From: Cyclobacteriaceae bacterium
Lineage (GTDB): Bacteria > Bacteroidota > Bacteroidia > Cytophagales > Cyclobacteriaceae
NCBI GenBank assembly: GCA_003565295.1
Contig: PXCO01000327.1
Coordinates: 1 to 51,272, forward strand
DNA: 51,272 bases
Direction of reading: 5' to 3'
Part shown: piece after piece, positions 1 through 51,272 of the stretch
How the letters are laid out: every line of letters begins with the position of its first letter
How positions within the stretch are numbered: the first letter of the stretch is position 1
Translations under genes and position numbers: made by a program
The notes under the pieces: generated by a model
The model's input: the letters and a program-made list of their open reading frames with translations, nothing else
Told to the model about the DNA's origin: nothing
Database searches by the model: none

Positions 1-212
1 GAACGGGGGGAACAGGGGAACAGATTAGGTTTGGGGGATTATGCCTTCGACCGCGATGTTTTTCACCCAATACAACCTGTTGCGCCCGCTGCGTATGTCG
101 TGGCGTCCGTTGCGTGAAACAGACCACGCAAAGGGTGCGAAAAAATGGCTAAGGGTGCTACGGGTGAAACAAATTCAGGCTGGTACGAAAAAGCATTGTT
201 TATTTTGCTAGC
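1..212. other. Non-coding stretch downstream of porU2, GC-rich
   Basis: This lies beyond the stop codon of the porU2 gene. It is richer in G and C than the neighbouring intergenic DNA and has recurring short words (AAGGGTGC twice, several GCGT/CCGT steps). A 56-codon frame at 41-211 on the plus strand is open but has no recognisable motif and an unnatural Arg/Lys-rich composition. It looks like decayed dispersed-repeat DNA rather than a gene. No terminator hairpin was recognised here. Confidence 0.4.
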
Positions 213-3200
213 CTATCTTAATAAGTACATCTTTCCATATCCCTTTTTGAAGGCCTTATCTCCCGCAGTTGCCCGGTGCTCCATAAACTGCCCATCCTTT
301 CTTACAAGCACCCTATATATGTACACCCCATTGGCCAGTTGATCCCCATATTCATCTTTTCCGTCCCAGGCGTATTCGGTGATATTGTTTCCGATACGTA
401 TGGGGCCAAGTTCATCCTGAAAAATCTCCCTGACCACCTTGCCCGTAACCGTCATGATCTGGATTTTGATTTCATCGGGGACCTGCGCTCCCGTCACCGT
501 GAAGACAAACCTTACACTGGTACTGAATGGGTTGGGATAGGGGTAAAAGTTGGTGATTTGGCTATCGTTCACCACCTCGAAGTTCACTTCATAGGGCTTT
601 TCCCCGGCTTTGTTACCCGAGGCATCACTGGCATTTACCCTCAGCGTGTACATTCCATCCTCCAAAGGCCCGGGTTGCAGCTCTATCTTGAAATCTGAAT
701 TTTCGGAAGCCTCAAACCATTTTACTTTTGGATCGCTAAAATTAATTTTTTCAAATTCGCAACCTTCACAACTTCGTTTCAACATCAATTCCATCCCCAG
801 GGTGTCCTTTTTTAATGTGTAGGGGTTTTCATCTTTTACCATGGCCGTGATAAGGACGGTAGGGGATACGATGTCACCATCCATGATATATATCCCATCA
901 AAGTTCACATCTAGGATAGGATTCAGATCATCCCTGGTTACCATAAAATATTCAGGAAGATTAATCACATTATTTCTGAAACGCTGCTCCATCATAATTC
1001 TTGGATTGGCAAATACATTCAGGGAATTTTTGCCCCCTCTGCCTCTTGAATCAAATGGAATAGTAAAAGAAACCTTTTCACCCGCCTTTAAAGGGGTGAT
1101 TTTTTTCGCAAATTGCTCTACTCTCCTCTGGTCCACATTGGTCAAAGTCCATTCCACCGTCACAGAGTCAGGATAATCGTAATAGCCTATATTGAGGAAA
1201 TCAAATTCCACTTCCTCTTCTTGCCCCTCGAATAACTGAACCTGCTCTTTTCTTGACTTCAAAATTAAAACCCCCTCCGGTACACCGGTATAATTCACCT
1301 GCCATCGCTTCAGTTGCTCAGGAGTAGTGGCATCTTCATCTTCCAAATTGAACCTAAGTCTCATATAGGGGTATTCCTTTGTGGAAATTGCCGACAAATC
1401 CATATCATACGCATCCACATTGGGAAAAAGTACCACCTCCCCACCATCTGGGGTAATACCTACCAAATCAAAATCTGAATATTCGGTGTTAAAAACGTCG
1501 TTTTCGATCACATGGTTAAAAAATCTGACCCAAGAGGAAGCTGGTCCTACTCTTGGTGAGATAATGCTTCCATTTGGGAAATACCCATTTAGTTCGGTAT
1601 CAAACCGGATCACTTGGGCATTAGGGTCCACCTCCTGCCCGGTTTTCGCCAATACTTCTATGGCGTCTCCGGGTTCCATTCCCTTTTGGCCAAATAGAAT
1701 ATAAGGCTCACCCGATTTTAAATTCCTTATCGTAGCCTCATTGGCGCCTAGTTCCTTCATTTTGAAGACTACCTCTTCTGGCCAATCTGAAAAGTTAACC
1801 TGTCCAACTGAAAAGATAATGACATAGTCCCCGTCTTTCACGTTTTCTATGTAATCCAATAGCATGGTCTGGCCGGGGTTGGTGATCCATTGATTACGGA
1901 TGTTTTGAATGATCTGGGGAGATCTCCCACAGCTTTTGGGATCCAACACATCTATATTGGTCAGGGGTACTGGCAGATAGGGGGCCAATGTTTTTTCATC
2001 AAATGCCAAAAGGCCCAAGGATCCATTGGGGCAAAACCTACCCTCTGTATCAAGGATATAGGAGACGCCATTGAGCATAACCTGTACATTTTCGGCTGAA
2101 AAATCTTGGTTCTCCGGACCAAAGGTAAATACATCGATATTGAGTGAGGTTTCACGAAATCTCCACGTTTGGTTCTGCGGATCTATTTCCAGGTTATTCA
2201 ACTGGGTGGACCGCAATTGTGGCATTGTCCTTTGTGTCCAACCTTCAGGGCCATTTCGGATGTAGGAAAAACTGGAAACAGACCAATCACTGTTTTCTCC
2301 CTCCCGCGGTTCCAAAAATCTACTTCTCCAATAATAGGTTAAACTGTCTCTTTGCCCCAGCCCTGAAAGTATATCAAGGTTCCATCTGGCAATATTTGAT
2401 GTGGTGATTCTCACCTCTCTCCTGAAGGCACTGCTGAAATCAGCGGCAGTATCCAACTGGAGGACAAGGTTTCTTTCCTCGGTGGACATGCCAGGTATTT
2501 GCGTAATAATCTCAATTTCTCCTTCATTGACAATGGCAAAGTCGTAGGGCTTGAGGTTTAGGGTGCCACTCATGGGCACGAATATGGTGGCAGTTGCAGC
2601 GTTATTCGCATAAGTTAACTCTGGGATATGCCTTCTCTTATTGATTTCAACAGTAAAAACATTGTCCCCAAAAGCATTGATCCCACTATTGGGAATGGTA
2701 AAAGTAAGGGTGTCCTTTCGGTAGACGGGGGTCGATATTTCCGTGTCAAAGCTAATGACCCTTCCATCAGGAAGCTGACGGGTTACATTAAGCTCCATTG
2801 AATCCAAATCTACCCGGCCCAGGTTTCTTACTACCATCTCCAACCTCATAGAGTCCATAAGAGCATTTAGTGGGGTTTCATCAAAGCCCTTCAAGGAAAT
2901 TTCATTGTTGCTAATGGCGTAATCTGCCTTATCGGCGGGGAACATTTTTACTGCGGGATCCCCAAGCATGATCATTTGATTGATGTGGCTTTGATTCACC
3001 TCCGAGCTTCCAAAGCGTTCTAAAAATTGCCTTTCACCTTCGATTTTAACTTTACCTATGGATTGGTGAATCAAGGAGGAATCGGAAAAAGCCTTTGCGT
3101 AAAAGGACTCACTGTACCTCCTTAGGTACACATCAATGCCTATATCTGCATGGGCTAAAAAGATGGATGCCCCTTTATTAGGGGTCACTATCCAATCTTC

Positions 3201-5246
3201 TCCAAAAGTATAAGCCGCCCCAAAGGCATTTCCTGCATCACAACCATTTAGCAGTAGCACCGGGTATTTCCCTTGATTGCGATAACCCATTTCGTTCACA
3301 CTGGCAAAGCCTATGTCAATATCAGTGGTGGCTGGAGCTGCATGACCAAAGAAAGTCACTAAACTTGCTCCTTCATTTATTTCATCAGAAATATTGATCA
3401 GTTCCACAGTCTCATTACTTCTTTTACGAATGGTCTTTACCTTCCCCCCTAGGTAAATGTCTTCAGCTACCGCCTTGAACCCGTTTAAAAAGTTAAAAAA
3501 CCTCTCAAGTTCAAACGCAGACCTTCCGCCACTCAGGTGGATCAAGTTTTTTTGCCAAGGTTCCTGAACGCCTAATGCATCCTTCTCCTTTATCTTGTCC
3601 AGGTAATTGGCCACTTCCTGCGAGGTACGTGCAGGGATTCTACCTATACCAATTTCTTGCCGTAAAGGGGCATTGGAATCTAATCCCACCACATAACGGT
3701 TGTCTGAATAGGGATACCCAAATGCAGGTATCAATTCCTGAAAATCAAATACTGATGGGTTTTTTCTGTAGGAATGGTTGACCCCTCCCACACGGCGGGT
3801 ATTATAAATCCCAAATGCCCTGCCCATCAAAAGGAGGTACTCGGGAACATGTTGGTTGGAATATTGCTTTATAAATTCTCTTATGGCCAAAGGTGTTTTT
3901 TCACCATAGGAGAATTGATCATATAATTCATTGATATTGACAGTCAGTGTGTCAAATGCCCCACCCAATGGAGATGCCCGGTGGGCGGCATAAGCTGTGA
4001 CTGGATCACCATAATTTGATGATGGGTTTCTTAACCTGGGGTGGGTAATAATAAGGTAATCCGCAGGTTGGCTGAGCACATTTCTGTACCGAACCCTTTG
4101 AAGGACATTAGGTTCGATTACAGTGTTACTTCGCTGTATCAATAGTACAGGGTTCGCATATGCTCCTCCCACTTCTAACCTTAATTTCCCGTCACCTAGG
4201 CTGGTTTGATGCCTTTTCACATTGTGGAAATCGGAAATATCAAAAACATGGTAATCCTGGTTCTCTCCCAATATTTCTAAATGCGAAGGGTCATTTTGGT
4301 TGGCCTCCAGTATGGTCTGACGGAAACCACCATCTGGAACCTGGGTGCCGTATTTGATATTAATATAGCTTACCGAGATATTGTCCAGATTACCATCACG
4401 TCCCAGGCTTTTGACACGTACCACCAAATCTCCACCTGGGGCAAAGTCTGAAAAAGAAAGGGGAAGTCGAAGGTTGTTGGTTTCAAACCCCATAAAGTCA
4501 AACTCTCCCAATGGGCGCATGCTGTTGCTAGTGGCTCCTACCTCTATGGAAGTCCTATGGGGAGTGTCCGATCTTCCCAGTAATCCTATTTCCAAGGTTG
4601 GCTCAAAGGTGTTCACAATAACACCTAGGTCACTAAACTCAAAAGTCCTCTCATTACCTCTGCTGATAAAATGTCCTGACCATCCCTGCCCCTGGTCATA
4701 TAGGGACAACCTTACACTTGGAAAATATGTTCTACCTAAGGAATATTGATCGGTGTATGAGGTAATAAGGGTTTTAGCCACCGATTGTACAATTGGGAGA
4801 TCTTGGCCGGATAAGGCCCGGTACTCCATACGCTTCCCTCTAGTGCCAGGAGTGACCGTCAGAAAAAAAGTGGTGGTGTCGTTATGGGTATTATAATGGG
4901 GATTTGGAAGATAATCCGGGTTCATGTATAATTTCCTATCCAGAAATGCATCATTTTTTCTGCCCACAAATTGCACAAAGTCTTGAGTGTCGAAACTTCC
5001 GTCCTCTTCTCCAGCTACATGGATGGCCACCTCTTCTCCCCTATGAAAAACCCTAAGTTCTCTGGGATCGATTTCAGAAAGATTCATACCTGAAGCGGTC
5101 AATGTGGTGAAGCTCAATTGGTATACTCCGGTTTGTGCAGTGGGAATGCGGTAATAATCGTTTTCAAAATTAATCCAGGAGCTATCTTGACCTAGTGCCG
5201 ATAGGCCATACATTACAACAAAGATAACAAGTGATATTTTTTTCAT
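213..5246 (-). CDS. porU2: Type IX secretion system C25-family sortase-like protein PorU2
   Basis: A 1677-residue secreted cysteine peptidase of the gingipain/PorU family (Peptidase_C25). In type IX secretion such proteins cleave the C-terminal sorting domain of cargo at the outer membrane. Residues 1-19 form a signal peptide ending at a Leu-Gly-Gln. The C25 catalytic region lies around residues 420-790, with His635 in FFGHAAP and Cys669 in LLNGCDAG, so the dyad is intact. The middle holds beta-rich and CARDB-like adhesion segments, and the last 90 residues form a FlgD/type A sorting-like domain with the PNPF motif. At nearly 1700 residues it is clearly longer than classical PorU (about 1100-1300), which fits the PorU2 branch of Cytophagales. 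It starts 9 bases after the porV2 stop, so the two form an operon. The PorU2-versus-PorU assignment is inferred from length and partner. Confidence 0.8.
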   Translation of the reverse strand: MKKISLVIFVVMYGLSALGQDSSWINFENDYYRIPTAQTGVYQLSFTTLTASGMNLSEIDPRELRVFHRGEEVAIHVAGEEDGSFDTQDFVQFVGRKNDAFLDRKLYMNPDYLPNPHYNTHNDTTTFFLTVTPGTRGKRMEYRALSGQDLPIVQSVAKTLITSYTDQYSLGRTYFPSVRLSLYDQGQGWSGHFISRGNERTFEFSDLGVIVNTFEPTLEIGLLGRSDTPHRTSIEVGATSNSMRPLGEFDFMGFETNNLRLPLSFSDFAPGGDLVVRVKSLGRDGNLDNISVSYINIKYGTQVPDGGFRQTILEANQNDPSHLEILGENQDYHVFDISDFHNVKRHQTSLGDGKLRLEVGGAYANPVLLIQRSNTVIEPNVLQRVRYRNVLSQPADYLIITHPRLRNPSSNYGDPVTAYAAHRASPLGGAFDTLTVNINELYDQFSYGEKTPLAIREFIKQYSNQHVPEYLLLMGRAFGIYNTRRVGGVNHSYRKNPSVFDFQELIPAFGYPYSDNRYVVGLDSNAPLRQEIGIGRIPARTSQEVANYLDKIKEKDALGVQEPWQKNLIHLSGGRSAFELERFFNFLNGFKAVAEDIYLGGKVKTIRKRSNETVELINISDEINEGASLVTFFGHAAPATTDIDIGFASVNEMGYRNQGKYPVLLLNGCDAGNAFGAAYTFGEDWIVTPNKGASIFLAHADIGIDVYLRRYSESFYAKAFSDSSLIHQSIGKVKIEGERQFLERFGSSEVNQSHINQMIMLGDPAVKMFPADKADYAISNNEISLKGFDETPLNALMDSMRLEMVVRNLGRVDLDSMELNVTRQLPDGRVISFDTEISTPVYRKDTLTFTIPNSGINAFGDNVFTVEINKRRHIPELTYANNAATATIFVPMSGTLNLKPYDFAIVNEGEIEIITQIPGMSTEERNLVLQLDTAADFSSAFRREVRITTSNIARWNLDILSGLGQRDSLTYYWRSRFLEPREGENSDWSVSSFSYIRNGPEGWTQRTMPQLRSTQLNNLEIDPQNQTWRFRETSLNIDVFTFGPENQDFSAENVQVMLNGVSYILDTEGRFCPNGSLGLLAFDEKTLAPYLPVPLTNIDVLDPKSCGRSPQIIQNIRNQWITNPGQTMLLDYIENVKDGDYVIIFSVGQVNFSDWPEEVVFKMKELGANEATIRNLKSGEPYILFGQKGMEPGDAIEVLAKTGQEVDPNAQVIRFDTELNGYFPNGSIISPRVGPASSWVRFFNHVIENDVFNTEYSDFDLVGITPDGGEVVLFPNVDAYDMDLSAISTKEYPYMRLRFNLEDEDATTPEQLKRWQVNYTGVPEGVLILKSRKEQVQLFEGQEEEVEFDFLNIGYYDYPDSVTVEWTLTNVDQRRVEQFAKKITPLKAGEKVSFTIPFDSRGRGGKNSLNVFANPRIMMEQRFRNNVINLPEYFMVTRDDLNPILDVNFDGIYIMDGDIVSPTVLITAMVKDENPYTLKKDTLGMELMLKRSCEGCEFEKINFSDPKVKWFEASENSDFKIELQPGPLEDGMYTLRVNASDASGNKAGEKPYEVNFEVVNDSQITNFYPYPNPFSTSVRFVFTVTGAQVPDEIKIQIMTVTGKVVREIFQDELGPIRIGNNITEYAWDGKDEYGDQLANGVYIYRVLVRKDGQFMEHRATAGDKAFKKGYGKMYLLR

Positions 5247-5255
5247 TTCCTGATC

Positions 5256-6371
5256 TTATCGCTCCCCCCAACCTTTATTCAACCTGAAATCCGATTTCAG
5301 CGGATTTAGACTAACCTTAATACTAAATATGTGAGAATAAGGGGTTTCTGACACACTCCCAATATCGGTAAGCGCATAGTCAATTTGGACTTTTTCATTC
5401 ACCAAGAACCCAAGACCAAAACTAGGTTGGAAAGAGGTGTAATAGGTGTTGTCAAAATCCCTTAGGCGTTGTACATTTCCTGCTCCAATTCGTAAGGAGG
5501 CTGTTTGTTTATATCCGAGCTCTAAGCCCATCCTTGGGTCTACACTTACCAGTTCAGTGGCAAAAATAGTGTTTCTCCGCCCATCAAAGGTGAAATCAAC
5601 GTCCATTACCATTTGCATGGTGAAATCATCGGTAAGCCAAAAATTCCTTCCCATGCTAAAAATGGCCCTAGGCATGGTAAGTTCTATGCTATTAACAGGC
5701 ACCACATTATTGGTTTGTGCATAAATGTCCCTAACCATGTCTGCATTGTGCGCCCAAGCATTAAAGGTAGTGGTCACATCCCTGAGCATAATCCCAAATC
5801 TCCAGTCATCGTACAGATAAATGCCTCCTAAGTCCATACCGAATCCCCAAGCATTGGCAAACTTGCCCACATTTCTATGAATAATTTTGGTGTTAACCCC
5901 TATTTTAAAGGCATCGCTTACATCTCTGGCATAAGATAAAATAAGGGCGTAATCGGCGGCATTAAAAAACTGGATGTTATCATAATTCAACGCACCATTT
6001 GCGTCATAAAGAAAGCGGGTGTCCGGTATGTCATCCACGCCAAAGCGTATAAGCGAAATGGCAATTTGGTTATCCTCCTGTATGTTGGTGGTAAAAGCAC
6101 CATAATCAAATTTTGCGATGCCAGCAAAATACTCCGCATGCATCAGGGCGAACTCATATTCATGTTCCACACCAATTAGTCCCGCAGGATTCCAGAAAGC
6201 TGAGGTCACATCCCTGGTGGTGGATACCTGCGCACCTCCCATCCCCAAAGCCCTGGCCCCTACGCCAATATTCATAAATTCATTGGAGTATTTCGGATTA
6301 ATACCCTGTGAGAGTACCTGAGAAAAAAAACCGAACAACAAAAAAAAGCAAAAATAACCCTTGACAACCAT
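5256..6371 (-). CDS. porV2: PorV/PorQ-family outer-membrane protein PorV2
   Basis: A 371-residue outer-membrane beta-barrel of the FadL-like PorV/PorQ family. The family signature NIGVGARALGMGGA and the WNPAG turn follow directly after the signal peptide. In type IX secretion PorV carries cargo from the translocon to the PorU sortase; pairing with the adjacent PorU2-like gene supports that role. The ATG at 6371 gives a typical signal peptide (MVVKGYFCFFLLFGFF, cleavage near VLSQG). A TTG five codons upstream at 6386 would only lengthen the N-region, so ATG is preferred. It is the first gene of the two-gene operon. About 400 bases of AT-rich DNA separate it from the divergent padR gene; no convincing TAnnTTTG promoter was found for it. 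Confidence 0.8.
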   Translation of the reverse strand: MVVKGYFCFFLLFGFFSQVLSQGINPKYSNEFMNIGVGARALGMGGAQVSTTRDVTSAFWNPAGLIGVEHEYEFALMHAEYFAGIAKFDYGAFTTNIQEDNQIAISLIRFGVDDIPDTRFLYDANGALNYDNIQFFNAADYALILSYARDVSDAFKIGVNTKIIHRNVGKFANAWGFGMDLGGIYLYDDWRFGIMLRDVTTTFNAWAHNADMVRDIYAQTNNVVPVNSIELTMPRAIFSMGRNFWLTDDFTMQMVMDVDFTFDGRRNTIFATELVSVDPRMGLELGYKQTASLRIGAGNVQRLRDFDNTYYTSFQPSFGLGFLVNEKVQIDYALTDIGSVSETPYSHIFSIKVSLNPLKSDFRLNKGWGER

Positions 6372-6773
6372 ACGTATTAATCGCAAACTTCTTACAAATT
6401 AATAATAAAATCATTTTAAATTCAGGCTTATTAATAAAAAATCCTTTGTTTTTTTTACGGTGTCCGATTTTGTGACAAAAAGCTGTTCTATTGCATGACA
6501 CAATATTTTTTTAATGTTGTAGCGTTCGAAAACTAAATGAATTAGGCCTAAAAATTTCATATAATTATTTACCCTGTTAATGGGGCTAAAAACGCAATTT
6601 GAGACAGATTTGGAAAAGGTTCGGTAGCTTTTCATAACTATTAGTATGTATTACAAGGTACATGGATTATAATTGGTACAGTTTTTCAATGGGTATGCCT
6701 TGAAGTGTAGGATGGGTTTCAATTAGCCATTGAGTAGCACTTGTAAGATTAGGGTTAGTGAAACATCTCGACC
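6372..6773. other. Divergent intergenic region, porV2 / padR
   Basis: About 400 AT-rich bases between two divergent genes. It must hold both promoters, but I see no TTTG-N19-TAnnTTTG arrangement, no strong hairpin and no credible open frame. Two minus-strand frames crossing it lack any recognisable motif and are not called. Confidence 0.5.
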
Positions 6774-7133
6774 ATGAAAATTTCAAACACACTCATTCAA
6801 ATGCGGAAAGGGATATTAGAATGTTGCATCTTGCACATCATCTCCAGAGGTGAGATATATGCCAGCGATATGATGGAAGAGCTAAAAGAGGCCAGGCTGA
6901 TCATCGTGGAAGGCACCTTGTATCCCCTGCTCAACCGGCTCAAAAATGCCGGCCTGGTGACTTACCATTGGGTGGAGTCTGACTCTGGACCACCTAGAAA
7001 ATATTATTCAATTACGGATGATGGAAGGTCCTTTCTCTCCGATCTGTCGCATTATTGGCAAAACCTGGACAAATCGGTAAACCTCATACTTTCCAAGACA
7101 TCACCTAATGGGGAAGGCGCTTCAAATTCATAA
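6774..7133 (+). CDS. PadR-family transcriptional regulator
   Basis: A 119-residue winged-helix DNA-binding protein. It has the PadR pattern: a helix 1 start (NTLIQMRKGILECCILHII), a recognition region EGTLYPLLNRLKNAGLV and the wing SDSGPPRKYYSITDDG. PadR proteins usually repress nearby membrane or stress genes until a ligand or stress signal relieves them. In Bacteroidota a gene like this is often found directly ahead of a PspC-domain membrane protein, as here, so the target is probably the PspC gene at 7443. An unusual 310-base repeat-filled gap separates the two. The ATG at 6774 is the first in frame and starts the conserved helix. Confidence 0.9.
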   Translation: MKISNTLIQMRKGILECCILHIISRGEIYASDMMEELKEARLIIVEGTLYPLLNRLKNAGLVTYHWVESDSGPPRKYYSITDDGRSFLSDLSHYWQNLDKSVNLILSKTSPNGEGASNS

Positions 7134-7162
7134 TTAGGGACACGCTAAACATTGATCAATTC

Positions 7163-7447
7163 CATGAAATCAATCATAATGAAAACCTCACACTGTGAGA
7201 TGATTATCAAGGTGACCCTCTGAAGCAAGTTCCCAGAAACCCGATATTTATCGGGACGGGGAAGGCTATCCCGACCTTCGGTGCGGGGCAGGCAGGGGCA
7301 GGCTATCCCGAAGATCGGGACAAGTTATGGCCGCTGAAAAGAAAATATAAACACATGAAATCGAGCATGACGAGAGCGACACACGGGGGGATGATTATCG
7401 TTGCGAGATTCCATCTGACCATAAAAAGACAATTATAAACAGATGAA
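7163..7447 (+). repeat. Composite dispersed repeat, copy A
   Basis: This intergenic block contains two tandem copies of a unit of roughly 88 bases beginning ATGAAATC and containing GATGATTATC. The first starts at 7163 (diverged), the second at 7355, and a third start is present at 7443. Between the first and second unit lies a run of GGGA/TCCC palindromic modules (about 7230-7320, e.g. CCCGATATTTATCGGG). The segment from CCGCTGAAAAG at 7331 to 7447 matches 26364-26482 in copy B over nearly its whole length, with scattered substitutions. The last bases, ATAAACAGATGAAA, contain the start codon of the PspC gene. Function unknown; no transposase is linked to it. Confidence 0.8.
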
Positions 7448-9350
7448 AAAGACTATAAGTATTAATATAAGCGGTATCCTTTTCCACATTGAGGAGGATG
7501 GCTATTCCCAGCTCAAGAAATATTTGGATGCTATCAACCAGCATTTTTCCCATTACGAGGATAACCAAGAAATCATTACCGACATAGAAAACCGGATAGC
7601 TGAAATATTTCTTTCAAATCTAAAAAACAATAAACAAGTTATCACTGCTGAAAATGTGGATAACCTTATCGAGAAGATGGGTACCATAGCTGACTTTAAA
7701 GCTTTGGAAGATGAGTTGGAACAGGCCAAAGAAAGTGAAAAAAAGCAGGAGGAAAATGACTTCTATAAATATGTGACACCTCCAGACACCAACGCTGGGA
7801 AGGGTTACAAAAAACTAACCCGATTGCCTCATAGCAAGATATTGGGAGGGGTTTGCGCCGGTTTTGCTCATTACCTTTCCATAGACCCACTTTGGACAAG
7901 GTTGGTGACCATCCTGTTGCTGTTTAGCGGAGGGCTTAATTTCACCAAGTTCAACTTGAATTTCATCACTGACAAGCTAGATTTACATATATCATTGGCC
8001 TGGTGGACAGTTATTGCCTATATCCTCTTATGGATTATTTTGCCAGTTTCTTATGAAAAACCCGAGGATAAGTCCATTAAAAAACTGTACAGGAATCCTG
8101 ATGACAGGGTTCTAGGGGGCGTGGGGAGTGGTTTATCCGCCTATTTCAACATAGATGTTATATGGGTAAGATTAGGCTTTGTGGGATTAATTTTTGCTGG
8201 GGGATCGGGTTTTGTCTTGTATTTGATCCTATGGATCATCACCCCCTTGGCCAAATCCATCACCGAACGAATAGAGATGAAAGGTGGTGCCATCACCTTG
8301 AGTAACATTGAAAACACCATTCAGCAAAACCTACAAGTGGAAAAATCAACCGAAGAGTCAGGTACCCGAAAGTTGCTTATGGCTCCCTTTCGGTTTTTGG
8401 GAAGGGTGCTTAATGGCATTGGTCAAGCCTTGGGTCCGTTGGGACTATTCTTGTTGGCTCTCATCAGGGTGGTATTTGGTCTGTCAGTCTTTTTTGTGGG
8501 AGTAGTGACTGTAATTATTCCCTTGGTATTCCTGGGCGTGTATTCTGAGTTGCTTACCAACAATGATTGGGCTTACTTTTTCGATGAGATTCCAGTGGAG
8601 TTTATGACCGAGATATTGCCGGTTTGGCTGGCCATTTCTATAGCCGTAGCCATCCTAATCCCGGGTGTCATACTCACTTTTTTGGGGATTAGTGTGTTGA
8701 TTAAGAGAAGCTTGGTGGACGCACGGTTTGGGTTTATTTGCTTCGCTCTTTGGCTAACCAGTATTATGATATGTGCCTTTCAGGTGCCTAAGGTGGTAAG
8801 TGAATTTAAGGAAAGTGCTGAAGTGGAGAAGAGTATAATTCTTGACCTGCCCGAGGAGACCCTTCTTATAAAAGCAAAAAATGAAAGGGTACACAAGGGC
8901 GACTGGGGATCTGTAAGCCTGGTTTTAAAAGGGTTTGATGAAGAAGAGGCACGTATGATCCAAAGTTTTTCTTCTCAGGGAAGAAACAAGGAAGAAGCAG
9001 AGTTAAATGCAACACAGGTTAATTATCATTTTTCGCTACGGGACAGTGTGCTGCTATTTGACCGACAGGTAACTTTTCCAAATCACGCCAAGTTTAGGGG
9101 CCAAAGGTTGCGTCAAACATTATACCTTCCGCATGGACAGGTGTTTGTGATGGATAGGTCTCTTATCCCTATGCTTCGTGAAACCATACATAGCGCGGGA
9201 TACAAGACAAGAGATATCAATTCCATGCACCATTGGACATTTAATGATGAAGGCCTTCTATGCCTTAATTGCCTCGGGGACCATAAAAACACCCCTGCAG
9301 ACAGCCTTTCCAGAGCAAATTTTAAGGATGCCTATTTTATGAATAGATAA
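7443..9350 (+). CDS. PspC-domain envelope stress membrane protein (two PspC domains)
   Basis: A 635-residue inner-membrane protein. Residues 1-95 form the soluble N-terminal region common to Bacteroidota PspC proteins. Two PspC domains follow, about 125-205 (LPHSKILGGVCAGFAHYL) and 215-275 (NPDDRVLGGVGSGLSAYF), each with a hydrophobic hairpin. Several further membrane segments lie at about 320-450, then a C-terminal soluble domain without a recognised family. PspC proteins take part in the phage-shock/envelope-stress response; the exact role of this long two-domain form is not established. The PadR regulator upstream is the likely controller. The start codon and the leader immediately before it lie inside the composite repeat, so its translation-initiation region is derived from repeat DNA. 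The next gene begins 33 bases downstream. Confidence 0.85.
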   Translation: MKKTISINISGILFHIEEDGYSQLKKYLDAINQHFSHYEDNQEIITDIENRIAEIFLSNLKNNKQVITAENVDNLIEKMGTIADFKALEDELEQAKESEKKQEENDFYKYVTPPDTNAGKGYKKLTRLPHSKILGGVCAGFAHYLSIDPLWTRLVTILLLFSGGLNFTKFNLNFITDKLDLHISLAWWTVIAYILLWIILPVSYEKPEDKSIKKLYRNPDDRVLGGVGSGLSAYFNIDVIWVRLGFVGLIFAGGSGFVLYLILWIITPLAKSITERIEMKGGAITLSNIENTIQQNLQVEKSTEESGTRKLLMAPFRFLGRVLNGIGQALGPLGLFLLALIRVVFGLSVFFVGVVTVIIPLVFLGVYSELLTNNDWAYFFDEIPVEFMTEILPVWLAISIAVAILIPGVILTFLGISVLIKRSLVDARFGFICFALWLTSIMICAFQVPKVVSEFKESAEVEKSIILDLPEETLLIKAKNERVHKGDWGSVSLVLKGFDEEEARMIQSFSSQGRNKEEAELNATQVNYHFSLRDSVLLFDRQVTFPNHAKFRGQRLRQTLYLPHGQVFVMDRSLIPMLRETIHSAGYKTRDINSMHHWTFNDEGLLCLNCLGDHKNTPADSLSRANFKDAYFMNR

Positions 9351-9383
9351 AGGATTGGGCTATATTTGGACAAATGGAAAAAG

Positions 9384-10784
9384 ATGCAAATTAAAGTCAA
9401 ATTTTTAGGCGGGGCTGGGACAGTTACCGGCTCCAGGTTTTTATTGGAGCTTGGGAATAAGAAGATTTTGGTAGATTGCGGGCTTTTTCAGGGATTAAAG
9501 GATTACCGACTTAGAAATTGGGATAAATTTCCCGTTTCCCCTGAGGAATTGGATATGGTGCTGTTGACCCATGCTCATATCGATCACTCCGGGTATTTAC
9601 CCAAACTGGTAAAGGAGGGCTTTAACGGCCCTATATACTGTAGTACTCCAACTGCTGAACTTGTAAAGATCCTCCTTATGGACGCAGGAAAATTACAGGA
9701 AGAAGAAGCAGGGTATGCGCAGAAAAAGGGTTATTCCAAGCATGAAAAACCCTTGGCTTTATTCACGAAAGAGGATGCGGAAAGGGTTTTCCCATTATTG
9801 AACCCAATAGAATTCGAAGAAAGCATCACCCTATGTGATGGGGTCCTGCTTACAGCCTATAATTCAGGACATATATTGGGAGCTGCCATATTAAAAATCA
9901 AGGTTAAAGGTGAGCATCAGGAGAAAAAAATTGTTTTTTCAGGGGACTTGGGCCGGTACCAGGATCCCATCTTAAATCCCCCCACACATATCCCATTTGC
10001 AGATGTGCTGTTTATGGAGTCCACTTATGGGGATAGGGTAAATCCCGGTAAAACCATTCAGGTCCAATTGGCAAAGGCAATTAAAGAAACTTATATGAAA
10101 GGAGGGGTGACGGTAATTCCATCTTTCGCAGTTGGCAGAACACAATTGATCTTATTTTATCTCCATAGGATGCAGAGACAGGGAGCGATCCCCGACCTCC
10201 CCATCTATGTGGACAGTCCCATGGCCATAGATGTGACAAAGCTCTATAAAAAATATGGGCACTATCACCACTTGGGGCCAAGTTTGGATGAGGAAGGGGC
10301 TAATCCATTTTTACATAAAAACCTGCATTACTACCAAAGCCAGGAGTCCTCAATGAGCCTCAACCACTTAAAGGGCGATGCCATCATCATTTCTGCCTCC
10401 GGAATGGCCACAGGAGGGAGAATCCTTCATCACCTTTACCACAGGCTTCCCAATGAGCAGGATAGTGTGGTGTTTGTGGGGTATCAGCCGGAAGGAACAA
10501 GGGGGAGGAAATTGCTGGACGGTGAACAGACTTGTAGGATATATGGGGTGGATGTAAGGGTAAAGGCTTCCATCTATTTTATTGAAGGGCTTTCCGCCCA
10601 TGCCGATCAGCATGAATTAATTGATTGGGGTGGAGGCTTCATCAATAAACCCAAGCATGTATTCATGGTACATGGGGAAAAAAAGGCCAGCCAAACACTG
10701 GCAGGTAAATTGCGTAAGAAATGGGGGTGGAAATGTGTGATCCCTAATTATCTGGAGTCATTCGAGCTCTTCAATGGTATATGA
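9384..10784 (+). CDS. MBL-fold / beta-CASP metallo-hydrolase (RNA-processing type)
   Basis: A 466-residue metallo-beta-lactamase-fold enzyme of the Ysh1/CPSF73-like group with a beta-CASP insertion and a C-terminal RNA-specificity (RMMBL) segment. The metal-binding HxHxDH motif is H63-A-H65-I-D67-H68. Further ligands follow in the SGHILGAA, FSGDLGRYQDP and GLSAHADQHE segments, and MESTYGDR precedes the beta-CASP part. Family members are zinc-dependent RNA exo/endonucleases; no substrate can be assigned here. I prefer the ATG at 9384 (MQIKVKFLGGAGTVTGS), which begins the first beta strand, over a TTG six codons earlier at 9366. The stop overlaps the start of the following lipoprotein gene by four bases (ATGA), indicating translational coupling. 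Confidence 0.88.
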   Translation: MQIKVKFLGGAGTVTGSRFLLELGNKKILVDCGLFQGLKDYRLRNWDKFPVSPEELDMVLLTHAHIDHSGYLPKLVKEGFNGPIYCSTPTAELVKILLMDAGKLQEEEAGYAQKKGYSKHEKPLALFTKEDAERVFPLLNPIEFEESITLCDGVLLTAYNSGHILGAAILKIKVKGEHQEKKIVFSGDLGRYQDPILNPPTHIPFADVLFMESTYGDRVNPGKTIQVQLAKAIKETYMKGGVTVIPSFAVGRTQLILFYLHRMQRQGAIPDLPIYVDSPMAIDVTKLYKKYGHYHHLGPSLDEEGANPFLHKNLHYYQSQESSMSLNHLKGDAIIISASGMATGGRILHHLYHRLPNEQDSVVFVGYQPEGTRGRKLLDGEQTCRIYGVDVRVKASIYFIEGLSAHADQHELIDWGGGFINKPKHVFMVHGEKKASQTLAGKLRKKWGWKCVIPNYLESFELFNGI

Positions 10785-11236
10785 AGAAAATAATCATCTT
10801 GATTTTAGTTGTGGCGGCTTTTGCATGTAAGACCTCCAAGGAAACATCTCAAGGAGTTAAGGGAGGAGTGTATTGGGTAGAGGGTAATCAGATGCCCCGA
10901 ATTATGGATGACGGCTCTGGTAAAACAGCCCCGGAAAGCAAAATAGGAGTGCAGCGAACCATTCTTATCCATGAACTTACACACGCCGATCAGGTAGAGG
11001 TAGTCGATTTTTTAATTGGGGAAATACATTCTAATTTGGTGCAGAAAATAAGCACAGATGAAAATGGCCTATATGCTATAAGGCTGCCTCCCGGTAAGTA
11101 TTCCCTTTTTACTGTAGAGTCTGATGGTTATTTTGCCAACACTTTTGATGAGGCAAATAACCTAAACCCTGTAGAGGTGAAAGAAGGGGAGTGGGAGGTT
11201 TTCGATATTGTTATTGACTACATGGCAGCATATTAA
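10781..11236 (+). CDS. Small lipoprotein with carboxypeptidase-regulatory-like fold
   Basis: A 151-residue predicted lipoprotein. The N-terminus MKKIIILILVVAAFAC is a lipoprotein signal with the lipid-modified Cys at residue 16. The rest fits a transthyretin/CarboxypepD_reg-like beta sandwich: DENGLYAIRLPPGKYSLFTVESDGYF is cut here to its core, ENGLYAIRLPPGKYSLF, followed by an acidic C-terminus. Such domains are structural or ligand-binding and have no catalytic residues. The start overlaps the end of the beta-CASP gene (ATGA), so both are probably on one transcript. A functional link between the two is not evident. Confidence 0.75.
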   Translation: MKKIIILILVVAAFACKTSKETSQGVKGGVYWVEGNQMPRIMDDGSGKTAPESKIGVQRTILIHELTHADQVEVVDFLIGEIHSNLVQKISTDENGLYAIRLPPGKYSLFTVESDGYFANTFDEANNLNPVEVKEGEWEVFDIVIDYMAAY

Positions 11237-11250
11237 TTCCCAGTGGTGAT

Positions 11251-11288
11251 AGGTAAGTAAAAATTGGGAGATAATTCTTTACTTACCT
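11251..11288. terminator. Convergent inverted repeat between lipoprotein gene and blh
   Basis: A perfect 11-base inverted repeat, AGGTAAGTAAA / TTTACTTACCT, with a 16-base loop. It sits between two convergent genes, and its right arm covers the blh stop codon. It lacks a long T run, so it may terminate weakly on either strand. Confidence 0.45.
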
Positions 11289-12149
11289 GCTTTTTAAAAA
11301 ACCATCCATGACATATATGTGCGGTGCAGAAATTAATGAGACGACTATAAAAAACAACAGTACATTTTCTTTTTCGGAGAGCCAGTTAATACTGATCAGT
11401 AGGAGCACGGAAATCCCTATGATGCTGATCAAACTGAATGGCAGGATTTTTTGAATGAACCAGCTTATTTTTCCATTCTTCAAGCCTTCTGTAAGGCTTT
11501 TATATTCGGCCTCTAAGCTTGGAAAGGAATGCCAGAACCCAAAATATAGAACGAAAGAGAGTAGTAGAGGGAGTTGATATAATAAACTACCCAAGACTAG
11601 CATTTCCATTATCAAGTAGAACTTTCTTGCCGGATTGAGGACAAGAATTTGTAAAATTGAAACCGTGAAAAATATGGAAATAAAATAAATACCCAATCGG
11701 GAGATACCTTCAATTTCGATGATTTTGGCAAGTATTGCTGTCGTGGCTGCAAAGTCGCTCCATAAAATCACACTAAGGTAGAAAGCCCCCAGGCTGAAAA
11801 AAAGGAGGGGGGATAACTTGGTCAATCGGGAATGAATAAAATGTACCTGTCCAAAATGATAAGCCGAGATGATAAGGAAAATTATCAATGAAAAAACTGG
11901 AAATAATATCCAAAGAATAAAGTAGATAAAAATGACGAATAAATAAGTGGAGAAGAATCCGGATTTGTTTTTGCTCTTTTCCTTATTCACATAGATCAAG
12001 TGGTCCAAAGCACCGTGTGGCAATCCAATGACCAGGAATACAAGCCCAAAAATCACCCATTCAAATAAAAGGCTTTCACCAGGGACAATTAGATAGCTTA
12101 CTGCCAAGATGATAGCTGATCCTTTACTATATTTTTCAGTATTGCTCAT
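11283..12149 (-). CDS. blh: Brp/Blh-family beta-carotene 15,15'-dioxygenase
   Basis: A 288-residue polytopic membrane enzyme that cleaves beta-carotene into two retinal molecules, the chromophore of the neighbouring rhodopsin. Family histidine motifs are present: GLPHGALDH near residue 42, AYHFGQVHF in the third to fourth helix and FGFWHSFPSL in the second half; these bind the catalytic iron. About eight hydrophobic segments span the protein, the usual topology. It is the last gene of the rhodopsin-crtY-blh run, and its start lies 14 bases inside the crtY end, indicating translational coupling. A convergent inverted repeat overlaps its stop codon. Confidence 0.92.
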   Translation of the reverse strand: MSNTEKYSKGSAIILAVSYLIVPGESLLFEWVIFGLVFLVIGLPHGALDHLIYVNKEKSKNKSGFFSTYLFVIFIYFILWILFPVFSLIIFLIISAYHFGQVHFIHSRLTKLSPLLFFSLGAFYLSVILWSDFAATTAILAKIIEIEGISRLGIYFISIFFTVSILQILVLNPARKFYLIMEMLVLGSLLYQLPLLLSFVLYFGFWHSFPSLEAEYKSLTEGLKNGKISWFIQKILPFSLISIIGISVLLLISINWLSEKENVLLFFIVVSLISAPHIYVMDGFLKSR

Positions 12150-13281
12150 AGTTAAAGAGGGACTTGAGAAAGATGCTGAATCTTAGTTTAATTAATAGAT
12201 TGACTTCATCCCAAAAGCTTGTCTCTTCGTTTAAAAAGGAAAGAATCAAGGGAGGACTGTTTTTTTGAAACAGATTGAAAAATACGCCAGGCAGCTCATT
12301 TGGCCATTTATTAGCAATGTTGAGTAGAATATTGTCATAAAAGGAATACCTTTTCTTTCTTCTTTTCGGCAAAATGGAGGTCTTATCATTTTCCTCGAGC
12401 TGCCTGACAATTTCTTTGCAATGCTTTTGGATGGTGTAGAAGGTATATCCGGTAGAAGGTTTAGTACATCCTGCCGCAGTACCGATATGCGTGAGGTTTT
12501 GATTGTCACTGTTACTCCCGATCAATGTACTCATAGGTATTACCCCGTTTTCTTTATAGGAAATAGAAAATTCCCTAACCGATAATTGTGTGTGCAGGTA
12601 TTTTCTAACTTTTCTTTCCATATATCTTAGACTGGGGATTTTCCCGTTAGAAAGCACCGTATATTCTACTAGGGCGCGATTTGGTTCTAAAGGTAGAATA
12701 TAAGTAAAACCTGCCCCGAAAGCAGTTTTCTGATCAAAATGCATGAGTGTCATCTCCTTTGTGTCCAAATTCATTTCCGTTGATACTACTTCCCATCCCA
12801 AAAAAACCTGGTTAATTTGTGTTCGAGGTTCTTTTTTACCAATGGAGGTAGAATTAAATACTTGGGAAGAATGAAAATGACCCGAATGTTTAGTGACTAC
12901 TTTTATCATTTCCGCTTCTTCGATCACAGCTTCTACCGTGTCGTTCACATAAGTAATGGTGTTGGATTTATGGATTTTTTCCCAGATTTCATGATAAAAG
13001 TCTTCAGCTCTGACCCTGTAATACTTGAGGTTTTTTAAGGGGATGGATAATTTGCGGTCTCCTTGGATGATACTCATTGCGCCCCAAGAGATCAAAGGGG
13101 CGGATTGGGGGTGTATTGAAAGCGGTTCAGCAGCCCAATAACACCAAGTTTTCATTTTTCGATTGGGGTCCTCCTTGTCAATGAGTAGGATTTTTTTGCT
13201 GTGCAAGGAGGAGTCCAACAAGTAATTTGCCAAACTCAATCCTGCGCAACCTGCGCCTAATATGATAATATCATACATCAT
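12136..13281 (-). CDS. crtY: Lycopene beta-cyclase (CrtY type)
   Basis: A 381-residue flavin-dependent cyclase that converts lycopene to beta-carotene, the substrate of the adjacent Blh. The N-terminal dinucleotide fold is DIIILGAGCAGLSLANYLL. The cyclase signature DKEDPNRKMKTWCYW follows, and TAAGCTKPSTGYTF resembles the C-terminal flavin-contact segment of CrtY enzymes. Two consecutive ATGs open the frame (13281 and 13278); the first is used here. Its 3' end overlaps blh by 14 bases. A strong hairpin lies in the 50-base gap after the rhodopsin gene, so crtY-blh are probably transcribed at a lower level by read-through, or from a promoter not visible to me. Confidence 0.92.
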   Translation of the reverse strand: MMYDIIILGAGCAGLSLANYLLDSSLHSKKILLIDKEDPNRKMKTWCYWAAEPLSIHPQSAPLISWGAMSIIQGDRKLSIPLKNLKYYRVRAEDFYHEIWEKIHKSNTITYVNDTVEAVIEEAEMIKVVTKHSGHFHSSQVFNSTSIGKKEPRTQINQVFLGWEVVSTEMNLDTKEMTLMHFDQKTAFGAGFTYILPLEPNRALVEYTVLSNGKIPSLRYMERKVRKYLHTQLSVREFSISYKENGVIPMSTLIGSNSDNQNLTHIGTAAGCTKPSTGYTFYTIQKHCKEIVRQLEENDKTSILPKRRKKRYSFYDNILLNIANKWPNELPGVFFNLFQKNSPPLILSFLNEETSFWDEVNLLIKLRFSIFLKSLFNYEQY

Positions 13282-13290
13282 AGGAGAATA

Positions 13291-13321
13291 AAATGAGCCA
13301 TGAGTAACTCATGGCTCATTT
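13291..13321 (-). terminator. Hairpin between rhodopsin and crtY
   Basis: A perfect 14-base inverted repeat (AAATGAGCCATGAG / CTCATGGCTCATTT) with a three-base loop. On the minus strand it is followed by TTTTATTCTCC. It stands 10 bases past the rhodopsin stop and 9 bases before the crtY start. It looks like an intrinsic terminator or attenuator that gives the opsin message a stable 3' end and limits expression of crtY-blh. Confidence 0.75.
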
Positions 13322-13331
13322 AACATCACTT

Positions 13332-14078
13332 TTATACGGGTACAGCAGTCTTTTTAGATTCCTCAATTGCTACTCCGTACACAACCAACCCAAACCCAAT
13401 TTTGTTAATGGCATCTGCAAGGTTATAAAATAGATCTATACTGCTCACCTCAAATATTCCAGAGAGTAGGTTTCCTGGTAGAACCATGTAACCAATGGGA
13501 TAAATTGACCATCCAAGGGTAATGAAAATCTTTAAGAGGAACATGGCTCTTTGCAAAGCAGGCCTTTTCGATCCTTTGGCTAGTTTTGCCACGTCCCCTA
13601 CAAATACCTCATAGACAATGTATAGGTAGCCAAGGGTAGAAATTATACCCCAAAACACGTTATTATCAATCCCAGAGGTTTCCCCAATATACCCTGTAAT
13701 CAACATCACCAATGAGGCAAGTATCAGTTTGAACAGTGTGGCACCTTTAGCACCGAAGGGTTTTGTCAAAAGGTAAAACTCCACACACATCAAAGGGACA
13801 GTCAACGTCCAGTCCACATACCTGAAGGCTGTAGGACTCTGTCCTGTGGCCAAATAAAAATCTCTCATGTAATAATAATGTACGGCGGCAATACCTGTGA
13901 TCAGGGCAGAGATTAACAATGATGTCTTCCACTTAAGATCCACAGATCCTCTTTCCGTGAAGAAAAAGACAGCAGACCCAAACATTGCCATGTACCCAAT
14001 GAAAAAGGTTATGGCGACAGGGTCACTATCGATGATTTTCTCCAGACCGACAATTTCGTTCAATAATAAAGATTTCAT
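13332..14078 (-). CDS. Proton-pumping microbial rhodopsin, green-tuned, with antenna fenestration glycine
   Basis: A 248-residue seven-helix retinal protein. Helix C reads FRYVDWTLTVPLMCVEF: Asp89 is the proton acceptor, Thr93 the middle position and Glu100 the donor, the DTE pattern of outward proton pumps. Met97 sits at the spectral-tuning position (Leu/Met green, Gln blue). His67 matches the conserved helix B histidine that pairs with the acceptor, Asp222 is the second counterion and Lys226 in NLADAINKIGF binds retinal. Aligning helix E with bacteriorhodopsin puts Gly144 (in FWGIIS) at the bulky Trp138 position. Xanthorhodopsin has Gly at the equivalent site, and this opening admits a keto- or hydroxy-carotenoid antenna. 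The downstream genes crtY and blh supply retinal. Ion selectivity is inferred from motif, not measured. Confidence 0.95.
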   Translation of the reverse strand: MKSLLLNEIVGLEKIIDSDPVAITFFIGYMAMFGSAVFFFTERGSVDLKWKTSLLISALITGIAAVHYYYMRDFYLATGQSPTAFRYVDWTLTVPLMCVEFYLLTKPFGAKGATLFKLILASLVMLITGYIGETSGIDNNVFWGIISTLGYLYIVYEVFVGDVAKLAKGSKRPALQRAMFLLKIFITLGWSIYPIGYMVLPGNLLSGIFEVSSIDLFYNLADAINKIGFGLVVYGVAIEESKKTAVPV

Positions 14079-14187
14079 GTTTTTGTTTTTTAAATTAGCA
14101 TATAGGTCTCAATTACTATTTGATAATATTATGCATAGTAAATAAAATAAAATTTTATTTGTTTAATTAATATTTAAAAACATTAAA

Positions 14188-14195
14188 CAAAAGTA
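14188..14195 (-). promoter_or_regulatory. Possible rhodopsin -7 element
   Basis: TACTTTTG on the minus strand fits the Bacteroidota TAnnTTTG element about 110 bases upstream of the rhodopsin start, in a very AT-rich leader. No matching -33 TTTG was found at 19-21 bases, so the call is weak. The rest of the 366-base rhodopsin-gyrB divergent gap holds no gene that I can see. Confidence 0.3.
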
Positions 14196-14350
14196 AATAA
14201 ACCTTCATTCTGCATGGGTAAGAGCCCCAGAATTGTGTAGTGGGCCAAACCATTGATTGGTGAGATTTTCTACCTTTGTTAATGGGCAGTGATGTTTTTC
14301 AATTAATATCAACCTGTTTGAAGCTGTTGGGATTTATCCATGAAAGGGCA

Positions 14351-14381
14351 TGTGAAATCCCAGTTTTTTTCCGTATTTTTG
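14351..14381 (+). promoter_or_regulatory. Candidate gyrB promoter
   Basis: TGTG-N19-TATTTTTG, close to the Bacteroidota consensus TTTG-N19-TAnnTTTG. It ends 63 bases before the gyrB start codon. A second -7-like octamer, TACCTTTG, lies at 14271-14278 but has no -33 partner. Confidence 0.5.
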
Positions 14382-14393
14382 CAGACAGTTTAA

Positions 14394-16400
<2,007 letters not shown>

Positions 16401-16422
16401 TCTAAAATTAAATTGATTATTT

Positions 16423-16447
16423 AAGGGGCTTAAGGCCCCTTTTTTTA
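16423..16447 (+). terminator. Intrinsic terminator of gyrB
   Basis: AGGGGC / GCCCCT stem with a short TTAAG loop, followed by seven T residues, 23 bases after the gyrB stop. Confidence 0.85.
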
Positions 16448-16498
16448 TTTTTGATTAATTTAGTAACCTAACTTACCAAGTTTTAAACTGCAAATCCT

Positions 16499-18616
16499 AT
16501 GATAGTGACCGACCGGATGGAAGAAACGATTCAGGCAAGTGACCTGATTAGCAGGGACCTAAGTTGGCTGAAGTTCAACGAAAGGGTTTTTGATCAAGTG
16601 AAGAAAGATCAGCGAAATATCTTTGAGAAGCTCAAATTTCTGGCGATTACTGCTTCCAACCTGGACGAGTTCTTCATGATCAGGGTAGGGTCTTTATACA
16701 ATTACCTTGATTATGATAAGGTTAGGGTGGATTACTCAGGTTTGAGGGAGGATGCTTTCAAGATGAAGCTGATGATAGAATCACAGAACTTCCATCGCCA
16801 TCAACATGATACCTTTATGAAGGAGTTGCTTCCAAGTACTGAAAAGGAGGGCTTTATCTTGAGCAACGTCAAAAACCTCTTGGACAGCGAACAGCAAATC
16901 ATCAAGGATTATTTTTTCAAAGCGGTATATCCTATGTTGACTCCAATGGTCTTTGACGGGTATCACACCTTTCCCATATTGATGAATAAATTGCTGATAT
17001 TTGGGGTGATCACCATTAACCAAGGGGATAAGAAAGACAATAGAAAGCTTTCATTTGTGCAGATTCCTTCAAATATTCCCAGATTTTTTGAGATAGAAAG
17101 GGAAAATGTGATGATCTATGTGCCTATTGAAGAGGTAATACGTGAGCATATTTTTTCTTTGTTCAGAAACGTGAACATAGAGTCGGTGAACCTCTTCAGA
17201 ATCACTAGGAATGGTGATTTTACTTTGGAGGAAAGTGAAGATATGGACACCAACTTTCTAGAGGAGGTCAAGCGAAAACTGAATGAACGAAAAACAGGAA
17301 GGGTGGTAAGGATAGAAATTGAGGAGGGGTACAGCAAGTGGATGATCAACCTGCTAAAGGAACGTTGGATCATCAATGATGACAGTATTTTTAAGATTCC
17401 CAGAAAAAGCCTTCTGGATTTCACTGGCCTTTGGCAAGTGATAGGCAATAAGCGTTTTAAGGATAAAATTCCACCTGCCCCGAACCCGGTTCCTCCACTT
17501 TCCTATCCTGATGCAGCCACAGAGGATATTTTTCAGGTGCTCAAGCATAAAGATGTGCTGTTACACCACCCTTACAACAGTATGCAGCCAATTTTGGAAT
17601 TATTGGAGAAAGCGGCGGATGACCCTCACGTAATGGCCATTAAAATGACCATTTACCGCCTTTCCAAAAATTCCAGCATTGTGAGTGCCCTGCTCAGGGC
17701 AGTGGAAAATGGTAAGCACGTTTCTGTGCTCTTTGAGGTAAAGGCAAGGTTTGACGAGGAAAATAATATCCGCGAGGCCAAGCGCTTGCAAAAGGCGGGC
17801 TGTTTTGTGATTTATGGCATCAGCAACCTTAAGACGCATACCAAGCTACTATTGATCGTGAAAAAGGAGGAGAACAAAGTGACGAGGTATGTTCACCTCG
17901 GCTCTGGAAATTACAATGAAGAAACATCAAGGATCTATACAGACATCGGACTACTCACCACTAATGAGATATTAGCCAATGATGTTAGTGAATTCTTCAA
18001 TGTAATTACAGGACATTCAGTACCTTCCACTTACCAAAACTTACTTACCTCCCCAAGAGAAATGAGGAATCGTCTCATCGAATACATTGAGAATGAGGCG
18101 GAAAATGCATCCAAAGGCCTCAAATCAGGTATATTTATTAAAATAAATTCTTTAGAGGATTCGGAGTTTATCTTTGCTCTTTACCGTGCATCCCAGGCAG
18201 GTGTACCCGTTAAACTTATAGTAAGGGGCATATGCTGTTTGAGGCCTGGGAGGCCGGGTCTAAGTGAAAATATACAGGTAATCTCCATTGTGGGGGAGTT
18301 TTTAGAACACAGTAGGATTTACCATTTTCACAATAACGGGAAATCCTATACCTATGTTGGGAGTGCAGACGCCATGGTAAGAAGCTTTGATAAGCGCCTG
18401 GAATCTTTGTTCAGGGTTGAAACTCCTGCTTTGGAGAAGCAGGTGATGAATATCCTTGCTTTTAACCTCCGGGACAATGTGAATGCCTATGTAATGCAAG
18501 AGGATGGCGGCTATATTGGCAAATCTCCCCACGAGGACGAAGAAACCTTCAATATACATAAGGAATTCTTCAAACTAAGCCCAACAATGATCGCTAATGT
18601 GAAGCTTGTCGATTAA
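16499..18616 (+). CDS. ppk1: Polyphosphate kinase 1
   Basis: A 705-residue enzyme that reversibly polymerises the gamma phosphate of ATP into inorganic polyphosphate. The N-terminal domain begins RDLSWLKFNERVF, diagnostic of Ppk1, with ITASNLDEFFMIRVG next. The two phospholipase-D-like C-terminal domains carry the autophosphorylated His466 in YVHLGSGNYN and the second catalytic His in EHSRIYHFHNNG, with YVGSADAM nearby. Length is typical. It starts at the ATG at 16499, directly after the gyrB terminator. It converges with the ppx gene, whose stop is only 12 bases away; no separate terminator fits in that gap. Confidence 0.96.
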   Translation: MIVTDRMEETIQASDLISRDLSWLKFNERVFDQVKKDQRNIFEKLKFLAITASNLDEFFMIRVGSLYNYLDYDKVRVDYSGLREDAFKMKLMIESQNFHRHQHDTFMKELLPSTEKEGFILSNVKNLLDSEQQIIKDYFFKAVYPMLTPMVFDGYHTFPILMNKLLIFGVITINQGDKKDNRKLSFVQIPSNIPRFFEIERENVMIYVPIEEVIREHIFSLFRNVNIESVNLFRITRNGDFTLEESEDMDTNFLEEVKRKLNERKTGRVVRIEIEEGYSKWMINLLKERWIINDDSIFKIPRKSLLDFTGLWQVIGNKRFKDKIPPAPNPVPPLSYPDAATEDIFQVLKHKDVLLHHPYNSMQPILELLEKAADDPHVMAIKMTIYRLSKNSSIVSALLRAVENGKHVSVLFEVKARFDEENNIREAKRLQKAGCFVIYGISNLKTHTKLLLIVKKEENKVTRYVHLGSGNYNEETSRIYTDIGLLTTNEILANDVSEFFNVITGHSVPSTYQNLLTSPREMRNRLIEYIENEAENASKGLKSGIFIKINSLEDSEFIFALYRASQAGVPVKLIVRGICCLRPGRPGLSENIQVISIVGEFLEHSRIYHFHNNGKSYTYVGSADAMVRSFDKRLESLFRVETPALEKQVMNILAFNLRDNVNAYVMQEDGGYIGKSPHEDEETFNIHKEFFKLSPTMIANVKLVD

Positions 18617-18628
18617 TTTTGGAGGAGG

Positions 18629-19513
18629 TTATTTTTTTGAATTTGCTTTTTCAAAGAGATAGCTCATTACCCCATCTTTTAGCCCCACATCAGGCACAAT
18701 CATCCGCTTAGACCCTGCCCATTGCATGGCTGCCAAATAAATTCTGGTGGCAGGAATGATCACGTCTGCACGGTCTAAGTTAAGATTTAGCCGATGTACC
18801 CGCTCTTCATATGATAATGAATTCAAGTGGGAGAGTACCCCTTTTATGGTTTCCGGCTCCAGGTACCTTTTGTTTTTTCTGGGTTTACTCAATTCAAATA
18901 CTTTGTTGATGTTTCCTCCTGTTCCTATGCAGGTGACCTGTTGCTGCTGCCCTTCTAAATGCTCCTTGATGAACCTTTCCATTGTATTCCATTGGGATAT
19001 TGAGACTTTTTCATCCAAGGTTCTTACAGAGCCAATCTTAAATGATTTGCTTGCAGTTTTAAGGTTTTTTTTATAAATGTTCAGCTCTGTGCTGCCACCT
19101 CCCACGTCTATATGCAGATAGGTTTTATGATCAATGTATTGACCTAATGCTTTGTTTATTAATTCAGCCTCCTTGTTTCCATCGATGATATGAATTTTAA
19201 GACCTGTAAGGTCTCTCACTTCTTGGGCTATTTCTTTTCCATTTTTAGACTCTCGTATGGCGGAGGTGGCACATACCATATAGTGCTCCACCTCGTAGAG
19301 ATCAATCAAAAGTTTGAATGCCTGCATCAACTTCAGAAATTTTTTCTGGTTTACAGGGCCAATCATTTGCATGCTGAACACATCAGACCCCAATCTTAGG
19401 GGAAACCTAAGGTATTCTAATTTTTTGAAATTATTCAGGCCCTGGTATTGGGTGACTTGGGTGATTTGCAATCTGATCGCGTTAGACCCTATATCTACTG
19501 CGGCTAACCTCAA
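18629..19513 (-). CDS. Exopolyphosphatase, Ppx/GppA family
   Basis: A 294-residue member of the actin-like ASKHA superfamily. These enzymes hydrolyse terminal phosphates from polyphosphate or convert pppGpp to ppGpp. Diagnostic segments are AAVDIGSNAIRLQI at the N-terminus, CATSAIRESKNG and the phosphate-binding DVGGGSTEL. It is the short, single-module form. The start is a TTG at 19513: an in-frame stop lies five codons upstream and the next Met is far inside the conserved fold, so no ATG is possible. It converges with ppk1 across 12 bases; synthesis and breakdown of polyphosphate are thus encoded side by side on opposite strands. A -7-like TATTTTTG lies about 29 bases upstream. Confidence 0.92.
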   Translation of the reverse strand: MRLAAVDIGSNAIRLQITQVTQYQGLNNFKKLEYLRFPLRLGSDVFSMQMIGPVNQKKFLKLMQAFKLLIDLYEVEHYMVCATSAIRESKNGKEIAQEVRDLTGLKIHIIDGNKEAELINKALGQYIDHKTYLHIDVGGGSTELNIYKKNLKTASKSFKIGSVRTLDEKVSISQWNTMERFIKEHLEGQQQQVTCIGTGGNINKVFELSKPRKNKRYLEPETIKGVLSHLNSLSYEERVHRLNLNLDRADVIIPATRIYLAAMQWAGSKRMIVPDVGLKDGVMSYLFEKANSKK

Positions 19514-19541
19514 GGTGGAATTACGTTTTTATAATAATGAC

Positions 19542-19549
19542 CAAAAATA
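19542..19549 (-). promoter_or_regulatory. Possible ppx promoter element
   Basis: TATTTTTG on the minus strand, with a TTTG 22 bases upstream that lies inside the terminator stem of the preceding gene. The same T-rich run doubles as the terminator tail, so terminator and promoter appear to be nested. Confidence 0.35.
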
Positions 19550-19552
19550 AAA

Positions 19553-19579
19553 GCGGTTTGGTAACCCATACCAAACCGC
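19553..19579 (-). terminator. Intrinsic terminator after small membrane-protein gene
   Basis: Perfect 11-base stem GCGGTTTGGTA / TACCAAACCGC with a five-base loop. On the minus strand it is followed by TTTTATTTTTGG. It ends the transcript of the 19596-19805 gene ahead of ppx. Confidence 0.8.
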
Positions 19580-19595
19580 CACAAATGTAAGAAGT

Positions 19596-19805
19596 TTATC
19601 CTTTTCTGGAAAGAGCGACAAGGGCAATTCCTGCGATTATTGCCGCACCACCGGCATAAGGAGGCCAGTTCACCTCTTTCTCTTCCTCAGCACTAAGCTC
19701 TATTGGCCCTGCATCCACAATGGTCTCCTCCGTGGTGTAAGACACTCCCGTAATGATGAACATGATTATGCCAAGAACGATCAAAATTATTCCAAATATT
19801 TTCAT
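19596..19805 (-). CDS. Small two-helix membrane protein of unknown function
   Basis: A 69-residue protein with two hydrophobic segments (residues 3-22 and about 48-64) joined by an acidic linker rich in Glu. It resembles the small DUF3185-type membrane proteins in layout, but I cannot assign a family with certainty. It begins with ATG and is followed by a strong intrinsic terminator, which supports its being a real transcribed gene. It lies 81 bases downstream of the DUF202 gene on the same strand and may share its transcript. Confidence 0.65.
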   Translation of the reverse strand: MKIFGIILIVLGIIMFIITGVSYTTEETIVDAGPIELSAEEEKEVNWPPYAGGAAIIAGIALVALSRKG

Positions 19806-19886
19806 AATACTAAAGATTGGTTAGGAAGAGAGTACTTCAAAAAACTTACCAATTTGATCATTTGACCATCTAATTTGATTTTTTTG

Positions 19887-20162
19887 TCACATTTTGTGGT
19901 AGTTGCCTTTTTCAATCTTTTTTTTGATTCGGAAAAAGTTAAAAAAACCGATGATCAGCAATAGCACACTTATAAAAAAGGACAGGTAACCAAACTCCTT
20001 GATATTAGCCAAATCCTCTACCTTCATTAGTGCTGTACCGCTGACCAAAAAATACAAGCTAGTCCGTATATATGCCAACAGGGTGCGGTCGTTGGCTAGC
20101 TTAGTCCTCTGCCTGGCCAAAAAATCACGTACAATTAAGTCATTTTCCATATCATTTTCCAT
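19887..20162 (-). CDS. DUF202-family membrane protein
   Basis: A 91-residue inner-membrane protein. The DUF202 pattern LARQRTKLANDRTLLAYIRT is followed by two membrane helices and a basic C-terminus. The family (YidH-like) has no established biochemical role. Two in-frame ATGs are possible (20162 and 20150) because the N-terminus repeats Met-Glu-Asn-Asp; the longer form is given. Divergent from the DUF3078 gene across 168 bases. Confidence 0.82.
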   Translation of the reverse strand: MENDMENDLIVRDFLARQRTKLANDRTLLAYIRTSLYFLVSGTALMKVEDLANIKEFGYLSFFISVLLLIIGFFNFFRIKKKIEKGNYHKM

Positions 20163-20330
20163 ATTTTTAAACCCTCAAAAGCCGATTTTAGATGATAGTT
20201 AAATTTAACGGCTTACTTTGTTTTTCTAAACAAACCATTCTTTTGAAAGTTGATTTACTCATAAGAAAGTTTTGATACCTATTTTGAATCTTTCATTTAC
20301 TTAATTCCAACACCCATAAATTTATTAAAA

Positions 20331-21251
20331 ATGAGAAAATTTTTGCTTTTATGTTCGGTTTCATTGCTGCTTTCTCGATTGGCTTTAGCACAGGTAGATG
20401 AGTTGGCGGAATCCGTGGATGTTTTGTCTGAAGATGTCCTAAAGGATACAACCTTTTGGGCTTCTGAGTTTAGTGCCGGCTTGAATTTCAATCAAGCCGG
20501 TTTTAGCGATAACTGGAAGGCCGGAGGTATAAATTCTGTAGCCTTCGGCGCGATCATTGCCGGGAGGTCCCTGTACCGGAAAGATAGGTTCACCTGGGAC
20601 AACGAAATGGAATTGCTATATGGGATAGTAAAGAACGAAGGTGAAAGAACCCGGAAATCTAATGACAGGATCTTTTTGGATTCGAAAGCTGGATACAGGC
20701 TTTCGAGTAATTGGGCCACTTTTTTTTCGCTTAATTTTATAAGCCAATTCTCAGATGGGGTTGAATTCAACCCAGACGGAACCACCACACTCATCTCAGG
20801 TTTTATGTCCCCGGGATTCCTTACTTCTTCATTGGGTTTTGAATATAGACCCAATGATGAATTTTCGTTGAGAATGGGGCCTTTTTCGCCAAGGCTTACC
20901 TTCGTGACTGATCCCAATATCATTGAGGGTGAGCCCAGTAATTACGGGGTGCCGGCGGGGCAGACAGTGAGAACTGAATGGTTGGCTTTTCAGCTTTTTG
21001 CCATCTGGGATAAGGATATCGCAGAAAATTTCAATATTAAATCTCGTTACATGATGTTTGCCAACTATGAAACCTTGGCATGGGATCGTATAGATCACAG
21101 GCTGGATCTCACCCTTACGGCCAAAATCACCAATCTTATCAATGTGACCCTCACTAGTATCAACTTATACGACTTTGATCAGGATCCGGGTATTCAGTTC
21201 TCTCAGGCTTTGGCATTGGGGATCCTTTACAAGATAGATAACAAAAAATAA
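20331..21251 (+). CDS. DUF3078-family outer-membrane beta-barrel protein
   Basis: A 306-residue secreted protein. The signal peptide (MRKFLLLCSVSLLLSRLALAQ) is followed by a region with the DUF3078 hallmark FNQAGFSDNWKAGGINS, then alternating aromatic strands typical of an outer-membrane barrel and a C-terminal strand. The family is confined to Bacteroidota and has no assigned function. It stands alone and ends at a strong bidirectional terminator at 21355-21383. Confidence 0.82.
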   Translation: MRKFLLLCSVSLLLSRLALAQVDELAESVDVLSEDVLKDTTFWASEFSAGLNFNQAGFSDNWKAGGINSVAFGAIIAGRSLYRKDRFTWDNEMELLYGIVKNEGERTRKSNDRIFLDSKAGYRLSSNWATFFSLNFISQFSDGVEFNPDGTTTLISGFMSPGFLTSSLGFEYRPNDEFSLRMGPFSPRLTFVTDPNIIEGEPSNYGVPAGQTVRTEWLAFQLFAIWDKDIAENFNIKSRYMMFANYETLAWDRIDHRLDLTLTAKITNLINVTLTSINLYDFDQDPGIQFSQALALGILYKIDNKK

Positions 21252-21354
21252 TCAATTATTTACCTTTTGGGCCATTAATTTTGAATTTTGGTTTTAATTG
21301 TTAATTTTGTTCCATTATGGTAGTTAAATAATAGTTGGTTTAGTTTTCAAATTT

Positions 21355-21383
21355 AAAAAGCAGGAGAGGTTCTCCTGCTTTTT
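21355..21383. terminator. Bidirectional intrinsic terminator
   Basis: Perfect 13-base stem AAAAAGCAGGAGA / TCTCCTGCTTTTT with a three-base loop, between the convergent DUF3078 and HEAT-DUF1080 genes. A/T runs on both sides allow it to act on both strands. Confidence 0.9.
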
Positions 21384-21417
21384 ACGTTCATAGGTAACTA
21401 TTTGGTCGAATACGAGC

Positions 21418-24400
21418 CTATTCGCTCAAGTCCAATACCCTGATGTTCCGGAAATACAATACATCGCCATGGCCCAGGAACCCTATATGCCCCTGCCTCC
21501 TGGAAAGCCCAGGATGATCGCGGCCATCCAGTGTACCTTTTTCTCTGGATTCACTAATATCCACATCCAGAATGAGGTTGCCATTCAACTCCACTTGTAT
21601 CTGGTCACCTTTCACACGGACTTCTTGATAATTCCATTCTCCCACCGGCTTCAGATGGCCCCTTTGAGCAGCCGCAACCCCGTAGAGGGAACCATGAAAT
21701 TGGTAATCTTTTAGGTTTTTATAGATATCCGCACTATCATCCAAAATTTGCAATTCCATCCCCACGTATGCGGCATCTCCTTCTTTGGGCATTCTAATAC
21801 CAAGGCCGTTGTTAGCCCCTGGTGTTAGCTTAAACTCAAAGCGGAAAACAAAATCCCTGAACTCCTTTTTCGTGTAAAGGTTACCTTTTCCACCTCTTTC
21901 AGGATAAATGGCTATTACCCCATCCTCAATGATATAATCGGTGAGGTTACCCTCCCAGCTATCCAGGTCTGTGCCATCAAACAACACTTCAAAGCCTTCC
22001 TCCTTCTCCTCTTTACTCAATTCGAAGGTGGGTGAATAATCTAACTCTTTCACATAGATATCTCGGTATGCCACGTAAGTGCCATGGGCTTGCAGCTCTA
22101 TTGGACCCGAAGGAAAAATAGCCTTAGCCCTGTCCCAATAGTTTTCAAGGATTACCTCATCCACTACTCTTTCTCCGTTCAAATAAACGGTCACTTTTTC
22201 GTCTACCATTTTGATATGGAAGGTATTCCATTCACCTATGGCATGGTCAGCAACCTTTTCTGGGTCACTTGGGTGGGTTTTATTGTTGTATAATCCGGCA
22301 GATCCAACTTCAGCGCCCACCTCAGTTCTGGCAGTATCCCATATTTGAACCTGGGGGGTCCCCCTTAAATAGACACCGGCATCTCCGTCTGGGGTGATTT
22401 TCCAATCCACCATCAATTCAAAGTTTCCGAAATCACGCACTGTCCCAATATTTTCACCTTCACCGGTAAAAATCAAAAGCCCATCTTCTGCTTTCCACCC
22501 TTTCCTCATGGTTTCATTAGCCTTGCTTTGTTTCTTTGCTAATGCGGAGGCACTCATTTCAGCCCTTTTTATGGGGTTAGAAAAGACCCCTTGCCATCCT
22601 TCCAGGGATTCTCCGTCAAACAATGGATGGAATCCTCTTCCCTGAGGCATTTCATCGAGGAATTTTTGAAGGGAAGTTTTATAATATTGACTATCCTGTC
22701 CACTGATAACATCCCGGGTTTTGGTCACTAATTCTCTGACCGTTTCCCCGAAAAGGTCTTGTCGTTCCGCAACAATATTCATCACTGCCCTAGCCGCAGC
22801 TTGTTGTAAGGCGGGATCATCCAAATGCCCACCGGCCGCAACTAATGCCTGAAAAGTAGGGTGTCCCCCAAGATGCCTCAAAGCCAATATTTTTGTTTCG
22901 TCTTCATAACTCAGCTTCAAGGCTTCTCTCAAGTAAACCACCTTGCTTTCTTCTGCCAATTCCAATAGAGGGATTTGGGAGATTAAGCCCTGAACGGCTT
23001 TTTCTCGGTGATTAGGCTGTCTGGCTCCTCTGGCAATATCCAGTAGTAAGAAGGCAGTCTGACTATCGCTGGATTTACTAAGGGCCTCAATGACTGCTGA
23101 TTTTTGTGCGTTGTTTCCTTTATCATGCAAAGCTATCAACTGAGAAAGGGCTACTTTTCCGCCGGTCTGCCCCAGAATGTCATAAAGGTAGGTCTGTTTC
23201 GTTTCATTTAACTCGGCCAAATTTTGATCTACCCATAATGCTTGCGCTTTATCATCACCCACCCTTAGTGTGGCATTCACCAGGGCGTGGCCAAGTAGCT
23301 GCATATGTTCGGAGTTTTCAGTGGCTTTTAATAAGGCTATTAAGGCAGAGCGGTGTTCTGGGTCCACTAAAGCAGGTAGTGCCTTGATCGCTGCTGTTTT
23401 TACTTCCCCCTCACTGTTTTCAGCAACCCTGAATACCACCTGAGCTTGATCGGAAGCTGCTCTTGAAGCAAGAACATTGAGCAACATGATTTTGCCCTTA
23501 TTGTTAGATAATCCTTCTAGTTTCTGCCCAATTTTGCCGATGACACGTTCCCCGGGCATGCTTTTGAAAGCCGTTTCCAAAGCTTGAAGTTTGTCTTCAT
23601 CTGCCTTGTTTACCAATTCTAGGAGCTTGTCTATGGAAGCATCTCCTGCTACTCGTACGATACTCCCTATAGTTGCTATTACCACTTTATCTTCTTCATG
23701 GTTGAGATAGGGCATTAAGGTAGAGGCGACGGACTGATCTTTTAGATTTCCCGCCATTTGAATAATAGCGATTTTTGCTTCGGTGCCGGCATTTTCCAGG
23801 GTTTTAATCCATTCATCCCAGGATTTTGTGGGATCATTTTCTAAGCCTAACTTGAGTGCAGCGCCTCTGTAAAGCGGATCTGCCGACAGGGCACCTTCAT
23901 GGATCAGCTTCTGAGCCCTTTTTGGGTCAAGTTCATTAAGTAATCGTAAAGCACCGGCCCTGGTGTGGCTTTGTTGGGTGGAGGACGCCTGCTTATGAAC
24001 CTGCCTAGCTAGTTTTCTCGCCAATTTATCTTCTCCTTTATCAGCAAGACCTTTGATATATCTTAAATAGCTGGCCGAAGCATTGGTGAATTCATAGTTG
24101 TAATTAGCTTCTTTTGCTGCTTTTGCCAAGGGCTTTTTACTTGCGGGAGAGGCAATTTGGCTAAGTGCATATATGGCCACCTTTCGTATCTGGGGATCTG
24201 CATGCTGAAGGTAGGGCGTGATATCTTCCACCGCCTCTATACTTTTCATATCGCCTAGGGCCGCAATATAATGTTTGACCTGGCTGCTGCTCTCAGATGT
24301 CTTTAAAGCTAAAATGAGGGCCTGTTCTGCTGAGGAGGAAGCTATGTTATCAAGAACTCTTGCAGCGGTCCCTGCCAGTTCATCATGATGCAGGTACCCT

Positions 24401-24819
24401 TCTAAAAAGGGTGCGGCATCTTCTTTCCCCACCCACTGTAACTGCCTGATAAGGAATGCCTGACCTTCCACATAGTCCAGTTGATCTATCGCTTTTCCGA
24501 AGGCTTGCACGGTCATCCTGGCCAGATCAGCCCTGTCGGGTTCGCTGGCATAGAAGGCAAAACCGGAAAGTGCATATTCTAGTTTTTCGTTATCCCCACC
24601 CTCAGAGAGCATTAGGGCCATTTCAGTAATCCCCTCCCTACCCAGGGAGGCCATTTGTTGCATATTATTCTCCAGAATACTTTTCTCATCGGCTGGAAAG
24701 CGATTGAGCAAGTCAGCGATTTTGGTCGAAAGGGTGCGTTGGTCAGTACCCTGCGCCACGGCAAGTTGACAGCCAAGGCAGATTAAAAATGTGAAGTAAC
24801 TTATATGTTTGCGTTTCAT
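21418..24819 (-). CDS. Secreted HEAT-repeat protein with two DUF1080 (3-keto-disaccharide hydrolase) domains
   Basis: A 1133-residue exported protein. Residues 1-22 form a signal peptide. About residues 30-720 are an alpha-solenoid of HEAT-like repeats (e.g. DPQIRKVAIYALSQIASP). Two DUF1080 domains follow, near 735-935 (FHPLFDGESLEGWQG) and 943-1133 (FEVLFDGTDLDSWEG), each a concanavalin-like sandwich with the GEWN motif. DUF1080 enzymes include 3-keto-disaccharide hydrolases that split glycosides whose 3-OH has been oxidised. The neighbouring Gfo/Idh/MocA oxidoreductase, 21 bases upstream on the same strand, could supply the keto group. The solenoid probably provides binding or scaffolding. 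Fusion of a long HEAT array to two such domains is notable. No sorting domain is seen at the C-terminus. Substrate unknown. Confidence 0.85.
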   Translation of the reverse strand: MKRKHISYFTFLICLGCQLAVAQGTDQRTLSTKIADLLNRFPADEKSILENNMQQMASLGREGITEMALMLSEGGDNEKLEYALSGFAFYASEPDRADLARMTVQAFGKAIDQLDYVEGQAFLIRQLQWVGKEDAAPFLEGYLHHDELAGTAARVLDNIASSSAEQALILALKTSESSSQVKHYIAALGDMKSIEAVEDITPYLQHADPQIRKVAIYALSQIASPASKKPLAKAAKEANYNYEFTNASASYLRYIKGLADKGEDKLARKLARQVHKQASSTQQSHTRAGALRLLNELDPKRAQKLIHEGALSADPLYRGAALKLGLENDPTKSWDEWIKTLENAGTEAKIAIIQMAGNLKDQSVASTLMPYLNHEEDKVVIATIGSIVRVAGDASIDKLLELVNKADEDKLQALETAFKSMPGERVIGKIGQKLEGLSNNKGKIMLLNVLASRAASDQAQVVFRVAENSEGEVKTAAIKALPALVDPEHRSALIALLKATENSEHMQLLGHALVNATLRVGDDKAQALWVDQNLAELNETKQTYLYDILGQTGGKVALSQLIALHDKGNNAQKSAVIEALSKSSDSQTAFLLLDIARGARQPNHREKAVQGLISQIPLLELAEESKVVYLREALKLSYEDETKILALRHLGGHPTFQALVAAGGHLDDPALQQAAARAVMNIVAERQDLFGETVRELVTKTRDVISGQDSQYYKTSLQKFLDEMPQGRGFHPLFDGESLEGWQGVFSNPIKRAEMSASALAKKQSKANETMRKGWKAEDGLLIFTGEGENIGTVRDFGNFELMVDWKITPDGDAGVYLRGTPQVQIWDTARTEVGAEVGSAGLYNNKTHPSDPEKVADHAIGEWNTFHIKMVDEKVTVYLNGERVVDEVILENYWDRAKAIFPSGPIELQAHGTYVAYRDIYVKELDYSPTFELSKEEKEEGFEVLFDGTDLDSWEGNLTDYIIEDGVIAIYPERGGKGNLYTKKEFRDFVFRFEFKLTPGANNGLGIRMPKEGDAAYVGMELQILDDSADIYKNLKDYQFHGSLYGVAAAQRGHLKPVGEWNYQEVRVKGDQIQVELNGNLILDVDISESREKGTLDGRDHPGLSRRQGHIGFLGHGDVLYFRNIRVLDLSE

Positions 24820-24840
24820 CCTAAATCCTATTTGGTCAAG

Positions 24841-26097
24841 TTAAATGGTGTAAGGGGCTCTCATGGGCTGGTTTATCAGCCGATTTGCCGCATCGTCATC
24901 AATAAACTCCTGTTTTTTTGGGTCAAACCGGAGTTCTCTTCCAAGCCTTAGCGCAACTAACCCCATATTTACCATGGTGCAGGAACGATGTCCGTTGGAC
25001 TCATTAAGTGCGAATTTTTTCCTTGATTTTACCGCCTCCACAAAATCAGTGACCTGTGGGGTTGGTTCGGGAAATTGCGCTAGCTTCCGTTCAAAATCAG
25101 GAATATCAGAGACGAAACCCCTATATAGATTACCTTCCGGCCCGGAAATGTAGGGAACTTCTTGGGTCCCTTCTCCATCTAAGATGATTTGGCAGCCATC
25201 TTCGTAGGTAAAGGTGATCTTCCTCCAAGTGCCTACGGCATCGTGGTGCTGCTGTGGGGCATCAACTTCCACTTTTATGGGGCTAGTAGTGTCCTTATCC
25301 AAGAAATATTGGATGGGATCTAGGTAATGCTGCCCCATATCTCCCAATCCTCCACCATCATAATCCCAATACCCCCTAAAAGTTCCATGAACTCTATGTT
25401 CATGGAAAGGCTTATGCGGAGCCGGACCAAGCCATCTGTCGTAATTCAGTTCCTTGGGCACTTGCATTTTTGCAAGGTTGGTGCGCCCTACCCAGTAAAA
25501 TTTCCAGTCAAAACCGGTGAGTTTTCCCACAGTAACCTTCAAGGGCCAGCCCAACATACCGGATTGCACTAATTTTTTGATGTTTTTGACCTCCGTATTC
25601 ATGCCATAGAAGTTGGCATCAAAACGGAACCAGGTATTAAGGCGGAAGATGTTTCCATGAGTGTTTACTGCTTCCACCACCTTTTTGCCTTCTCCTATGG
25701 TTCTGGTCATAGGTTTTTCGCACCAAATGTCTTTCCCCTGTCTTGCAGCATCCACCGCCATGATTCCATGCCAGTGAGGAGGGGTGGCAATGTGTACGAT
25801 GTCCACCTCCGGCAATTGGATCAACTCCCGGTAGTCATCAAAGGTCTTGACCCCAGAGCCCAGGATTTCCAGGGATTTCTGAATATGGCGGGTATCCACA
25901 TCACAAATGGCCACGGTTTTCGTGCCTGCGTAATTGAAATGGCCTCTGCCCATTCCCCCCACACCAATTATCCCTTTGGTGAGGTGGTCGCTTGGGGCTA
26001 AGAATCCCTTGCCAAGTACATGTCTGGGCACTATGGCGATGGAACCTAAACCCAAAAGGGAACTTTTGATAAATTTTCTTCTTGAACTTCCGGTCAT
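24841..26097 (-). CDS. Tat-exported Gfo/Idh/MocA-family oxidoreductase
   Basis: A 418-residue NAD(P)-dependent sugar oxidoreductase. The N-terminus SSRRKFIKSSLLGLGSIAIV is a twin-arginine signal, so the protein is folded with its cofactor before export. The Rossmann start is GIIGVGGMGRGHF, and the family Lys lies in DIWCEKPMTRT; GGGLGDMGQHYLD is the C-terminal-domain motif. Several exported members oxidise sugar C3 hydroxyls with a tightly held NAD. The gene just downstream, encoding two DUF1080 domains, fits a two-step oxidation/cleavage route for glycosides in the periplasm. The 448-base upstream gap contains composite repeat copy B. Confidence 0.9.
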   Translation of the reverse strand: MTGSSRRKFIKSSLLGLGSIAIVPRHVLGKGFLAPSDHLTKGIIGVGGMGRGHFNYAGTKTVAICDVDTRHIQKSLEILGSGVKTFDDYRELIQLPEVDIVHIATPPHWHGIMAVDAARQGKDIWCEKPMTRTIGEGKKVVEAVNTHGNIFRLNTWFRFDANFYGMNTEVKNIKKLVQSGMLGWPLKVTVGKLTGFDWKFYWVGRTNLAKMQVPKELNYDRWLGPAPHKPFHEHRVHGTFRGYWDYDGGGLGDMGQHYLDPIQYFLDKDTTSPIKVEVDAPQQHHDAVGTWRKITFTYEDGCQIILDGEGTQEVPYISGPEGNLYRGFVSDIPDFERKLAQFPEPTPQVTDFVEAVKSRKKFALNESNGHRSCTMVNMGLVALRLGRELRFDPKKQEFIDDDAANRLINQPMRAPYTI

Positions 26098-26233
26098 GGT
26101 TGGATGAATCTATTTCCTCTGTATGCTATTTATCTTACTTGGAATTAACGTGAACATACCATCGCAAAAAATATTTTGCGTGGTTTAACAGGCTAATATA
26201 TCCTTAAGGGGAAGGATTACCAAATCATTTTTG

Positions 26234-26482
26234 ATGAAATCGAGCCTGTCCTGACGGCAGTCAGGGCATGACGAGCACGTCAAGTGGCATGATTATCATT
26301 GCGAGATTCCACCGACCTTCGGTACGGGACAAGTTCCCGAAACAAGTTCGGGACAGGTAATGACCGCTGAAAAGAAAACATAAACACATGAAATCGAGCA
26401 TGAGGAGAACCTCACACAGAGGGATGATTATCAAAGCGAGATTCCATCTGACCGCTGAAAAACAAATTATAAACAGATGAAA
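26234..26482 (+). repeat. Composite dispersed repeat, copy B
   Basis: Second copy of the element at 7163-7447. Units begin at 26234 (ATGAAATCGAGC, interrupted by a palindromic CTGTCCTGACGGCAGTCAGG insert) and at 26388, and the terminal ATAAACAGATGAAA ends near 26482. Between the units are GGGACAAGTTCCCG-type palindromic modules (about 26310-26356). In this copy the terminal ATG opens only a short frame. It fills most of the 448-base gap upstream of the small-protein genes; the rest of that gap shows nothing recognisable. Confidence 0.8.
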
Positions 26483-26545
26483 GGTGACAATAGGGCACCA
26501 ATTTTGGAACGGTTTATGTGCTTTTATCAATAAAATATTTAACAC

Positions 26546-26767
26546 ATGGTAAAGCCAAAAAATAATATTCCCGAAGAAGAAAATCAGAAGTTTGATGACA
26601 ATGCTTTCAAAAAAGCACAAAAGGAAGCACAGGACGGCAAAGGACCTAAAAAAAAACACCCTAAAAAGGAAAAACCAGGGGAAAAAGCCAAGGACGATCT
26701 CTTGCGTGGCAATCAGTCGGAGAGGGAATGGAGCAGTGAGAGCGATGAATATAGAAGGAAATCCTAA
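26546..26767 (+). CDS. Small highly charged protein, function unknown
   Basis: A 73-residue protein made almost entirely of charged and polar residues, with a Lys/Pro run in the middle (GKGPKKKHPKKEKPGEKAK) and an acidic-Ser C-terminus. No membrane segment, signal or known domain; it is probably disordered and may bind nucleic acid. It starts with ATG, reads in the same direction as the DUF7218/Rho-N-like gene and ends 18 bases before it, which supports a two-gene unit. Two other frames across the same DNA are shadows. Confidence 0.55.
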   Translation: MVKPKNNIPEEENQKFDDNAFKKAQKEAQDGKGPKKKHPKKEKPGEKAKDDLLRGNQSEREWSSESDEYRRKS

Positions 26768-26785
26768 CCTAAACGAGAAAAAACT

Positions 26786-27040
26786 ATGGGTAAAGACAAA
26801 AGGCCAAGCATAAAAAATGAGTCCCAGTATGAGGCCCTGAGGGATCAAGGTTACAGCAAGGAAAAATCAGCTAGAATTGCTAATACAGATAGCCAAGAAG
26901 CAGGACATAAAGGAGGAAAGGCTGCTCCTTATGAAGAGTGGACGAAAGAGGAGCTTTACCAGCGCGCCAAAGAAATAGGTATAAAAGGCCGATCGGACTT
27001 GAATAAAGGACAACTAATAGAAAAATTGAGGAACCATTGA
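26786..27040 (+). CDS. DUF7218 / Rho-N-like small nucleic-acid-binding protein
   Basis: An 84-residue protein. The first half has the pattern SQYEALRDQGYSKEKSARIA followed by a Gly-Gly-Lys-Ala segment, and the second half (WTKEELYQRAKEIGIKGR, LNKGQLIEKLR) is a Rho-N/SAP-like helix-extended-loop-helix used for DNA or RNA binding. Similar small proteins are widespread and usually labelled Rho termination factor N-terminal-like, but they are not Rho. Its role is unknown; a nucleoid or stress-related function is possible. It forms a tandem pair with the charged protein upstream. Confidence 0.75.
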   Translation: MGKDKRPSIKNESQYEALRDQGYSKEKSARIANTDSQEAGHKGGKAAPYEEWTKEELYQRAKEIGIKGRSDLNKGQLIEKLRNH

Positions 27041-27097
27041 GCAGGGAAGCCTGTTGCTGGGTGCTTTTTAAATTATAAATGTTGAGACTAGCTCGCT

Positions 27098-29623
27098 TTA
27101 CTGGGTTAACAGCCCTTCATAATCTTTCGACATCTTATCCAGTACCTGATGGACGATTTCGGTTAGTTGCCAGACTTTTTCTTGAATATTATCGGTATTG
27201 TCCTTTTTGATATCCGATTCTATGCCCCGGGCAATGCTACAGGCAGAAATCTTCAATTGAGCAAGCCTTGAGTTCAGTTGATGGGCAATAGATTTCACCG
27301 TCTCATAATCTTGTTGATCCACTGCTTTATTGATTTTCAGCAGGTCAATGCAAGTATGTGAATAAAAATCACTGACAATCTCGAATAAAATTGTTTCGTC
27401 TCCCATGCAAAACCTGCTTAATTCAGAAAGGTCATAGAAGGGGCTATCTTCACTGATCAAAGGCTCTTTAATGCCGTTGGAAGCTTTTACCGGTGATAAA
27501 TTTACCAGTTTCACAATTTCGGTTAACAGGTCACTTTCCTTAAAGGGCTTAAGCACCAGGCCATCAAATCCAGCAGCCTCCAATTTCTCTTTGTCCTTGG
27601 CAAATACATTTGCAGTGAGTGCAATGGCCGGGACATTTTTTAAATGCGGTTTACCTTTAATAATTTTCAAGGCATCGTATCCGCTGACCTCAGGCATCTG
27701 TATATCCAAAAGAACGAGGTCATACCGGTCATCATCCGTTAATCTGTCCCTAAGTTCCACTCCCCCTATATACTGGGTAACTTTTGCACCTAATTGGGAA
27801 AGTAAAAAGTCAGTGAATTTCAATCCAATGGGGTCATCATCCACCAATAGCACATGTAGCCCTTTTAGGGAGTATTGGTTTTCCAAAATATCGGATGCCA
27901 CTAGGCCGGGCTCGGTGATTTGTGTGGGAAGGTACACCGTAAAGACAGTGCCCTTGTCCGGTTCGCTTTTAAACTCTATTTTCCCTTTTTGGAGGTCCAC
28001 CAGTCGTTTCACAATAGCTAGACCTAGGCCGGTACCACCAAATTTCCTGGTAATGGAATCATCGCCTTGTTGGAAGGCCGAAAACAGTTTTTTCTTCGTT
28101 TCTTGGTTCATTCCCATTCCGGAATCTTCCACTTCTATGGTCAGGGTACTTGCGTTGTTCCTGATAAATATATTGATTTCCCCTTTATCGGTAAACTTAA
28201 TCGCATTCGAAAGCAGGTTGTTCAGGATCTGCTTAATACGTAATTGGTCTCCGATAAGCCATTTGTCTCGTGTCAAGGCTAAGTTTAAATTCACACGAAG
28301 ATCTTTTTCAAAAGCCTTTTGGTCAAAGAGGCGTTTAATGTTAAGAAAAAGTTTGTTGGGGTCAAATGGTGCCAGTTCAATCTTAATCTTTCCCGCTTCC
28401 AGTTTGGAAAAATCCAGTATGTCATTCACAATGCCCAAAAGCGTCTCGGAGGAGAACCTGATCATGGACACAAACTCTTTTTGCTTAGGTTCCAAAGTCG
28501 TCTTTCTCAGGGCTTCACTATATCCCTGAATTACATGGAGGGGGTTTCTAATTTCATGACTCATGTTGGCCAAAAAGTCTTGTTTTGCCTTTGCCAAATT
28601 ATCCGAACGCTCCTTGGCCTCTTTCAATTTGGACTGATAGCTTTCAGACTGGTTGATTTCCCTTACTATTGTATACACGAAGCCGAAAGCACCAAAAATA
28701 CCAATGAGGGTAAGTACGCCAAGCATGGTGGAAAATCGGTTGGCCAGGGAGATGGCGGCGGCGTTCTCATCTTGGGATTCCTCCACGGCTTCTTGTTGAA
28801 GGGCCGTAATGATTTCCTGAATATTAATAATGAGGTCCTTATTTTTATTGGTCAGGTCAAATTCCATGGCTGCCAATTTAGACCTTAGGTACCGCTCTTC
28901 ATTGTTGATATCCATTACGATGTTCCTTATGGCATATATGATGGAGTCCGAAGAGGTGATCCTTTCTTTGGTTTGCTGGCCCTTACGGTTGATGTTTACC
29001 CTCATCAGGTTCATCAAGTCAGCCATTTGTTGCTTATCGATCCCCTGTAGCAAGGGTTTCTGATTTTGCTCCTGCTGGGTAGAATCACCAAGGGTGGCTT
29101 TTTGCCTGACTCCATTCCCCGGATTGGCACCTGCCCTCATTCTACCAAGGTTTTGGAGCTTGCCTAGTTCTTCCTTTCTACGTATTTTCCTTTCTATGTT
29201 ATTCAGGGCCTCCCTACTAAAGTTACGTTTCAAGAGGTTTTGTTTCACCTCCTCCAGGCCATTGTGGACCTCCATGAGTTGGGTGACGTTAAAACCTATA
29301 CTTTCGATTTTGGACTTTTCTTCCGCATCCTTCGCCTTTGTTTTCAGGGAGGCTATTCGGTGGTGGATTTTTGATATATAATCCACCTGATCATCCTTAG
29401 CGCTATCGGAATGTTCGGCATTCACATACCTGGTTTTGTCCAATTGATAGACATCAGCAAGAAGGTAGTTGAGTTCTCTCAGTTTCTCATTAGGCACTGA
29501 TAAGGATTCCACAGAGCCCAGTAGATTATTTACGTTGAGATAGGTAACGGTACTCACGCCTATGATCAGCATGACTGCCAAAATAAATCCTATGATAACT
29601 TTTATTCTGGTGTTGAATACCAT
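27098..29623 (-). CDS. Hybrid sensor histidine kinase with receiver and Hpt domains
   Basis: An 841-residue membrane signalling protein. A transmembrane helix at about 8-28 and another near 300-320 bracket a long, helical periplasmic sensor of unknown ligand. A short coiled coil leads to the HisKA domain with phospho-acceptor His356 (MSHEIRNPLHVI). The HATPase domain has NLLSNAIKFT, DSGMGM and GGTGLGLAI. A receiver domain follows with Asp640 (LLDIQMPE), then a C-terminal Hpt domain with His781 (SIAHQLNSR). All four phosphorelay steps except a final output regulator are therefore in one chain. No partner regulator gene is adjacent, so the output must act elsewhere. Confidence 0.93.
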   Translation of the reverse strand: MVFNTRIKVIIGFILAVMLIIGVSTVTYLNVNNLLGSVESLSVPNEKLRELNYLLADVYQLDKTRYVNAEHSDSAKDDQVDYISKIHHRIASLKTKAKDAEEKSKIESIGFNVTQLMEVHNGLEEVKQNLLKRNFSREALNNIERKIRRKEELGKLQNLGRMRAGANPGNGVRQKATLGDSTQQEQNQKPLLQGIDKQQMADLMNLMRVNINRKGQQTKERITSSDSIIYAIRNIVMDINNEERYLRSKLAAMEFDLTNKNKDLIINIQEIITALQQEAVEESQDENAAAISLANRFSTMLGVLTLIGIFGAFGFVYTIVREINQSESYQSKLKEAKERSDNLAKAKQDFLANMSHEIRNPLHVIQGYSEALRKTTLEPKQKEFVSMIRFSSETLLGIVNDILDFSKLEAGKIKIELAPFDPNKLFLNIKRLFDQKAFEKDLRVNLNLALTRDKWLIGDQLRIKQILNNLLSNAIKFTDKGEINIFIRNNASTLTIEVEDSGMGMNQETKKKLFSAFQQGDDSITRKFGGTGLGLAIVKRLVDLQKGKIEFKSEPDKGTVFTVYLPTQITEPGLVASDILENQYSLKGLHVLLVDDDPIGLKFTDFLLSQLGAKVTQYIGGVELRDRLTDDDRYDLVLLDIQMPEVSGYDALKIIKGKPHLKNVPAIALTANVFAKDKEKLEAAGFDGLVLKPFKESDLLTEIVKLVNLSPVKASNGIKEPLISEDSPFYDLSELSRFCMGDETILFEIVSDFYSHTCIDLLKINKAVDQQDYETVKSIAHQLNSRLAQLKISACSIARGIESDIKKDNTDNIQEKVWQLTEIVHQVLDKMSKDYEGLLTQ

Positions 29624-29652
29624 AATGCCTTAAAATAACAAATTTTAATGGA

Positions 29653-30285
29653 TCATTCTTCCTGAAGTGCCCCTTTCGAAATGGATTCGAAAACTAAATA
29701 GATTGCATAATAGGTGATGGGTAGGGTTACAGCCAAACCCACAATAAATAGCAATACACCTGCTAAGTTAAGTAATGCTAATGACAATCCAAACAGAAAG
29801 AATTTCAACCAATTACGATGGACCAATTTTCTACTAAATTCAAGGGAGTTCCAAAAATCGTACCCAAAAAATAACACTGCGAGCATGGAAAACATGTAGG
29901 ACACCATTAAATAGATGCCGGGTATCACGAAGGCGATGAGCCCAATGGAAACCAATACCTGGCGTACCAACCAAACTAGAACTAAGGGGATATAATATTG
30001 AAAGCCCTTGAAGTAGTCAGGATATTCTAAACTTTCTCCCTGAGAAATTTTATTGGCAACCAAGAAAAACCCCGCAAATAACGGGCCGGCCAGGAATAGG
30101 GTGAAGACCAAAATGAAATCTGGTATATAAATCAGAAACAGGAATTGTATGGAGAGAATAAAGAGTGCATACCCCATGGAAAACCCGGGGTAGGCTTTAA
30201 ACATTTCCCAAGATTTTTTTAATATTTCCGATATATCAAAATCATGCCTCTGTAAGGTAAGCTGCTTAAGTTTTTCTTTGTTCAT
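29653..30285 (-). CDS. Polytopic membrane protein, function unknown
   Basis: A 210-residue protein with about five to six hydrophobic helices after a polar N-terminus that includes SEILKKSWEMFKAYP. This layout matches the loosely defined glycerophosphoryl-diester-phosphodiesterase-membrane/DUF975-like proteins, but no catalytic domain is present. It lies between cystathionine beta-synthase (29 bases upstream) and the hybrid kinase (29 bases downstream), all on the minus strand, so the three may be one transcript. Confidence 0.7.
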   Translation of the reverse strand: MNKEKLKQLTLQRHDFDISEILKKSWEMFKAYPGFSMGYALFILSIQFLFLIYIPDFILVFTLFLAGPLFAGFFLVANKISQGESLEYPDYFKGFQYYIPLVLVWLVRQVLVSIGLIAFVIPGIYLMVSYMFSMLAVLFFGYDFWNSLEFSRKLVHRNWLKFFLFGLSLALLNLAGVLLFIVGLAVTLPITYYAIYLVFESISKGALQEE

Positions 30286-30314
30286 GGTAGGATAGTAGGG
30301 AGGAATAGGCTGTT

Positions 30315-31682
30315 TTAATGGGTCATGGCAGCTAGGATATCATGCTTGGTGATGATATGGATTTGGTGATGGTCATCCCTTACTAATACCGCTTTTTCTT
30401 TATCCACCATACTGGACAACACATCTAATGTACTATCCAATGCCACAAACTTCATACTTTCTTCCATTACATCCGCCACTTGGGCATCCCTTAAGGAAGG
30501 GTCTTGTATGATTTTGTGAAGTAATTTGTTGTCAGTGATACTTCCTACCACATGTCCATTTTCCATGACTGGTATCTGTGATACACTTTTGTTGTTCATC
30601 ATTGTGATGGCTTCACTTACCCTGGAATCTCTGTTTACCACCAAAAGCTCGTACGCCCCCTCTCTTGAGGTTATGATGTCTCTCGCTGTACCAAAATTTT
30701 TATCTTCCAAGAAACCGTGGTTACGCATCCAATCATCATTATAGACTTTTCCCAGGTAGCGGGTGCCGTGGTCTGGTAATAAAATCACCATGAGATCGCC
30801 CTCCTTCAAATGTATTTTGGCATACTCCAATGCTCCATGGACTGCAGAACCACAAGACCAGCCCACAAAAAGACCTTCTTCTCTGCTAAGCCTACGGGTC
30901 ATTACAGCGGCATCCTTGTCCGTGACCTTCACAAAATGGTCAATCAAATCAAAGTCTACATTTTTGGGTAGGATGTCCTCTCCTATGCCTTCGGTGAGGT
31001 AAGGATAGATTTCATTCTCATCGAAAATGCCAGTCTCCTTGTATTTTTTGAAAACAGAACCATAGGTATCTATGCCCACTGCCACCACTTCGCTGTTTTT
31101 TTCTTTGAGAAACTTGGATGTGCCTGTCATAGTGCCCCCGGTTCCCACACCGGCGGCAAAATGGGTGACCTTCCCCTCAGTGTCCCTCCAAATTTCAGGG
31201 CCTGTAGTCTCATAATGTGCCCTCCAATTAGAAAGGTTGTCGTATTGATTAGGGTAAAAAGAGTTTGGTATATCCTGGTTGAGTTTTCTGGCCACCGAAT
31301 AATATGACCTAGGATCATCTGGGGAAACATTGGTAGGACAAACGATAACCTCTGCTCCCACAGCTTTTAAGATATCGATTTTTTCCTTTGATTGTTTGTC
31401 GGCCATAGTGAAAATACACTTATAGCCTTTGGAGATGGCTGCCAATGCCAGCCCCATGCCAGTGTTCCCACTGGTGCCCTCTATTATGGTGCCACCTGGC
31501 TTAATAACACCCTCTTTTTCAGCATCTTCAAGCATTTTTATTGCCATACGGTCTTTTACCGAGTTCCCGGGGTTGAAGTATTCCACCTTCACGAGAATTT
31601 CTCCCTTTATACCTTTGTTCAGCCGATTGAGTCTTATTAGTGGAGTATTTCCTATGGTTTCAATGATTGAGTTATATATCAT
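30315..31682 (-). CDS. cbs: Cystathionine beta-synthase (PLP enzyme with CBS pair)
   Basis: A 455-residue pyridoxal-phosphate enzyme of the cysteine synthase/cystathionine beta-synthase group. The PLP lysine is in YFNPGNSVKDRMA and the phosphate loop is EGTSGNTGMGLA; GVGTGGTMTG binds the cofactor phosphate. Residues from about 335 form two CBS motifs that bind regulatory nucleotides such as AdoMet. This order is that of cystathionine beta-synthase, which condenses serine and homocysteine, rather than a plain cysteine synthase. The ATG at 31682 gives the normal N-terminus; a TTG one codon earlier also exists. Substrate preference is not provable from sequence alone. Confidence 0.88.
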   Translation of the reverse strand: MIYNSIIETIGNTPLIRLNRLNKGIKGEILVKVEYFNPGNSVKDRMAIKMLEDAEKEGVIKPGGTIIEGTSGNTGMGLALAAISKGYKCIFTMADKQSKEKIDILKAVGAEVIVCPTNVSPDDPRSYYSVARKLNQDIPNSFYPNQYDNLSNWRAHYETTGPEIWRDTEGKVTHFAAGVGTGGTMTGTSKFLKEKNSEVVAVGIDTYGSVFKKYKETGIFDENEIYPYLTEGIGEDILPKNVDFDLIDHFVKVTDKDAAVMTRRLSREEGLFVGWSCGSAVHGALEYAKIHLKEGDLMVILLPDHGTRYLGKVYNDDWMRNHGFLEDKNFGTARDIITSREGAYELLVVNRDSRVSEAITMMNNKSVSQIPVMENGHVVGSITDNKLLHKIIQDPSLRDAQVADVMEESMKFVALDSTLDVLSSMVDKEKAVLVRDDHHQIHIITKHDILAAMTH

Positions 31683-31929
31683 CAACGCTAACTTTTTTCT
31701 GCAAATATTTCCTGCAATTTAATCATTTGGGCACAAAAACCGGATATTTTTATGGGCTTTGGTCAAACAAATCCTCATTCAAATGGGGTAAATACTCACT
31801 CGCTGATATTAAAAATAAAACCCTGGGCACTATATTGCTATTTATGGCTTTTTGAACCTAACAATCTTCTCAATTATTCATTACCTTTGGTTCAATTGTT
31901 AAGTAATTAAAATAAAACCTTTTATCGTT

Positions 31930-32223
31930 ATGAGAAAATCTGTATTAAACCTCGCATTGGTACTTTTATTTGCGCTGGGCACTAGTTCTTGTTACACATA
32001 TACCTGGACAGTTGGAGACGGTCCTCAAACGGGTATAGAGACTAAAAAAATGAACCATTACCTTATTTACGGCCTGGCCCCCATTTCCGTCTCTGATGTA
32101 AATGAAATGGCAGGAAATGCAACCGACTATGAGGTTACCATTCAACATACCTTTGTGGACGGGTTAATCAATGCCCTTACATTCGGGATTTATTCTCCAA
32201 CTACCACCTTTGTAAAAAGATAG
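31930..32223 (+). CDS. Bor-like lipoprotein
   Basis: A 97-residue lipoprotein related to the lambda Bor/Iss family. The signal ends at Cys21 (FALGTSSC). The region MNHYLIYGLAPISVSD and the segment QHTFVDGLINALTFGIYSP match the Bor pattern at both ends. Bor proteins of coliphages give serum resistance; in a free-living Bacteroidota that role is unlikely and the function is unknown. A TACCTTTG octamer at 31882-31889 may be its -7 element. A tiny membrane-protein gene follows 7 bases later. Confidence 0.8.
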   Translation: MRKSVLNLALVLLFALGTSSCYTYTWTVGDGPQTGIETKKMNHYLIYGLAPISVSDVNEMAGNATDYEVTIQHTFVDGLINALTFGIYSPTTTFVKR

Positions 32224-32230
32224 TTTAGGA

Positions 32231-32440
32231 GTGTTGGTAAAAAAGGCCCTATTTTTCCTCGGCCTGATCATCTCAATTGCCGCTTTATACCAGCTTTTTC
32301 CTTTGCTGGGAGATTATGGCAAATTGGCTGACTATGGAAGAGGGTATGTTTGGGGGAACCTGATCATACTGGTTATAGGAGGGGCGATCATGGCCCTTAC
32401 TTTATCAGGAATTAAATCAAAAGGAAAAAAAACCCAGTAA
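32231..32440 (+). CDS. Small two-helix membrane protein
   Basis: A 69-residue protein with two hydrophobic helices and a basic tail, no known family. It begins at a GTG (32231), or possibly the next codon TTG; AGGA lies just upstream. It sits 7 bases after the Bor-like gene, and its TAA stop lies in the loop of the following terminator hairpin, so gene end and terminator have been fitted together. Confidence 0.6.
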   Translation: MLVKKALFFLGLIISIAALYQLFPLLGDYGKLADYGRGYVWGNLIILVIGGAIMALTLSGIKSKGKKTQ

Positions 32441-32453
32441 GCTGGGTTTTTTT
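32426..32453. terminator. Bidirectional intrinsic terminator
   Basis: CCCAG / CTGGG core flanked by A7 on the left and T7 on the right, with the TAA stop of the upstream gene in its loop. The pyrB stop codon touches the right edge, so it serves both convergent transcripts. Confidence 0.85.
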
Positions 32454-33375
32454 ATTTGGCGCTAGCCAATAAATAGAGCACTGCCATCCGAATGGCAACC
32501 CCGTTTTCCACTTGTTGCAGAATTATGGAATGTTCTGAATCTGCCACATCTGAGTTCAATTCCACTCCCCGGTTTATGGGGCCAGGGTGCATGATTACTA
32601 TGGTTTTGTCCAGCTGATCTAATAATTGCTTGTTGATACCATAGTAGAGGGAATACTCCCTAAGGGATGGGAAATATTTGATTTGTTGCCTTTCTAACTG
32701 AATGCGCAGCACATTTGCCACATCACACCATTCCAAGGCTTTTTTCACATCCAGTTCCACTTTTACACCTAGACTGCTGATATATTTCGGCAATAAAGTG
32801 ATTGGGCCACATACCATGACTTCGGCCCCCAATTTCTGAAGGCAGAATATATTGGAAAGTGCCACTCTGGAATGGAGGATATCCCCAATGATGGCTACTT
32901 TTTTTCCTGTCACATCTCCCAGTTTTTCCCGGATACTGAATGCGTCCAAAAGTGCCTGAGTAGGATGTTCGTGGGTTCCGTCTCCGGCATTCACAATATT
33001 GGCCTGTATGTGCCTGGAAAGAAAATGTGGAGCCCCTGGACTACTATGCCGCATTACGACCATGTCCACTTTCATTGCCAGGATATTGTTGACGGTGTCC
33101 ACGAGAGTTTCTCCCTTTTTCACTGAGCTGTTGCTAGAGGAAAAATTTATGGTGTCTGCTGATAGCCTTTTTTCCGCCAACTCGAAGGAAAGGCGGGTTC
33201 GGGTGGAGTTTTCGAAAAAGACATTGGCGATGGTGATGTCCCTTAAGGAGGGCACTTTTTTGATAGGCCTGTTCAAAACGTCCTTAAAATTGTCGGCGGT
33301 CTCAAAAATTGTTTCTATATCCGTAGAGCTGATATCTTTGATCCCCAATAAATGCCTGGCGCTAAATGATTGCAT
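32452..33375 (-). CDS. pyrB: Aspartate carbamoyltransferase catalytic subunit
   Basis: A 307-residue enzyme that joins carbamoyl phosphate and aspartate in the committed step of pyrimidine synthesis. The carbamoyl-phosphate loop FFENSTRTRLSFE, the GDGTHEHPTQALLD segment and the aspartate-binding HPGPINRG motif are all intact. The start is the ATG at 33375, one base after the pyrR stop; a longer reading frame into pyrR would add a non-conserved extension. The pyrR-pyrB arrangement resembles the classical uracil-responsive pyrimidine operons. No regulatory pyrI subunit is adjacent. Confidence 0.95.
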   Translation of the reverse strand: MQSFSARHLLGIKDISSTDIETIFETADNFKDVLNRPIKKVPSLRDITIANVFFENSTRTRLSFELAEKRLSADTINFSSSNSSVKKGETLVDTVNNILAMKVDMVVMRHSSPGAPHFLSRHIQANIVNAGDGTHEHPTQALLDAFSIREKLGDVTGKKVAIIGDILHSRVALSNIFCLQKLGAEVMVCGPITLLPKYISSLGVKVELDVKKALEWCDVANVLRIQLERQQIKYFPSLREYSLYYGINKQLLDQLDKTIVIMHPGPINRGVELNSDVADSEHSIILQQVENGVAIRMAVLYLLASAK

Positions 33376-33376
33376 A

Positions 33377-33928
33377 TTATTTTTTCTGTGACTTTTCAGT
33401 GATCCAAATGGCGTCTTTTTCAAACCCTTGAGATTTCCACTCCACACTTACGTATTGGCTTTCCAGGGTATTGACTTGTCGGCCGTAATAATCAGGTTTG
33501 ATAGGGAAATCCCTGGTGTATTTCCGGTCTATCAGCACCATTAGCTCTACCTTTTGCGGTCTGCCAAATGCAATCATGGCGTCCATTGCCGCACGCACCG
33601 AACGTCCCTTATAGAGTACATCGTCCACCAAAACCACTTTTTTGTTTTCAATCAAAAAATCAATCTTTGTTTCATTGGCCCTTAGCGGCAAATCCCTGCG
33701 CCTGAAATCGTCCCTGTGGAAGGTGGCATCCAAATACCCATGTAACACCGGGCTGGAGGTAATCTGTTTTAGCCGCTCAATTAATCTGTCCAATACCAAA
33801 GAGCCTCTGGGCTGAAGCCCCAGTAATACCGTGTTGTCGAAGTCGTTATGGTTTTCTATCAGCTGATAGCAAAACCTACTGAGTATAATGTTAAGCTGTG
33901 TCTGATCTAAAACGAGTCTTTTCTGCAT
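33377..33928 (-). CDS. pyrR: PyrR: pyrimidine operon regulator / uracil phosphoribosyltransferase
   Basis: A 183-residue phosphoribosyltransferase-fold protein. The PRPP loop is VVLVDDVLYKGRSVRAA, and GLQPRGSLVLDRL and VELMVLIDRKYTRDFPI are characteristic PyrR segments. In other bacteria PyrR binds a UMP-sensitive hairpin in pyr mRNA, or acts as a phosphoribosyltransferase. Here the leader is very short: a possible TATATTTG -7 element lies at 33945-33952, close to the ATG, leaving no room for a classical attenuator. How regulation works is therefore open. It is directly followed by pyrB. Confidence 0.93.
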   Translation of the reverse strand: MQKRLVLDQTQLNIILSRFCYQLIENHNDFDNTVLLGLQPRGSLVLDRLIERLKQITSSPVLHGYLDATFHRDDFRRRDLPLRANETKIDFLIENKKVVLVDDVLYKGRSVRAAMDAMIAFGRPQKVELMVLIDRKYTRDFPIKPDYYGRQVNTLESQYVSVEWKSQGFEKDAIWITEKSQKK

Positions 33929-33985
33929 GTCGAAAACGTGAACACAAATATAGAAATATTTGCCTACATGCTTTCTTTTAAGGCA

Positions 33986-35578
33986 TCAGATCAAGTCTAC
34001 CACTTTAATTTTAGTGAAAAAATTCACATCTTTTACTTGTTCACGTCCTTCTTTGTTCTGGTACCTGATTTTTTGTTTCCCGGTAAGCAGGTAATATTCA
34101 TCGTACCACCAAATCAACTGTAGGCTGGAATCCTTGGTGTCCTTGATCCTTTCATTCTCGTCGACCAATTCAATTTCAAAGGGTTCGTTCTCTAATACCA
34201 GTTCACCATTCCTGAACTGGCTCAACATGATCTGATCTCCTTCCAGATAGGCATAGAAGAGATTGCTGCCATCAAAGCTAACTTCTCCAAATTTGCCAGG
34301 GTCTGCTTTACTTATGTTGTTGAGGGATAAAGAGTTGTCCCATAATATCTTGCCTTCATTATCCAATAGTAGGAACTGAGCGGAAAGGAACTTGTATTGT
34401 TGGGTGACATTGCTAGTTCGGAACCGGGGATCCATCCACATGGGGTTATATAAATGCCCAAAGCCTCCCATCATCATGGGGTTCATTCTATAAAAGTTAC
34501 TGGCGTACATACCGTCTCTCGGGACGTATCTTGAAGAGGAGGAAACAAAATGATCGTTATATACTAAAAAAGCACCTCCCAAATCCGTCACTTCCCTGGT
34601 GACCACTACGTTGCGGATTGGTGTGTTTTTTCCTTTCTCCATGTCTTTTTCCAGGGCCCTTAATCTCCTCTCCCGGGTCTTTTCAGGTAGGTAATTGTAA
34701 AAATTCTCGAAATCTGAGACCGTGTAAAAATTATTCCTATACTCCCCAAACTCATTGATTTTTGTGAAGTAAATGCCTTGATAGGCTTCCTTCTTCCTTA
34801 GTCCAAAGGGGCCAATTAGCGCTTGTTTATAGTCATAAGAAGAGGTTAACAATCCTTCCACAATTTCCATGGATGGATCGTCCAAATCATCAATTTTGAC
34901 CTCCCGTAATTTATTGCCCGTCAAATCATAGGTAAGGATGGTGACGATTTTTTTCTTATACATGTCCCGCCTGCTCATCAATACATCAAACAGGTTGAGC
35001 TCGGGATCCTTTCTCATCTGTAGCACTTTGGCATCCTTCTCAAAGACCCCGGGGACAGTTACCACACCCTTGCTTTTTAAGTCCAATATTTGGATTACGG
35101 GGCGGTACTCAAAAGTACACATGAAAACTGCCTTATTGTTGAAGACCAAAAAGTCTTGCAAATCTAGGTTCAGCACACTGTTCAAGGAGGTTTCCTCGAT
35201 TTGTTTGGTCTCTAAGTTGATTTCCAGGATTTTTCGCTCATTACTATAGGTGGGTCCTTTCTGAAATAACACGTATAGGTGACTTTCATGCATGTCAAAG
35301 CCCAAAAGGTCAAAATTCTCTTTTATTGACAATTCCTGTAGGTCATCTTGGTTGAGCTGAAAATCAGCCACCACATACTGAAAAATATTTCCTCTGCTTT
35401 GGGTTTTGTCATTCACCACCCTGAAACCCACCAGGCCATATTCGGTAGGAAGTACGATGAAGTCATCATCGTACCATTGAGTCTCCACCTCCATTCTTTG
35501 AGTGAATTGCACCTGGCTTAATGCCATACCCACAGCAGCGAAGAGCCATATCAAGCTAAAGCAACTCAGTTTTTTCAT
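33986..35578 (-). CDS. Secreted protein of unknown function
   Basis: A 530-residue protein with a clear signal peptide (MKKLSCFSLIWLFAAVGMALS) and no lipobox. The body is made of many short beta strands (e.g. ILDLKSKGVVTVPGVF, AQFLLLDNEGKILWDN) that suggest a beta-propeller-like outer-membrane-associated or periplasmic protein. A Met/Tyr/Asn-rich stretch lies near residues 365-395. I recognise no family. Its first 23 bases overlap the end of the EVE gene; the overlap is needed because the signal peptide starts there. Confidence 0.75.
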   Translation of the reverse strand: MKKLSCFSLIWLFAAVGMALSQVQFTQRMEVETQWYDDDFIVLPTEYGLVGFRVVNDKTQSRGNIFQYVVADFQLNQDDLQELSIKENFDLLGFDMHESHLYVLFQKGPTYSNERKILEINLETKQIEETSLNSVLNLDLQDFLVFNNKAVFMCTFEYRPVIQILDLKSKGVVTVPGVFEKDAKVLQMRKDPELNLFDVLMSRRDMYKKKIVTILTYDLTGNKLREVKIDDLDDPSMEIVEGLLTSSYDYKQALIGPFGLRKKEAYQGIYFTKINEFGEYRNNFYTVSDFENFYNYLPEKTRERRLRALEKDMEKGKNTPIRNVVVTREVTDLGGAFLVYNDHFVSSSSRYVPRDGMYASNFYRMNPMMMGGFGHLYNPMWMDPRFRTSNVTQQYKFLSAQFLLLDNEGKILWDNSLSLNNISKADPGKFGEVSFDGSNLFYAYLEGDQIMLSQFRNGELVLENEPFEIELVDENERIKDTKDSSLQLIWWYDEYYLLTGKQKIRYQNKEGREQVKDVNFFTKIKVVDLI

Positions 35579-35984
35579 TTTTCAAATGGTTTAACAACCA
35601 GTCGGCGTGGTCTTTTTCTACTGGCATTACGGATAGCCTTGGTTGCTTAATAAGAAGTAATTCTTTAAGTGCGGGCAAGGACTTGATGGAATTCAGGCTG
35701 AGTTCCTTGCTGAAGTGACACTCATAGGCGATGCCCACGGCAAGCCATCGGTCAATTTCTGCCGCACTTGGATCCGGGAAAGCGGTTTTAGTCACCTTGG
35801 CCATTCCCACAATGGATTTTTGTTTTCCACTATGATAAACAAAAATCCTGTCCCCTAAATTCATTTTTTGCAGATAATTACGGGCTTGGAAATTCCTCAC
35901 ACCGTCCCAAACGTCCTCCCTTTTTCCCCTTAAATCCTCTAAGGAATAGGATGATGGTTCTGTTTTGAATAGCCAGTAATTCAT
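35556..35984 (-). CDS. EVE-domain protein
   Basis: A 142-residue EVE (PUA-like) protein. The N-terminus MNYWLFKTEPSSYSLEDL and WDGVRNFQARNYLQKM are typical, with YHSGKQKSIVG in the ligand pocket. EVE domains bind modified bases in DNA or RNA and often occur in defence or RNA-modification contexts, although this single-domain form is common in ordinary genomes. The ATG at 35984 gives the conserved start; a GTG 12 codons earlier would add a non-conserved tail. It ends inside the start of the secreted-protein gene. Confidence 0.9.
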   Translation of the reverse strand: MNYWLFKTEPSSYSLEDLRGKREDVWDGVRNFQARNYLQKMNLGDRIFVYHSGKQKSIVGMAKVTKTAFPDPSAAEIDRWLAVGIAYECHFSKELSLNSIKSLPALKELLLIKQPRLSVMPVEKDHADWLLNHLKNEKTELL

Positions 35985-36182
35985 GTGTTGGTTTACCGGT
36001 AGTTTAACAACGATTTGCACAGGGTTTTAGGGTGTAAGCAAGCCTAAATCTCTTTAGTTTTTTTCTGTACCCCTTTGAATGGTCTTTCTGCCCTTAGTTC
36101 TTCTTAAGTTAAGTGTTATCATTTTATTTTAAAACAAATATTATGGACATTTGTGTTTTAATTATGAGAACTCCCATTAATC

Positions 36183-37883
36183 TTGGATAATAAGCAAATC
36201 ATTAAAATTCTTAAACTAACCATTCAGCTCATGGAGCTTCATGAAGAGAATGTGTTTAAGATACGGGGTTACCAGAATGCCGTCAACACCCTTGAAAGAG
36301 ATGCGCCTGTGCTAGCTGAATTGGCATACGAATCCTTACAAGAAATAAATGGTATCGGGAAAAGTTTGGCCACCGTTATACAAGAGCTGATCAGTACAGG
36401 TACCCATACATTGTTGGAGGAATTGTTGGAAAGGACTCCAGAGGGCATATTAGAAGTGCTTCAGATCAAAGGGTTGGGGCCCAAGAAGATCAAGACACTG
36501 TGGAAAGAACTTGGTATTACCTCCACGCATGAACTTATGGAGGCATGCCAGTCAGGCCAGGTGGCTCAACTTAAAGGCTTTGGTGAAAAAACTCAAAACA
36601 GCATAATTTCTGCCCTTGAGTTTATTGGCGCAAACCTTGGTAAGTTTCTTTATGCAGACATTGATCATGCCGTAGAGGAATTCCTGGGTCAATTAGAAAA
36701 CACTTTTGGAAAGGATAATGTCCTTATGGTGGGGGACTTTGCAAGGAAACTGGAAGTTTTGGAGCAGGTGGAGGTGGTTTTGGCTGTATCAGATAACGAT
36801 GCAGCTCACCATAAAATTGACCAGCTCTCAAGCTTGGATAAGCAACTTAGAATTTCCAGTCCCTACCGTTGGGGGGGGCAACTTGGGGCTCAGATTCCTC
36901 TCACGGTTTGGATGGTCAAGCCTGATGAATTTGTGCGGGAGTGCCTTTTAAGGACTGCGTCCAGAGGGCACCTTTTAACCTTGGTGGATGAGCAAAGAAC
37001 GTGGCTGGAGGTGGTGCGCACCGAAAAATTTGAAACTGAGAGGGCTGCCTATGCATCTGTGGGGAGTCAATATATCCCGGCAGAGCTTAGAGAGGGGCAT
37101 TTTGAATGGGAAGCTGCCAAAAACAACAACCTTCCCCAACTCCTGACAGAGGAAGACCTTAAAGGCCCTCTGCATAACCATTCCACTTACAGCGATGGTA
37201 AGCACACTTTAAGAGAAATGGCCGAATTTTGCAAAGCACAGGGCTTTTCTTACCTGGGTATGGCTGATCATAGTCAGTCTGCTTTTTACGCCAATGGGTT
37301 GAATGAAGAAAGGGTGCAAAAGCAATTGCTCGAAATTGATCGATTGAACGAGGAACTAGTACCGTTTAAGATTTTTAAAGGCATAGAAAGTGACATTCTC
37401 ATGGATGGGTCATTAGATTATCCGGATCAGGTATTGCAAACCTTTGACTATGTGGTTGCTTCCATACATTCAGGATTAAGTATGGATGTGAAAAAAGCCA
37501 CGGCTAGGTTATTAAAGGCTATTCAGAACCCTTACACCACTATTTTAGGACATCCCACCGGAAGGTTGTTGTTAAGGAGAGAAGGTTATCCCATTGATCA
37601 CAAGGCCATCATTGAGGCCTGTTCCAAATACGGTGTGGCGATTGAGATTAATGCCAACCCTTGGAGATTGGACCTGGATTGGCGATGGGTACAATATGCT
37701 TTGGAAAAAGGAGTGATGCTTTCCATCAACCCAGACGCACACACCACCGAAGGTTTTTCAGATATGAAATACGGGGTTTTGGTAGGCAGAAAAGGAGGGC
37801 TTACACCGGATATGACATTGAATGCCAAATCCTTGGTGGATTTGAAGGCGTATTTTGAGGAAAAGAGAAAAAGGAAAAGATGA
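36183..37883 (+). CDS. polX: PolX-family protein with intact PHP domain but degenerate polymerase site
   Basis: A 566-residue PolX-type protein. Residues 1-150 contain HhH motifs (INGIGKSLATVI, IKGLGPKKIKTL, LKGFGEKTQNSI). In active PolX the palm has a GSxRRxxExxxDxD motif; here it reads G184-D-F-A-R-K-L-E-V-L-E-Q195-V-E197, so the two catalytic aspartates are Gln195 and Glu197, and the third Asp position is also replaced (IPLTVWMV). The TGSKDHN segment is likewise gone. In contrast the PHP domain (about 330-560) keeps all expected ligands: LHNHSTYSDG, ADHSQ, GIESDIL, ASIHSG, GHPTGR and NPDAHT. It is thus probably a metal-dependent exonuclease/phosphoesterase, not a polymerase. The start is a TTG; an in-frame stop lies just upstream and the sequence matches the family N-terminus. 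It overlaps the next gene by four bases. Confidence 0.9.
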   Translation: MDNKQIIKILKLTIQLMELHEENVFKIRGYQNAVNTLERDAPVLAELAYESLQEINGIGKSLATVIQELISTGTHTLLEELLERTPEGILEVLQIKGLGPKKIKTLWKELGITSTHELMEACQSGQVAQLKGFGEKTQNSIISALEFIGANLGKFLYADIDHAVEEFLGQLENTFGKDNVLMVGDFARKLEVLEQVEVVLAVSDNDAAHHKIDQLSSLDKQLRISSPYRWGGQLGAQIPLTVWMVKPDEFVRECLLRTASRGHLLTLVDEQRTWLEVVRTEKFETERAAYASVGSQYIPAELREGHFEWEAAKNNNLPQLLTEEDLKGPLHNHSTYSDGKHTLREMAEFCKAQGFSYLGMADHSQSAFYANGLNEERVQKQLLEIDRLNEELVPFKIFKGIESDILMDGSLDYPDQVLQTFDYVVASIHSGLSMDVKKATARLLKAIQNPYTTILGHPTGRLLLRREGYPIDHKAIIEACSKYGVAIEINANPWRLDLDWRWVQYALEKGVMLSINPDAHTTEGFSDMKYGVLVGRKGGLTPDMTLNAKSLVDLKAYFEEKRKRKR

Positions 37884-38167
37884 AGTGGGTAGATATTTCG
37901 GAGCAAAAATTACTGGCCAGGGCCTTTTACTTGGGTGTTTTCGGGATCATATGTGCCGTTATACCCTTAATGGCCTTCTATATTGAGCCAAATGTTTCTA
38001 CAAGGATCAGTTTACTTACCGGTGTAGGGATAGGCGCTCAATTGCTGTCCATGAGTATGGCTGTATTGGTGGTGAGGCGCAGAAAAGTAGCCCCTGAACA
38101 AAAGGAAAAGGCTAAGCGAATGATCTTAGTACTTGCTGTGTCCTTGTTGTTTTTCTTTTTAATTTGA
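37880..38167 (+). CDS. Small membrane protein
   Basis: A 95-residue protein with three hydrophobic helices and a basic loop (VRRRKVAPEQKEKAKR). No family recognised. Its ATG overlaps the polX stop (ATGA), indicating coupled translation. The following lipoprotein gene starts two bases later, so the three genes form one unit. Confidence 0.65.
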   Translation: MKWVDISEQKLLARAFYLGVFGIICAVIPLMAFYIEPNVSTRISLLTGVGIGAQLLSMSMAVLVVRRRKVAPEQKEKAKRMILVLAVSLLFFFLI

Positions 38168-38169
38168 GC

Positions 38170-38835
38170 ATGAGCAAGTTTAAATGGATTATAGGTATAA
38201 GTTTGTATGCACTAGGGCTTTTAGGTTGTGATAATAGTGCTTCCAAAATGGACTGGAAAGAAGGGGATATTCTGTTTCAAGACGGAGAATGTGGAGATTT
38301 TTGTAATGCCATCAGGAAAGTGACCAATGGATATGAAGGCAGGGGATTTTCGCACAACGGTTTACTAGTTAAAATGGGAATGGATTGGATGGTCTTGGAA
38401 GCCATTTCCTCGGGTGTGACCTTGACCCCACTGGATACTTTTTTATTGAGGAATTTAACCCCTGATGGTGAACCTAAGGTGGTGGTAGGCCGTCTCAAGG
38501 AACCTCATCGTCCATTGATAAGGAATGCTGTAAAGGTGGGGAAAACGTTGATAGGAAAACCGTATGACCATGCCTTTGATTTTTTTAACGACGCCTATTA
38601 TTGTTCAGAACTAATCCATGTGGCCTTTATGAAGGCTAATCTTGGGCATCCGGTTTTCGAAGTAAGCCCAATGACCTTTAAAGACCCCGATACCCAAGAA
38701 CTTTTCCCCGTGTGGGAGACTTACTTTGAGGATTTGGGCATACCGGTTCCGGAAGGTGAACCAGGCCTAAACCCCGGCAGCATGTCCCTGGATCCCGCCC
38801 TTGAGATAATATATGAATTTTCTACAGTGGATTAA
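38170..38835 (+). CDS. YiiX/YebB-like NlpC/P60-type lipoprotein hydrolase
   Basis: A 221-residue lipoprotein with a signal ending in LGLLGC (Cys18). The body has the circularly permuted papain-like layout of the YiiX/YebB family: His in GFSHNGLLV and Cys in YYCSELIHVAF. These act as thiol hydrolases on amide bonds of wall peptides or lipids, although for this group substrates are unproven. The ATG at 38170 is preferred to the TTG at 38164 that overlaps the previous stop. It is the third gene of the polX unit. Confidence 0.8.
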   Translation: MSKFKWIIGISLYALGLLGCDNSASKMDWKEGDILFQDGECGDFCNAIRKVTNGYEGRGFSHNGLLVKMGMDWMVLEAISSGVTLTPLDTFLLRNLTPDGEPKVVVGRLKEPHRPLIRNAVKVGKTLIGKPYDHAFDFFNDAYYCSELIHVAFMKANLGHPVFEVSPMTFKDPDTQELFPVWETYFEDLGIPVPEGEPGLNPGSMSLDPALEIIYEFSTVD

Positions 38836-38902
38836 AGTCCTTTAAGGGTGGGTAGTGTTTTCAGAAAATTGGTATATTGGGTGAAAATCAAATGAACCTA
38901 AA

Positions 38903-39847
38903 ATGAACCGAAGAGAGGCATGTAAGCAAGTCGCCCTGTTATCAGGAGCCCTGTTTTCCACCAATGTTTTTACCAGCAGCGCTTCAGCAGAAATGCTGTA
39001 TCAAAAAAATGGTCCCCAACCTTTTTACCTATTTACAAAAGTACTACAATGGTTACCCCTGGAGGATGTGCCCAGGGCAGTACAGGATATGGGGTTTTCG
39101 GGGGTTGACTTGCCGGTAAGGGAAAATGGTTTTTTTGATGTGAATGAAATGGCCGCTAAGCTTCCGGCAATCATTGCGGAAAGTGAGAATTTGGGTTTAC
39201 ATACACCAGTCCTCACCACCAACATGAATGTAAACCGTATGCAAGAAATGGAGGAATTTCTCAAGACGCTTTCCGGGGAAGGGATTCAGCATTATCGAAT
39301 GGGCTACCTTAGTTTTCAATCCAAGGACATCATGGGGGAGCTCAAAAAGCTGAACGGGCAATTAAAAAAAGCTGCCGAGTTGCACGACAAGTACGGGGTT
39401 ACAGGCCATTATCAAAACCATGCGGGTGCCAGAATAGGAGGGTCGGTTTGGGAAATCTACCACATGCTAGAAGACATAGATCCCAATCACATAGGTATAC
39501 AATTCGACCTGAGGCATGCCACAGTGGAGGGGTTTCGCTCATATGAGAATGTTTTTCACCTAGTGAAAGATAAAATTAAAAGCTTCGACCTTAAAGATTT
39601 TGTGTGGGGAAATCCTAAGGGTACAGGAGATGTACCTGTAAATGTGCCTTTGGGTGATGGGAATGTGAAGTTTGAGCTGCTCAAAGAACACCCCCATTGG
39701 GAAGATGAGCAAATGCCTAAGATTCTGCACGTGGAATATGATCTGGGGGGAGCAGAGCATGGGCATAAGGACCCCAGTATTCCCCCGCAACGGATACTTT
39801 CGGCAATTTCAAAGGACGTGGAGGTCTATGCATCTCTTTTTGCATGA
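38903..39847 (+). CDS. Secreted sugar phosphate isomerase/epimerase-like TIM-barrel protein
   Basis: A 314-residue member of the xylose-isomerase-like AP-endonuclease-2 superfamily. The N-terminus MNRREACKQVALLSGALF is a Tat-like signal. The TIM barrel shows QDMGFSGVDLPVRENG, HYQNHAGAR, GIQFDLRHATVEG, SFDLKDF and HVEYDLGG, giving metal-ligand His/Asp/Glu positions. Exported versions in Bacteroidota often work with Gfo/Idh/MocA and DUF1080 proteins on keto-sugars, and one such set lies at 21.4-26.1 kb, but they are far apart here and any link is inferred. Confidence 0.85.
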   Translation: MNRREACKQVALLSGALFSTNVFTSSASAEMLYQKNGPQPFYLFTKVLQWLPLEDVPRAVQDMGFSGVDLPVRENGFFDVNEMAAKLPAIIAESENLGLHTPVLTTNMNVNRMQEMEEFLKTLSGEGIQHYRMGYLSFQSKDIMGELKKLNGQLKKAAELHDKYGVTGHYQNHAGARIGGSVWEIYHMLEDIDPNHIGIQFDLRHATVEGFRSYENVFHLVKDKIKSFDLKDFVWGNPKGTGDVPVNVPLGDGNVKFELLKEHPHWEDEQMPKILHVEYDLGGAEHGHKDPSIPPQRILSAISKDVEVYASLFA

Positions 39848-39981
39848 TGGGCCAGGTTTCTTTTTATCCATGTTCTAATTGATGGATCCCATCTCTATTA
39901 GGTTTGTTCATTGTTTTGCTCAAATCTGGAAAGCTGGAATGGCTTTTGGGGAAGTAAAACAACACCAAAAACACGAACTCC

Positions 39982-41472
39982 ATGCAAAAGATAGTCTCTG
40001 GGAAATTGGTTAAGGAAATTGATGAAGCCTATATAAACCATGCGCAAATAACCTCTACCCAACTAATGGAAAGGGCTGCAGTGGCATTTTCTGATTGGTT
40101 TCTTCAGCTTTTTTCTACCGATATGAGGATATGCATTTTTGTGGGTACCGGTAACAATGGTGGAGATGGTGTGGCCATAGCCAGGTTGTTATGGAAGAGT
40201 GGGTACAGGGTACAAGTGGTTTACCTCGGTGATCTTTCCAAGGCCTCTCAGGATTTCAATATCAACAGAAACCTTTTGCCTGAAAAGGTGCATTTTATTC
40301 CTTATGAGGTCTATAGTGCTGAAAGCTCCGAAAAGGAAGTGCTTATAGACGCCCTGTTTGGGGTAGGGATAAACCGCCCCCTAGAGGGGGTATATAAGGA
40401 GTTAGTAAAGCAAATAAATCAACGTAAATCTACTGTAGTAAGTGTGGATATGCCTTCAGGGTTGCCTTCTGACAGCCTGATAGAAGGTGATGCGGTTGAG
40501 GCCACGTATACGGTATCTTTTCAGTTCCCCAAATTTTCATTATTGCTGCCCGAGCATGCAAGGTATACCGGAAAATTGGTGGTGAAGGATATCGGCATAG
40601 CCATGGATGTGCTTAAGGACGTGGACCAAAAAAAATATTGGGTGGGGCCAGATATGGTGAAACCACTGCACAAAAACTTTCATACATTCAGTCATAAGGG
40701 GGATTTTGGAAAGGTTTTGCTTATTGGGGGGAGTTACGGGAAAATTGGCGCCATTCTACTAACGACCAAGGCAGCGCTAAGGGCGGGTGCAGGATTAGTT
40801 TCCACCTTTTGTCCTTCCTGTGGTGTGGAAATCATCCAAAGCAATATTCCTGAGGCGATGGTGGTGCCGGGTACCGGGGAAAGAGAGGTTTCGCTCCCAT
40901 TGGACGCCTCTGCATTTGATGCCTTGGGAGTGGGCCCGGGGATGGGGCAGGGGGGCAAAGCGAGTGAGCTTTTGGATTATGTACTCAAAACTTATCAGCA
41001 ACCCATGGTATTGGATGCTGATGCCCTGAACCTGTTATCTGCAAATAAAGACTGGTACGGATATTTAGAAGGCAGGGTACTTACCCCCCATCTCAAGGAG
41101 TTTGAAAGGTTGGCGGGGCCTTGTGAGGATCATATTCAGCGGTTGAAATTGGCAAAAAGTTTTGCCATGGATCATAAATGCATCTTGGTGCTCAAGGGGG
41201 CCTTCACCTGTATCAATCTCCCAAATGGTGAACAATACTTCAATAGTAGCGGAACCCCTTATTTAGGGACTGGGGGAACAGGGGATGCACTTACCGGGAT
41301 AATTACTTCATTTTTAGGGCAGGGTTATTCATCGGCAAATGCTGCAATTGCAGGTGTATTTCACCATGGGCTGGCAGGGGAAATTGCCGCTAGGGATAAG
41401 AGAAAAGGGATACTGGCCTCAGATGTGATTGAGGCTTTGCCAGCAACATTTCTGGAGCTGGACGTGAATTAA
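39982..41472 (+). CDS. nnr: Bifunctional NAD(P)H-hydrate epimerase / ADP-dependent dehydratase
   Basis: A 496-residue repair enzyme. The N-terminal YjeF_N half (about 1-210; VGTGNNGGDGVAIARLL) epimerises damaged NAD(P)H hydrates, and the C-terminal ribokinase-like half (about 220-496; LLIGGSYGKIGA, GVGPGMGQGG, GTGGTGDALTGII) dehydrates the S form with ADP. Both halves are complete. It stands between a 134-base empty gap and a convergent membrane-protein gene whose stop is 2 bases away. Confidence 0.94.
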   Translation: MQKIVSGKLVKEIDEAYINHAQITSTQLMERAAVAFSDWFLQLFSTDMRICIFVGTGNNGGDGVAIARLLWKSGYRVQVVYLGDLSKASQDFNINRNLLPEKVHFIPYEVYSAESSEKEVLIDALFGVGINRPLEGVYKELVKQINQRKSTVVSVDMPSGLPSDSLIEGDAVEATYTVSFQFPKFSLLLPEHARYTGKLVVKDIGIAMDVLKDVDQKKYWVGPDMVKPLHKNFHTFSHKGDFGKVLLIGGSYGKIGAILLTTKAALRAGAGLVSTFCPSCGVEIIQSNIPEAMVVPGTGEREVSLPLDASAFDALGVGPGMGQGGKASELLDYVLKTYQQPMVLDADALNLLSANKDWYGYLEGRVLTPHLKEFERLAGPCEDHIQRLKLAKSFAMDHKCILVLKGAFTCINLPNGEQYFNSSGTPYLGTGGTGDALTGIITSFLGQGYSSANAAIAGVFHHGLAGEIAARDKRKGILASDVIEALPATFLELDVN

Positions 41473-41473
41473 A

Positions 41474-41926
41474 TTAGTGAGGCCAAGGTTGGGTGATCCT
41501 TTCTCTGATATAGTTTTTATACGAACTTCCAAGGCAATAGATGGCTGCACCCAGCAGTAAAGTTATGTGAAACAAGCCATTGTTATAGATGCCCAGGAAG
41601 GCATTCAGGGCACTCCAAAAGGAGTCTGAATGAAGCACTTTATCTCTTACCCAATTGAGAGAAAAAAGTAACCTGAGTAGTATTGAAAGCAATGCTAAAG
41701 CTCCCCCTATCATTCCATAAACGGGTCTTTTATAATGTACCAATAGTCCTATTGCGGCTATGGTTTCAATTGCTGCTACAAATACGGCCCAGAAAATATT
41801 AAAGTCCATTTCTCCGATCAGCTTCATTTTGGTGAAACCACCAAAAAGCAGAAGGCCGGCCAATGAAAACCGGATGATATGTCCTCCAACAGCTTCGGTT
41901 TTTAGAAATTTCAAAAATTTGTCCAT
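41474..41926 (-). CDS. DoxX/DUF417-like membrane protein
   Basis: A 150-residue protein with four hydrophobic segments, a short polar N-terminus and a DoxX-like first half (RFSLAGLLLFGGFTKMKLIGEMD). The family has been linked with redox and envelope functions but not well defined. It lies between two unrelated genes; its stop abuts that of nnr. Confidence 0.65.
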   Translation of the reverse strand: MDKFLKFLKTEAVGGHIIRFSLAGLLLFGGFTKMKLIGEMDFNIFWAVFVAAIETIAAIGLLVHYKRPVYGMIGGALALLSILLRLLFSLNWVRDKVLHSDSFWSALNAFLGIYNNGLFHITLLLGAAIYCLGSSYKNYIRERITQPWPH

Positions 41927-41956
41927 ACACTAACAATTTAGAAAATTTTTGGATGT

Positions 41957-41993
41957 AGGACAAAAAGAAGGCCACAATTTTTAAACTGTGGCC
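41957..41993 (-). terminator. Intrinsic terminator after asnS
   Basis: GGCCACA / TGTGGCC stem (41970-41976 and 41987-41993) with a partly paired A/T-rich loop. On the minus strand it is followed by TTCTTTTTG. It lies 8 bases after the asnS stop. Confidence 0.75.
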
Positions 41994-42000
41994 ATAATAA

Positions 42001-43452
42001 TTAAAATTCCGCGTTTCCGGGGGTTCTTGGGAAGGGGATCACATCCCTGATATTTCCCATGCCTGTTACGAATTGCACCATTCGCTCAAAGCCGAGTCCA
42101 AAGCCGGCATGTGGAGTGGTGCCGAATTTGCGGGTGTCCAGGTACCACCACATCTCTTCTCTGCTGATACCAAGTTCCTTCATTCTTTCCACCAGCTTAT
42201 CTAGTCTTTCCTCCCTTTGCGAGCCCCCTACGATTTCACCTATACCCGGAAAAAGGATATCCATGGCAGCCACAGTTTTACCGTCATCATTTTGTTTCAT
42301 GTAAAAGGATTTGATGGCCTTGGGGTAATCAAACAGAATCACGGGTTTTTTGAAGTGTTTTTCTACAAGGTACCTTTCATGTTCAGACTGTAAGTCAGTA
42401 CCCCAGTCTGTGATGGGGAAAGCAAATTTTTTCTTTTTGTTTGGCTTGGATTCCCGGAGGATTTCAAGGGCCTCTGTATAAGAAATTCTAACAAACTCAT
42501 TTTCAGTAACGAACTTAAGCCTTTCAATCAGCCCCATTTCGCTCCTCAATTCCGCCTTTTTGCCTTTTTCCTCCTCTTCGGCTCTTTTATCCAAAAACTC
42601 CAGGTCATCTTTGCAGTTTTCTAAGGCGTAGGAAATGATGTATTGCAGAAATTCCTCAGCTAAATTCTGGTTATCTTCAGCGTCATAAAAGGCCATTTCA
42701 GGTTCGATCATCCAAAATTCGGCCAGATGCCTGGTAGTATTGGAGTTTTCAGCCCTGAATGTGGGGCCAAAGGTGTAGATTTCAGATAAGGCGAGTGCTG
42801 CTAGCTCCCCTTCCAATTGCCCGGACACGGTCAGGTTGGTTTCCCTTTCGAAAAAGTCCTGAGCAAAATCTATTTGCCCTTCCTCAGTTTTTGGGGGGTT
42901 TTTCAGGTCCAGGTTAGTCACCCTAAATGTTTCGCCTGCACCCTCTGCGTCAGAGGCAGTGATGATGGGAGTATGGATTAGGAAAAAACCCTTCTTATGA
43001 AAATACTCGTTGACGGCAAAGGCAAGATGGTGCCTCACACGGAAAATGGCCGCAAAAGTATTGGTGCGCATACGCAGATGGGCGTTTTCCCGTAGAAACT
43101 CCATGGAGTGCTTTTTGGGCTGAATGGGGTATTTTTCTGCATCAGCCTCTCCGAGTACCTGGATTTCTTCGGCCAAAAGCTCGGTGACCTGCCCGCTTCC
43201 CTGGGAAGCCACCACTTTCCCTATGGCTTTTATACAGGCTCCGGTGTTGACCTTTTTCAGCGTTTCCTCAGAAATGGCGTTGGGATCAGCTACAATTTGG
43301 TAATTTTGTATACATGACCCGTCATTTAGGGCGATAAAGGTGACGTGCTTGTTGCTTCTTTTGGTGCGAACCCAACCCATGAGAGTGACTGCATCTTCCA
43401 CCTTTCCATGTTTTATCATGGTGTTGATTTTGATCCTTTTGTTAAACGCCAT
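42001..43452 (-). CDS. asnS: Asparagine-tRNA ligase
   Basis: A 483-residue class II synthetase that charges tRNA-Asn. An N-terminal OB-fold ([19 protein letters not shown]) is followed by the catalytic core with motif 2 [21 protein letters not shown] kept short here as [19 protein letters not shown], and motif 3 [10 protein letters not shown]. The pair TFRAENS and the IPFPRTPG end identify AsnRS rather than AspRS. It is a single gene with its own terminator and a divergent 203-base gap to rpoN. Confidence 0.96.
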
Positions 43453-43655
43453 TTTCTGAATTTTATATGTTGATGGTAGTTGTTAATAGTCAATTTCCGC
43501 TTTCTCAGGGAAAAACAAAGTGCAAAAAAACGATATAATAAGCTTTTTATCAAAATTTTGATCTTATTTCCTAAATTTGAAGATCAATTTGCCTATTCGT
43601 AGGCAATGCCAACTTTAAGATCAACTACCTAACATTTTATGCCCTGTACGATTTT

Positions 43656-45110
43656 ATGCAAAAACTGAATTTAAACCAGATATTATCTCAAAAACTTTCT
43701 CCACAGCAAATCCAATTTATAAAATTGCTCCAAGTACCTACTGCAGAACTGGAGACAAGGATTGAGGAGGAACTGGAGATAAACCCAGCCCTGGAAGAGG
43801 GCAGGGAAGAAGAGCCTGATACCAATACAGAGGAGTTTCCAGACAGCATGGATACCGGAGAGGCCAAAGAGGATAAGGACATCAACATCGAGGAATACCT
43901 CAATGATGAATACGGTGGGTACAAAATGCAAGGTGACGGTAACTATGGCAACGATGAGGAAGAGAGAGAAATCCCAATCTCCAGTGGGGTTTCCCTTCAT
44001 GAGCAGCTTGTTTCCCAGCTCAACTTCCTTAAACTGAATGAAAGGCAAAAAATAATAGGAAAGCAGCTAATTGGGAGTATTGAAAGTGATGGCTATATCC
44101 GCAGGGATTTGGAGGCCATTGTGAATGATCTTGCATTTAGCCAGAACGTGGAAACCGATCTGGATGAGCTGGAGGAGATACTTGTGAAAATTCAATCTTT
44201 TGACCCTCCCGGCATTGCAGCCAGAAACCTTCAGGAATGCCTCATTATCCAATTGGAGCGGAAGGAACACCATCAAGATAACATTGTTCAGCAGGCCATA
44301 TTTGTGATCCAGCATTGTTTTGACGAATTTATCAAAAAGCATTATGACAAGATCCAAAAGAAGTGTCATGTGGATGAGGAGATGCTGAAAGAGGTGGTGC
44401 ATCTTATCACACGATTGAACCCCAAGCCAGGAGGGGTATCAGATGGTATGATCAGGACCCAATACATTTTGCCGGACTTTATCCTTCAAAATGTCAACGG
44501 CAAGTTTGAGATCTCCTTAAATGCTAAAAATGCACCTGAACTCAGGGTGAGCAGGTCATACTCTGAAATGTTCAGTGCCTATGACAAAAGTGACAAAAAG
44601 GACAAAAAACTGAAAGAGACGGTTTCCTTTGTCAAGCAAAAGCTGGATGCCGCAAAATGGTTTATTGATGCCATCAAGCAGCGGCAGCAAACTTTGCTGA
44701 AAACCATGCAGGCGATTCTGGATTTTCAATATGAGTTTTTCTTGGACGGTGACGAGACCAAACTCAGGCCTATGATCTTGAAGGATATTGCCGAGCGGAT
44801 TGATATGGATATTTCCACTGTCTCCAGAGTGGCCAATAGTAAAGCTATACAAACGGAATTTGGAATCTTTCCCTTAAAATATTTCTTCTCAGAGGGAATA
44901 TCTACGGAAGGTGGTGAGGATGTTTCCAACCGTGAGGTGAAAAGTGTCCTGAACAAGTTAGTGGAGACAGAAGACAAGAAGAAGCCGCTATCTGACGATA
45001 AGCTGGTGAAACTACTGAATCAAAAGGGATATAACATTGCAAGAAGGACTGTGGCAAAGTATAGGGAACAGCTGCAGATACCTGTGGCTCGATTAAGAAA
45101 AGAACTGTAG
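43656..45110 (+). CDS. rpoN: RNA polymerase sigma-54 factor
   Basis: A 484-residue sigma-54 factor. Region I is Gln-rich (KLSPQQIQFIKLLQVPTAELE), followed by an acidic region II (about 40-110), the core-binding region, a helix-turn-helix and the C-terminal RpoN box ARRTVAKYRE. It directs transcription that needs enhancer-binding ATPase activators; none is encoded in this window. A TAAATTTG element at 43572-43579 could be the promoter -7 region. The next gene starts at the last base of its stop codon. Confidence 0.95.
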   Translation: MQKLNLNQILSQKLSPQQIQFIKLLQVPTAELETRIEEELEINPALEEGREEEPDTNTEEFPDSMDTGEAKEDKDINIEEYLNDEYGGYKMQGDGNYGNDEEEREIPISSGVSLHEQLVSQLNFLKLNERQKIIGKQLIGSIESDGYIRRDLEAIVNDLAFSQNVETDLDELEEILVKIQSFDPPGIAARNLQECLIIQLERKEHHQDNIVQQAIFVIQHCFDEFIKKHYDKIQKKCHVDEEMLKEVVHLITRLNPKPGGVSDGMIRTQYILPDFILQNVNGKFEISLNAKNAPELRVSRSYSEMFSAYDKSDKKDKKLKETVSFVKQKLDAAKWFIDAIKQRQQTLLKTMQAILDFQYEFFLDGDETKLRPMILKDIAERIDMDISTVSRVANSKAIQTEFGIFPLKYFFSEGISTEGGEDVSNREVKSVLNKLVETEDKKKPLSDDKLVKLLNQKGYNIARRTVAKYREQLQIPVARLRKEL

Positions 45111-45733
45111 TGAACAGAAGATTAGCAGAGGTGCTGTCGGTGGTTTTGCAGCCATTGACAGTGCCAACTTTTATTACCGCCATACTATTTTATATCACCC
45201 CCGAGGCTACCAGCGTTCCAATGAGCGCTAAGTGGTCTTTACTTTTGATGATCATGCTCACCACATTCCTGGTGCCGGTCATCAGCATGGTGGGGATGAA
45301 AATGACCTCTTCTATTTCAAGCTTTAAGATGCAGGATAAAAAGGAGAGGATAATGCCCTTTTCCATCATTTCTTCTTTCTATTTAATGACGGCCCTTTTT
45401 TTTCACCACAAACTGAATGTGGACTATTTATTGGTGGGTACTATGGCCATTATTGCTCTTTGTGTGATAGTGCTTACCATTATTACGGTGTTTTGGAAAA
45501 TAAGTGCCCATATCACAGGTCTGGCAGGTATGCTGGCCATGATTGTGGTGCTGGCCATCAAATATGATTTCAACATCCTTATCTATCCCATGATTGTCAC
45601 CATCATGGCCTGTGGGGCAGTGGCCACGGCAAGGCTCTCATTGGGTGCGCATAAACCTTCTGAGATTTATGGAGGTTTTATTTATGGCTTTTCCTTTTGC
45701 TTTATTGCTTATTATTACGTGTTGCTCATTTAA
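45110..45733 (+). CDS. PAP2-like membrane protein
   Basis: A 207-residue polytopic membrane protein, five to six helices. The segment ARLSLGAHKPSEIYGGFIYG resembles the C-terminal half of the PAP2 phosphatase signature, with its His, but the first half of that signature is not evident, so catalytic activity is uncertain. It starts with a GTG that shares one base with the rpoN stop (TAGTG), so it is translationally coupled to rpoN. Its stop overlaps the convergent gene by four bases. Confidence 0.7.
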   Translation: MNRRLAEVLSVVLQPLTVPTFITAILFYITPEATSVPMSAKWSLLLMIMLTTFLVPVISMVGMKMTSSISSFKMQDKKERIMPFSIISSFYLMTALFFHHKLNVDYLLVGTMAIIALCVIVLTIITVFWKISAHITGLAGMLAMIVVLAIKYDFNILIYPMIVTIMACGAVATARLSLGAHKPSEIYGGFIYGFSFCFIAYYYVLLI

Positions 45734-46467
45734 AATAAGGCAACAGAAACCCCGAAATTAAACTGAGTGGCCTCGGTCCCGAATGGCCCCTGGCCTTCCC
45801 TGAAAACGCCGTTTAACCCATAATAAGACCAGACGTTGAAGCCAGGGAAACCCAGTCGGGTGTAAACCCCATACCGTATCGGGCTAAGTCCATAGTCTTG
45901 GCGGTTTTTTACCTGTTGATTGAGCCCATCTGCGTTTGTCACCTCTACCTTAGTGTGGGCGGCATATAGAAGGCCTACCTTGGCTCCTACGGCCACTCTG
46001 AAGCCCCGATTATAGTTGTCCCTATTCAGGTGATAACGGAATTCCAAGGGGATGTCCACATAGTTTAAAGCTATGGTGTTTTTATCCACCAAGACATTTT
46101 CGCCGAAAACCTCATTGATAGGGACGATCTGGCTGGAATTGGGACCTATTTCCATATTGGGTACCAGGGTTTGATCATCCTGAAAAGCCAGTTTTTCCAG
46201 CCCTAGGCCAATGCCCGGATTAAAGGTTACGCCGGAGTTCTCTCCCAGGTTTAGGGAGGTCTGGTAATAAACATTAAATACCCTTGAGGCAATAAAACGT
46301 GTGTTTAAATCCTCGGGGCGGTTATTCAAAAAGTTAAAACCAAAATCCAAAAAAAGGTCACCCTTGATATTGGGCCTGCCTCCTATGGGGGTTCTTTCTT
46401 TTTCTTGTGCCACCACCTCCCAAGAGAGGACACAAAACAACAATAGTGATAAAGTAAACTTGTTCAT
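45730..46467 (-). CDS. Outer-membrane beta-barrel protein, PorT-like
   Basis: A 245-residue protein with a signal peptide (MNKFTLSLLLFCVLSWEVVAQ) and alternating polar/apolar strands ending in a final Phe, as expected for an outer-membrane barrel (e.g. YVDIPLEFRYHLN, RVAVGAKVGLLY). It fits the broad porin-family/PorT-like class; no specific role. The ATG at 46467 begins the signal peptide; the TTG nine codons earlier would put polar residues ahead of it. Confidence 0.72.
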   Translation of the reverse strand: MNKFTLSLLLFCVLSWEVVAQEKERTPIGGRPNIKGDLFLDFGFNFLNNRPEDLNTRFIASRVFNVYYQTSLNLGENSGVTFNPGIGLGLEKLAFQDDQTLVPNMEIGPNSSQIVPINEVFGENVLVDKNTIALNYVDIPLEFRYHLNRDNYNRGFRVAVGAKVGLLYAAHTKVEVTNADGLNQQVKNRQDYGLSPIRYGVYTRLGFPGFNVWSYYGLNGVFREGQGPFGTEATQFNFGVSVALF

Positions 46468-46602
46468 AAAAGAAACTGCAGTTGAAATTTTCAAGGGGCT
46501 AAATTAGGAAATCTTACTTGATTACATGAGGTAAATCTCTTAATTATTCTTAATTGAGGTTTTTGAATGGAAGAGTTTCCCTGATCTTGCCTTCCTTTGT
46601 TA

Positions 46603-46633
46603 TTTGTAATTGTTGGGATATTCCCTACATTTG
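46603..46633 (+). promoter_or_regulatory. Promoter of tRNA-Arg
   Basis: TTTG at 46603, then 19 bases, then TACATTTG at 46626-46633: a full match to the Bacteroidota vegetative promoter TTTG-N19-TAnnTTTG. It lies 15 bases ahead of the tRNA. Confidence 0.75.
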
Positions 46634-46648
46634 CATTCGCAAAGAAAT

Positions 46649-46722
46649 GGCCTCGTAGCTCAACTGAATAGAGCACCTGATTACGGCTCAGGAGGTTTCA
46701 GGTTTGAATCCTGACGAGGTCA
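46649..46722 (+). tRNA. tRNA-Arg (anticodon ACG)
   Basis: A 74-base cloverleaf without an encoded CCA. The acceptor stem pairs GGCCTCG with CGAGGTC (one G-T pair) and the discriminator is A. The anticodon stem pairs CCTGA with TCAGG around the loop TTACGGC, giving anticodon ACG at 46683-46685. The T arm is CAGG/CCTG with loop TTTGAAT. Inosine at the first anticodon position would let it read CGU, CGC and CGA. A good promoter precedes it and a terminator follows. Part of its sequence is duplicated 84 bases downstream. Confidence 0.95.
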
Positions 46723-46726
46723 CTTC

Positions 46727-46756
46727 AAAACCCTGCACCGTCAGGGTTTTTCTTTT
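46727..46756 (+). terminator. Intrinsic terminator of tRNA-Arg
   Basis: AAAACCCTG / CAGGGTTTT stem with a CACCGT loop, followed by a T-rich run, immediately after the tRNA. Confidence 0.85.
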
Positions 46757-46760
46757 TTTA

Positions 46761-46787
46761 CTGGTTACGGTTCAGGTGGTTTCAGGT
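46761..46787 (+). repeat. Partial duplication of tRNA-Arg (attachment-site-like)
   Basis: Bases 46761-46787 match the tRNA at 46677-46703 at 24 of 27 positions without gaps (anticodon stem-loop through the start of the T arm; core GGTTTCAGGT identical). Tyrosine integrases often recombine in this part of tRNA genes, so this may be the remnant of an att site. It is followed directly by the truncated end of the hsdR fragment. Confidence 0.7.
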
Positions 46788-47083
46788 CCTTTGCTGATGA
46801 CGAAAATTTGGATAAACTGAAAAAGTACCTGACCAGTGTCAACCAGGTAGGCAACCCTGTCCCGGAGGATTTTTGCCCGTTCAAACACATTCCCCTTGTT
46901 GATGGCATTGAGAATTTGGATAAACTCCCTTTCAGACAGCTTGATCTTGTTGTGTTTTTCCAGCTGGGTTTTCAGATTGGCAAGCAGGGCAGATTCATAT
47001 GGAATCAATACCTTCTTGTATCCCAATTGCCGTAGCTGTACAATCAGATTGTTTTCGAGGGCCTTTTCGGGTTGGGTGGTCAT
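46772..47083 (-). pseudogene. Type I restriction enzyme HsdR, N-terminal fragment
   Basis: A 103-codon frame. Its first 75-80 residues resemble the N-terminal region of type I restriction subunit R (EKALENNLIVQLRQLGYKK, LSEREFIQILNAINKG, GNVFERAKILRDR); a full subunit has about 1000 residues. The frame then runs into unrelated sequence and stops inside the tRNA duplication, so more than 90 per cent of the gene is missing, including the nuclease and helicase parts. The ATG at 47083 overlaps the stop of the Abi fragment upstream (ATGA), as in an intact operon. Not functional as a nuclease. Confidence 0.85.
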
Positions 47084-47400
47084 GTGGTGATAAGGTGTGC
47101 AATCACATGGTTTTCTGGAGCCACCACGTTGAGTAGGTACTTTATTATGCAGAGATGAACGTACAGTTTTTGGAATTCATGCTGTTGTGGAGGTTCAGTA
47201 ACCCACTTAAGCGGTGCCGGTGCCTTGGTTATTGTTTTGAATGTACCAGGTAAGTTTCTGTTCCAAGGTCGGGCATGATGGGCACAGTAATTTCTTATCT
47301 GAGCTATTGATTGAAGCCAACTTGGTAGGTAGGTATGGTTTATTGTTCCATATTCTTCAGCGATGATGTCTTTAGATTTGACGGTATGTTTAAGGTATAT
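47080..47400 (-). pseudogene. Abi_2-family (AbiD/F-like) abortive-infection protein, C-terminal fragment
   Basis: An open stretch of about 106 codons with no start codon. It contains the Abi_2 signature: KDIIAEEYG, then LPSWLQSIAQIRNYCAHH followed by ARPWNR, which matches the family pattern (R-N-x-x-A-H-H-x-x-x-W-N-R). The first half of the gene is missing and a TAA lies in frame at 47401-47403. Abi_2 proteins form RNase-like phage-defence or toxin modules and often sit inside type I restriction-modification operons. Its stop codon overlaps the hsdR start. Confidence 0.82.
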
Positions 47401-47486
47401 TTATCGCAGATTTCCGGAAGTCTATATGGTTTCCAAGTTTCTGCTAATCCTTTGAACCTCACTTTTGGTGCTTTTCCTGTCATCAT
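47395..47486 (-). pseudogene. Type I specificity subunit HsdS, N-terminal fragment
   Basis: Starting at two ATGs (47486 and 47483), the first 28-30 codons read KAPKVRFKGLAETWKPYRL, the usual beginning of a type I specificity subunit (KxPxLRFKGF...W). Homology breaks near 47395-47405, where the Abi fragment begins in another frame; the hsdS frame runs on to a stop without further similarity. About 95 per cent of the gene is missing. Confidence 0.75.
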
Positions 47487-47661
47487 CAAAGCGCCGCTTT
47501 AATTTCCAACTCCTCATAAAGGCCATTCAGTACGGTTTCGTTTCTTTCAGGGTTGTATCCAGCTTTTGTATCTCTGCTGCGGTGGCTTCCAAGTCCACAG
47601 GTGCTTCTTCCTTGATGGCTTCCAGCAGTTCCGGTTCTGTAGCATTTGCGCTTCTAGTCAT
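47486..47661 (-). pseudogene. Probable HsdM C-terminal fragment (frameshifted)
   Basis: From the ATG at 47661 a frame of 44 codons (PVDLEATAAEIQKLDTTLKE) ends at 47527. Moving by one base restores LNGLYEELEIKAAL to a stop that shares a base with the hsdS ATG (TGATG). The helical, Leu/Glu-rich ending and the coupling to hsdS fit the C-terminus of a type I methyltransferase, but no catalytic motif is left, so the call rests mostly on position. Confidence 0.45.
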
Positions 47662-47706
47662 GTTAGACTTTTAATACCCCAAGAAATTTGTCATTTTTAA
47701 AACACT

Positions 47707-47722
47707 TGTGACCCTAGTCACA
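47707..47722 (+). promoter_or_regulatory. Crp/Fnr-type palindrome upstream of the TlpA-like gene
   Basis: TGTGACCCTAGTCACA, a perfect TGTGA-N6-TCACA palindrome. Its centre lies about 42 bases before the start point predicted from the -7 element at 47744, the usual position of a class II activator site. Confidence 0.55.
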
Positions 47723-47743
47723 GGAACATTCTAGGCATTCCGT

Positions 47744-47751
47744 TATTTTTG
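47744..47751 (+). promoter_or_regulatory. -7 element for the TlpA-like gene
   Basis: TATTTTTG, fitting TAnnTTTG. There is no TTTG at -33, which agrees with activator-dependent transcription from the palindrome just upstream. A start point near 47757 leaves an 18-base leader to the ATG at 47775. Confidence 0.5.
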
Positions 47752-47774
47752 CAGCTGGACAATTGAATAAGCGT

Positions 47775-48347
47775 ATGCAGTGGAAAAAAGAAATCCGAAG
47801 TTGGGCCATAATGCTCGGGGTATTTGCAATCTTGTATTTTACCGGGTTAACGACACCGATTATGGGAGGCTTGCAGTCCTTGTTGCTATCCACGGGTCTA
47901 ATAAAGCCCACTATAGGACACTCAGAACGTGAGGGTCAGGATTTTGATTTTTCTGGGCAGTTTATGGACTTACATGGGGATAGATTGGGGCTTTCACAGT
48001 TGAGAGGCAAAACTATTTTTATCAACCTTTGGGCCACCTGGTGCCCCCCGTGCAGGGCAGAAATGCCCCATATTGAGCAACTCTACCAAAAACTTGGGGA
48101 AAGGGAAGACATTGCCTTTTTGATGATTGCCCTGGATGATGATTTCAGTAAGAGCACCAAATTTGTCAAAGATAAGGGTTTCACCTTTCCCGTGGTTCAT
48201 GCCGCCTATGGGCTGAATCCTTCTCTGCAAAGCCAGGCCATCCCCACCACCCTGGTGGTAAGCCCGGAAGGCAAGGTAGTCTTCTACCAAGAGGGCATGA
48301 GCAACTTTGACACCCAGGAGTTCCGGGAGTTTTTGATGGGGTGGTGA
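47775..48347 (+). CDS. TlpA-family thiol-disulfide oxidoreductase
   Basis: A 190-residue membrane-anchored thioredoxin-like protein. A single N-terminal helix (about residues 8-25) anchors it; the thioredoxin fold starts near residue 55 with FMDLHGDRLGLSQLRGK. The active site is W89-C-P-P-C93, and the cis-Pro loop is QAIPTTLVV. It probably reduces or isomerises disulfides in the periplasm, for example in cytochrome maturation or oxidative stress. The ATG at 47775 is preferred; a TTG four codons earlier at 47763 would leave almost no leader. A Crp-type site and -7 element precede it. Confidence 0.9.
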   Translation: MQWKKEIRSWAIMLGVFAILYFTGLTTPIMGGLQSLLLSTGLIKPTIGHSEREGQDFDFSGQFMDLHGDRLGLSQLRGKTIFINLWATWCPPCRAEMPHIEQLYQKLGEREDIAFLMIALDDDFSKSTKFVKDKGFTFPVVHAAYGLNPSLQSQAIPTTLVVSPEGKVVFYQEGMSNFDTQEFREFLMGW

Positions 48348-48389
48348 GGTTCCGGGCTTTAATACTTATTTAATAAATTAACGACAACC

Positions 48390-48992
48390 TTATTCCTCCT
48401 TCGGGGGATTGATCATGATATGTGCCCGGTGGGTGCCGGGATCCATGATCCAGGGCATCCCAGGGGCTTCTGCACTAAGCGGTAGGCCTGTGCTTTCCTG
48501 GGTTGCCCAGGGAATATATACCACATAGCGCAGGTAGGTCTTGTCCACCTCCCCACTCTCTGGGCGGTAATTTTCCTCGTCTGCAGTGAGCACGTAAAGT
48601 GTTGCCCCGTCCTTGGGCATTTTCAGCTTGCCGCTCTTGACCTCTTCTTCCCGCAGATCGAAAATTTCCTGAAAGGACTTGCCCTCTTTTTTGAGTTCCC
48701 GGCCCCTTTCCATAAAAGCATCCAGGTCTTGGTGGTAACAGGATACACTAAAACCCTTGTTATTGGGGTCATCTGCTATGCATATCATCTCGTTACTCCC
48801 CTCACGAAGGGTGACAAAGTTTCCTTTGGCATCATACCCGTACACCTTGGCTCCTTCTCTTTTGTCATCAGGTGCGGCCAATACGGCGGTTTTGATCTGG
48901 GATTCCTTACTGGGGATGTTCTGGGCTTGACTACCGGGGGTACAAGCAATCAATATCAGGAAAATAAGTGCTTGAGCGAAGGTGTGGTTCAT
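48390..48992 (-). CDS. Secreted protein of unknown function
   Basis: A 200-residue exported protein with a signal peptide (MNHTFAQALIFLILIACTPGSQAQ); a Cys inside it could be a lipobox but is followed by a Thr-Pro, which is unusual. Conserved-looking parts are YGYDAKGNFVTLREGSNEM and the ending GTHRAHIMINPP. No family name can be given. The ATG at 48992 starts the signal peptide; the longer frame upstream is not conserved-like. It lies 72 bases after the 204-residue gene on the same strand. Confidence 0.65.
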   Translation of the reverse strand: MNHTFAQALIFLILIACTPGSQAQNIPSKESQIKTAVLAAPDDKREGAKVYGYDAKGNFVTLREGSNEMICIADDPNNKGFSVSCYHQDLDAFMERGRELKKEGKSFQEIFDLREEEVKSGKLKMPKDGATLYVLTADEENYRPESGEVDKTYLRYVVYIPWATQESTGLPLSAEAPGMPWIMDPGTHRAHIMINPPKEE

Positions 48993-49064
48993 GTCTGTTG
49001 TAGATTGGATTGAACAGCAATATAAACAGTAATCCGGTTTTAAGCCAGAAAGACACATGCTTTT

Positions 49065-49679
49065 CTATCTCCAGGCATAGCCTACTTTGATACTCAGGTT
49101 ACGGAATACCATCCTGTCCCTCCTCAGGTTAATCCACTGACTAGGATCCCGGGGGTCTAGTCTTTCTCTCCAGGGGTCAGCTGTGGGCACTCCTTCAAAA
49201 TGGTGTGCCACCTGATGCTTATACCCCAGGCTAAAGGTAAGGGTAGAATAGCCATTGCTCCTCAGCCGGAAACCTATGGAAGGTCGGTACATGATGCCTC
49301 CTTCAAACCAGCTATGATGACCCCAGTCGCTGATTTCTTTTTGTTCCATTATAGTGGATCCATAGCCCAGGTCAAATCCCCCATACCAGGAAAACCAGTT
49401 TTGGGGATATACAATACCCCTCCATCCCATGCCGATAGGCATAATAGAGATGCCTGGATAGCTATCCAGTCCGATTAAGAACCCCATCTCCTGATGGCGG
49501 TCAAACCGTACACCATGCAAAGTCTGAACACTGAAATTTCCGCGCTGACCAAATGCATCCTTGCCCATCAGTACCCCGATTTCGGTATGGTGTATATAGG
49601 GTAAAGCCTGCCCACTACAAATAATGGGGCAGGCCAATAAACAAGTCAGCAAGAAAATTTTCATGGCGATGGTTTTCAT
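49065..49679 (-). CDS. Secreted outer-membrane-type protein of unknown function
   Basis: A 204-residue protein with a signal peptide (MKTIAMKIFLLTCLLACPIICSG) and an aromatic, strand-rich body (e.g. WGHHSWFEGGIMYRPSIGF, LTFSLGYKHQVAHHF) typical of a small beta-barrel. No family recognised. Its start overlaps the LVIVD gene stop by four bases, so translation is coupled to it. Two start ATGs are possible (49679, 49664); the longer gives the better signal peptide. Confidence 0.7.
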   Translation of the reverse strand: MKTIAMKIFLLTCLLACPIICSGQALPYIHHTEIGVLMGKDAFGQRGNFSVQTLHGVRFDRHQEMGFLIGLDSYPGISIMPIGMGWRGIVYPQNWFSWYGGFDLGYGSTIMEQKEISDWGHHSWFEGGIMYRPSIGFRLRSNGYSTLTFSLGYKHQVAHHFEGVPTADPWRERLDPRDPSQWINLRRDRMVFRNLSIKVGYAWR

Positions 49680-50935
49680 TGGAACCCAATGGATATACAA
49701 CTTAACTTCGAAAGCTTACCGGGATCCTGGTAGTCAAATTGACAAACCCCATCTGGACCTATGACAATAAGTGATTTGGGTCCAGGGATAATATCCACAG
49801 ACCTGAGGTCTTTGAGGTGCTCCACAGCCTGTATACTCATCACATCGGCCACGCTGAAACTCTTTAGTCCATGCTTTCCCTCTGCAATATAGAGGTGGTC
49901 ACCTGAGAGGCCCAGCCCATGGGGATTGTCCATGGGGTATGCTTTCAGCAATTTGGGCACGTGGAGATTGGTGATGTCCAAAATGTGAAGCTCATCCACT
50001 CCAAACCGACACATCACACCGGACCTCAAGGTCACAAAAGCGTGGGTGTCATTGACCACCACAGGGTCACATGCAGTAACGTGCTGATATGAAGACATTA
50101 AGGAAGGATTGGCAGGTGAGGAGGCATCAAAAATGAACATGCCTGTCATGGAACCAATAAATAAATTGTTTTTGTATGGGAAAATGGTTTCTATTCCCCA
50201 TCCCAATGATATCTCCTTTACATAATTGGGATCCACAGGGTTCATCACATCAAAAACCCTCAGTTTATGGTCATCTACGGTATAAAGATGTCCATTTAAA
50301 AGCGTGAATCTTGCCATGGAACCACCCTGTCCATAACTCTGAGCCGCTGATGCAGAGGCAGACTGAGCCGCAAATGCCATCATGTCTGTGCGGAAGGCGG
50401 GTCTTCCCCACCAACCCATTTGCATGGTTGGCTCCGTAGAAGTGATCAGGGTATCCTTGTAGGTCATGATCGTGCCGGTTGCTGCATTCGAGTATAAGTT
50501 TGGGAACACATCTTCCTCTCGTTTTACCAATTGGATGTTTTTGGGGTCGCTGATGTCAAATGCAAGGAGGTCTACATAATTGTCTGCATAGAGGATATGG
50601 CTGTTGATGGCCAGGTCTGCCGTACCGGGGATATTGATAAAATTCAGGGGTGAAGGTGAACGGGGGTCACTGTTGTCAATAATATGGATGCCCTTGTCCG
50701 GCTCACTGATAAAAAGAAAATCTCCATAAATATAGATTTTACCGGGGCTGTCCAGGGGTTTTCCCGGTTCGATCACAATTTCCGCATTTCTGAAGGTATT
50801 CACATCTAGCATTACAGGTACCTGTGTCTGGTAGGTGTAAGTGGTTACCACCTCGTCTTCACAGGAGGAAAGGATGGTGAGCATAAAGAGCCCGGCTATG
50901 ATCCAGCGCAATCTTTGGGTAGACATTGATTCCAT
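49676..50935 (-). CDS. LVIVD-repeat beta-propeller lipoprotein
   Basis: A 419-residue lipoprotein with signal ending in LTILSSC. At least five LVIVD-type repeats are visible: IHIIDNSDPRSPSPL, LLAFDISDPKNIQLV, LRVFDVMNPVDPNYV, MFIFDASSPANPSLM and LHILDITNLHVPKLL, giving a beta propeller at the cell surface or in the periplasm. Its ligand is unknown. A Ser/Ala-rich loop (SASASAAQS) interrupts the middle. The ATG at 50935 is chosen because the frame upstream is long but polar and unlike a signal peptide. Confidence 0.82.
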   Translation of the reverse strand: MESMSTQRLRWIIAGLFMLTILSSCEDEVVTTYTYQTQVPVMLDVNTFRNAEIVIEPGKPLDSPGKIYIYGDFLFISEPDKGIHIIDNSDPRSPSPLNFINIPGTADLAINSHILYADNYVDLLAFDISDPKNIQLVKREEDVFPNLYSNAATGTIMTYKDTLITSTEPTMQMGWWGRPAFRTDMMAFAAQSASASAAQSYGQGGSMARFTLLNGHLYTVDDHKLRVFDVMNPVDPNYVKEISLGWGIETIFPYKNNLFIGSMTGMFIFDASSPANPSLMSSYQHVTACDPVVVNDTHAFVTLRSGVMCRFGVDELHILDITNLHVPKLLKAYPMDNPHGLGLSGDHLYIAEGKHGLKSFSVADVMSIQAVEHLKDLRSVDIIPGPKSLIVIGPDGVCQFDYQDPGKLSKLSCISIGFQ

Positions 50936-51135
50936 GGCAGATAAGGTGTTAAATTGGAAAGAAAAACATTTTTGATTTGTCTTGCTCTGCCATGACGCAA
51001 AAGATCTGCTTAGTGCTACAGGTATAGGGAGAAAATTTAATTTTTTTTCTAAATTCTTCAAATTACCATTTAAGAGGTAATAGTAGGCCTGTTTTCCAAA
51101 GTAAGTTAGGGCAGATAGATTGGGTTTTATTAAGA
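50936..51135. other. Leader/intergenic region of the LVIVD operon
   Basis: About 200 bases, A/T-rich in the middle (TTTAATTTTTTTTC), between the LVIVD start and the terminator of the previous gene. A promoter should be here, but I see no clear TTTG-N19-TAnnTTTG. Confidence 0.4.
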
Positions 51136-51180
51136 AAAGCCAACCGCCATTATCCATACAGGGAATTTGGGGTTGGCTTT
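51136..51180 (-). terminator. Probable intrinsic terminator of the gene entering at the window end
   Basis: AAAGCCAACC / GGTTGGCTTT, a 10-base stem with a 25-base loop, followed on the minus strand by TTCTTAATAAAA. It lies 20 bases after the partial gene. Confidence 0.6.
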
Positions 51181-51200
51181 AGCAAAGGTGCTACTTTATG

Positions 51201-51272
51201 TTACGGCCGGATAATGGTACCGTCATGTTTTCTAACTGTCCAATTGGAACGGGTGTGCATGGGGTATTTGGC
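51201..51272 (-). CDS. Partial gene, C-terminal 23 codons, unknown
   Basis: The last 23 codons before a TAA on the minus strand read as a plausible protein end (KYPMHTRSNWTVRKHDGTII). The gene is cut by the window edge. The hairpin terminator directly behind it supports a real gene. No family can be named from so little. Confidence 0.45.
   Translation of the reverse strand, partial: AKYPMHTRSNWTVRKHDGTIIRP

Follow-up and report, generated by a model that had tools for sequence, protein, structure and literature searches.

A fenestrated Bacteroidota proteorhodopsin with retinal-supply genes and a predicted xanthophyll docking site

The window (the whole stretch of 51,272 nucleotides analysed here) encodes a proteorhodopsin (PR) that by sequence is of the fenestrated Bacteroidota type and not a xanthorhodopsin, one more member of a type already known. 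We predict a green-absorbing, outward proton-pumping PR with its own retinal supply through crtY and blh, in which the opening at Gly144 most likely docks the β-ring of a host xanthophyll. A comparison across related PRs adds a new lead, namely that Asn203 on the floor of this pocket may mark hosts making keto-carotenoids with CrtW.

Results

On the plus strand, frame 1 of the interval 13332-14078 contains stop codons throughout, and the true open reading frame lies on the minus strand. The 248-residue product matches Pfam Bac_rhodopsin at 4.4e-42. Ranking against PDB sequences placed NM-R1 first (224 bits), followed by Med12 PR (202), GPR (184), GR (112), Kin4B8 (94) and XR (84); membership of the xanthorhodopsin subfamily was ruled out on the distance between the three PRs and the last three proteins. 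An AlphaFold2 model (mean pLDDT 84.7, pTM 0.81) contains seven helices and has a PR as its best structural match (Z 31.7, 1.4 Å over 223 residues), with NM-R1 (Z 29.4) and XR (Z 25.7) among the further matches. The closest relatives, at 81-88% identity, belong to Cyclobacterium, Cecembia, Belliella, Algoriphagus and their kin, and the host is thus a Cyclobacteriaceae-like Bacteroidota (genome G000, 5.6 Mb in 403 contigs).

In a MAFFT alignment of eight proteins, D89, T93, E100 and K226 occupy the same columns as the residues that serve pumping in GPR, XR and BR. These are the positions at which a sequence-only reading had located its proton-pump motif, and on the strength of this motif proton pumping is near certain. 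The donor position is Asp in BR and E100 in the window PR. Met97, named by the same reading and confirmed by the alignment, occupies a column with Leu in GPR and Gln in the blue PR of Med12, which we take to be the green-versus-blue tuning position.

On the minus strand the PR gene is followed by a crtY-type lycopene cyclase and then by blh (Table 1). Judged from family function, the two would provide the steps from lycopene to β-carotene and from β-carotene to retinal. Synteny was counted over 80 related PR loci, some of which are cut by contig ends: blh lies within the same locus in 66 and on the same strand in 61, crtY adjoins the PR in 34, and a divergent gyrB is next to the rhodopsin in 28.

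Table 1 Features of the window and carotenoid genes of the host genome G000 (codons counted from the start of the open reading frame)
Feature	Location	Strand	Basis
Proteorhodopsin gene, 248 aa, D89/T93/E100, Met97, Lys226	13332..14078	-	ORF, PF01036, alignment
D-T-E proton-pump motif with Met97 tuning site, codons 89-100	13779..13814	-	alignment
Gly144 codon, fenestration site (XR Gly156, BR Trp138)	13647..13649	-	eight-protein alignment
Y-M-V-L-P-G-N, codons 197-203, TM6 Tyr and pocket floor with Asn203	13470..13490	-	alignments
Lys226 codon, retinal attachment site	13401..13403	-	alignment
crtY-type lycopene cyclase	12136..13281	-	PF05834 7.7e-49; under NCBIfam cut-offs
blh, beta-carotene 15,15'-dioxygenase, retinal supply	11283..12149	-	PF15461 3.5e-41; TIGR03753 over cut-off
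CrtZ-like hydroxylase, 150 aa	contig C89		PF04116, without NCBIfam match; beside CruF-like protein
CruF-like protein	contig C89, adjoins CrtZ		PF04240; under NCBIfam cut-off
CrtW-like ketolase	contig C115		NF045690 1.3e-70, 237.6 bits, under cut-off 350
IspH	contig C115
CrtB-like synthase	contig C115		PF00494
CrtI	contig C115		passes NF058655 (CrtID) cut-off
ECF sigma factor	contig C115
CrtYcd-like remnant, 89 aa, directly behind crtB	contig C115, L100:9514-9783	-	PF18916 3e-07
CrtD	contig C258		NF042421, over cut-off

The sequence-only reading had assigned Gly144 to the BR Trp138 position in helix E, with glycine at the equivalent place in XR. This assignment holds: the alignment keeps all three in one column, together with Kin4B8 Gly153 and the glycines of GR and NM-R1, while bulky residues are found there in BR, GPR (Phe) and Med12 PR (Trp). 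The alignment thus keeps Gly144 at the fenestration site, contrary to the outcome that would have refuted the sequence-only reading. W143 and G144 are at the positions given by that reading and belong to a gapless W-G-x-x-S-T motif common to the window PR, XR, Gloeobacter rhodopsin (GR) and Kin4B8; agreement with these three proteins extends to S147, T148, Tyr197 and an aromatic residue at 151. In the AlphaFold2 model, residue 144 lies inside the fifth transmembrane helix (137-159). The TM6 Tyr197 corresponds to XR Tyr207 and Kin4B8 Tyr204 and does not discriminate fenestrated rhodopsins, because GPR and Med12 PR carry the same Tyr. The published sign of a fenestration is that glycine replaces a bulky residue at the equivalent of XR Gly156 (PMC12308411, in part), and by this sign the window PR is classed as fenestrated.

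We typed 121 rhodopsins from a search of the order (99 of 291 genomes matching; three of 124 loci, L223, L226 and L227, were dropped as they contained no typed protein) and 93 from a search of the class (96 of 396 genomes matching, less G079, G458, G488 and second partial pieces), as well as the rhodopsins from 50 out of 80 named related loci; CrtW was searched in the same genomes. The DTE counts omit 35 of the 121 order rows, which are not D-T-E, and removal of 10 near-identical rows reduced the set from 223 to 213. Glycine is found at the fenestration site in 83/83 rhodopsin rows from the related loci (a set that counts the window PR and L002, a copy of it) and in 212 of the 213 non-redundant DTE PRs, the sole exception having Phe; by sample this is 86/86 for the order and 92/93 for the class. 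It also occurs in 33 of the 35 non-DTE rows of the order. In line with this, the diagnostic glycine is reported for all Bacteroidota PRs of one subtree (ISME Commun 2026, PMC13043013, in part). Being near-universal in the sampled Bacteroidota DTE PRs, the glycine alone says little about carotenoid use, and it could persist in the clade without being used.

Whether hydroxylated and keto carotenoids are available to the PR depends on the host, and the genes for both that the sequence-only reading had called for were found in G000 as crtZ- and crtW-like genes (Table 1). The CrtZ call rests on the Pfam match, the protein length and the position beside cruF. Together, the crtZ, crtW, crtB, crtI, crtD and cruF-like genes resemble the flexixanthin set of Algoriphagus, and a flexixanthin-type pigment is our best, though tentative, prediction for this host. 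Algoriphagus oki45 has a 246-residue crtYcd at the position of the remnant in G000, which looks truncated or internally deleted; as the remnant is so short, the pigment pathway may also draw on the crtY that belongs to the rhodopsin operon. Right after crtZ on contig C89 lies a CarH-like regulator with MerR and B12-binding domains (L101:8539-9429; 4.4e-27, under cut-off), which suggests light control of the pigment genes.

For the 80 related loci, 50 genomes were searched: 43 contain a match to CrtZ, and 13 one to CrtW below 1e-80. CrtZ matches were obtained for 95 of the order's 99 genomes with a rhodopsin, and they occur in 253 when all 291 genomes are counted, rhodopsin-bearing or not. We therefore consider its presence weak support and have dropped it as an argument for an antenna.

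Of the solved proteins, the one nearest in sequence is NM-R1, which we take to come from Nonlabens marinus; 229 residues align with it at 47% identity. The title of PDB entry 9jou describes it as a zeaxanthin-bound proton pump, and the sequence of 9jov is near-identical; a literature search by PDB code found no publication for either entry. Like the window PR it is of the PR family, with D-T-E, a Met at the tuning site, W-G in helix E and the TM6 Tyr, but it differs in having Gly at the Thr148 equivalent and a T-P-G floor as opposed to P-G-N. Two further PRs with the TM6 Tyr, EinA29G6 and KR1 of the flavobacterium Dokdonia eikasta, bind lutein and zeaxanthin, and their floor pairs are Thr-Glu and Thr-Asp, respectively, against Pro-Gly in the window PR (residue table of PMC12308411, in part). 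XR (Salinibacter, 3ddl) and GR (6nwd) share the fenestration glycine, the W-G-x-x-S-T motif and the TM6 Tyr and use 4-keto carotenoids (PMC9151804, PMC12308411, both in part); they belong to the other subfamily, have Met-Ala and Met-Leu floors, and XR has a longer extracellular F-G stretch. Kin4B8 (8i2z, 7ytb) likewise has the glycine and is available as a zeaxanthin-bound structure; unlike the window PR, it is of the XR subfamily and requires its Ser208-Tyr209 floor for 3-hydroxy pigments. Taken as a whole, these similarities make carotenoid binding by the window PR likely.

According to the residue table of PMC12308411, the TM6 floor separates hydroxy-binders from keto-binders. In gapless alignments with Kin4B8 and NM-R1, Pro201-Gly202 of the window floor P201-G202-N203 are the equivalents of Kin4B8 208 and 209, while the alignment of this region to XR and GR contains gaps. 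Both tabulated positions are thus occupied by non-polar residues: the Ser/Thr floor of the tested hydroxy-xanthophyll binders and the polar pair that forms the 3-hydroxy pocket in Kin4B8, KR1 and EinA29G6 are absent. In Kin4B8, S208A lowers zeaxanthin binding to 2% (PMC12308411, in part), and the presence of Pro201 at this position counts against the docking of a xanthophyll here. Asn203, directly after Pro201-Gly202, might stand in for the polar floor.

The distribution of Asn203 was compared with that of CrtW, whose presence was entered by hand from strong matches only (all below 1e-50, weak desaturase-like ones excluded). Among the 213 DTE PRs, Asn203 occurs 53 times with and four times without CrtW, and other rows number 18 with and 138 without; excluding seven rows that have no letter at 203, the latter become 17 and 132. 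Asn203 rows are hence found in CrtW genomes in 53/57 cases, as compared with 17/149 for other residues (206 rows). In a scan of all 248 columns, position 203 has the strongest association with CrtW (phi 0.77), followed by position 200 (Leu; 0.65), and an alignment-free count of the sixth residue after the TM6 Tyr again gave 53 and 4. Thr four residues after this Tyr (the Thr201 type) falls in CrtW-less genomes in 64 of 66 rows. A simpler rule, polar floor for hydroxy and non-polar floor for keto, was dropped, as P-G-G floors occur 54 times without and 13 times with CrtW (gapless count).

After the order-level data, and before the class-level data were seen, we had set down the prediction that every Asn203 PR would come from a genome with CrtW or another ketolase. 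Outside the host's order this held, as scored by CrtW alone, for 11 of 13 (Asn203 with CrtW 11, without 2; other residues with CrtW 2, without 70). Both exceptions come from fragmented assemblies: G695 has 1050 contigs at 90% completeness and G648 has 1670 contigs at 91%. The Thr-floor part of the prediction failed in family f37, whose two genomes supply both Thr-floor rows with CrtW. An alternative ketolase had likewise been predicted for Balneolaceae with Asn203 lacking a strong CrtW match, and in two of the four pooled exceptions, L039 and L040, a CrtO-like protein was found (a 561-residue frame in each; 368 and 371 bits, E about 1e-110), compared with at most 59 bits in two comparison genomes. 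The family cut-off is 1000, which none of these CrtO matches reaches, and some level of matching is seen in 12 of the 14 control genomes as well; what counts is therefore the score together with the full length of the match. The PRs of these two Balneolaceae MAGs share 65-67% identity with the window PR and were possibly acquired by horizontal transfer; CrtW matches there are weak and desaturase-like, and a search for CrtZ in both genomes gave no match.

We consider it rather probable that the association reflects shared ancestry only, with Asn203 lineages happening to reside in ketolase host lineages and no matching of pocket to pigment. On a FastTree phylogeny of the PRs built without the floor columns, there are just six changes of N203 and nine of CrtW, and an independent-pairs test found 2.5 of 3 pairs in the same direction and none opposite among the pairs listed, which is not significant. 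Moreover, 12 of the 18 rows without Asn203 in CrtW genomes fall in family f13 (one of them without letters at 203), and in family f23 Asn203 occurs both with and without CrtW. Shared ancestry alone sits less well with the rank of position 203 in the column scan, ahead of position 200, with the outcome of the advance prediction, and with the CrtO-like proteins in two CrtW-less exceptions. The 57 Asn203 rows do not form a single clade, the best single split containing 29, and the genera of f1, f11 and f9 switch in full agreement between Asn203 and CrtW (9 vs 4, 4 vs 3 and 1 vs 3), with a probability of 1e-5 under the assumption, which does not hold, that genera are independent. With too few independent events on the gene tree for significance, the association is a lead only. 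The broader proposal, that Bacteroidota PR pocket classes match the host carotenoid, with Pro-Gly-Asn for the 4-keto or 3-hydroxy-4-keto rings of CrtW or CrtO hosts and Thr floors for 3-hydroxy-only hosts, is accordingly put forward as a tentative one that we regard as doubtful at present.

Several other rhodopsins were encountered. The host itself has a second one (L105:3784-4623, contig C42) with fenestration Gly and an N-D-Q motif, presumably that of sodium pumps. Mongoliibacter ruber encodes a second rhodopsin about 8 kb from its PR (L018:1344-2099), which shares 59% identity with the window PR, has PRs as its nearest PDB sequences and carries N-T-Q at the D-T-E positions; we take this to be the chloride-pump motif of another clade. 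In family f13, D-T-A and D-S-A rhodopsins (L107 of G161 and L106 of G301) have a fenestration Tyr and 26-30% identity to the references, and are possibly sensory. A D-T-K group in f11 and f13 (L215, L217, L218, L197, L202 and similar) has fenestration Gly and 25-29% identity to the references, and in our estimation resembles the Exiguobacterium-type pumps with a Lys donor.

Discussion

From the motifs, operon and carotenoid genes observed, we infer the following mode of action. CrtY and Blh would supply retinal to a green-absorbing PR pumping protons outwards. Gly144 would leave a lateral opening beside the retinal ring, and its most likely occupant is the β-ring of a xanthophyll made by the host, docked against helices E and F. 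Going by the CrtZ and CrtW genes, the ring on offer would be a 3-hydroxy-4-keto one of the flexixanthin type. The sequence-only reading is supported for its pump motif, its glycine and the host's carotenoid genes; the antenna and the extended absorption range that it foresaw would be further predictions.

A docked carotenoid may speed the photocycle instead of acting as an antenna. Fujiwara and colleagues (2025, Nat Microbiol), working on marine Bacteroidota, reportedly use the title term 'photocycle-accelerating pigments' for bound carotenoids, a role distinct from that of an antenna. We rate the possibility that the carotenoid at Gly144 stabilises the protein or accelerates the photocycle, and is not light-harvesting, as a serious one at somewhat less than even chances. 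Salinixanthin binds to Kin4B8 without energy transfer (PMC13093654, in part), and the G178W variant of GR, in which the bulky residue at the fenestration glycine blocks carotenoid binding, imitates the benefit of the carotenoid for stability and pumping (PMC9151804, in part). Against this, the Bacteroidota PR KR1 receives energy from astaxanthin, canthaxanthin not being taken up in the same account (PMC12308411, in part), and the antenna and photocycle or stability roles are not mutually exclusive.

That no carotenoid is bound in the cell, and that a plain retinal pump has inherited its glycine with the Bacteroidota PR clade, is unlikely: the glycine is nearly invariant among DTE and frequent among non-DTE rows and the Ser/Thr and polar pair known from tested hydroxy-binders are missing from the floor, but conservation of the glycine is long-lasting where GPR and Med12 PR have Phe and Trp, NM-R1 of the same family is carotenoid-bound, and the host has carotenoid genes. 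We thus retain docking of a host xanthophyll at Gly144 as the preferred reading; in Kin4B8, too, a bulky residue at the glycine blocks binding, there of zeaxanthin (PMC12308411, in part).

The pairing of carotenoids with fenestrated rhodopsins is described as poorly understood (PMC12308411, in part), and among the matches listed in the open-access literature we found no report of a flexixanthin-binding rhodopsin or of an Asn/ketolase pairing. With a retinal operon, hydroxylase- and ketolase-like host genes and a floor outside the published residue table, the window PR makes a good test case. If the pocket classes are real, the partner pigment could be read from one short TM6 motif; and if Asn203 truly marks users of keto-carotenoids, partner pigments would be predictable from the rhodopsin sequence alone.
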